Notes under the pieces: model-generated
Seen by the model: the letters and a program-made list of their open reading frames with translations, nothing else
Databases searched by the model: none
Told to the model about the DNA's origin: nothing
NCBI GenBank assembly: GCA_009841075.1
Contig: VXMP01000026.1
Location: 1 to 32,267 of the forward strand
Reading direction: 5' to 3'
DNA: 32,267 nt
Source of the DNA: Acidimicrobiia bacterium
Lineage (GTDB): Bacteria > Actinomycetota > Acidimicrobiia > Spongiisociales > Spongiisociaceae
Made by a program: the position numbers and the translations under genes
Shown: positions 1 through 32,267 of the stretch, in pieces
Numbering within the stretch: position 1 is the first letter of the stretch
How the letters are laid out: each line of letters opens with the position of its first letter

Positions 1-1
1 G

Positions 2-517
2 GGGATGATAGGGGTGGCGGTTTTCAGCTCCGGCGGGATCCGATACGACCTGATCTACTCGGGGAGCATGGTTCTAACCGGGGTGACCATCGCTCTGGCC
101 GCCTTTGCCCGAACCATCAGCGGAGCGGCCGGGTGGATCCTGGTGGCGGGAATCGGAACCGGCCTGGCCTATGTAACCGGGTTCACCCATCTCCACGGCG
201 AGGTGGACGACCGGCTCCGGGGGCGCACCTTCGCCGCCCTCTTCACCTTGGTGCGAATGGCCATGCTGGCTTCGTTTGCCCTGGCGGTGCTGGCGGCCAA
301 CGCCCTGGACGGAATCTTCCCATCACCTTTGGATAACGGGATCCGAAACCTGTTCGGCCTGGCCGGAGCACTGATCCTGGTGACCGGTGCCTTGATGTTC
401 TTCGCCATCCGGTCGGCCATTTTGCATCCCGAGGTTCCGCCCGAGGTGCGAAGGTCTATCCGTGAAGCCTCCAAAACCTTCGATCTGATCCAAGGACGTC
501 GTGGCCGAGGGGAATAG
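2..517 (+). CDS. MFS-type integral membrane protein, C-terminal part (5' end outside window)
   Basis: The reading frame is open from the window edge, so the gene begins upstream; the first in-window ATG is at 5. About 170 residues are visible. They hold several hydrophobic stretches with small-residue-rich helices, a charged loop containing DDRLRGRTFA of the kind seen between MFS helices, and a polar tail ending GRRGRGE. The gene overlaps the downstream thymidylate kinase by 17 nt in another frame, so the two are probably translationally coupled. From family knowledge, several actinobacteria encode an MFS-like membrane domain fused to Tmk; here the two parts are separate ORFs. The substrate cannot be told from this fragment. 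Confidence 0.7.
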   Translation, partial: GMIGVAVFSSGGIRYDLIYSGSMVLTGVTIALAAFARTISGAAGWILVAGIGTGLAYVTGFTHLHGEVDDRLRGRTFAALFTLVRMAMLASFALAVLAANALDGIFPSPLDNGIRNLFGLAGALILVTGALMFFAIRSAILHPEVPPEVRRSIREASKTFDLIQGRRGRGE

Positions 518-1148
518 TCCTCCTGATCGGTCCCCCCGGCCTACCACCAACCGATATGTGGCGCTGGAAGGAATCGACGGGGCCGGTAAAACCCGGCTGG
601 TCAAGGAGCTGGCCCGACTCCTGGCAGAGGACGGACAGGAAGTCGAAATAGTACGCGAGCCCGGTGGAACTGCGGTGGGAGAAGGCTTAAGGAAGGTCCT
701 CTTGGATGGTTCCTCGGTTTCTCCCTGGGCCGAGGCCTACCTGTTCGCCGCTGCCCGGGCCCAGCTGGTCGACGAGGTGGTCCGTCCCGCTCTCCGGAAG
801 GGGGCATGGGTGCTGAGCGATCGGTCGGTTTACTCCTCGCTCGCCTACCAGGGTGCGGGTCGTGGACTTGGCATCGAAGAAGTGAAAAGGATCAACCAAC
901 CGGGCCTGGAAGGTACCTGGCCTGCTCTGGTGATCCTGTTGGACCTGGATCCCCGAACCGGTCTGATCCGTCAGGCCCAACCGGATCGGATCGGGTCGAT
1001 GGGGACGTCCTTTCTTGCCGCCGTGGCCGAAGGGTATCGGCACCTGGCCCGCCAAGAGCCGCACCGTTTCGTGGAGATCGACGCCGGACACCCCCTGGAA
1101 GAGGTCATTTCCTCCGCCTGGCAGTCTATCCGAGCAGTGCAGAAGTGA
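501..1148 (+). CDS. tmk: Thymidylate kinase (dTMP kinase)
   Basis: Phosphorylates dTMP to dTDP in cytoplasmic dTTP synthesis. With the GTG start at 501 the protein is 215 aa. Visible motifs are the P-loop GIDGAGKT (about residues 24-31), the dTMP-binding REPGGT (52-57), and the family signature DRSVYSSLAYQG (107-118). The C-terminal region with PDRI and EGY matches the LID and tail of Tmk. The 501 start gives about 18 extra N-terminal residues; an in-frame GTG at 558 would start just before the first beta strand and is possible. The gene overlaps the MFS gene upstream by 17 nt and holB downstream by 4 nt (GTGA), as expected for an operon. Confidence 0.93.
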   Translation: MAEGNSPPDRSPRPTTNRYVALEGIDGAGKTRLVKELARLLAEDGQEVEIVREPGGTAVGEGLRKVLLDGSSVSPWAEAYLFAAARAQLVDEVVRPALRKGAWVLSDRSVYSSLAYQGAGRGLGIEEVKRINQPGLEGTWPALVILLDLDPRTGLIRQAQPDRIGSMGTSFLAAVAEGYRHLARQEPHRFVEIDAGHPLEEVISSAWQSIRAVQK

Positions 1149-2221
1149 CTCCTACCCGTATTAGAAGCGGGGTCATCGGCCATCGGTCGGTGCTGGGGGA
1201 CTTGGAGATAGAGCTGGAAAGTCCAGCCCACTCCTACCTTTTCGTCGGACCTTCTGGAGTAGGGAAGGGCACGGTGGCCAAATCCTTCGCCGCCGAGTTG
1301 GTCGGACGTTCCGAATCCGACCGGGATCGGGTTATCCGAAATATCCACCCCGACGTAAAGATGATCGGCCCGGAGGGAAGGTCACTCTTCGGGGTTGATC
1401 AGGCTCGGTCCGTCACTGTCGGGGCGAGCCTCCACCCGGTGGAGTCGGAGCGCAAGGTGTTCATCCTTGACGAGGCTTCCATGATGACCGAGGCGGCGGC
1501 CAACAGCCTGCTCAAAACCCTGGAGGAGCCCCCTCCCCGAACCGTCTTTATCCTGGTGGCAGAGTCGGTCGACGACCTTCCGCCCACCGTGTCCAGCCGC
1601 TGCCGGTTGGTTCGTTTCGGACGGGTATCGGAGGGCGAATTGGTAGCCGGTTTGAAGGAAAACGGGGTGTCGTCCGATCAGGCCGAAACCATCGCCCGCA
1701 TTTCGGGCGGTAGCCCTGGTCTGGCGCTCGACTTGGGGGCAGGCGGCGAGGCGGCCCGCTTTCGGGAAGGTTGGTTGGCCATTCCTGGTCGGCTCCCTAA
1801 TCATCCAGGCGAAGGGTTTCTGCTCGCCGAGGAAATGCTGAAGGCCCATCAACCGCTGCTGGATCGCCTCAAGGCCCGTCACCGAAATGAGCTGGCAGAA
1901 TACGAAAAAGCCCATGCAACCTCGGCCCCGAAAGCCCTTACCGACTCGCACCTGGCGGGCGTCCGGCGGGCCGAACGTGCCCTGCTGTCCTCCGGGCTTG
2001 ATCTGGTGGCCTCCTGGTACCTGGATGCGGTATCCGTACAGTATGGTGGGCCTGTCCGCAACCCGGACATTTCGGGGATGGCTTTGGCGCAGATACCGGC
2101 CCGTCAAGCCGCCCGATCGGTCGAGTTGGTGATGGATGCCGGGGTTCAACTCGGCAATAGTCAGCGCCCCCGACTGGTGCTGGCCTGGCTGTTCAACCGG
2201 CTGGCCGAATTGTCACCATAA
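1145..2221 (+). CDS. holB: DNA polymerase III delta' subunit (clamp loader)
   Basis: Clamp-loader AAA+ subunit that helps load the sliding clamp. The open frame extends far upstream through tmk, but the GTG at 1145 overlapping the tmk stop (GTGA) gives a sensible 358-aa protein starting just before the AAA+ core. Visible motifs are Walker A GPSGVGKGT (about 35-43), the Walker B-like ILDEASMM (107-114), the conserved NSLLKTLEEPP (120-130), and sensor SRC (151-153). The tmk-holB order is widespread in bacteria. The segment between Walker A and the HPD motif lacks the four zinc-module cysteines usual in delta' and gamma/tau. The long C-terminal helical region (about 170-358) is diverged. Confidence 0.9.
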   Translation: MTPTRIRSGVIGHRSVLGDLEIELESPAHSYLFVGPSGVGKGTVAKSFAAELVGRSESDRDRVIRNIHPDVKMIGPEGRSLFGVDQARSVTVGASLHPVESERKVFILDEASMMTEAAANSLLKTLEEPPPRTVFILVAESVDDLPPTVSSRCRLVRFGRVSEGELVAGLKENGVSSDQAETIARISGGSPGLALDLGAGGEAARFREGWLAIPGRLPNHPGEGFLLAEEMLKAHQPLLDRLKARHRNELAEYEKAHATSAPKALTDSHLAGVRRAERALLSSGLDLVASWYLDAVSVQYGGPVRNPDISGMALAQIPARQAARSVELVMDAGVQLGNSQRPRLVLAWLFNRLAELSP

Positions 2222-2236
2222 AAGAGAGGAAGCTAT

Positions 2237-2902
2237 ATGAGCAGCGGTAACGCGTTCATACCACCTGATATTTATCAATACATTTTGGACGACACCCTTA
2301 GAGACGACCCTCTGTCCCGCCGCCTAAGAGAGGAGACGGCTCTTCTTCCCGAGTCCAACATGCAGATCGCCCCCGACCAAGGCCGGTTCATGGCCCTGCT
2401 GGTGAGGATGATGGGTGCAGAACGCATTATCGAGGTGGGGGTCTTCACCGGTTACAGCAGCCTCTGCATGGCCCGTGCACTACCCGAAACCGGCCTGCTG
2501 GTTGCCTGCGATGTGAGCGTCGAATACACCGACGTGGCGCGGCGATATTGGAAGCAGGCCGGTGTGTCGGATCGGATTGACCTGAGGATCGGCCCGGCCC
2601 TGGAGACCCTGGATGAGCTGATCCGGCAGGGTAGGGAGGAGGAGTTTGATCTGGCCTTCATCGACGCCGACAAGGAAAACTATCCCGACTACTACGAAAA
2701 ATGCCTGGTACTGGTCAGGCCCGGCGGCCTGTTGATAATCGACAACACTCTCTGGAGTGGAAGGGTGGCCGACCCGACCGATCAGGACCAGGTGACCTCC
2801 ACCATTCGCAACCTTAACGCCCGGGTCGGCCAGGATGACCGTCTGTCGGATGTGTCCCTGCTACCGATCGGAGACGGTCTGCTACTGGCTCGCAGGCGCT
2901 GA
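2237..2902 (+). CDS. SAM-dependent O-methyltransferase (Methyltransf_3 / CCoAMT-like)
   Basis: 221-aa cytosolic class I methyltransferase. Motif I is EVGVFTGYSS (about 66-75), the acidic SAM-ribose position is in VACDVS (89-94), and the metal/catalytic region is FIDADKENY (141-149) followed by IIDNTLWSG (167-175). These are hallmarks of the caffeoyl-CoA O-methyltransferase-like family, which uses a divalent metal. The length matches the family. The ATG at 2237 has a purine-rich AGAGAGGAA ribosome-binding site a few bases upstream. It lies 15 nt after holB and 16 nt before the channel gene. The natural acceptor is unknown; bacterial members act on catechol-like or other hydroxylated small molecules. 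Confidence 0.88.
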   Translation: MSSGNAFIPPDIYQYILDDTLRDDPLSRRLREETALLPESNMQIAPDQGRFMALLVRMMGAERIIEVGVFTGYSSLCMARALPETGLLVACDVSVEYTDVARRYWKQAGVSDRIDLRIGPALETLDELIRQGREEEFDLAFIDADKENYPDYYEKCLVLVRPGGLLIIDNTLWSGRVADPTDQDQVTSTIRNLNARVGQDDRLSDVSLLPIGDGLLLARRR

Positions 2903-2918
2903 TCCCCGCCCACCGGTT

Positions 2919-3944
2919 ATGCCGATCGAGCCCACCCTCATAAACTCCCAGGACTCGGCGGTTCGATGGAATCGTTTCCGGGCCGGTTTGGGCCTGCTGG
3001 TACTGGTGCTGGTGTCGGGGATGGTCGGATACACCCTGCTGGGCTTGACCTGGCTGGACGCCATCTACCAAACCGTCATCACCATTTCCACGGTCGGATA
3101 TCACGAGATCGGCCCGATCAGTACCCGATATCGGGTTTTCACCATCCTCCTCATTTTGTTCGGGACCGCCACCGCCCTATATACCCTTGGGGTTCTGATA
3201 GACACCATGTTCGAGGCCAGACTTACCGGCCACTTCCGGAGGCGACGTATGCAAAAACGAATCGATAGGTTAAAGGGGCACACCATCCTGTGCGGCTTCG
3301 GCCAGGTAGGGGAGGCTATATACGAGGAGCTGGTTAAATCGGGTCGGCAGGTGGTGGTGGTCGATAAGGTCGCCCCGGATTCGGGTCATTTCCCGCCCGA
3401 ATTGCTGATCGTATCCGGAGACGCCACCGATGACGAGGTGTTGACCAGGGCCGGTGTGGATCGGGCCACCGGTATGGTTCTTGCCCTCGACTCGGACGTG
3501 GACAATCTTTATGTGACCCTCTCGGCCCGTTCGGTCAACCCCAATATTTTCATCCTGGCTCGGGCCACCCAAAAGGACACCGTCCAAAAACTGGAACAGG
3601 CCGGTGCCGATCGGGTAGTCAACCCGCACCAGATCGGCGGTGCGCATATGGCCGCCCTGATCTCCCAGCCCGAGGCGATGGACTTCCTGGGCGAATTCCT
3701 GCGGGACGGCGACCTGATGGTATCCCATTGCCGGGTCTCTCCCGACTCCAGGTTGGTGGGCCGAACCATCGGAGAAATCCACATCCGCAACCGAACCGGC
3801 TGTTCTATCCTGGCCATCCGGCACCACGACACTTTCCTGACCAACCCCGACCTGGATACGGTGCTGGGAGCGGGGGATTTGCTCTTCGCTCTCGGTACCG
3901 AAGGCAACCTACAGCAGCTGCGGGTCCTCAACGAAACCGGGTAA
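2919..3944 (+). CDS. Two-TM potassium channel with cytosolic RCK/TrkA-N and TrkA-C domains
   Basis: 341-aa K+ channel subunit of the MthK/Kch type. Two membrane helices (about 23-41 and 73-93) flank a pore loop containing the selectivity filter TVGY (58-61). After a basic linker comes a Rossmann-type RCK domain with GFGQVG (126-131), then a TrkA-C-like domain (roughly 255-340). The open frame extends back into the methyltransferase gene, but that extra N-terminus is not channel-like. The ATG at 2919 leaves 16 nt after the upstream stop and gives the expected short cytoplasmic N-terminus. Ligand gating, for example by nucleotide or Ca2+, is a family property and not visible here. Confidence 0.9.
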   Translation: MPIEPTLINSQDSAVRWNRFRAGLGLLVLVLVSGMVGYTLLGLTWLDAIYQTVITISTVGYHEIGPISTRYRVFTILLILFGTATALYTLGVLIDTMFEARLTGHFRRRRMQKRIDRLKGHTILCGFGQVGEAIYEELVKSGRQVVVVDKVAPDSGHFPPELLIVSGDATDDEVLTRAGVDRATGMVLALDSDVDNLYVTLSARSVNPNIFILARATQKDTVQKLEQAGADRVVNPHQIGGAHMAALISQPEAMDFLGEFLRDGDLMVSHCRVSPDSRLVGRTIGEIHIRNRTGCSILAIRHHDTFLTNPDLDTVLGAGDLLFALGTEGNLQQLRVLNETG

Positions 3945-3972
3945 AGAAATACGAGGACTACTGGCCCGAACC

Positions 3973-4617
3973 TTGTGGCGGGTTCTATGGCCTGCGGCCC
4001 GAGCCTTGGCGGTTTGGTTCCCCTATTCCTTGGTGAGCCGTTCGCCCCTGCCGAAAGGAGCTTTTGTAGCGGTCATAAACCATTTCTCCCTGCTTGATCC
4101 GCCCGTGGCCGCAGTTGCCCTTCGTCGTCCGGTCCGGTTTATAGCCCTGGACGAGATTTGGGGGGTGAACCCGCTACTCGATTTGGTACTTAACGCCTCC
4201 GACACCATTCCCATTCCCAGAAGCGGACCCTCCGTCCGTCCGGCTCTGAAAAGCGCTCTCGAGCACCTGGAGTCGGGCCACCCGCTTGCCATATTTCCGG
4301 AAGGCCGCCGAGTGAAAGCCTGGGGGGATGCTCCTCTCCATCCCGGTGCCGCCTGGATGGCGATTCAAGCTCGGGTTCCGGTGGTCCCCGTGGCTATTTG
4401 GGGCAGCGGTAAGGCACTGTCGATGGATAGTATGAGGATCAGAAGAGCAGCCATCAGGGTGATGGTAGGAGAAGCTATCCATTCCCCGTCCTATATGGAT
4501 TGTCAAGACCCGGTTGGCACCCTGAACGAAGCGATCCGGCAGGTTCTAGACCGACAAATCGGCCGACTGGAGGCCTCCTTTTCGCCCGAATACTGGGAAG
4601 ATAAAGGCGGGCATTAG
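3973..4617 (+). CDS. PlsC-family 1-acyl-glycerol-3-phosphate acyltransferase
   Basis: 214-aa membrane-associated acyltransferase expected to make phosphatidate for phospholipid synthesis. The catalytic HX4D motif is NHFSLLD (His37, Asp42), and block III is FPEGRR (108-113). A VPV segment near 140 is also typical. The start is uncertain. TTG at 3973 is used here, but GAGGA at 3953-3957 sits too far upstream to be its obvious ribosome-binding site, and the frame is open back to the channel stop, so a nonstandard start nearer 3961 is possible. It lies 28 nt after the channel gene and 15 nt before tRNA-Thr. Acyl donor and exact acceptor are not predictable. Confidence 0.85.
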   Translation: MWRVLWPAARALAVWFPYSLVSRSPLPKGAFVAVINHFSLLDPPVAAVALRRPVRFIALDEIWGVNPLLDLVLNASDTIPIPRSGPSVRPALKSALEHLESGHPLAIFPEGRRVKAWGDAPLHPGAAWMAIQARVPVVPVAIWGSGKALSMDSMRIRRAAIRVMVGEAIHSPSYMDCQDPVGTLNEAIRQVLDRQIGRLEASFSPEYWEDKGGH

Positions 4618-4632
4618 AATCATGGATTCGCC

Positions 4633-4704
4633 GCCGGAGTAGCTCAGGGGTAGAGCAGCTCACTCGTAATGAGCAGGCCAGGGGTTCGAATCCCCTCTCC
4701 GGCT
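4633..4704 (+). tRNA. tRNA-Thr (anticodon CGT)
   Basis: A full cloverleaf can be drawn. The acceptor stem is GCCGGAG/CTCCGGC with discriminator T, the D arm is GCTC...GAGC, the anticodon stem is GCTCA/TGAGC around loop CTCGTAA, and the T arm is AGGGG-TTCGAAT-CCCCT. The anticodon CGT reads ACG, threonine. The CCA end is not encoded. It starts 15 nt after the acyltransferase stop, so it may be processed from a longer transcript. Confidence 0.97.
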
Positions 4705-4782
4705 CGCAAAACCGGGTGCAGGTACCTACCGAAACAGTGTTAGGTTCTGTGCAGATAATGGCCAAAAACCGGGATAAGAAGA

Positions 4783-5357
<575 letters not shown>

Positions 5358-5361
<4 letters not shown>

Positions 5362-5597
5362 ATCGCAAAGACGCCTGTTTCCGAGCTACCTCCCGGATCT
5401 ACTCCTACCTCGACAACGAGATCCGGACTTTAAGAAGGATCCGGATCCGCCTCCACCTGCGGCAATGCCTGAAATGTAAGCGGGCCTTCGGATTCGAACA
5501 GCGACTGATCAGTTTTGTTCGGGAACGATCCTATGTGGAGGCACCGCCGGAGGTAGTAGAAAAGATTCGTCGGGCGATCAGGGAACGTGGACGTTAG
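5358..5597 (+). CDS. RsrA-like zinc anti-sigma factor (ZAS family)
   Basis: 79-aa partner of the upstream sigma factor. It contains the ZAS signature HX3CX2C at His33, Cys37 and Cys40, plus an N-terminal Cys7. The spacing Cys7-His33-Cys37-Cys40 is the same as Cys11-His37-Cys41-Cys44 of Streptomyces RsrA, whose zinc is lost on disulfide formation, releasing the sigma factor. A redox-sensing role is therefore inferred. It starts with TTG at 5358, overlapping the sigma stop. It is shorter than typical RsrA (about 105 aa). Its last codons lie inside the stem of an intrinsic terminator, so the operon ends here. Confidence 0.88.
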
Positions 5598-5614
5598 GTC
5601 TACGTTTTTTCTTT
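5584..5614 (+). terminator. Rho-independent terminator of the sigma/anti-sigma operon
   Basis: A 9-bp stem (AACGTGGAC pairing with GTCTACGTT, one G-T wobble) closes a 5-nt GTTAG loop and runs into TTTTTT followed by CTTT. The TAG stop codon of the anti-sigma gene sits in the loop, so the last coding bases form the stem. Confidence 0.85.
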
Positions 5615-5644
5615 GGTGGAATCGGGTCGGTTCTTAGGTACGGG

Positions 5645-6586
5645 TTGAAAACGGGGGAAAGTTCCTGGCGTTCCCGGGTTCGGGCTTCTGCTACCGGCCC
5701 GTTCGGCCACGCCGACTACCCCCTTTTAAACACATTGGACTATCCGGGGGACCCGGGGGTGTGCGGACCCGGATCCGCCTCCTGGTCGGTACTGTCCGAC
5801 GTAGCGGCCTTCGTGGGCGGAATCCGGGCCTTGTTGGTCCAAAGCGCCCATCCGGAAGTGGTGGCGGGCGTGGCGGATCATTCCCGCTACCGAGTGGATC
5901 CGCTGGGCAGGTTGTCGAGGACCTCGTCCTATGTGACGGCTACCACCTTTGGTGCCCGGAAGGAGGCGGAAGCGGCGGTTGAGGCGGTTCGTCTCGCCCA
6001 TCAAGGACTGATCGGTACTTCCCATCGAGGTCGCCCCTACTCGGCCGATAATCCCCACCTTTCCGCCTGGGTGCACAACGTCCTTACCGACTCCTTTCTG
6101 TCCGCACATCGGGCCTTCGGAGCGGCTCCCCTCGGCCAGGATCAGGCCGACCTCTTCGTAGCCGAACAGGCCCGGATCGGGCAGATGATGAACGCCGACC
6201 CTATACCCCGACGGGCGGAGACGCTGGCCGGCTGGGTGGCCGATCATCCCGATCTCGATTTCTCTCCCGGTATGCGGGATACGGTCAGGTTCCTGGCCGA
6301 CCCGCCGCTGGATCGGGCTCAGAAAGCCGGCTATCGAATGCTCTACATCGGGGCGGTCTCCACCATTCCGGCTCGGATCAGGGCAATACTGGGAATACGG
6401 GGATGGCCGGGCGGACGCCGGATCGGGAGGGGAGCGGTTCGGTTTCTCCGGTCGGTTTTGGGTTTTTCTCCATCTTGGGAGCTGGCTCTGATCCGAACCG
6501 GTTCTCCGATACCGGAAGGGATCTTTTGTCAACCGCTGCCGGTTGATCTTCCGCCGGACTGGTCACCCTACCGCCTGGATGAATGA
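5645..6586 (+). CDS. DUF2236 / MpaB-family protein (putative heme-dependent oxygenase-like)
   Basis: 313-aa protein resembling the DUF2236 family, which includes MpaB-type proteins and the heme b latex-clearing enzyme Lcp. The family-typical block lies at about residues 128-156 (RPYSADNPHLSAWVH, then LTDSFLSAHRAFG). His69 in the early QSAHPEVVAG segment is another conserved position. No signal peptide is seen. The TTG start at 5645 is the first in-frame start after the terminator. The substrate is unknown; many actinobacterial paralogues are uncharacterised. It stands alone between the sigma operon terminator and a possible promoter at 6600. Confidence 0.78.
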   Translation: MKTGESSWRSRVRASATGPFGHADYPLLNTLDYPGDPGVCGPGSASWSVLSDVAAFVGGIRALLVQSAHPEVVAGVADHSRYRVDPLGRLSRTSSYVTATTFGARKEAEAAVEAVRLAHQGLIGTSHRGRPYSADNPHLSAWVHNVLTDSFLSAHRAFGAAPLGQDQADLFVAEQARIGQMMNADPIPRRAETLAGWVADHPDLDFSPGMRDTVRFLADPPLDRAQKAGYRMLYIGAVSTIPARIRAILGIRGWPGGRRIGRGAVRFLRSVLGFSPSWELALIRTGSPIPEGIFCQPLPVDLPPDWSPYRLDE

Positions 6587-6599
6587 TCGGATAAGACGC

Positions 6600-6608
6600 T
6601 GGTACAAT
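6600..6608 (+). promoter_or_regulatory. Possible extended -10 promoter (TGGTACAAT)
   Basis: The sequence TGGTACAAT fits an extended -10 element (TGn plus TACAAT). No good -35 box is present. Eight bases separate the hexamer from the GTG start at 6617, so a transcript from here would begin at or within a few bases of the start codon, giving a leaderless mRNA, which is common in actinobacteria. Confidence 0.4.
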
Positions 6609-6616
6609 CATCGGTC

Positions 6617-6940
6617 GTGTTAACTACGGCCCCGCCCCGCAAGATTTTCGGTCCGACCACCTGGATAATGATCGGATTGACACTCCTTTTTCTGGCGGGT
6701 ACCTACCTCCATCCCGCTTCGGCTCAGGAAGAAGACCCGCAGGAAACCCCAGCGGTGGAGGCAGAGGTTCCCGTTCCCGCCATCTCGATTCCTGACGAGG
6801 CCCCGGCCGAACCCGAGGCGGAATGGTCCTATCGTTTCCTGGTGCCTGCCACCCTGGTGCTGGGAACCTTGGCGGTGGTAGGCGCGGTGATTATGTACTT
6901 CGTCCGGGTCACCAAAAACCGTTACCGTGTAATCAGGTGA
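6617..6940 (+). CDS. Small membrane protein with signal sequence and C-terminal TM helix; function unknown
   Basis: 107-aa protein not recognised as a named family. It has a short basic N-terminus, a hydrophobic segment (about residues 14-30) ending at PASAQ, which looks like a signal peptidase site, an acidic Pro/Glu-rich stretch (36-67), a second hydrophobic helix (about 73-95) and a basic tail (RVTKNRYRVIR). If the signal is cleaved this is a type I protein with an external acidic stalk and a short cytoplasmic tail. The GTG start lacks a Shine-Dalgarno site, which fits leaderless expression from the -10 element just upstream. Confidence 0.65.
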   Translation: MLTTAPPRKIFGPTTWIMIGLTLLFLAGTYLHPASAQEEDPQETPAVEAEVPVPAISIPDEAPAEPEAEWSYRFLVPATLVLGTLAVVGAVIMYFVRVTKNRYRVIR

Positions 6941-7093
6941 ACGGCAGGGGGCTCCGGTTTCCACCCCTCTCCGGCCGGCCTAGGAGGGTGCCGAAAAAGA
7001 TAGGGGTGCCGGGTCCGCAATTACTTTTAACCGGGGCTCGTTTCCTGCCGGTGGGCCAATTGGACATTTTTCTGTACCCTCCTCAGAGTAACG

Positions 7094-8119
7094 ATGCGGG
7101 CCGAACATCTTGATATCGCCCTGCGGGTGGCTAAGCGCTGGGCAGGCACCTATCCTTTGGCCGACAGCTACCACCGGGCCGATCTCCAGGAAACCGCCTC
7201 CACCCTGGTGGGTAAGGCGGGCGACATTGTTCAGGAGGAGACCGGACTGGAAGGTCCGGGGCAGCCCGAGGTAACTGTCATAGACCGGCTCACCTGGGTG
7301 GAACGTAACCTGGCCTTCTTCTCCGAGCTGTGGGGATCCGAAAGGAAAGAAACCGGTACCGGATTCTGGAACGACCAGGTTTCCGGGCGGCTTATGGCGG
7401 TCGAAAGCGGCACCCTGCTCGGGTTTCTGTCGCGCCGTGTACTGGGGCAATATGAGCTGCTGCTTCCTTCCGACCAAACCGCCGACCACATCTTTCTCCC
7501 CGCCCCCAACATCCTGGAAATGGAAAGAAGGTTTCAGCTCAACCCGATCGAGTTCCGCTATTGGGTGGCCCTACACGAAGTCACCCACCGACTCCAATTC
7601 ACCGGGGTTCCCTGGCTTCGGGAGTATTTTCTGGATCTTTCCCGTCGACTGGTCTCCACTTCTCGATCGGACCAAGCGTCGTCGTTCGATTTGTTGAGCG
7701 ATCATCTGCGGCGGGCGATCAGAGAGGGCCGGGTCACGATCGGAGAGGCCGGGTTGATGGGGATGATGGCCACGCCCGAGCAGCTGGAGCTGCTCGACCA
7801 GGTGCAGGCCCTCATGTCGATGCTGGAAGGTCACGGACACGTGGTGATGGATCGGATCGGTGAGCGCCAGATGGTCACCTGGGAGAGGATGTCGAACCTC
7901 TTCTTCGGGCGTCGGCATGATCCCTGGGTGGCGCTGCTGCTGCGTCTGTCCGGTCTGGAGATGAAACTTCGTCAATACAAGGATGGACGGCGTTTTGTCC
8001 TGGAGGTCGAGAAGCGGGCCGGATGGTCGGCGGTCGATCTGGCCTGGGAATCACCCGAGTCCCTACCCACCCGCCACGAGATCGCTTTTCCGGAGAAATG
8101 GTTGGCTCGGGTGGCCTAG
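7094..8119 (+). CDS. Zincin-like DUF2342 family protein (F420-biosynthesis-associated / putative hydrolase)
   Basis: 341-aa protein with a gluzincin-type HEVTH motif (residues 161-165) followed by RLQF and VPWLREY, typical of the actinobacterial family annotated as zinc-dependent metalloprotease or coenzyme F420 biosynthesis-associated protein. The gene normally sits just upstream of tilS-hpt-ftsH in actinobacteria, as here, which supports the call. Protease activity has not been established for the family as far as I know; the F420 link comes from phylogenetic co-occurrence. The ATG at 7094 follows 153 nt of apparently non-coding DNA. Its end is 108 nt before tilS. Confidence 0.85.
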   Translation: MRAEHLDIALRVAKRWAGTYPLADSYHRADLQETASTLVGKAGDIVQEETGLEGPGQPEVTVIDRLTWVERNLAFFSELWGSERKETGTGFWNDQVSGRLMAVESGTLLGFLSRRVLGQYELLLPSDQTADHIFLPAPNILEMERRFQLNPIEFRYWVALHEVTHRLQFTGVPWLREYFLDLSRRLVSTSRSDQASSFDLLSDHLRRAIREGRVTIGEAGLMGMMATPEQLELLDQVQALMSMLEGHGHVVMDRIGERQMVTWERMSNLFFGRRHDPWVALLLRLSGLEMKLRQYKDGRRFVLEVEKRAGWSAVDLAWESPESLPTRHEIAFPEKWLARVA

Positions 8120-8227
8120 GGAGGGAGGGTGCTGAGACGGGAACGGTTCGGGGTAGTTCTGGTAGAGGCCACACCATCGCCCGTACTATGACTTCAATGA
8201 GGGTATGTCAAGAAGGACCGTCTTCCG

Positions 8228-9604
8228 ATGGATAGCCGGCCGAAACAAACCACTCCCTCCAACTCGCGCACCCTCTTAGGCCTAGGTAAAGGGGTAGCGG
8301 CTCGGGTCCGGCGGGCTCTCGGAGACGATTTCCCCAAGCTGGTGATCGCCCTGAGCGGAGGTTCCGACAGCGCCGTGCTGGCCTGGGCTATCGGTCGGTG
8401 CGATAGGGAGCTACGGGCCGTCCATATTCACCATGGCTGGCCCGGTTCCGATCGCATGCAAAGGGCGGCCGAGGCGGTGGCAGACCATCTGAAGCTGGAT
8501 CTGACTGTGGCCCGGGTGGTAGCCGATCGGCCCGGCTCCCCCGAAGAGGTAGCCCGTCAAGCCCGCTATGAAGCCTTGTACGAACGTTGCCGCCCGGGTG
8601 AGGTTGTCGCCACCGGACACACTCTCACCGATCAGGCCGAAACGGTGCTGGGAAACCTGATCTGGGGTGCCGGCCTGGACGGGCTGCGGGGTATCCACCG
8701 GCAACGCGGCGATCTGATCCGCCCGCTGCTCGAGGTCAATCGTTTCGAGACCCGAGAGCTGGCGACCCTGCTCAACCTACCGTTCGATGACGATCCCGCC
8801 AACCAGGACGAAACCTTCCGGCGGGTGCGGATCAGGCGGGCCCTGGCGGAGTGGGAACGAACCCTGTCACCCGGCATCGCCGACCGGCTGGCGAACCTGG
8901 CCGGACTGGTCGAGCCCGAACTGTTCCTGCTCGACCAATTGAGCCAATCCGCCCGCCTAGAGCAGTCGGGGTCATCCCTTAGGATCGCCATCGGGGAGCT
9001 GAAGGTTCTTCCTCCCGCTTTGGCCGCCCGGGTCATCCGCCGCGCCTTGAGGAGTCTGGGTGAGGGTCACGCCGGTACCGGACGAGACGTGGAGTCGGTC
9101 CTGAAAACGGCCCATACCGGACAGGAGGGCCGGCTAACGGGCGATCATCCGGTGGTCCGGGAGGGGGCCTATCTGGTTATCGGTTCTAAAGCCCGGGCAC
9201 CGGTGCCTTCGCCCCGGTCGCTGAATGTGCCCGGTTCCATCTGTTGGGGAGGGTGGCGATGGGAGGCCGGAGAGTATCCCGGTCGTCCCGACGCTTTCCC
9301 GACCTCACGCTGGGAGGCGGTCTTCGATGCGGGCTCATTCCGTGGGCCGGCTATCGTTCGGGCCGCCCGCAAGGGCGATCTGATCGCCCTACCGAAAGGA
9401 CATAAACGGGTGGCAGACGCCTGGCCCGAAGCCGGCATCCCACCCTCCGAGCGACCCGGCCGGCCGGTCCTGGAGGTGGCGGGAGAGGTGGTCTGGATTC
9501 CCGGGGTTCGTCGGGCCTATTACGGCTGGGTCGGGCCGGATACGTTAGGGTATGTTGCGGTGTCGGCCAGGAGTAAGGAGCAATGGAAGCCGGTCGAGTC
9601 CTAA
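8228..9604 (+). CDS. tilS: tRNA(Ile)-lysidine synthase
   Basis: 458-aa N-type ATP pyrophosphatase that converts C34 of the CAU tRNA-Ile to lysidine so that it reads AUA. The PP-loop SGGSDS is at residues 43-48, followed by conserved HIHHGW and GHTLTDQAETVLGNLIWGAG segments. A C-terminal TilS-C-like domain (about 360-450) contains GDLIALPKGHKRVADAW and the late GEVVWIPGVRRA. Many actinobacterial TilS are shorter because they lack this domain, so the full-length form is worth noting. The ATG at 8228 fits the conserved N-terminus. The 3' end overlaps hpt by 22 nt. Confidence 0.93.
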   Translation: MDSRPKQTTPSNSRTLLGLGKGVAARVRRALGDDFPKLVIALSGGSDSAVLAWAIGRCDRELRAVHIHHGWPGSDRMQRAAEAVADHLKLDLTVARVVADRPGSPEEVARQARYEALYERCRPGEVVATGHTLTDQAETVLGNLIWGAGLDGLRGIHRQRGDLIRPLLEVNRFETRELATLLNLPFDDDPANQDETFRRVRIRRALAEWERTLSPGIADRLANLAGLVEPELFLLDQLSQSARLEQSGSSLRIAIGELKVLPPALAARVIRRALRSLGEGHAGTGRDVESVLKTAHTGQEGRLTGDHPVVREGAYLVIGSKARAPVPSPRSLNVPGSICWGGWRWEAGEYPGRPDAFPTSRWEAVFDAGSFRGPAIVRAARKGDLIALPKGHKRVADAWPEAGIPPSERPGRPVLEVAGEVVWIPGVRRAYYGWVGPDTLGYVAVSARSKEQWKPVES

Positions 9605-10107
9605 TCAGCGAGGAGCATATCGCCCGTCGGCTGCGCGAGATGGGCGAGGAGATATCCCGCGACTACCAAGGGGAGACCCTGCTGGTGGTGGGGGTTTTGC
9701 GGGGTGCCTTCATGGTAATGGCCGATCTGGCCCGCCACATCACCGTTCCGGTGGAGTTCGACTTCATGGCGGTTTCCTCCTACGGGATGAGCACCAAAAC
9801 GTCCGGGGTGGTGCGAATACTCAAAGATCTTGACGCCGAGATCACCGACCGTCACGTACTGCTGGTAGAAGATATAGTGGATTCGGGTTTAACCTATGAC
9901 TATCTGCTGCGAACCCTGCGCCTGAGAGGGCCGGCCTCTATCGAGATGGCTACCCTTCTGATGAAAGAAGGCATGCAACAGGTACCGGTTGAGACCAAAT
10001 ATGTGGGTTTTACGATCGGCCCGGAGTTTGTAGTGGGCTACGGGCTGGACCACCAACAGCTCTACCGTAACCTCCCCTACATCGGAGTCCTGGACGAGCA
10101 CGCCTAG
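9583..10107 (+). CDS. hpt: Hypoxanthine phosphoribosyltransferase
   Basis: 174-aa purine salvage enzyme making IMP or GMP from hypoxanthine or guanine and PRPP. The PRPP-binding motif is LLVEDIVDSGLT (93-104); GVLRGAF (37-43) and the flexible-loop SSYGMSTK (65-72) are also typical. The start ATG at 9583 is preceded by AGGAG and AAGGAG-like sequence inside the tilS 3' end, and overlaps tilS by 22 nt. tilS-hpt-ftsH is a conserved bacterial cluster. It could work with the BMP-type nucleoside importer further along, but that link is only inference. Confidence 0.94.
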   Translation: MEAGRVLISEEHIARRLREMGEEISRDYQGETLLVVGVLRGAFMVMADLARHITVPVEFDFMAVSSYGMSTKTSGVVRILKDLDAEITDRHVLLVEDIVDSGLTYDYLLRTLRLRGPASIEMATLLMKEGMQQVPVETKYVGFTIGPEFVVGYGLDHQQLYRNLPYIGVLDEHA

Positions 10108-10292
10108 TCGGCCCGTAACCGGGTGTGGGATCATTTATCGGAAAGATGGTGGACGTTCGCGTCGCCTTCCTAGCAATAGTCCCGCATCTACCGTAGGATT
10201 AGAGGGAATCCGGTAATAGGGTTTTAGGCCTCCCGCGATCTCGTCGGGGCCTTGACCCTTGTTAACGGCAACCTGAAGAAAGAAACAAACCA

Positions 10293-12227
10293 TTGAGTAA
10301 AACTACTCGAACAATCGTGGTGTATGGGCTGGTCGTCATGGCCTTGGTACTGATCAGCCAGCGCTTCCTTGACCAGAGCACCAGAGCCGAAGAAATTGAT
10401 CTGACCGTATTCGAACAGATGGTCGAAGAAGGGTCGGTGGTTGAGGTAACCATCCTTGAACGTACCAACGTGATCGAAGGCGGATTGGCCCCCGGCATCA
10501 CCGTGCCCGACGTTCCCGACACCTTCCGGGTCCAATACACGGCCGAATACGAGGGCACCCTAACCGAGCTGCTTCTACAAAACGACGTCAAGGTGGTGGT
10601 TGACCCGGAACCCCCCGGTTTCTGGGACCTGGTGGTGGGTTTCCTGCCCTGGCTTTTGATCTTCGGCTTTATGTTCTTCGTGATAATGCAGATGCAGAGC
10701 GGCGGGAGCCGGATCATGCAGTTCGGTCGTTCCAAGGCCAAACAGGTCACCAAGGACCAGCCCAAGGTGACTTTCGAAGACGTGGCCGGGCTGGAAGAGG
10801 CCATTGAAGAGCTGGGGGAGATAAAGGACTTTCTCCAGTCGCCGGATAAGTTTCGGGCGATGGGGGCCAAAATACCCAAGGGGGTGCTCCTGTACGGGCC
10901 TCCGGGCACCGGCAAAACCCTGCTGGCCCGGGCGGTGGCCGGCGAGGCGGAAGTTCCTTTCTTTTCGATATCCGGTTCCGATTTCGTGGAGATGTTCGTG
11001 GGGGTCGGTGCCAGCCGGGTGCGTGACCTCTTCGAGAAGGCCAAATCATCCGCCCCGGCGATCGTCTTTATCGACGAGATCGACGCAGTCGGTCGCCATC
11101 GTGGTGCCGGTCTCGGCGGAGGCCATGACGAACGGGAGCAGACCCTGAACCAGCTGCTGGTCGAGCTGGACGGTTTCGACGTGGCAGGCGGGGTGATCGT
11201 TATCGCCGCCACCAACCGGCCCGACATTCTCGATCCGGCCCTGCTCCGGCCGGGTCGTTTCGACCGTCAGGTGGTGGTGGACCGTCCCGACCTCAAAGGC
11301 CGTCATGCCATCCTGGATGTCCACGCCAAGGGCAAGCCGATCTCCGACGAGGTGGACATGGAGGCCCTGGCCCGCCAGACCCCCGGTTTCACCGGTGCCG
11401 ACCTCGCCAACCTGATCAACGAAGGTGCCCTCCTAGCCGCCCGTCGCGGCCAGGACCTGGTGGGCCCTCCAGAGCTGGAGGAGGCCATCGACCGGGTTAT
11501 CGCCGGCCCGGAACGTAAGAGCCGGGTCATGAGCGACCAGGAAAAAAAGGTCACCGCCTATCACGAAGGCGGCCACGCCCTGGTCGGGTTCGCCCTGCCC
11601 AACGCCGACCCCATCCACAAGGTGACCATCATCCCTCGGGGTAGGGCGGGTGGCTACACCCTGGCCCTCCCGATGGAGGATCGCAACTATATGCGCCGCT
11701 CCGAGCTGACCGATCAGCTGGCCATGCTGATGGGAGGAAGAGCCGCCGAGGAACTGATTTTCGTCGACCCGACCACCGGTGCCTCCAACGACATCGAAAA
11801 GGCCACCGAGCAGGCCCGGCGGATGGTCATGGATTACGGGATGAGCGACCAACTCGGCCCGATGAAGTACGGCAAAAACAGCGCCGAGGTCTTCCTGGGT
11901 CGGGATTACTCCAGCCAACAGGATTATTCCAACGAGGTGGCGGCGGCGATCGACGACGAGGTCCGAGCTCTGCTGGGCCAGGCTCACGATGAGGCTCGGC
12001 GGATACTCACCACCCATATCGAGGCGCTGCATCGGCTGGCCGAACGGCTGATCGAGGTAGAAACCCTGTCGGCGGAGGAGATCGTCGAGCTCTTATCGGA
12101 CGTTCCTAAATGGGAGGCAAGACACGGTTCGGACCCCCGTATCCAGGCCCCCTCCTTGACCAACTCGGGTCTGGTTGAGGGCGTGGCGGCGGCTCAGGCC
12201 TCCGAGCAAACCGTTTCGCTTCAGTAA
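10293..12227 (+). CDS. ftsH: ATP-dependent zinc metalloprotease FtsH
   Basis: 644-aa membrane-anchored AAA+ protease for membrane-protein quality control. TM1 is about residues 7-24, followed by an extracytoplasmic segment, TM2 (about 113-134), and a basic linker. The AAA domain has Walker A GPPGTGKT (202-209), Walker B FIDEID (259-264) and a second region of homology ending RPGRFDRQ. The peptidase motif is HEGGH (424-428), a conservative variant of HEAGH. The start is TTG at 10293, with a purine-rich AAGAAAGAAAC upstream. The 185 nt between hpt and ftsH probably hold its promoter, though no strong -35/-10 pair stands out. folE follows 4 nt after the stop. Confidence 0.96.
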
Positions 12228-12231
12228 ACCG

Positions 12232-12813
12232 GTGCCTAACCCCGGGATCGACCAGGAAGCGATCCAGGTCGCGGTAAGACAGATTCTGGAAGCGATCGGA
12301 GAGGATCCCGACCGTGAAGGTCTGGCGGAAACCCCGGTACGGGTGGCCCGCATGTACGCCGAGGTTTTCGACGGGATGCGCAGCGACCCTCGTGAACACC
12401 TTTACCAGGTATTCGTGGTCGATCAGCACGAGGAGATGGTGCTGGTGCGTGACATTCCTTTCTACTCCATGTGCGAACACCACCTCGTCCCCTTCTACGG
12501 GACCGCCCATGTCGCCTATCTGCCTGCCGGTCGGGTCACTGGACTGTCCAAGTTGGCCCGGCTGGTGGACGGTTTCGCCCGCCGACCCCAAATGCAGGAA
12601 AGGTTGACCACCCAGATCGCCGACGCCCTGGTAGAGGTGATGGAGCCGAGAGGGGCCTTGGTGGTGATCGAGGCCCGTCACCTATGCATGGAGATGAGAG
12701 GGGTGGAAAAGCCCGGTGCGGTCACCCAAACCTCGGCGGTCCGGGGCTGGTTCCGGCGCAGTGCCGCCACCAGAGCCGAAGCCTTTGCCCTGATCAATCG
12801 GGCCCGGAATTGA
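12232..12813 (+). CDS. folE: GTP cyclohydrolase I (type IA)
   Basis: 193-aa first enzyme of tetrahydrofolate synthesis, GTP to 7,8-dihydroneopterin triphosphate. The zinc site CEHH is at 81-84, with the second zinc Cys in HLCMEMRG (Cys152). Conserved TPVRVARMY (34-42), [10 protein letters not shown] (104-113) and the VTQTSAVRG segment near the end are present. The frame is open upstream into ftsH, but GTG at 12232, 4 nt after the ftsH stop, gives the normal length. It overlaps folP by TTGA. ftsH-folE-folP order is conserved in actinobacteria. Confidence 0.94.
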
Positions 12814-13658
12814 GCCGACCTGAGTGGCGGGTCAGGGGGGAAACGCTCGACCCCAACCGAGGGACTTTGATAATGGGAATCGTCAACACCACGCCCGACT
12901 CCTTTTCCGACGGGGGGAAGTATCAGGCTGCGGATAAGGCGGTGGCCCACGGGCACCGTATGTGGCACCAAGGTGCCCATCTGATCGATGTGGGCGGCGA
13001 GTCCACCCGGCCCGGTTCCTCACCCGTCTCCACAAAAGAGGAGATCGGAAGGGTAGAGAAGGTGGTGGCCGAGCTGGCCGGTGCGGGTGTCAGGGTATCG
13101 ATCGACACCTCTAAACCCCAGGTGGCGGGGGCTGCTTTCGAAGCCGGTGCCGTCGTTCTCAACGACGTTTCGGCGCTGGAAAATCCGGCCATGGTCGAGC
13201 TGTGCGCCGCCCGTGGGGTGGGGGTGGTTCTGATGCACAAGCAGGGCGACCCCCAAACCATGCAGGTCGAACCCGTATACGAGGATGTGGTGTCCGAGGT
13301 GAAAGAATATCTACGGCAACGGATTTCCGCCGTTACCGAAGGGGGAGTGGCCCACTCTGCCATCGTGGTTGACCCGGGTATCGGGTTCGGCAAAACCACC
13401 GCCCATAACCTGGCCCTGCTGGCCGCCCTGCCCCGGCTGGCCGACCTGGGAAGGCCGATTCTGGTCGGTGTCTCCAGGAAGGCCTTTCTGGGCACCCTGA
13501 CCGGACTGCCGGTAGAGGATAGGGACGGGATAACCTCGGTGGCCTCCGGCCTATGCGCGCTCCTGGGCGCGTCTATCCTCAGGGTTCATGATGTTCCCTC
13601 CACCAAAGCCGCTCTAGCCTTAGCCGATGCCATAGGAGAAGAAGTTGAAAACCACTAG
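12810..13658 (+). CDS. folP: Dihydropteroate synthase
   Basis: 282-aa TIM-barrel enzyme condensing dihydropterin pyrophosphate with p-aminobenzoate. Signature motifs are [15 protein letters not shown] (22-36), [10 protein letters not shown] (60-69), the later DPGIGFGKT, and SRKAFLG. The open frame runs far upstream through folE, but the TTG at 12810 overlapping the folE TGA (TTGA) gives a normal N-terminus. The 3' end overlaps the next gene by 14 nt. Confidence 0.94.
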
Positions 13659-14124
13659 AAAGCCGCGCGATTTCACCTGGGTCATCCAAAACCGCCTGGC
13701 CGTATCGTCACGGGTGGGAGGACATGGAATGGAGCATCGCCGGGTGCGCCGTCAACAGGAAATATCCTGGCTGCTGGAGGCTGGATTCGACACAGTGATC
13801 TCCCTGTTACCGGGCAACCAGAACGCCAACAGTTACGAATCGGCCGGCATGGATGTCCACCTGGTTCCGGTCGGAGACGATCATGATCCCGAATCGATCG
13901 ACCGGGCTTACCAGGTACTGCAGGGGGCTTTGTCCAAACCCGACAGCAAGGTGCTGGTTCATCGAGAGTTCGTGGACGACACGGTGGGGGGCCTACTCGC
14001 AGGTTTCATCGTCTTTGCCGGCCTGGTGGATGACCCACGAATAGCGATGGTGACCATCCAGGAGATCATCGGACGCCCGCTCGGGCCCGATGGCCGGTCC
14101 TTGATTCCTTCCTTCGGGGCGTGA
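13645..14124 (+). CDS. Tyrosine/dual-specificity phosphatase-fold protein lacking the catalytic Cys; function unknown
   Basis: 159-aa protein inside the folate operon, between folP and folBK, overlapping both (14 nt and a GTGA overlap). The N-terminal half (WVIQNRLAVSSRVG, then EISWLLEAGFDTVISLLP) and the loop VHLVPVGDDHDP resemble dual-specificity phosphatases. At the P-loop position the sequence is VLVHREFVDDTVGG (103-116), where active enzymes have HCX5R(S/T). The Cys is replaced by Arg107 and the Arg by Thr113, so phosphatase activity is unlikely. A pseudophosphatase or ligand-binding role is inferred. The TTG start at 13645 has AGGAGAAG just upstream. Confidence 0.7.
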   Translation: MKTTRKPRDFTWVIQNRLAVSSRVGGHGMEHRRVRRQQEISWLLEAGFDTVISLLPGNQNANSYESAGMDVHLVPVGDDHDPESIDRAYQVLQGALSKPDSKVLVHREFVDDTVGGLLAGFIVFAGLVDDPRIAMVTIQEIIGRPLGPDGRSLIPSFGA

Positions 14125-15014
14125 AGGAGAGCCGAATCAACGGCACCCACCACCCCGTAGAACCCGAGGATTCGATCAGGCTCACCGGGTTACGAATACC
14201 GGCTTTTCACGGTGTCTTTGACCACGAACGGCAGCAGGGCCAGATTTTTGTGGTAGACGTAACCGTTCGGCTTGATCTGGCCGAAGCGGGTAGGACGGAT
14301 CGGTTGGATACGACCATCGACTATGGGGCGTTGGCGCACCGGATCCATCACCTGGTGTCGGAGGAGCGCTGGAATCTGATCGAGCGGGTGGCCGAGCGGG
14401 TGGCCGAGATGGTTCTCGAAGACGATCTGGTAGCCCGGGTAGAGGTAACCATCCACAAGCCCGAGGCACCCATTGAGGCCGATTTCGCAGACGTTGCGGT
14501 GACGCTGGTTAGATACCGCCCCTCCTTGGCCGCCATCGCCCTAGGCTCCAACCGGGGTGATCGATCCGCCCACCTGCTGAAGGCCTTGGAGGGAATTAAG
14601 TCCTTAGGCAGACTGATGGCCTGCTCGGATGTCTACGAAACCGAACCGATCGGCCTGACCGAACAAAACGCCTTCTTCAACGCCGTGGTACTGGTTGAAA
14701 CCCGGCTGGCCCCCGCCGGATTGTTGGACCGCCTGCTGCAAATCGAACAGGATATGGGCCGGCAACGAACCCGGCGCTGGGGGCCTCGGATCATCGACCT
14801 GGACCTGATTTTGCACGGCTCCACCATCCTCAGCGGCCCTTCGGTCGAGGTTCCCCATCCCAGATACCGACAGCGTCGATTCGTGCTCCAGCCCCTGGTC
14901 GAGGTCTGGCCGAACGCCTCTGACCCAGACGGAACCCGCATAGCCGAACTGTTAGACGCCGTCTCTGATCAGGTAATAAATAAGGTGGAGGTGTCCGGCT
15001 GGCCGGTGCATTAA
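14121..15014 (+). CDS. folK: Bifunctional dihydroneopterin aldolase / HPPK (FolB-FolK fusion)
   Basis: 297-aa fusion. The FolB part (about 19-131) has HGVFDHER, TTIDYGAL, an LIERVAERVAE helix with the conserved Glu, and Lys113. The FolK part (about 136-290) begins AIALGSNRGD, and contains YETEPIG, NAVV and the ATP/metal-binding RWGPRIIDLDL. Together they convert dihydroneopterin to 6-hydroxymethyl-dihydropterin and then its pyrophosphate, the substrate of FolP. Separate folB and folK genes are usual in many actinobacteria, although fusions occur. The start is GTG at 14121 overlapping the upstream TGA. It ends the folate operon and faces a convergent gene. Confidence 0.92.
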   Translation: MKESRINGTHHPVEPEDSIRLTGLRIPAFHGVFDHERQQGQIFVVDVTVRLDLAEAGRTDRLDTTIDYGALAHRIHHLVSEERWNLIERVAERVAEMVLEDDLVARVEVTIHKPEAPIEADFADVAVTLVRYRPSLAAIALGSNRGDRSAHLLKALEGIKSLGRLMACSDVYETEPIGLTEQNAFFNAVVLVETRLAPAGLLDRLLQIEQDMGRQRTRRWGPRIIDLDLILHGSTILSGPSVEVPHPRYRQRRFVLQPLVEVWPNASDPDGTRIAELLDAVSDQVINKVEVSGWPVH

Positions 15015-15027
15015 AGTTTGACGCCGA

Positions 15028-15444
15028 CTAAGAATCGGCCGGCGACCCGCTGGGAATTAACTCTTCTTCCTGTTCCTGGTTTTGATCTCCCGCCGGAGAT
15101 TCGGGCCGGAGTTGATAGGCGGCTAGTTCTCCCCGCAGCTGTTTGATGCCGTTTTGCATTTCTCCCCTGAGGTTGGATTCCCGGCTGGTCAGGTCGGTGC
15201 GCAAGGCACCCATCTCTCCCCTTACGCCGTTCATTTCGGTGCGGATTTCGTTGAGCCGGGTGTTGACCTCTTCGCGTTGGGCGGCCATTTCGCCTCGTAG
15301 TTCCGAGAACCCTTTTTGCATTTCGGTTCGCATGGCACCGATGTCTTTTCGACGGGCACTTTCCTGATATAGGACAAGTCCAACCAGGGTGCCGAGATAG
15401 GCGACGGCTACACCGACCGGGGCTAACATTGCTTGAAAATCCAT
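15028..15444 (-). CDS. Membrane-anchored coiled-coil protein; function unknown
   Basis: 138-aa protein on the minus strand, convergent with folBK (13 nt apart). An N-terminal hydrophobic helix (about residues 7-26) is followed by a long amphipathic region (about 32-110) with repeated (L/V)RGE(M/L) units at 49, 74, 92 and 103, predicted to form a coiled coil. The tail is acidic and disordered (QNQEQEEE). The minus-strand ATG is preceded by AAGGAA at ribosome-binding distance. Similar short TM plus coiled-coil proteins are common and diverse; no specific function can be assigned. The DNA upstream is unusually AT-rich. Confidence 0.72.
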   Translation of the reverse strand: MDFQAMLAPVGVAVAYLGTLVGLVLYQESARRKDIGAMRTEMQKGFSELRGEMAAQREEVNTRLNEIRTEMNGVRGEMGALRTDLTSRESNLRGEMQNGIKQLRGELAAYQLRPESPAGDQNQEQEEELIPSGSPADS

Positions 15445-15763
15445 AATTTCCTTTGGTCGATTATAGCGTGGGTTCCGCTTTAGCGTAGCCCACGCTCATT
15501 GCTAGAACCCAATATACCTAAGCTGAATGTCAATAGATGTAAAATCTGGGAACAAATTTTATCACTCTTGGAAATTTCTTAAAAACCCCTGGAAGTGGAA
15601 TTAATAATGCTAAATAGCTCCAGCCGGCACATCACGGCAAAAAAATCCTTAAATCCCTGCTCAGGACGACAATCAGTGACCAAACCTCCACCTGATGCCG
15701 CCTGGGTAAAATATTTGCCATGAGGTATGGGAGCTGAATGAGGATCACAGATAGGGTGGCTTC
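15445..15763. other. AT-rich intergenic region with inverted repeats
   Basis: 319 nt with no supportable gene, between the divergent coiled-coil gene and panC. Positions about 15510-15660 are clearly AT-rich compared with the rest of the window (for example TAAAAT...ATTTTA at 15540-15561, and AATTAATAATGCTAAAT). A compound inverted repeat lies at 15465-15510. A TTGACA hexamer is present on the minus strand near 15530, but no -10 at proper spacing was found, so promoters are not called. Confidence 0.7.
15465..15510. repeat. Compound inverted repeat with two mutually exclusive stems
   Basis: AGCGTGGG (15465-15472) pairs with CCCACGCT (15489-15496), enclosing an inner CGCT/AGCG stem (15476-15485). 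Alternatively TGGGTTC (15469-15475) pairs with GAACCCA (15505-15511). The two outer pairings share bases and cannot form together. No T-run follows on either strand, so this is not an ordinary terminator. It sits 20-66 nt upstream of the coiled-coil gene and would be in its 5' leader if transcribed from further out. Confidence 0.6.
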
Positions 15764-16681
15764 TTGAGGGTGGTGGAGACCCTGGCGGAGGCCCGGGCTA
15801 GGCAGTCAGGTCAAGGGAGGGTGGGATTGGTGCCCACCATGGGATTCTTCCACGAAGGCCACCTGTCTTTGATGGAACAGAGCCGGGCCGAATGCGACCT
15901 GACCGTGGTCACCATCTATGTGAACCCTCTGCAATTCGAGGACCCCTCCGACCTGGCCCGCTATCCGGCCAACCATCGGCGTGACCTGGACCTGGCAGAG
16001 GAGCTCGGCGTAGATCTGGTAGTGGCACCCACCCCGGACGAAATGTTTGCCCGACCGCCACTTACCAAGGTTTCGGTAGCGGGTCTGGAAGATCGGTTGG
16101 AGGGGGAGTACCGTCCCGGTCATATAAGCGGGGTCGCCACCGTAGTGGTCAAGCTGTTGGCCGCCCTCCGGCCTGATCGGGCCTACTTCGGGAGAAAAGA
16201 TGCCCAGCAGCTGGTAATGGTAGAAAGAGTTGTCCAAGACCTGAGCCTGCCGGTACGGGTGGTGGGATGCCGACTGGTCAGAGAAAACCAGGGTCTGGCC
16301 CTTTCCTCCCGTAACGTGTTGCTCCAAGAGCAACGGGCCGCCGCCCTTTCCCTATCGAGAGGGCTGATGAGTGCGGCCGACAAGTTCGATCAAGGCGAGC
16401 GTCGGGCTGCGGTATTGGAGGCCGAAGTGAGGCGGGAGGTAGCCGGAGAAGCCCTGGAATACGTTCGGCTGTGCGAAGCTTCTACATTGACGCCGGTGAA
16501 TAGTCTCGACGGGGAAGGGTACCTACCGGCGGCGGCTCGGTTCGGGTCGGTACGGATCATCGACAATATTTATCTGGAGAGCAGCGAGCCGGGTGCGGTG
16601 GCCGATCGAGGCCTTCGTTTGGATCACCCCAGCCTGCTGTATTCGGATTCGGAGATAGGGAGTCATGTTCCTAGCAGTTGA
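15764..16681 (+). CDS. panC: Pantothenate synthetase
   Basis: 305-aa enzyme joining pantoate and beta-alanine with ATP. The N-terminus has GLVPTMGFFHEGHLSL (23-38), including the HIGH-like HEGH. FGRKDAQQLVMV, the KMSKS-equivalent LALSSRN, and the late RLIDN-type segment (VRIIDN) are present. The TTG start at 15764 is used because it directly precedes the conserved beta strand; ribosome-binding signals are weak (GGGTGG). The protein extends about 30 residues past the usual end, and this tail overlaps coaX by 17 nt. panD, often between panC and coaX in actinobacteria, is absent. Confidence 0.93.
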   Translation: MRVVETLAEARARQSGQGRVGLVPTMGFFHEGHLSLMEQSRAECDLTVVTIYVNPLQFEDPSDLARYPANHRRDLDLAEELGVDLVVAPTPDEMFARPPLTKVSVAGLEDRLEGEYRPGHISGVATVVVKLLAALRPDRAYFGRKDAQQLVMVERVVQDLSLPVRVVGCRLVRENQGLALSSRNVLLQEQRAAALSLSRGLMSAADKFDQGERRAAVLEAEVRREVAGEALEYVRLCEASTLTPVNSLDGEGYLPAAARFGSVRIIDNIYLESSEPGAVADRGLRLDHPSLLYSDSEIGSHVPSS

Positions 16682-17441
16682 CATAGGTAACACCCAGACG
16701 GTCATCGGCCTGTTCAAAGGGGAAAACATCGTCTCCAGATGGCGGCTATCCAGCGGTAGGGAGCGGACCGAGGACGAGTTCACCATCTTGCTGCGGGGTT
16801 TGTTGACGCCTACCGGGTACGGGCCGGGCCAATTTGAGGGGGCCGCCATGTCCTCGGTGGTCCCATCGGTTGCCACCGCCCTACGATCCGCCCTGGAGAA
16901 GCTGGTGCAGACCAAGGTGTTGGTGGTGGAACCCGGTATCCGGACCGGCATGGCTATCCGAATCGACAATCCCCACGAGGTAGGGGCCGATCGGGTGGTC
17001 AACTCGGTAGCCGCCCGAGAACGATACGGTGCTCCGGCGGTGGTGGTCGATTTCGGAACCGCCACCACCTTCGACGTGGTAGATCAGGAAGGTGCCTACA
17101 TCGGCGGGGCCATCGCCCCCGGCCTGGAGGTGTCGATGGACGCCCTGGTTTCGGCGACCGCCGCTCTTCGCCGGGTAGACCTGGTCGAACCACGGTCGGT
17201 GGTGGGACGGGGTACGGTGGAAGCCATCCAGAGCGGGCTCCTCTACGGTTACGCCGGACTGGTGGACGGAATCCTGGGACGCATCCTCAAGGAGCTCGAA
17301 ACCGAACCCGGCCGCAAGGTAGCCACCGTCGCCACCGGGGGTATCGCTCCGGTGGTTGTTGCCTTATCCGAGTTGGTGAACCACCTGGACCCGACCCTAA
17401 CACTGGAAGGGCTCCGGCTGATATGGGAACTAAACCTTTAG
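16665..17441 (+). CDS. coaX: Type III pantothenate kinase
   Basis: 258-aa ASKHA-fold kinase that starts CoA synthesis by phosphorylating pantothenate. Visible motifs are the phosphate-1 motif VDIGNTQT (5-12), GADR (107-110), phosphate-2 DFGTATTFD (129-137) and GGAIAPG (147-153). The ATG at 16665 has GGAGATAGGGAG just upstream, inside the panC 3' end. Placement after panC couples pantothenate synthesis with its phosphorylation. 18 nt separate it from lysS. Confidence 0.94.
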   Translation: MFLAVDIGNTQTVIGLFKGENIVSRWRLSSGRERTEDEFTILLRGLLTPTGYGPGQFEGAAMSSVVPSVATALRSALEKLVQTKVLVVEPGIRTGMAIRIDNPHEVGADRVVNSVAARERYGAPAVVVDFGTATTFDVVDQEGAYIGGAIAPGLEVSMDALVSATAALRRVDLVEPRSVVGRGTVEAIQSGLLYGYAGLVDGILGRILKELETEPGRKVATVATGGIAPVVVALSELVNHLDPTLTLEGLRLIWELNL

Positions 17442-17459
17442 GTGTAGCCTGACAGACCG

Positions 17460-18989
17460 ATGAAGCCCGAACCAACTCCCGAGATCAAACCGGACGAAAC
17501 TACCGAAGTCGACGATCACCCACTGATAGCTCGGCGGGCCGACAAGGTAGCCCGGCTGCGGGCCGCGGGGGTGGAGCCTTATCCGGTCGGATACACCCGA
17601 GATGCTGCGGCCGCCGACCTCCATCGACAGTTCGGCGGGCTGGAGGCCGATTCCCGCACCGGCGTGACCGTCACCGTGGCCGGTCGCCTGATGAACACCC
17701 GCCAACTAGGTCGTCTCATCTTCGGGGTGCTCCAGGACTATTCGGGACAGATTCAGCTATTCGCCGCCTCCGGAAGTCTGGGAAAGGAGAAGCTGGCCGA
17801 TTTCGAAGAGCTGGACCAGGGCGACTGGGTCTGGGTTAAAGGAGAGGTGATAACCACCCGACGGGGTGAGCTAAGCGTCAATGTCGGCGAGTTCGCCCTC
17901 CTCGCCAAGGGTTTGCGACCTCTTCCGGCCAAATGGCACGGGTTGAAAGACACCGAGATCCGCTTCCGCCGCCGCGAGCTCGATCTACTGGTCAACCCCG
18001 AGGCCCGCCGGATCGCCGAGACCAGGACCAGGGTGGTTTCGGAGCTGAGGAGGCAGTTCGACATCCGAGGTTTCGTGGAGGTGGAGACGCCCGTGCTCCA
18101 GGTTCAGGCGGGCGGTGCGCTAGCCCGACCCTTCGAGACCTATCACAATGCGCTCGGCCTGCCCATGTTCCTGCGGATCGCCACCGAGCTACACCTTAAG
18201 CGGCTGGTAGTAGGTGGTATGGAACGGGTTTTCGAGCTGGGACGGGTGTTCCGTAACGAAGGCATCGATGCCCGTCACAACCCGGAGTTCACCACCTTGG
18301 AGGCCTACCAGGCCCTGGCCGACTATCACGACCTGATGCGTCTTATCGAAGAGGTGATATCCGCAGTAACCCAGCATGCTGCCGGGGGAGCGGTGATCAG
18401 CTACCAGGGAAGGTCGGTCGACCTCCGGCCCCCTTACCGCCGGGTCCCGATGCTGGAGCTGGTATCCGACGCCTTGGACAGACCGGTCCGCCCCACAACG
18501 CCGGTCGAGGAACTAACTATCCGGGCGCAAGCAGCCGGGGTCGAAGTCGCTCCCGGGCTGGGATTCGGGAAGTTGGTAGAGGAAATATTCGACCAGCTGG
18601 TCCAGCCCGGCCTCTGGGATCCCACCTTCGTTATAGACCATCCACTTGAAATATCTCCTCTAGCCCGCCGCCACCGTTCGGAGGAGGGTTTGGTGGAACG
18701 TTTCGAGCTCTTCGTGGCCGGATCCGAGCTGGTGGATGCCTTCACCGAGCTCAACGATCCGGTTGACCAGCGGGAGCGGTTTGAGCATCAGGCGGAGGCC
18801 CGGGCTACCGGAGATCAAACCGCCCATCCTATTGACCTGGACTTTCTGCGTGCCCTCGAACTGGGAATGCCACCAACCGGAGGCTTAGGGATCGGAGTAG
18901 ATCGGTTGGTCATGCTGTTGACCGATCAGAAAAACCTACGAGAGGTGGTGCTGTTCCCTCACCTTCGTCCCGAAGCCCGATCCGACTGA
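17460..18989 (+). CDS. lysS: Lysyl-tRNA synthetase, class II
   Basis: 509-aa class IIb synthetase. An N-terminal OB-fold anticodon-binding domain (about 68-165) precedes the catalytic domain. Motif 2 is in FRNEGIDARHNPEFTTLEAY and motif 3 in GLGIGVDRLVMLL near the C-terminus. The first 20 residues are an acidic, Pro-rich extension. The ATG at 17460 has no strong Shine-Dalgarno site. There is no membrane domain as in LysX-type fusions. Only 4 nt separate its stop from the stop of the convergent polyprenyl synthase gene. Confidence 0.95.
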   Translation: MKPEPTPEIKPDETTEVDDHPLIARRADKVARLRAAGVEPYPVGYTRDAAAADLHRQFGGLEADSRTGVTVTVAGRLMNTRQLGRLIFGVLQDYSGQIQLFAASGSLGKEKLADFEELDQGDWVWVKGEVITTRRGELSVNVGEFALLAKGLRPLPAKWHGLKDTEIRFRRRELDLLVNPEARRIAETRTRVVSELRRQFDIRGFVEVETPVLQVQAGGALARPFETYHNALGLPMFLRIATELHLKRLVVGGMERVFELGRVFRNEGIDARHNPEFTTLEAYQALADYHDLMRLIEEVISAVTQHAAGGAVISYQGRSVDLRPPYRRVPMLELVSDALDRPVRPTTPVEELTIRAQAAGVEVAPGLGFGKLVEEIFDQLVQPGLWDPTFVIDHPLEISPLARRHRSEEGLVERFELFVAGSELVDAFTELNDPVDQRERFEHQAEARATGDQTAHPIDLDFLRALELGMPPTGGLGIGVDRLVMLLTDQKNLREVVLFPHLRPEARSD

Positions 18990-18993
18990 ACCC

Positions 18994-20004
18994 TTATCTA
19001 CCCGCCCCGTTATCAACGATCTCTACCCGATCCACCAGGAAATCCCCCATCTGGCGGAAAATGGTGCGGGTTTCCGGGTCGGGTAGGCAGGCGATAGCTT
19101 CGGCTGCGGTAGCCAACCTGTCTCGGCATTCCCGTATCACCACGTCTACAAAACCCTCTTCCCGCACCAAGCCCACCACCTCTTCCACCCTCTCCCTGGT
19201 TAAGGGGCCTTCCGGTTGGAGTAGAGCCTTGACCCGTGCCCCGGATGGCCCTTCCAGGGCCAGGAGAACCGGGAGGGTATACACCCCCTGGAGGAGGTCG
19301 TTGCCGATCGGCTTACCGATATCTTCTTCGGTGGCTACCAAATCAAGGGCATCATCGGTGAGCTGGAACACCATCCCCAGCTCCCAAATGGCGGAGGACA
19401 CCGCTTCCACCACCTCGGAAGATGCATCGGAAGCTATGGCACCCAACCGGGCCGATGTCCTGATCAGGCTGGCGGTTTTGCCGCCTATAACCCGATAATG
19501 CCGGTCAGGGCCATGGCCGAGATCGCCGGTAAGGCGCAGCTCCAAGGCCTGGCCGGTCACCAGTTCGCAGTAGGTTTCGGCCAACAACCGGACCGATTCA
19601 ATACCGAGGTAGGCCGCCGCTATTTCCGAGGCTCGGGCGATCAGGAAATCCCCGGCCAGGATGGCCTGGGAGTTACCCCACTTGGCATTGACCGACACGG
19701 TACCCCGCCGGGTATCCGCCCCGTCCATAACGTCATCGTGATACAAGGAACCGATATGGATCAGCTCCACCGCCGCCCCGGCCTCGATCAGTCGGCGGTC
19801 GCGGGAAGGTCCCAGCCGGCCGGCCAGCTGGGTGAGGAGGGGTCGATAGCGTTTGCCTCCTGCGAACAACAGATGCTGTGTGATATCGGTGAGGAAGTCA
19901 TCGCCGGTTCGGGATACCTCGATCAGCCGTTCTTCCACCCGGTCGATGCGTTCCCAGACTTCTTCGATCTCGATCAGAGCTCTGAGCGCGTCGTTTTCGG
20001 GCAT
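18994..20004 (-). CDS. Trans-isoprenyl diphosphate synthase (polyprenyl synthetase)
   Basis: 336-aa all-alpha prenyltransferase of the IspB/HepT/GrcC type, probably making the side chain of a respiratory quinone by adding IPP units to an allylic diphosphate. The first aspartate-rich motif is DDVMD (90-94) followed by ADTRRG; the second is DDALD (217-221); GGKRYRP (49-55) binds IPP. Residues before the first motif (Leu-Tyr-His) suggest a medium or long chain product, but chain length cannot be read reliably. It is alone on the minus strand, divergent from clpC across 161 nt and convergent with lysS. Confidence 0.92.
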   Translation of the reverse strand: MPENDALRALIEIEEVWERIDRVEERLIEVSRTGDDFLTDITQHLLFAGGKRYRPLLTQLAGRLGPSRDRRLIEAGAAVELIHIGSLYHDDVMDGADTRRGTVSVNAKWGNSQAILAGDFLIARASEIAAAYLGIESVRLLAETYCELVTGQALELRLTGDLGHGPDRHYRVIGGKTASLIRTSARLGAIASDASSEVVEAVSSAIWELGMVFQLTDDALDLVATEEDIGKPIGNDLLQGVYTLPVLLALEGPSGARVKALLQPEGPLTRERVEEVVGLVREEGFVDVVIRECRDRLATAAEAIACLPDPETRTIFRQMGDFLVDRVEIVDNGAGR

Positions 20005-20165
20005 AGCCTCCGTTTCGGTCGCAGTGATGGTACCTTCTTATGTTATGTTGATTTCCCCCTCAGTTTGTCACAGGCTTGGGTTATAGTGGCAGGCATTAAC
20101 CGGAGGCATCGGGTCTAACCTTGTATCCTCTGGGCAGGAAACGCGGAGCGGAGGCCTAATAGAAA

Positions 20166-22658
20166 TTGTTTGAACGCTTTACCGACCGGGCTCGCCGGGT
20201 GGTGGTGCTTGCCCAGGAAGAGGCCCGGCTGCTCAACCACAATTACATCGGTACCGAGCACATCCTGTTGGGCCTGATCCATGAGGGCGAGGGTGTGGCC
20301 GCCAAAGGTCTGATGAACCTGGGTATAAGGTTGGACTCGGTGCGAAGCCAGGTAGTGGAGACCATTGGCCAGGGCCACCAGTCTCCTACAGGTCACATAC
20401 CTTTCACCCCCCGGGCGAAGAAGGTACTGGAGCTCAGCCTGAGAGAAGCCTTGCAGCTAGGCCACAATTACATCGGTACCGAACACATCCTGTTGGGCCT
20501 GATCCGTGAGGGCGACGGCGTGGCCGCCCAGGTGCTCGAAAAGCTGGGTGCCGACCTCCCCCGGGTACGGCACACCATCATCCAGCTGCTGTCCGGGGGT
20601 TCCGGTGACGAGCCGGTACGAACCGGTTCCGGGTCATCCCGGCGGGGTTCCTCCCAGTCGGGCTCCACCGTCTTGGATCAGTTCGGACGCAACCTCACCC
20701 AGATGGCCCGTGACAACGAACTTGATCCGGTGATCGGCCGACACACCGAGATCCAACGGGTCATGCAGATTCTTTCCCGGCGCTCCAAGAACAATCCGGT
20801 ACTGATCGGCGAGCCCGGGGTGGGCAAGACCGCCATAGTGGAGGGACTAGGGCAGCGTATCGTGTCGGGCGAAGTCCCGGACACCCTTGACACCAAGCAG
20901 ATCTACACCCTCGATCTTGGGTCTCTGGTGGCAGGCTCCCGGTACCGGGGCGACTTCGAGGAACGACTCAAGAAGGTGCTGAAAGAGATCAAGACCCGGG
21001 GCGACGTAGTCTTGTTCATAGACGAGATCCACACCTTGGTCGGTGCCGGTGCCGCCGAAGGTGCCATCGACGCCGCCAGCATCCTCAAACCCATGCTGGC
21101 CCGGGGTGAGCTCCAGACCATCGGGGCCACCACCCTGGAGGAGTACCGCAAATATCTGGAGAAGGACTCCGCCTTGGAGCGCCGTTTCCAACCCATCCAG
21201 GTAGAAGAGCCATCTGTGCCCGAGACGGTGCAGATACTGCACGGCCTCAAAGATCGCTACGAGGCCCATCATTCGGTCCGCTTCACCGACAGCGCTCTCC
21301 AAATGGCCGCCACCCTGGCCGACCGCTACATCTCGGATCGCTTCCTGCCCGATAAAGCCATCGATCTGATCGACGAGGCGGGCAGCCGTAATCGTATTTT
21401 CCGCGGCTCCTCCAGCGCCGGTATCCGCCAGATCGACGACCAGCTGAGTACGGTCCGCCAAGACAAGATGGCGGCCATCTCCGCCCAGCAGTTCGAGCGG
21501 GCCGCCCAGCTCCGCGATCAGGAGCGAGCCCTTGTATCCGACCGAGCCCGACACCAGGCCGAATCCTCTGATTCCACCACCGTGGTGGACGACACCCTGA
21601 TCGACGAGGACGAAATCGCCGATGTGCTCGCCCAATGGACCGGCATCCCGGTTTATCGGCTTACCGAGGAGGAAACCGCCCGTCTGGTCCACATGGAAGA
21701 AGAGCTCCACAAGCGGATCATCGGCCAGCACGACGGCATATCGGCGGTGAGTCGGGCCATTCGCAGGACCCGGGCCGGCCTTAAAGACCCCAAGCGACCC
21801 AGCGGTTCCTTCATCTTCCTGGGGCCGTCCGGCGTGGGCAAGACGGAGACCGCCAAAGCCCTGGCCGAGTTCCTGTTCGGAGACGAAGACTCCCTTATCC
21901 AGCTTGACATGTCCGAGTACATGGAGAAGCACACCGTCAGCCGCCTGGTCGGGTCGCCGCCCGGCTATGTGGGCTACGACGAAGGAGGCCAGCTCACCGA
22001 GGCCGTGCGCCGTAAGCCCTTCTCGGTGGTGCTGTTCGACGAAATGGAAAAGGCCCATCCCGACGTCTTCAACACCCTCCTCCAAATCCTCGAAGACGGT
22101 CGCCTCACCGACGCCCAGGGCCGGGTGGTGGATTTCAAGAACACCGTGATCATCATGACCTCCAACGTGGGCTCCGAAACCCTGCGTAAGAAATCGGTGG
22201 GCTTCCAGCAGGACAGCGACGAGCTCAGCTACGAGAAGATGAAGGAGAAGCTGACAGACAACCTGAAGAAGACCTTCCGCCCCGAGTTCCTAAACCGCCT
22301 CGACGAGGTGATCGTCTTCCATCAGCTGACCGTTGACGAGGTCAAACAGATAGTGGATCTGATGCTGGTCCGAGATCGCGAGCAGCTGGCCACCCAGTCG
22401 CTCGACTTGGTGCTGACCGACTCCGCCAAGACCTTACTGGTCGAAAAGGGCTACGACCGAGACCTGGGTGCCCGACCCCTGCGTCGGGCCATCCAGCGCT
22501 ATCTGGAGGACCCTCTGTCCGAGCAGGTTCTCCTCGGGGAATACACGCCCGGCAGCACCATCGTGGTGGATCGCAGCGCCGAAGACGACTCTCTCGTGTT
22601 CGAGATGGTGGACACACCCGACAGCCTTCCACTTGATCTGGTCGATTCCGGCTCCTGA
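20166..22658 (+). CDS. clpC: ATP-dependent Clp protease ATP-binding subunit ClpC
   Basis: 830-aa Hsp100 unfoldase that feeds ClpP. It has two Clp_N repeats (about 1-145) with [13 protein letters not shown] in each. AAA-1 has Walker A GEPGVGKT (215-222). A UVR-type middle motif ([18 protein letters not shown], near residue 440) is present, and AAA-2 has GPSGVGKTE and a C-terminal D2-small domain. The two Clp_N motifs are 225 bp apart and match over 44 bp with one difference (20237-20280 and 20462-20505). The start is TTG at 20166. A TATAGT hexamer at 20082-20087 could be a -10 but lacks a clear -35. Confidence 0.95.
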
Positions 22659-22782
22659 AGCAAGTCCCGAAAAGTTATGGATTTCGGTTAGCGCTCCGAG
22701 TCGAAAAAGCGTAGAATGCCCTAATCCAACCTATCCGAAATCCCTCTGAGGAGAAACCCCCCACCAGAAAAGGATCTTGATT

Positions 22783-24861
22783 ATGCGTATGAAGTCACGA
22801 TGGTTGATCTTGGTAGCCGCTTTAGGTCTGCTGCTAGCGGCCTGCGGAGATTCGGAAGAAACCGAAGAACCTACTGCGACCACCGAGGCTTCCGCCCCGG
22901 TCATAACCGAGTCGGCCCCGGACACTACCGCTCCGATGGGTGAGCCGATTTCGGTGGGTTTGTCTTATGATATTGGTGGTCGTGGGGATCAGTCGTTTAA
23001 TGATTCGGCTGCGGCTGGTTTGGATCGGGCGGCGGCTGAGTTGGGTGTTTCTACTTCTGAGGCTTCGGCTAATGAGGATGGGACTAATCGTGAGGAGATG
23101 TTGGCGCTTCAGGCTTCGGAGGGTTCTGATGTGGTGATTGGGGTTGGGTTTTTGTTTGCTGAGCCGATGGCTGCGGTTGCGGCGGAGTTTCCTGAGACGA
23201 ATTTCGCGATTGTGGATTCGGAGGTGGAAGCTCCGAATGTGGCCGGTTTGACGTTTGCTGAGGAGCAGGGGTCGTTTTTGGTGGGTGTGGCGGCTGCTTT
23301 GAAGACGGAGTCAAACAAGGTTGGGTTTATTGGTGGGGTGAATATTCCGTTGATTCATGCGTTTGAGGCGGGTTTTTTGGCTGGTGTTCAGGCGGTGGAT
23401 CCGGGGATTGAGATTTTGTCGCAGTATGTGACGGAGCCTCCGAATTTTGATGGGTTTACTGATCCGGCTGCCGGTCGGGTGATTGGTCAGTCGATGTTTG
23501 AGCAGGGGGCGGATATTGTTTATCACGCGGCTGGTGGTACTGGTGGTGGTTTGTTCCAGGCGGCTAAGGATTATTCGGAGGCGAATGATACGCATGTTTG
23601 GGCGATTGGGGTGGATTCGGATCAGTATCTGACTGCTCCTGATTTTCAGGATTATATTTTGACTTCGATGTTGAAGAGGGTTGATGTTGCGGTGTATTCG
23701 ACTATTGAGTCGGTTCAGAATGGGTCGTTTTCTGGTGGGGTGAATGTGTTTGATTTGTCTGTGGATGGGGTGGGTTATTCGACTTCTGGTGGTTATGTGG
23801 ATGATATTGTTCCGCAGTTGGAGGAGTATAAGAGCCGGATCGTGTCGGGTGAGATCACCGTAAGCCGAGACCCCACCAACCTGGTCGCAACGCCTCCGCC
23901 TCCGATGGGTGAGCCGATTTCGGTGGGTTTGTCTTATGATATTGGTGGTCGTGGGGATCAGTCGTTTAATGATTCGGCTGCGGCTGGTTTGGATCGGGCG
24001 GCGGCTGAGTTGGGTGTTTCTACTTCTGAGGCTTCGGCTAATGAGGATGGGACTAATCGTGAGGAGATGTTGGCGCTTCAGGCTTCGGAGGGTTCTGATG
24101 TGGTGATTGGGGTTGGGTTTTTGTTTGCTGAGCCGATGGCTGCGGTTGCGGCGGAGTTTCCTGAGACGAATTTCGCGATTGTGGATTCGGAGGTGGAAGC
24201 TCCGAATGTGGCCGGTTTGACGTTTGCTGAGGAGCAGGGGTCGTTTTTGGTGGGTGTGGCGGCTGCTTTGAAGACGGAGTCAAACAAGGTTGGGTTTATT
24301 GGTGGGGTGAATATTCCGTTGATTCATGCGTTTGAGGCGGGTTTTTTGGCTGGTGTTCAGGCGGTGGATCCGGGGATTGAGATTTTGTCGCAGTATGTGA
24401 CGGAGCCTCCGAATTTTGATGGGTTTACTGATCCGGCTGCCGGTCGGGTGATTGGTCAGTCGATGTTTGAGCAGGGGGCGGATATTGTTTATCACGCGGC
24501 TGGTGGTACTGGTGGTGGTTTGTTCCAGGCGGCTAAGGATTATTCGGAGGCGAATGATACGCATGTTTGGGCGATTGGGGTGGATTCGGATCAGTATCTG
24601 ACTGCTCCTGATTTTCAGGATTATATTTTGACTTCGATGTTGAAGAGGGTTGATGTTGCGGTGTATTCGACTATTGAGTCGGTTCAGAATGGGTCGTTTT
24701 CTGGTGGGGTGAATGTGTTTGATTTGTCTGTGGATGGGGTGGGTTATTCGACTTCTGGTGGTTATGTGGATGATATTGTTCCGCAGTTGGAGGAGTATAA
24801 GAGCCGGATCGTGTCGGGTGAGATCACCGTAAGCCGAGACCCCACCGTCTACCAGGGCTAA
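22783..24861 (+). CDS. Tandem-domain BMP/PnrA-family substrate-binding lipoprotein
   Basis: Binding protein of the ABC importer encoded next to it. The BMP family mostly binds nucleosides. The ATG at 22783 has AAAAGGA 8 nt upstream; it gives 692 aa with a lipoprotein signal peptide (LLLAAC, lipidated Cys21) and a Thr/Glu-rich tether (22-51). Two complete BMP domains follow (about 52-367 and 375-690), each with GGRGDQSFND, NFAIVD and VGFIGG motifs. They are identical in sequence and separated by a short Pro-rich linker (NLVATPPPP). Typical family members have one domain and about 340 aa. The domains use G- or T-ending codons almost only, unlike the flanks. See findings. Confidence 0.93.
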   Translation: MRMKSRWLILVAALGLLLAACGDSEETEEPTATTEASAPVITESAPDTTAPMGEPISVGLSYDIGGRGDQSFNDSAAAGLDRAAAELGVSTSEASANEDGTNREEMLALQASEGSDVVIGVGFLFAEPMAAVAAEFPETNFAIVDSEVEAPNVAGLTFAEEQGSFLVGVAAALKTESNKVGFIGGVNIPLIHAFEAGFLAGVQAVDPGIEILSQYVTEPPNFDGFTDPAAGRVIGQSMFEQGADIVYHAAGGTGGGLFQAAKDYSEANDTHVWAIGVDSDQYLTAPDFQDYILTSMLKRVDVAVYSTIESVQNGSFSGGVNVFDLSVDGVGYSTSGGYVDDIVPQLEEYKSRIVSGEITVSRDPTNLVATPPPPMGEPISVGLSYDIGGRGDQSFNDSAAAGLDRAAAELGVSTSEASANEDGTNREEMLALQASEGSDVVIGVGFLFAEPMAAVAAEFPETNFAIVDSEVEAPNVAGLTFAEEQGSFLVGVAAALKTESNKVGFIGGVNIPLIHAFEAGFLAGVQAVDPGIEILSQYVTEPPNFDGFTDPAAGRVIGQSMFEQGADIVYHAAGGTGGGLFQAAKDYSEANDTHVWAIGVDSDQYLTAPDFQDYILTSMLKRVDVAVYSTIESVQNGSFSGGVNVFDLSVDGVGYSTSGGYVDDIVPQLEEYKSRIVSGEITVSRDPTVYQG
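22931..23877 (+). repeat. Perfect direct repeat, copy 1 (947 bp)
   Basis: This segment is identical base for base, by line-by-line reading, to 23900-24846. The period is 969 bp (323 codons), so the duplication is in frame. It covers the whole first BMP domain plus 45 bp of ordinary-codon sequence at its 3' end. Flanks differ: a signal-peptide tether before it, and the 22-bp linker after it. Confidence 0.97.
23900..24846 (+). repeat. Perfect direct repeat, copy 2 (947 bp)
   Basis: Second copy of 22931-23877. It ends after CCCACC and the frame then continues only VYQG and a stop, whereas copy 1 continues into the linker NLVATPPPP. Confidence 0.97.
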
Positions 24862-24919
24862 CCGGAGGATTTAGGGCAGATTCATCCAAAAAATGGCGCG
24901 TGAAGGCCGTCCCTCCTAG

Positions 24920-26428
24920 ATGAAAACGGCGGTTCGGCTTCAGGGGATAACCAAGCGTTTCCCCGGCGTAATCGCCAACGACAACGTAAACCTAACCGTG
25001 GAAGAGGGCGAGATCCACGCCATCTGCGGCGAAAACGGGGCGGGCAAGTCCACCCTGATGAAAATCCTCTACGGCATGCAGCCACCGGACGAGGGTCAAA
25101 TCAAGGTGCTGGGCGAGCAAATGGACTTCTCCTCGCCCAAGGAGGCCATCGAGTCGGGCATCGGCATGGTCCACCAGCACTTTATGCTCGCCGACAACCT
25201 TTCGGTCTTGGAAAATGTCATCCTCGGTGCCGAGCCATCGTCCGGGCCGGTAATCGATTTCGCCACCGCCCGTACCCGACTCCAGGAACTGGGCGAAGCT
25301 TACGGGCTGGAGCTGGATCCGGACGATCCGGTAGAAACCCTGGAGGTAGGCGAGCGCCAGCGCATCGAGATCATCAAGATCCTCTACCGAGGTGCCCGCA
25401 TCCTGATCCTGGACGAACCCACCGCCGTCCTCGTCCCCCAGGAGGTGGAAGAGCTGTTCCGCAATATGCGGGACCTGAAGGCCGAGGGCCACACCCTCAT
25501 CTTCATCGACCACAAGCTCGACGAGGTACTCGAGATCGCCGACACCATCACGGTGCTGCGCCAAGGCAGATCGGTGGCCACCGTGAAACCGGAGGACGTC
25601 ACCGCCCACGACCTGGCCGAGCTGATGGTAGGTGCCGAGCTCCCCACCCCGGAAGCTCGGGAGAAAACCGAAAAAGATCAGGTCGTGATCGAGGTCGAGA
25701 ACCTCTCCGCCGAGGACGAGGAAGGGGTAACCCGACTGCGCAACGTCGCTTTCCAGGTCCGTTCCGGCGAGATCGTGGGCATCGCCGGCGTAGAAGGCAA
25801 CGGTCAGCTGGAGCTGGTCGAGGCCATCCTGGGTATCGCCCACGTGACCTCCGGTGCCATCCGACTCCACGATCAGGACATCAGCGAATGGCCGGTTCGG
25901 CGACGCCGGGAGGCCGGCCTCGGCTACATTCCCGAGGATCGTCACCGCCGGGGTCTCCTGCTGCCCGCCCCGGTATGGGAGAACGGCATCCTCGGTCATC
26001 AGACCTCCAAGAGGTTCACCAAAGGCATCTGGATAGACGAGCAGTCGAGCGTCAAGTTCGCCGACGAGGTTATCGAACGTTTCGATGTCCGCACCCCCGG
26101 CCCGAGAACCCCGGTTCACGCACTATCCGGAGGCAACCAGCAGAAGCTGGTTGTGGGAAGGGAGCTGGCCACCGACTGTAATCCGCTCATCGCCGCCCAT
26201 CCGACCCGAGGTATCGACGTGGGCTCCCAGGCGGCGGTTTGGGAGGAACTGCGCCGAGCCCGGGCGGCGGGTCTGGCGGTGCTGCTGATCTCCGCCGACC
26301 TCCACGAGCTGTTGGGCCTGAGCGACCTGTTGCTGGTGATGCTGCGGGGAGAGATCGTTGCCCGACTTGACCCCACCGATGTCACCCTCCGGGAGCTGGG
26401 TGCCTACATGACCGGAGCGGCCGCATGA
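24920..26428 (+). CDS. ABC transporter ATPase, double-NBD, nucleoside/simple-sugar type (YufO-like)
   Basis: 502-aa protein with two nucleotide-binding domains. NBD1 has Walker A GENGAGKST (37-45), a degenerate signature VGERQRIEI, and Walker B ILILDEPTAVL. NBD2 has a degenerate Walker A (GVEGNGQ), signature LSGGNQQK, and NPLIAAHPTRGID in place of a classic Walker B. This asymmetry is typical of the RbsA/YufO/NupA subfamily. Its neighbours (BMP lipoprotein and two permeases) make it the motor of a BMP importer. The ATG at 24920 follows directly on the stop of a short frame (24893-24919) and has no good Shine-Dalgarno site. It overlaps the first permease by ATGA. Confidence 0.94.
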   Translation: MKTAVRLQGITKRFPGVIANDNVNLTVEEGEIHAICGENGAGKSTLMKILYGMQPPDEGQIKVLGEQMDFSSPKEAIESGIGMVHQHFMLADNLSVLENVILGAEPSSGPVIDFATARTRLQELGEAYGLELDPDDPVETLEVGERQRIEIIKILYRGARILILDEPTAVLVPQEVEELFRNMRDLKAEGHTLIFIDHKLDEVLEIADTITVLRQGRSVATVKPEDVTAHDLAELMVGAELPTPEAREKTEKDQVVIEVENLSAEDEEGVTRLRNVAFQVRSGEIVGIAGVEGNGQLELVEAILGIAHVTSGAIRLHDQDISEWPVRRRREAGLGYIPEDRHRRGLLLPAPVWENGILGHQTSKRFTKGIWIDEQSSVKFADEVIERFDVRTPGPRTPVHALSGGNQQKLVVGRELATDCNPLIAAHPTRGIDVGSQAAVWEELRRARAAGLAVLLISADLHELLGLSDLLLVMLRGEIVARLDPTDVTLRELGAYMTGAAA

Positions 26429-27546
26429 CCTGGGCGGCCACCAGACGGGTAGTAGGCCCTCCCTTCATCGCCGTAGCCCTGGCCATGCTGGTGGCCTCGT
26501 TGATCCTGGTGATTTCCGGTGCGGACGCCTGGGCGGCCTTCCAAAACGTTCTCGAATACGGTACCCGTCTGGAAACCCTCGTCGAAGCCTCCAACCGGGC
26601 GATACCGCTCTACCTGTCCGGGATCGCCTTCGGCATCGCCATGCGGATGAACCTGTTCCAGATCGGCGTGGAGGGCCAATACATCCTGGCCGCCTTCTTC
26701 GCCGCCTGGGTGGGTGCCGGAGTGGGAACCCTCTTTCCGCCTCTCCACGTGGCCATCATCCTGGTGACAGCCATGGCGGCCGGTGCCTTCTGGGCGGGCC
26801 TGGCCGGCTTCATGAAGGTGACCCGTAACGTCCATGAGGTCATCTCCACCATCATGCTCAACGCCATCGCCGTCAGTGGGGTGGTGGCCTACCTGTTGAG
26901 CCGCTGGAAAATCGAATCGGCCACCCTCGACACCCGGCTGGGCGACATCGCCCCGAGCGGCTGGTTCCCCAGCCTGAACCCGATCCTTGAGCTTGCGACC
27001 CGGGAGATCAAGCGGGTGGAGCTGAGCGGCTTTATATTGATCGCCGCCCTGGTCGGCCTGGTCTACTACCTGTTCATCAACCGCACCCGGGTCGGTTATG
27101 ACATGCGGGCTACCGGTGCCAACCCCTGGGCGGCCGAGGCCGGCGGCGTGCCCCCCAAGCGGACCATAATCCTGGCCATGCTGCTGAGCGGTGCCGTAGC
27201 CGGTCTGGTAGGAATGGCCGACCTACTCAGCGACCAGTATTTCTACAGCCTGCGCTTCCCGCGGGGGTTGGGCTTCACCGGCATCGCGGTCGCTCTACTG
27301 GGGCGGAACCATGCCCTGGGGGTGGCGTTCGCGGCCTTCGCCTTCGGATGGCTGGAACGCGCCTCGGGCATCCTGGAGGTCAGGGGAGACGCTCCCCGTG
27401 AGATCGTCACCATCATGACCGGGGTGATCATCCTGTTTGCCGTCATCGCCTACGCCCTCGCCCAGCGCCGGGCCCGGGCCGAGGCGGCCGCAGCAGCGGC
27501 GGCGCAGGTAACCACCGGAGAAGGACACGGAAGGGGAGTACCGTGA
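26425..27546 (+). CDS. ABC transporter permease 1 (YufP/NupB-like, BPD_transp_2)
   Basis: 373-aa integral membrane protein with about nine to ten hydrophobic helices. The conserved permease region includes FQIGVEGQYILAAFFAAWVG near residues 77-96, VHEVISTIMLNAIA near 140, and the cytoplasmic VGYDMRATGANPWAAE coupling segment near 230. These are hallmarks of nucleoside or simple-sugar importers of the BPD_transp_2 family. The C-terminal tail is Ala- and Arg-rich and probably cytoplasmic. It overlaps the ATPase (ATGA) and the second permease (GTGA), so the three are one translational unit. Confidence 0.93.
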   Translation: MTWAATRRVVGPPFIAVALAMLVASLILVISGADAWAAFQNVLEYGTRLETLVEASNRAIPLYLSGIAFGIAMRMNLFQIGVEGQYILAAFFAAWVGAGVGTLFPPLHVAIILVTAMAAGAFWAGLAGFMKVTRNVHEVISTIMLNAIAVSGVVAYLLSRWKIESATLDTRLGDIAPSGWFPSLNPILELATREIKRVELSGFILIAALVGLVYYLFINRTRVGYDMRATGANPWAAEAGGVPPKRTIILAMLLSGAVAGLVGMADLLSDQYFYSLRFPRGLGFTGIAVALLGRNHALGVAFAAFAFGWLERASGILEVRGDAPREIVTIMTGVIILFAVIAYALAQRRARAEAAAAAAAQVTTGEGHGRGVP

Positions 27547-28829
27547 GTGCTATAACCGATAACCGGATGCTCGGCCTGCCGGGTGGCAACCTGATCCGAG
27601 GACGCACCCGCTGGATCATCTACGGACTGGTCGGCATCTTCATGTTGTCGATCACCCAACAGGTCGCCAAGCTCCCCACCGACGACCTCACCTCCAGCGG
27701 CACCTGGTCGATCGCCCTGGCCTGGTCGGTTCCCATCCTCCTGGCCGGTCTGGGCGGCATCTTCTCCGAGCGTTCCGGGGTGGTGAACATCGGACTGGAG
27801 GGCATGATGATCCTCGGCACCTGGTGGGGTGCCTATGGAACGGTAGTGGTCGGCCCCTGGTACGGGATGCTGCTGGCGCTGATCGCCGGGGCGGTGGGCG
27901 GCCTGATCATGGCGATAGCCGCCGTGGGATTCAACGTAGACCATATCATCGCCGGAGTCGCCATCAACCTCATGGCTCCGGGGCTAAACCGGTTCCTGTC
28001 CAACATCCACTTCTCCGACCGGGGCGGGTCCCTAACCCAGTCACCGGCCATCAGCGGGGTGGGTAACTTCACCGTTCCGGTTCTGGCTGGAGGAACCGCC
28101 TTCGGCTGGGATAGCCCCGACGCCCTCGGTGCCCTGGAACGGGCCGACTGGTTCTTCGTCTCCGACCTGGCCGGCGTGCTCCGTGGTTTCGTCTTCCAGA
28201 TTTCGTGGCTGACCCTGGTGGCCTACCTGGTGGTTCCCTTAAGCATCTTCGTCCTCTGGAGAACCCGTTTCGGCCTCCGTCTCCGAAGCTGCGGCGAGCA
28301 CCCCCACGCCGCCGACTCCCTCGGGGTCAACGTCTACAAATACAAGTACTACGGCGTGATCATCAGCGGTGCCCTGGCCGGATTCGGCGGAGGTTTCCTG
28401 GCAGTCCAGCTGTCGGGCCTCTACCGGCAGGGTCAAACCCTGGGCAAAGGCTTCGTCGGCCTGGCCACCGTCATCTTCGGCAACTGGAACCCCTTCGGTG
28501 CCGCCCGAGGAGCGCTGCTGTTCGGCTTCACCGAAACCCTCCGCCTAAGGGACGAAAACGCCGCCCACGGCCTACTGCTATTGGCCATGATCGGCATCGG
28601 CCTGTTCGTACTGTGGCGATTGTTCCGACGGAAGGGCTATATAGGAACCCTCCAGCTGGCCATAGTGGCTATAGCCATCGGCTTCTGGTACCTCAACACC
28701 GCCGACGTCCCCAACCAGCTCCCCGCCATCACCCCCCACATAGCCGTGCTGGTGGTACTCCTATTCGCCACCTCCCGTCTCCGCCCCCCCGCCGCCGACG
28801 GCCTCCCCTACCGCAAAGGCGAAAACTAA
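27543..28829 (+). CDS. ABC transporter permease 2 (YufQ/NupC-like, BPD_transp_2)
   Basis: 428-aa second permease. It has the family block SERSGVVNIGLEGMMILGTWWG (near residues 77-98), FNVDHIIAGVAINLMAPGLNRFL, and the coupling segment RFGLRLRSCGEHPHAADSLGV. YufQ-type proteins are usually about 310-320 aa. The extra length here comes from an N-terminal helix, a longer loop (about 160-215) and two added C-terminal hydrophobic segments. The GTG start at 27543 overlaps the upstream TGA. The 3' end overlaps the stop of the convergent P450 gene by 4 nt, leaving no room for a separate terminator. Confidence 0.92.
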   Translation: MSAITDNRMLGLPGGNLIRGRTRWIIYGLVGIFMLSITQQVAKLPTDDLTSSGTWSIALAWSVPILLAGLGGIFSERSGVVNIGLEGMMILGTWWGAYGTVVVGPWYGMLLALIAGAVGGLIMAIAAVGFNVDHIIAGVAINLMAPGLNRFLSNIHFSDRGGSLTQSPAISGVGNFTVPVLAGGTAFGWDSPDALGALERADWFFVSDLAGVLRGFVFQISWLTLVAYLVVPLSIFVLWRTRFGLRLRSCGEHPHAADSLGVNVYKYKYYGVIISGALAGFGGGFLAVQLSGLYRQGQTLGKGFVGLATVIFGNWNPFGAARGALLFGFTETLRLRDENAAHGLLLLAMIGIGLFVLWRLFRRKGYIGTLQLAIVAIAIGFWYLNTADVPNQLPAITPHIAVLVVLLFATSRLRPPAADGLPYRKGEN

Positions 28830-30046
28830 CCGACGGTGGTCAGGTTTACCGATCTATAGCCTCTTATGGCGAAGCCGTCTTCTCTGACCGGTGGTTCGGC
28901 TAGTCGGGCTTGGGGGAAGGCTTCTATCAGGCGGTCGAGGGCGATTTCCAGTTCTAGTCGGGCCAGCGAAGCGCCTATGCAGTGGTGCACACCCGCCCCG
29001 AAGGTGATGTGGTCGGGGTCGCCTCGGTCGACCAGGAATCGGTCGGGTTGGTCGAAACGGCGGGGGTCACGGTTGGCCGCTCCGAACAGCACCGCTACGT
29101 TCTCTCCTTTGGCGAGCGCGGTGCCTGCCACTTCTACTCCGTCCTCCAAGACATATCGGTCGAAGATCTGGAGCGGAGAGTCGAAGCGCATCATCTCTTC
29201 GATCGCTATGGCCGGGGCGACTTCCCGTTCGACCAGCTGCTGCCAGGCCTGGCCATGGTTCATCGCCGCCACCGTCCCGTTGCCCAAGGTGTTGACGGTG
29301 GCCTCGTGTCCGGCGTTCAATAACAGGATCACGGTGGAGATGATCTCGTCATCGGTCAGCGTCCCATCCGGGGTTTCGGCCTCACAAAGGGCGGTTATCA
29401 GGTCGTCCTTGGGGTCGGAGCGGCGGGAGGCGATCAACTCTGCGGTCCAGGCCGCAAAGTCACGGGAGGCTTCGATGGCGGTCCGGGCCTGTTCTTCGGT
29501 GCAGTGCAGCTCATACATCTTGACGATGGCATGAGACCAGTCGAGCAGTAGGTCGGCGTCTTCAGTCGGTGCCCCCAGCAGGGTGGCTATGACCCGTACC
29601 GAATAGGGCTGGGCGTAGTCGGCCAGCAGGTCGAAAACCGACCGTTCCTGCAGCGATTCGAGCAGGTTTTCGGCGATCATGGTGATCGGTTCCCGCAGCT
29701 CCTTCACCCTTCTCGGAGTGAAAGCCCGGTTGATAAGAATCCGGATGCGGGTGTGTTCGGGCGGCTCCAACATCAGCAGCGAATGCCGTTCAATCTGATA
29801 GTAGGGTTCCCATCCCTCCAGCTTCAGCTCCTGGATCGGACGCAGATCATGCGGCAGGGCGTGACCTTGCTTGACCCGCCCCAACCGCCGATCCAGCTGC
29901 ACATTCCGAACGTCCTGATAACGGGTGACGAACCAGAGATCAAAGTCGGGGTCGTAGTGGATAGGCCCCTCTTCACGCAGGGCGTTCAGGGTGGGGTAGG
30001 GGTCGGCTATGAAGCCAGGGTCGGACGGATCAAAAAACCGGCCCAT
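28826..30046 (-). CDS. Cytochrome P450 (bacterial class I type)
   Basis: 406-aa soluble P450. Visible motifs are the I-helix oxygen-binding AGHEATVNT, the region before the heme with EEMMRFDSP, and the heme loop FGAGVHHCIGASLAR with ligand Cys356. There is no membrane anchor. The sequence type resembles actinobacterial CYPs acting on small hydrophobic or secondary-metabolite substrates; the substrate is unknown. No ferredoxin or ferredoxin reductase gene is adjacent. It lies 31 nt downstream of the zinc-ribbon/discoidin gene on the same strand, so the two are probably co-transcribed. Its stop overlaps that of the second permease gene. Confidence 0.93.
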   Translation of the reverse strand: MGRFFDPSDPGFIADPYPTLNALREEGPIHYDPDFDLWFVTRYQDVRNVQLDRRLGRVKQGHALPHDLRPIQELKLEGWEPYYQIERHSLLMLEPPEHTRIRILINRAFTPRRVKELREPITMIAENLLESLQERSVFDLLADYAQPYSVRVIATLLGAPTEDADLLLDWSHAIVKMYELHCTEEQARTAIEASRDFAAWTAELIASRRSDPKDDLITALCEAETPDGTLTDDEIISTVILLLNAGHEATVNTLGNGTVAAMNHGQAWQQLVEREVAPAIAIEEMMRFDSPLQIFDRYVLEDGVEVAGTALAKGENVAVLFGAANRDPRRFDQPDRFLVDRGDPDHITFGAGVHHCIGASLARLELEIALDRLIEAFPQARLAEPPVREDGFAIRGYRSVNLTTVG

Positions 30047-30077
30047 TTAATCAGGAAGTCTCAGGCCCTTCACCGAC

Positions 30078-30971
30078 TTAACCACCGGCCGAATCCTGGA
30101 TCCTCCCCCAGAACTTGATCTCCTGGATGGCCAGCTCGTCGAAGGCCCGTTCCCCTCCCAGGCTCTCCGAAGCCCAGGTGGAGGTTACCCGTATCTCCAG
30201 GATGGTGGTGTGGTTGGTGGTGGTGGGGATACCATGCGGGCGGTCGTTGGCGTCGGGGATCTGGTCCACAAAGGGAACCCCGGGGAAGTCGTCGGCGTAT
30301 ATTTCCACACCTCTCACCCGATAGTTGCGGCGGAACTTCTCCAGGTTGGTGATGTTGATGATCTGCACCTGTTCCAACGCCACCGGATTAACGAAGGTGG
30401 CCGTGATGCGGGCATCCTCCCCTCGGCGACTTTCGTCGTTCCAGTAGGTTTCTTCGCCGTCGATCAGGTTCTCACAGCCCAGGTTGGCGTTGTATTCGCT
30501 TGAACAGGAAATGGAGATCGGGGTGACCTCCTCCAGCGGCCCGAGCGAAACGGTGGCCTCGGTCACCTCGGTCACCTCGGTGGTCTGGTCCTCCACGGCG
30601 ACCGTTTCCGGTTCGTCATCGCTCCGTAAGGCCTGGATGATCAGGGCGAAGATCAGCACAAAAGCCAATCCGGTGATTATCACCCGTACCGCCCGACTTC
30701 CGGCGGTGACCGACCGGATCGGCACCGGGCCGACCGCAATCTTGTGCTGGTCCAATCGGGCCCCGCATTCCTGGCAGTGGCGGTTGGCTTGAGATTGTCT
30801 CGAGTAGCAGGACGGGCAGGTTTTCAGCGATTCAGGACCCTGAGGTTGGTATTCGGTTTCCTCCCACTGCGAAGGTTCTTGAAGTCGGAACTCTTCCATG
30901 CCTATAGCATCAAGCGGATCATCGCCCCGGGGATAAGGATCGTGGTCTCCGTTACGGTTGCGGTCGCTCAA
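30078..30971 (-). CDS. Zinc ribbon - TM - discoidin-like domain protein
   Basis: 297-aa membrane protein. A cytoplasmic N-terminal part carries a zinc ribbon CPSC-X10-CQEC (Cys52, 55, 66, 69). A basic segment precedes one TM helix (about 95-115), then comes a Thr/Glu/Val-rich linker built on TEV repeats (about 126-141), then an external domain (about 150-290) with Cys156 and Cys166 and the LIDGEETYWNDE segment typical of discoidin (F5/8 type C)-like carbohydrate-binding folds. Function is unknown; a surface ligand sensor or adhesin is plausible. Upstream of the P450 gene and probably in the same operon. Confidence 0.75.
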   Translation of the reverse strand: MSDRNRNGDHDPYPRGDDPLDAIGMEEFRLQEPSQWEETEYQPQGPESLKTCPSCYSRQSQANRHCQECGARLDQHKIAVGPVPIRSVTAGSRAVRVIITGLAFVLIFALIIQALRSDDEPETVAVEDQTTEVTEVTEATVSLGPLEEVTPISISCSSEYNANLGCENLIDGEETYWNDESRRGEDARITATFVNPVALEQVQIINITNLEKFRRNYRVRGVEIYADDFPGVPFVDQIPDANDRPHGIPTTTNHTTILEIRVTSTWASESLGGERAFDELAIQEIKFWGRIQDSAGG

Positions 30972-31010
30972 CGCCTGCCCTTCGGTATGCCAACTAAACT
31001 CAGAAGGTTG

Positions 31011-31160
31011 ATGATAGTTATAACCGAGCAGGATTTGGGTTACCTTGCCATCCGAGAGGCCGAACCCTGGACGACCGGTTCGGAATTGGCCGGTTTGATG
31101 CTCGCCGGACTGGTTGTGATCGGGCTGTGGAGGATTTTTCGGGCCCGAGACGGGGAGTAA
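31011..31160 (+). CDS. Possible small single-TM protein
   Basis: 49 codons from an ATG with AGAAGG just before it. The product has a polar N-terminus (MIVITEQDLGYLAIREAEPW), a hydrophobic helix (about residues 26-40) and a basic end (RIFRARDGE). Codon choice looks like that of neighbouring genes, and the segment lies outside the divergent zinc-ribbon gene. An in-frame ATG at 30987 would add 8 residues. No family recognised; it could be a leader ORF for disA, 60 nt downstream. Confidence 0.4.
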   Translation: MIVITEQDLGYLAIREAEPWTTGSELAGLMLAGLVVIGLWRIFRARDGE

Positions 31161-31220
31161 CGGAGGTACCCCGGTGCGGAATACCTTATTCAGACCATAT
31201 TCGGTAATCTTGTGAGTTAG

Positions 31221-32114
31221 ATGACCGCCCCCCTAGACAAACGCTTCCCCCGCTGGGTGACCGAGCAGCAGGACCTTCTTGATGTTCTGGGACGGGTAGC
31301 TCCCGGTACCGGCATCCGGTTCGCGGTGGAACGAGTCGTTTCCCAAGGTAACGGCGCGCTGGTTGTAATCGGTTCCGGTCCCGACATCGAACGGATCTCC
31401 GCCGGTGGTTTCAAGCTGGTGGATACCGATTTTTCTCCGGCCATGCTGGCCGAATTGGCCAAACTGGACGGAGCCATAATCCTGGACGAGGACATCAAGC
31501 AAATACTGGCGGCCAATGTCCACATGATCCCCGATCCGGCCATTGTCACCGATGAAACCGGGGCCCGTTTCCGAACCGCCGAACGGCTGGCCCGCTCAAC
31601 CGGCCGCCTGATCATCGCGGTCAGCGAAGAGCGCCGTCAGGGCTTCCTGTTCTTCGGAGATCGTAAGGAACCGCTGAAAAGCCCTACCGAGGTCTTGCTC
31701 CGCATCAACGGTGAGCTTCATACCCTGGAAAGGTTCCGATACCGTTTAACCCGGGCCGATGAGCGCCTTGCCCGGTCGCGGGCCGAGGACCAGGTGACGC
31801 TCGGAGCGGCCCTGGCGGTTTTGCAGCAGATAGAACTGTTGCATCGGATTTGTATCCGGCTGGAGCACCTGGCGGTGGGGTTAGGGGAGGAACGCAGCAT
31901 GGTCGAGCTGCAGGTTTCTGATATCATGGACGGGGTTCAGGAGATCGGCGATAAGGTCTGGGGAGACTTTTTCCGGGATCGGGAAAATTGGAACTCTGGG
32001 TGGTTCGATCTCCTGCAAAGCCGCCCTCTCCAGGATCTTTACGACACCGAAGGGTTATGCGCCATCTTGGGCCTGGGTTCTCCCGACACCCGGCTGGTCC
32101 CGCTCGGTGCCTGA
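31221..32114 (+). CDS. disA: Diadenylate cyclase DisA, C-terminally short form
   Basis: 297-aa c-di-AMP synthase, which joins two ATP into the messenger linked to cell wall, osmotic and DNA-integrity control. The DAC domain (about 10-145) has the DGA motif at 83-85 and RFR at 116-118 in GARFRTAER, where DisA normally has RHR. A helical linker domain (about 150-280) follows. The protein ends at LGLGSPDTRLVPLGA, where canonical DisA (about 357 aa) continues into the helix-hairpin-helix DNA-binding domain. No HhH coding is visible downstream in another frame. A weak -10 (TAATCT, 31205-31210) is close to the ATG. radA is not adjacent. Confidence 0.88.
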   Translation: MTAPLDKRFPRWVTEQQDLLDVLGRVAPGTGIRFAVERVVSQGNGALVVIGSGPDIERISAGGFKLVDTDFSPAMLAELAKLDGAIILDEDIKQILAANVHMIPDPAIVTDETGARFRTAERLARSTGRLIIAVSEERRQGFLFFGDRKEPLKSPTEVLLRINGELHTLERFRYRLTRADERLARSRAEDQVTLGAALAVLQQIELLHRICIRLEHLAVGLGEERSMVELQVSDIMDGVQEIGDKVWGDFFRDRENWNSGWFDLLQSRPLQDLYDTEGLCAILGLGSPDTRLVPLGA

Positions 32115-32155
32115 TCAACCACCAACCGAAAAGACAGCATGTCCCAACTGATGCG

Positions 32156-32161
32156 TACTAT
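32156..32161 (+). promoter_or_regulatory. Possible -10 element (TACTAT) of a leaderless gene
   Basis: TACTAT lies 8 nt before the ATG at 32170, the same spacing as the -10 before the GTG at 6617. AAGACA at 32131-32136 could be a weak -35, with a long 19-nt spacer. No Shine-Dalgarno site precedes the ATG, which fits leaderless transcription. Confidence 0.35.
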
Positions 32162-32169
32162 GCAAAATA

Positions 32170-32267
32170 ATGGCTGAGAAAAAAGCGTCGGGCGCTACCA
32201 AGGCGAAGACCACTTCCGCCGCTAAATCGAGCAACTCTCAGGCCAAGTCCTCCTCTTCTGCCAAGAA
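32170..32267 (+). CDS. N-terminus of a Lys/Ala/Ser-rich protein (3' end outside window)
   Basis: The frame opens MAEKKASGATKAKTT and continues as Ala/Lys/Ser-rich low-complexity sequence to the window edge (32 codons). Such basic tails precede the folded domain in several actinobacterial DNA- or RNA-polymerase-associated proteins (DksA/TraR-like, histone-like). The folded part is not in view, so no function is assigned. Confidence 0.55.
   Translation, partial: MAEKKASGATKAKTTSAAKSSNSQAKSSSSAK

Follow-up and report, generated by a model that had tools for sequence, protein, structure and literature searches.

The window, that is, the whole 32,267-nt stretch of DNA analysed here, comes from an uncultured actinobacterium and contains a gene in which the same BMP/PnrA-type binding domain appears twice behind one lipid anchor. 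This raises the question of whether such a tandem receptor is real, how its two halves came to be identical, and what two receptors on one anchor would do beside a single translocator.

The tandem gene and its operon

The preliminary description had proposed a single signal peptide and lipobox, two complete BMP domains of the same sequence, a Pro-rich linker and one adjoining permease/ATPase set, and all of these elements were recovered in the following features:

20166..22658, + strand: ClpC, conserved upstream of the tandem gene and a marker of the locus (Pfam; synteny)
22783..24861, + strand: tandem BMP/PnrA lipoprotein gene, 692 aa (open reading frame and PF02608 matches)
22783..22845, + strand: signal peptide and lipobox with lipidated Cys21 (translation; Cys column conserved in the family alignment)
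22846..22930, + strand: Thr/Pro/Ala-rich leader from the lipid anchor to domain A, predicted to be disordered (pLDDT < 50)
22931..23877, + strand: exact repeat, copy 1, 947 nt (DNA comparison)
22939..23865, + strand: BMP domain A (PF02608; PnrA fold)
23866..23907, + strand: Pro-rich interdomain linker (translation; low pLDDT at 367-376)
23900..24846, + strand: exact repeat, copy 2, 947 nt (DNA comparison)
23908..24834, + strand: BMP domain B, identical to A (PF02608; sequence comparison)
24920..26428, + strand: ABC ATPase with two nucleotide-binding domains (ABC_tran) in one chain (Pfam)
26425..27546, + strand: permease 1 (BPD_transp_2; Pfam)
27543..28829, + strand: permease 2 (BPD_transp_2; Pfam)

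The frame runs from an ATG at 22783 to the stop at 24861, with an alternative in-frame TTG possible at 22777, and the sole lipobox is LLLAAC, with Cys21. PF02608 matches two stretches of the protein (E 7e-125 for the whole chain), and the score of 416 bits, against a gathering score of 24.1, places it in the PnrA/BMP receptor family. The residues NLVATPPPP lie between domains A and B. The two 947-nt copies have an offset of 969 and 22 unrepeated nt between them, a match far beyond chance; no further copy of this repeat was found in the 2.3-Mb, 90-contig assembly of the window genome, which contains three other single BMP matches. Directly 3' of the tandem gene are exactly one ATPase gene and two permease genes, the PnrA/BMP-type setting of a lipoprotein adjoining an ATPase and two BPD_transp_2 permeases.

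Occurrence in relatives, duplication history and codon bias

Within the window genome's family the order LysS-IspB-ClpC-[BMPx2]-ATPase-permease-permease is kept wherever the contigs of relatives reach. A search of relatives for two PF02608 domains behind one lipobox, suggested in the preliminary description, found a complete one-frame tandem in seven other genomes of the family (G001, G003, G008, G010, G011, G012 and G014). All eight complete cases, the window included, share the gene order and have exactly two domains, the tandem is retained across at least three genera, and no one- or three-domain version was seen at the ClpC locus among the genomes of this family. The same description had named relatives with always a single domain, and this version as a product of assembly, as the result that would overturn it; relatives instead have the tandem, in G001 on a 3.0-Mb contig. 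In G007, a second contig of G012 (C36), G006 (gap), G009 and G002 the tandem is interrupted by contig ends or gaps. Since the tandem and its gene order are kept in relatives, an artefact is excluded for the architecture, and the tandem is a trait of the family and not an assembly quirk, while the count of exactly two copies in the window strain is provisional, as assemblers can miscount exact tandem repeats.

Regarding the wider distribution, a full-length tandem profile gave full-length BMP-BMP matches only in the window's family, both in a sample of the class (395 genomes) and in a sample of the phylum (396 genomes), with two candidates scored per genome, so that rare BMP-BMP cases may be missed, and with the L058 genome (SB0668_bin_6) absent from the samples. 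The plasmid search returned only distant BMP genes (<60% identity), and in the best matches both halves of the query aligned to one single-domain place. Outside the family, a single-domain BMP is present at the equivalent operon in L203-L206. L058 contains another tandem BMP with a linker shorter than that of the family tandem; it is probably a separate duplication, because in the tree its two halves form a cluster of their own (100/100) outside the family tandem, and single-domain proteins are placed nearer to the family tandem than L058 is (95/87).

The two halves within a genome are 100% identical in the window and, in those relatives where neither domain is truncated, 84.8 to 97.6% identical. 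In the relatives the halves form mosaics, with tracts free of differences and ends that have diverged, in which the C-terminal tails alone are paralogue-specific. Differences are limited to one over about 480 nt in G001 and to zero over about 780 nt in G012, about 540 nt in G008 and about 300 nt in G011, with far more diverged flanks in all four. When the differences were shuffled over the variable sites, none of 20,000 shuffles reached the difference-free runs observed in G001, G008, G011 and G012 (p about 5e-5), and the same permutation test gave p 1e-4 for G010 and G014 and 2e-3 for G003. In the core (columns 480-840) the mean A/B distance within a genome is 0.040 vs. 0.118 for A-A between genomes, and in the last 90 nt this relation is reversed (0.203 for A/B within a genome vs. 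0.130 for the same half between genomes). Only four alignment columns split all A from all B, every one of them in the tail, and 63 columns are the same within each genome and different between genomes. These distances and columns indicate that the duplication is old, predating these genera in an ancestor of the family, and that its core has been homogenised by intragenic gene conversion. In the window genome the tail is homogenised too, and the complete A/B match there marks the far end of a gene conversion process that is still active. The mosaics show homogenisation inside one gene whose protein has two equal halves, and do so in several lineages; the persistence of recombinogenic direct repeats suggests selection for two copies.

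Codon statistics set part of the repeat apart from its surroundings, and the strongest and second strongest G/T biases of the sampled genome are:

22930..23832, repeated at 23899-24801, + strand: stretch with almost only G or T at third codon positions (codon statistics)
L168:10101-11174, contig C49 of the window genome, - strand: PBP_like_2 (PstS-like) lipoprotein (codon bias)

The first has a GT3 of 0.95 at about codons 50-350 of each copy, with sharp edges inside the gene, compared with 0.32-0.43 in the neighbouring genes and a mean of 0.484 (sd 0.058) in 362 sampled open reading frames from 523 kb of stretches of the window genome, from which it lies about seven standard deviations away. 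The bias of the PstS-like gene (0.70) is confined to mid-gene. The G001 tandem shares the tendency more weakly (0.71 and 0.68 vs. 0.46-0.51 in its neighbours), and the bias is absent in the tandems of the other relatives compared. The bias might be caused by very high expression. Horizontal import of a domain with odd codons was rejected because the identity of this domain to its relatives (82-85% at the protein level) resembles that of its neighbours (80-81% for the ATPase, 77-84% for the permeases), and pure C-to-T deamination was rejected because G and T also swap at four-fold sites. Nor is it shared generally by the binding proteins encoded in this genome: its other BMP genes and its Peripla_BP_6 genes have unremarkable codon usage. 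Elsewhere in the window, a potassium channel-like gene with a regulatory domain (2835-3944) has third-position frequencies unusual for the genome (T3 0.34, C3 0.23) and was perhaps acquired.

Multi-domain binding lipoproteins in Acidimicrobiia

The window genome has a second tandem, a 776-aa lipoprotein with two identical OpuAC domains (L276:4244-6571, - strand, contig C89), which has one lipobox, an Ala/Glu-rich spacer ahead of the first domain and a repeat exact over 923 nt, and which adjoins a permease and an ATPase with a CBS match. In its G001 counterpart the repeat is exact over 905 nt, and the OpuAC tandem regions of the two genomes differ by 24-30%. Further tandem OpuAC genes, occurring in several families, have halves identical at 100% in G008, 97.0% in G003, 99.7% in G108, 100% in G341, 94.5% in G110 (gene cut by a contig end) and 99.1% in G351, a one-contig genome. 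The OpuAC tandems show the same pattern as the BMP tandems. Two tandem OpuAC matches of equal score were also noted in G109 (G109:C1:72575-74548 and G109:C4:47619-49592), one with a third OpuAC nearby.

In other Acidimicrobiia a single lipobox precedes as many as four binding domains of different kinds. G037, from another family, encodes at its ClpC-linked BMP locus a lipoprotein that combines BMP and Phosphonate-bd (L202:5212-7305, - strand), and in G383 a complete 1425-aa lipoprotein contains Peripla_BP_6, OpuAC, Bmp and Phosphonate-bd (L279:1637-5911, - strand). Strings of BMP, SBP_bac_3 and OpuAC were detected in G358 and G365, and of BMP and SBP_bac_3 in G341 and G376, the latter also with the start of a Peripla_BP_6; each of these strings (L197, L199, L200 and L201, with OpuAC in L200 and L201 and the Peripla_BP_6 start in L199) runs off a contig end and may be longer than the part seen. 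In a separate observation, one frame at L060:2028-5927 encodes a Ser/Thr kinase-like protein (the kinase judged by eye) whose far end is formed by a BMP domain, possibly a nucleoside-sensing kinase.

We lean slightly towards a general, previously undescribed design in Acidimicrobiia in which several ABC binding domains per lipid anchor, either identical and homogenised (BMP, OpuAC) or of mixed families, serve one or several translocators. If so, a single anchor would supply one translocator doubly or several of them in parallel, and the multi-family strings raise the question of whether more than one transporter can be fed from a single tether.

Predicted mechanism, rival explanations and known systems

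The domains match the PnrA structure 2fqw by sequence (E 1.7e-46), as well as other nucleoside-binding structures, and by fold 6y9u, 7x0r and 2fqw; the motif DIGGRGDQSFN is unchanged in 18/18 family domains, so that a PnrA-type fold and a conserved nucleoside-site motif occur together. In BmpD an Asp and an Asn hydrogen-bond the base and two Phe stack (PMC7093131), and in our reading of the alignment these base contacts would map onto DIGGRGDQSFN. AlphaFold2 predicts two well-folded domains with low confidence in the leader (1-52) and the linker (367-376), and a pTM of 0.51, with no defined relative placement of A and B. Each domain is predicted to bind one purine nucleoside. Because either domain could dock on the single permease pair, two loaded receptors per anchor would be offered to one translocator; binding sites per secreted chain would be doubled, and the two sites on an anchor are expected to be independent and equivalent. 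From this anatomy, one tether would present two receptors to one translocator. On the whole we consider it probable that the locus encodes a nucleoside-type importer with two equivalent PnrA-type domains per anchor and one translocator, derived from an old duplication homogenised by conversion.

Other explanations were weighed against this. In a copy-number-variable array, recombination would expand and contract the tandem, two would be just the assembled state, and the purpose, if any, would be receptor dosage. The exact 947-nt repeat would fit, as would the related contigs that break within the gene (G007, G012:C36, the G006 gap, G009 and G002), since near-identical repeats do this to assemblies; with exactly two domains in 8/8 complete cases, A- and B-specific tails in relatives and no one- or three-domain case seen at the locus within the family, such an array is unlikely. 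A little less likely again is a neutral relic, a duplication homogenised by gene conversion that brings no functional advantage over one domain: gene conversion alone accounts for the identity, and one domain suffices for the outside relatives at the equivalent operon (L203-L206), but the tandem is kept in at least three genera, the second tandem BMP (L058) is probably of separate origin, and tandem OpuAC genes recur across several families.

Cleavage of a polyprotein at the linker after secretion, yielding one anchored and one free receptor, would agree with a linker that is Pro-rich, exposed and predicted to be poorly ordered. It is nevertheless improbable, as the linkers have no obvious conserved cleavage motif beyond the Pro run and a cell lacking an outer membrane would not retain a receptor released from its anchor. 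Least credible of all, to the point of near exclusion, is an assembly error that duplicated a gene with one domain; the assembly is fragmented (90 contigs) and the copies are exact, but the 22-nt linker joins them as no single-copy gene could supply, and copies that have diverged are present in the seven other complete tandems, of which one lies on a 3.0-Mb contig.

Regarding known systems, domain and operon are of the ordinary PnrA/BMP kind. PnrA of T. pallidum, BmpD of B. burgdorferi and PnrA of S. pneumoniae share with the window protein the family, the fold, the lipobox and the ATPase with two permeases, but have one domain per lipoprotein where the window protein has two identical ones. 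The open-access literature yielded no description of a BMP lipoprotein with tandem domains or of tandem receptors that are homogenised, and nothing on a tandem BMP gene was found in the literature on sponge Acidimicrobiia; within the open-access literature, the earlier statement that tandem domains are known elsewhere, as in GlnPQ, and that no described tandem BMP was known therefore holds. The tandem is new for BMP/PnrA receptors and not for nutrient importers generally; beyond the earlier reading, it is a family trait under ongoing gene conversion and belongs with a broader tendency to combine several binding domains in one lipoprotein.

The L276 OpuAC tandem resembles the window protein in its one lipobox, two identical domains and own ATPase and permease, and differs in its ligand family and in the Ala/Glu-rich spacer before the first domain. 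In OpuA of L. lactis, each of two copies of a chain that is joined to the transmembrane part contributes one domain, and the two domains, unlike those of the window protein, are not a tandem within one lipoprotein. The likeness lies in the two binding domains per translocator (PMC11065425).

In GlnPQ of L. lactis one chain likewise contains two tandem binding domains, which are connected by a flexible linker (14 aa; PMC8025302) and serve one translocator, and these domains bind ligand independently of each other (PMC8025302). These are SBP_bac_3 domains of differing specificity fused to the transmembrane domain, whereas the window protein has PF02608 domains only, identical to each other, on a lipoprotein separate from the permease genes. 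Because the GlnPQ domains are fused to the transporter, differ from one another and belong to a different family, the window tandem is not of the GlnPQ kind, though by analogy it may work alike. Tandem binding domains have been studied mostly in GlnPQ, where they differ in ligand and are sited on the transporter itself; since the domains of the window protein are identical and their anchor is separate from the transporter, it becomes testable how uptake depends on receptor number by itself.

Follow-up and report, generated by a model that had tools for sequence, protein, structure and literature searches.

A block of G/T-ending codons in a twin-domain BMP lipoprotein gene of an uncultured Acidimicrobiia family and its possible link to recombination between repeats

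The preferred pairing sequences of RecA/Rad51 are reportedly GT-rich, according to Tracy and Kowalczykowski. In Borrelia, the vls silent cassettes, which serve antigenic variation by gene conversion, convert into vlsE, and a coding-strand GC skew of 0.52 was reported that is absent from the non-recombining vlsH (PMC11499132). In addition, RecA filaments were found to be most stable on TGG repeats (Kim et al. 2013, PMC3763553). In the present study, we analyzed a 32,267-nucleotide stretch of DNA (the window) containing a lipoprotein gene with two substrate-binding domains. A coding-strand skew of the vls type was observed in this gene (0.47), but an expression site with a silent cassette array was not, and a search of the BMP places in the same genome revealed no vls-like cassette array. 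The features are listed below, where K3 is the fraction of codons ending in G or T.

22777-24861, + strand: lipoprotein gene with two BMP/PnrA-like substrate-binding domains (PF02608 in two stretches, E 7e-125)
22777-22935, + strand: signal peptide, lipobox and acidic/Thr-rich linker, ordinary codons (K3 0.53)
22931-23877, + strand: exact tandem repeat unit, copy 1, 947 bp
22936-23832, + strand: G/T-wobble block, copy 1 (K3 0.97, GC skew +0.47, AT skew -0.37)
23833-23904, + strand: C-terminal tail of the domain and proline-rich inter-copy linker, ordinary codons (SRIVSGEITVSRDPTNLVATPPPP)
23900-24846, + strand: exact tandem repeat unit, copy 2, 947 bp, 100% identical to copy 1
23905-24801, + strand: G/T-wobble block, copy 2, identical to copy 1
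24802-24861, + strand: C-terminal tail of copy 2 and stop codon, C-rich wobble (K3 0.30)
24920-26428, + strand: ABC importer ATPase with two ABC_tran domains, ordinary codons (K3 0.42)
26425-27546, + strand: ABC importer permease (BPD_transp_2)
27543-28829, + strand: ABC importer permease (BPD_transp_2)

The lipoprotein gene likely starts at ATG 22783, with TTG 22777 as the alternative, and its N-terminus (MRMKSRWLILVAALGLLLAACGDSEE) contained the lipobox LLLAAC. A Pfam profile search matched PF02608 in two stretches with 416 bits, compared with a cut-off of 24.1. Downstream of the gene, PF00005 followed by two PF02653 matches formed the usual importer operon. The twin-BMP lipoprotein is the predicted substrate-binding part of an ABC nucleoside-type importer.

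An earlier note on this DNA had described about 299 codons ending almost only in G or T, with about eight exceptions. Our count gave exactly eight: the third positions of 22936-23832 comprised 2 A, 6 C, 145 G and 146 T, and 291/299 codons were G/T-ending (binomial log10 P of about -78 against the genome rate of 0.486). The mean K3 of the genome was 0.485-0.486, with an sd of 0.062-0.066 and a 99th percentile of 0.66 (952-959 ORFs, 1.17 Mb). The abrupt edges and ordinary surroundings described in that note were also observed, since K3 fell from 0.97 in the block to 0.53 in the signal peptide and linker, 0.46 in the inter-copy linker and 0.30 in the tail, and the remaining genes of the window ranged from 0.32 to 0.56. 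Within the block, AAT, GAT, TAT, TTT and ATT were used almost exclusively, and leucine was encoded by TTG in 16 of 18 cases, so the skew extended to the first base. The GC skew of the coding strand was 0.47, compared with 0.02 for the rest of the window. The ATG at 22936, with which the block begins, is an internal codon of a gene starting at about 22783/22777. A literature search did not find a description of such a codon pattern. Separately, the last 15-20 codons of the repeat unit (23833-23877 and 24802-24846) escaped the G/T bias, and the same escape of the tail was seen in the sugar-binding and PstS-like domains described below. In 75 loci with non-tandem homologues, the G/T fraction of the tail was no lower than that of the body (0.424 vs. 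0.375).

The block itself was real, but the single block of the earlier note turned out to be one of two. The repeat at 22931-23877 equals 23900-24846 letter for letter at an offset of 969, so a second identical G/T block (23905-24801) follows the first. On its right side, the block stops 45 bp short of the end of the repeat unit. Identity of 100% in a draft metagenome assembly might point to a false duplication of the second copy. We consider such an artefact extremely improbable, because double genes with diverged copies were present in several independent assemblies and the flanks of copies 1 and 2 were unlike (AACCTGGTC... vs. GTCTACCAG...); the codon block is in any case independent of the duplication.

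The same twin gene was found in eight Acidimicrobiia relatives of the same family (e.g., OY282370.1, JAJEIM010000037.1 and WTGI01000074.1), in which the order ClpC - BMP-BMP - ATPase - permease - permease and the linker (SRDP...PPPP) were kept. The amino acid identity to the relatives was 82-85% for the BMP domain and 80% for the neighbouring ATPase. The K3 of the twin BMP in the relatives was 0.50-0.56, and it reached 0.67-0.71 in OY282370.1 (G011), giving an overall range of 0.50-0.71. As one candidate explanation, the earlier note had named a foreign origin of the domain, in a strongly keto-biased donor, which the abrupt block edges would favour. The twin architecture, linker and synteny were conserved, the BMP domain had diverged as its neighbours had, with no atypical synteny or divergence, and G011 was intermediate in K3; to our knowledge, no genome has 97% G/T-ending codons. 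Because the twin domain, linker and synteny were conserved and the orthologues had a K3 of 0.50-0.71, import of the domain appears unlikely, and we assign it hardly any probability. In non-tandem BMP homologues, the BMP gene was on average 0.10 below its neighbours in K3 (68 loci). The three tandem BMP loci of the family that were checked were 0.04-0.21 above their neighbours, and the separate tandem BMP of L102 was not G/T-coded. Five BMP places were found in the genome in total, of which two were the identical twin copies and the others, located elsewhere, were two further BMP genes and one weaker match; the non-twin BMP genes that were checked had ordinary codons (e.g., K3 0.40 in L087).

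The two BMP halves of the relatives were 85-95% identical, with long stretches of 100% identity between them, the mark of gene conversion. The copies of the present gene were 100% identical to each other and shared only 82-85% of amino acids with the relatives, the pattern of concerted evolution in a tandem repeat. The converted tracts in the relatives did not have a higher K3 than the remainder. At fourfold sites, the purine/pyrimidine class was kept about as well as it was between relatives (0.56-0.66 vs. 0.64-0.80). These comparisons show that the block forms the body of a substrate-binding domain that was inherited vertically and exists as an ancient in-frame tandem pair. The patchy 100% identity in the relatives, together with the identical halves here, shows that the twin halves are kept alike by repeated copying between them.

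To search for other blocks, 1.17 Mb of this genome (about half) and 0.8 Mb of the relative G011 were scanned using a simple gene caller, and a tandem window was defined as 60 codons with a copy at least 80% identical within 2.5 kb. Other G/T-wobble blocks existed, and they were enriched in tandem windows, which had a mean K3 of 0.657 with 26.8% above 0.8, compared with 0.481 and 0.3% in the other windows; below 100% identity the criterion is partly circular and inflates this association, since diverged copies written with a two-letter wobble resemble each other more closely. The exact twins, namely BMP here and a sugar-binding gene in five genomes, are free of this problem. An NNK pattern scan also fired in antisense frames of low-complexity genes and was unfit for counts. 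The usage was in general not shared by many native genes, the finding that would have made the block unexceptional, as G/T blocks occurred in only about ten gene families in the sampled half of the genome. The search for native genes with the same usage thus brought out tandem repetition as the real correlate. The tandem set spanned unrelated families, including RCC1-like lipoproteins, copper ATPase HMA domains, Calx-beta-like surface repeats, PaREP1, a coiled coil, a nucleotidyltransferase pair and a giant repeat protein. In summary, the synonymous shift was almost wholly towards G/T, and the same shift was strongly enriched in other tandem coding DNA of the family.

G011 encoded another, independent twin binding protein, of the Peripla_BP_4 (sugar) type (L303:4956-7109, - strand), with copies 99.9% identical over 912 bp and a K3 of 0.88-0.90. 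Its orthologues in G003, G006, G007 and G009 were also twins, with copies 99.9-100% identical and a K3 of 0.74-0.76. In the five twin genomes, the neighbours of this gene had a K3 of 0.44-0.50, compared with 0.74-0.88 for the gene itself. G002 and G005 carried a single copy (K3 0.77), which may represent collapsed repeats or recent loss. Twin substrate-binding domains have thus arisen at least twice in the family. The association was not complete in either direction: tandem arrays without G/T coding were found (L086, cytochrome pairs and lagging-strand PaREP1), as were blocks without a tandem copy (PstS-like, HTH_66 at a contig end, a PPDK_N gene and an SLH gene in G011). A search for a recombination-like motif common to the blocks gave none. 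As an outside control, Escherichia coli yeeJ and flu had 38 codons and none, respectively, in near-identical repeats, too few to say much.

Several individual blocks were recorded in addition. The single-copy PstS-like gene (L229:10101-11174, L255-L265) had a raised K3 in the domain but not in the signal peptide or tail, and its K3 was 0.57-0.78 in all orthologues found in the genus. In an HTH_66 regulator fragment at the end of contig C55 (L084:2-364, - strand), 120/121 codons were G/T-ending (K3 0.99), with orthologues at 0.66 in G011 and 0.41-0.55 in genus-mates. A Calx-like repeat (L078:9994-10233 and 10392-10631) consisted of exact 240-bp copies in which 80/80 codons ended in A or C, a mirror image of the G/T block.

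Exported proteins were frequent among the carriers of blocks (BMP, PstS-like, sugar-binding, SLH, Calx-beta-like and RCC1 lipoproteins), and the domain body was C-poor with a C-rich 3' tail. Both observations would fit selection for C-poor (and A-poor) transcripts, which is, next to the strand-specific mutation considered below, one of the two main rival explanations. Rho loads on C-rich RNA and actinobacterial RNase E cuts 5' of cytidines, so that abundant mRNAs of binding and surface proteins would lose C at the wobble position. Cutting upstream of cytidines was found for mycobacterial RNase E (PMC10641625). However, ribosomal proteins, rpoB and rpoC (0.47-0.52) and most other lipoproteins were ordinary, the Calx-like repeats of L078 had the opposite, C-rich wobble, and the avoidance of A and the link with repeats would be left unexplained; we regard this explanation as unlikely. 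Export as a common cause of the G/T wobble was rejected, because most lipoproteins were ordinary.

Translational selection, with G/T-ending codons either optimal or deliberately slow, was also considered. Several of the biased genes code for kinds of protein that tend to be abundant, which would favour it. EF-Tu domain 3 (PF03143) had no match in this draft genome (rated 96% complete) and was probably lost in assembly; the expression yardstick was therefore the ribosomal proteins and rpoB/C. The ribosomal proteins L11, L1, L10 and L7/L12 and rpoB/C were ordinary (K3 0.47-0.52), so the G/T usage is not a general expression optimum. Moreover, the near-exclusive AAT, GAT, TAT, TTT and ATT run against C-ending codons, which are the usual optimum, and the codons of the signal and linker were exempt. 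These results suggested that translational selection is very unlikely.

The relation to the replication strand was evaluated in G011, whose dnaA lies at 1.386 Mb. Left of dnaA, the K3 of tandem genes was 0.723 on the leading strand vs. 0.413 on the other, although several '+' repeat ORFs of G011 matched no family and are possibly spurious, and that of non-tandem genes was 0.497 vs. 0.453. In the present genome, where the strands of the draft contigs were inferred from skew, tandem K3 was 0.67 leading vs. 0.46 other. Well-founded lagging cases were a cytochrome pair of G011 (0.38-0.42) and the PaREP1 and cytochrome arrays of this genome (0.30-0.42). The BMP and PstS-like blocks were on the inferred leading strand, and the HTH_66 block (K3 0.99) was on the inferred lagging strand. 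A leading-strand effect on the G/T wobble is thus suggestive, a tendency rather than a rule, with one strong exception. As a separate observation, PaREP1 arrays (L243:7561-8309, L067:2949-5396 and L091:5475-6457) had opposite wobble, with K3 of 0.71-0.77 on the leading and 0.26-0.50 on the lagging strand (inferred).

These strand differences, and the purine/pyrimidine class kept at fourfold sites, would agree with a strand-specific mutation bias linked to replication (C to T and A to G in the leading-strand sequence). It would be amplified in tandem repeats, where slippage and conversion expose single strands and lead to frequent re-synthesis. The direction of substitution spoke otherwise. At amino acid-changing sites there was no G/T-ward excess: transitions specific to this genome were 1 G/T-ward and 3 A/C-ward, and pairwise counts were 7-13 G/T-ward vs. 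12-19 A/C-ward. In the sugar-binding gene, G-T exchanges, which are transversions, made up 31/56 changes at K (G or T) sites, compared with 16/99 in the less biased BMP (Fisher p 6e-7), changes out of K were rare, and G-to-C and T-to-A were nearly absent; these flux data come from one gene in six closely related genomes, polarised by majority with G011 as the outgroup. Together with the strong HTH_66 block on the inferred lagging strand, these results left strand-specific mutation rather improbable. Of the strand-specific deamination proposed in the earlier note, the tendency of strong repeat blocks towards the leading strand held up; the missing G/T-ward excess, the G-T exchange and the lagging HTH_66 block did not agree with it. 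Third-position transversions against distant relatives were dropped as a case against deamination, because synonymous sites are near saturation. Since G-T exchange continued while changes to A/C were suppressed, the pattern in the sugar-binding gene indicates a fixation bias towards keto bases, not a deamination bias alone.

The folding of single-stranded DNA was then compared between codings. Per 150 nt, G/T coding gave -15.5 and -9.6 kcal/mol for the two strands, vs. -25.3 and -21.3 kcal/mol for genome coding, and with DNA parameters the strands of the block folded less with G/T than with A/C or GC3-matched coding. The A/C-wobble repeat of L078 is rich in A/C at the first two positions, and there A/C coding was the least structured choice. 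Self-complementary 5-mers were also fewer in tandem windows than in GC3-matched recodings (0.91 vs. 1.17, p 5e-17). mRNA structure was rejected as a cause, because with RNA parameters G/T coding was not the minimum and A/C would be. G/T coding therefore minimises single-strand DNA structure, not RNA structure.

Collectively, the results suggested that the unusual wobble is part of the maintenance or exchange of the repeats rather than a sign of import. We tentatively favour, at somewhat below an even chance, a fixation bias that acts on the DNA, through selection or a conversion drive, and that would be linked to homologous recombination between the repeats, as in the vls cassettes of Borrelia. 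The exact repeat, the conserved twin gene with its mosaic identity tracts, the enrichment in tandem windows, the independent sugar-binding twin, the substitution flux, the weak folding of the DNA strands and the published RecA and vls findings speak for this reading. The blocks without a tandem copy, the tandem arrays and the L102 BMP pair without G/T coding, the single-copy sugar-binding genes, the unraised K3 of converted tracts, the escape of the unit's last codons, the lack of a common motif and the partly circular repeat criterion speak against it. Separation of keto and amino bases between the strands would leave neither able to fold on itself, and the G/T strand would be a preferred RecA substrate. 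G/T alleles might then pair and convert more readily and so spread between copies, or they might instead be favoured for keeping the array homogeneous and its copy number changeable. A leading-strand bias, perhaps via gaps in the lagging-strand template, may set which strand turns G/T. The narrower proposal of a two-letter wobble alphabet, with G/T on the coding and usually leading strand, produced in homogenised tandem protein repeats of this uncultured Acidimicrobiia family by a recombination-linked keto-favouring drive, a strand-aware counterpart of GC-biased gene conversion, is speculative, and we hold it to be doubtful.

If the fixation bias is real, bacterial synonymous sites can be driven near fixation by a keto-vs-amino force on one DNA strand, a force that neither translational selection nor GC-biased conversion would explain. 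The family also offers a natural experiment on how tandem repeats stay identical, as the same domains occur single or twin in sister species. In addition, extreme codon usage inside a gene is not proof of import.

Compared with known systems, this locus resembles Borrelia vls in that repeats of a surface-protein gene convert each other and the coding strand has a strong GC skew (0.52 there, 0.47 here). Unlike in Borrelia, the locus has neither a silent array nor copies that vary, an antigenic role is not implied, and the skew also involves an excess of T over A and is located at wobble positions. The preferred pairing sequences of RecA/Rad51 are, like the block, a GT-rich strand with little self-structure, and they concern an in vitro property of the protein (PMC3763553); a family-wide recoding of repeated genes was not found described in that literature. 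The direction of the bias is shared between replication strand asymmetry and most tandem cases, with at least one exception, but the magnitude differs, at about 0.04 in ordinary genes vs. about 0.3 in tandem genes (G011). Finally, the gene shares with BMP/PnrA-like lipoproteins (PF02608) the domain, the lipoprotein signal and the operon with an ATPase and two BPD_transp_2 permeases. Most PF02608 homologues found were single-domain with ordinary codons, whereas this gene has twin domains, identical copies and an extreme G/T wobble.
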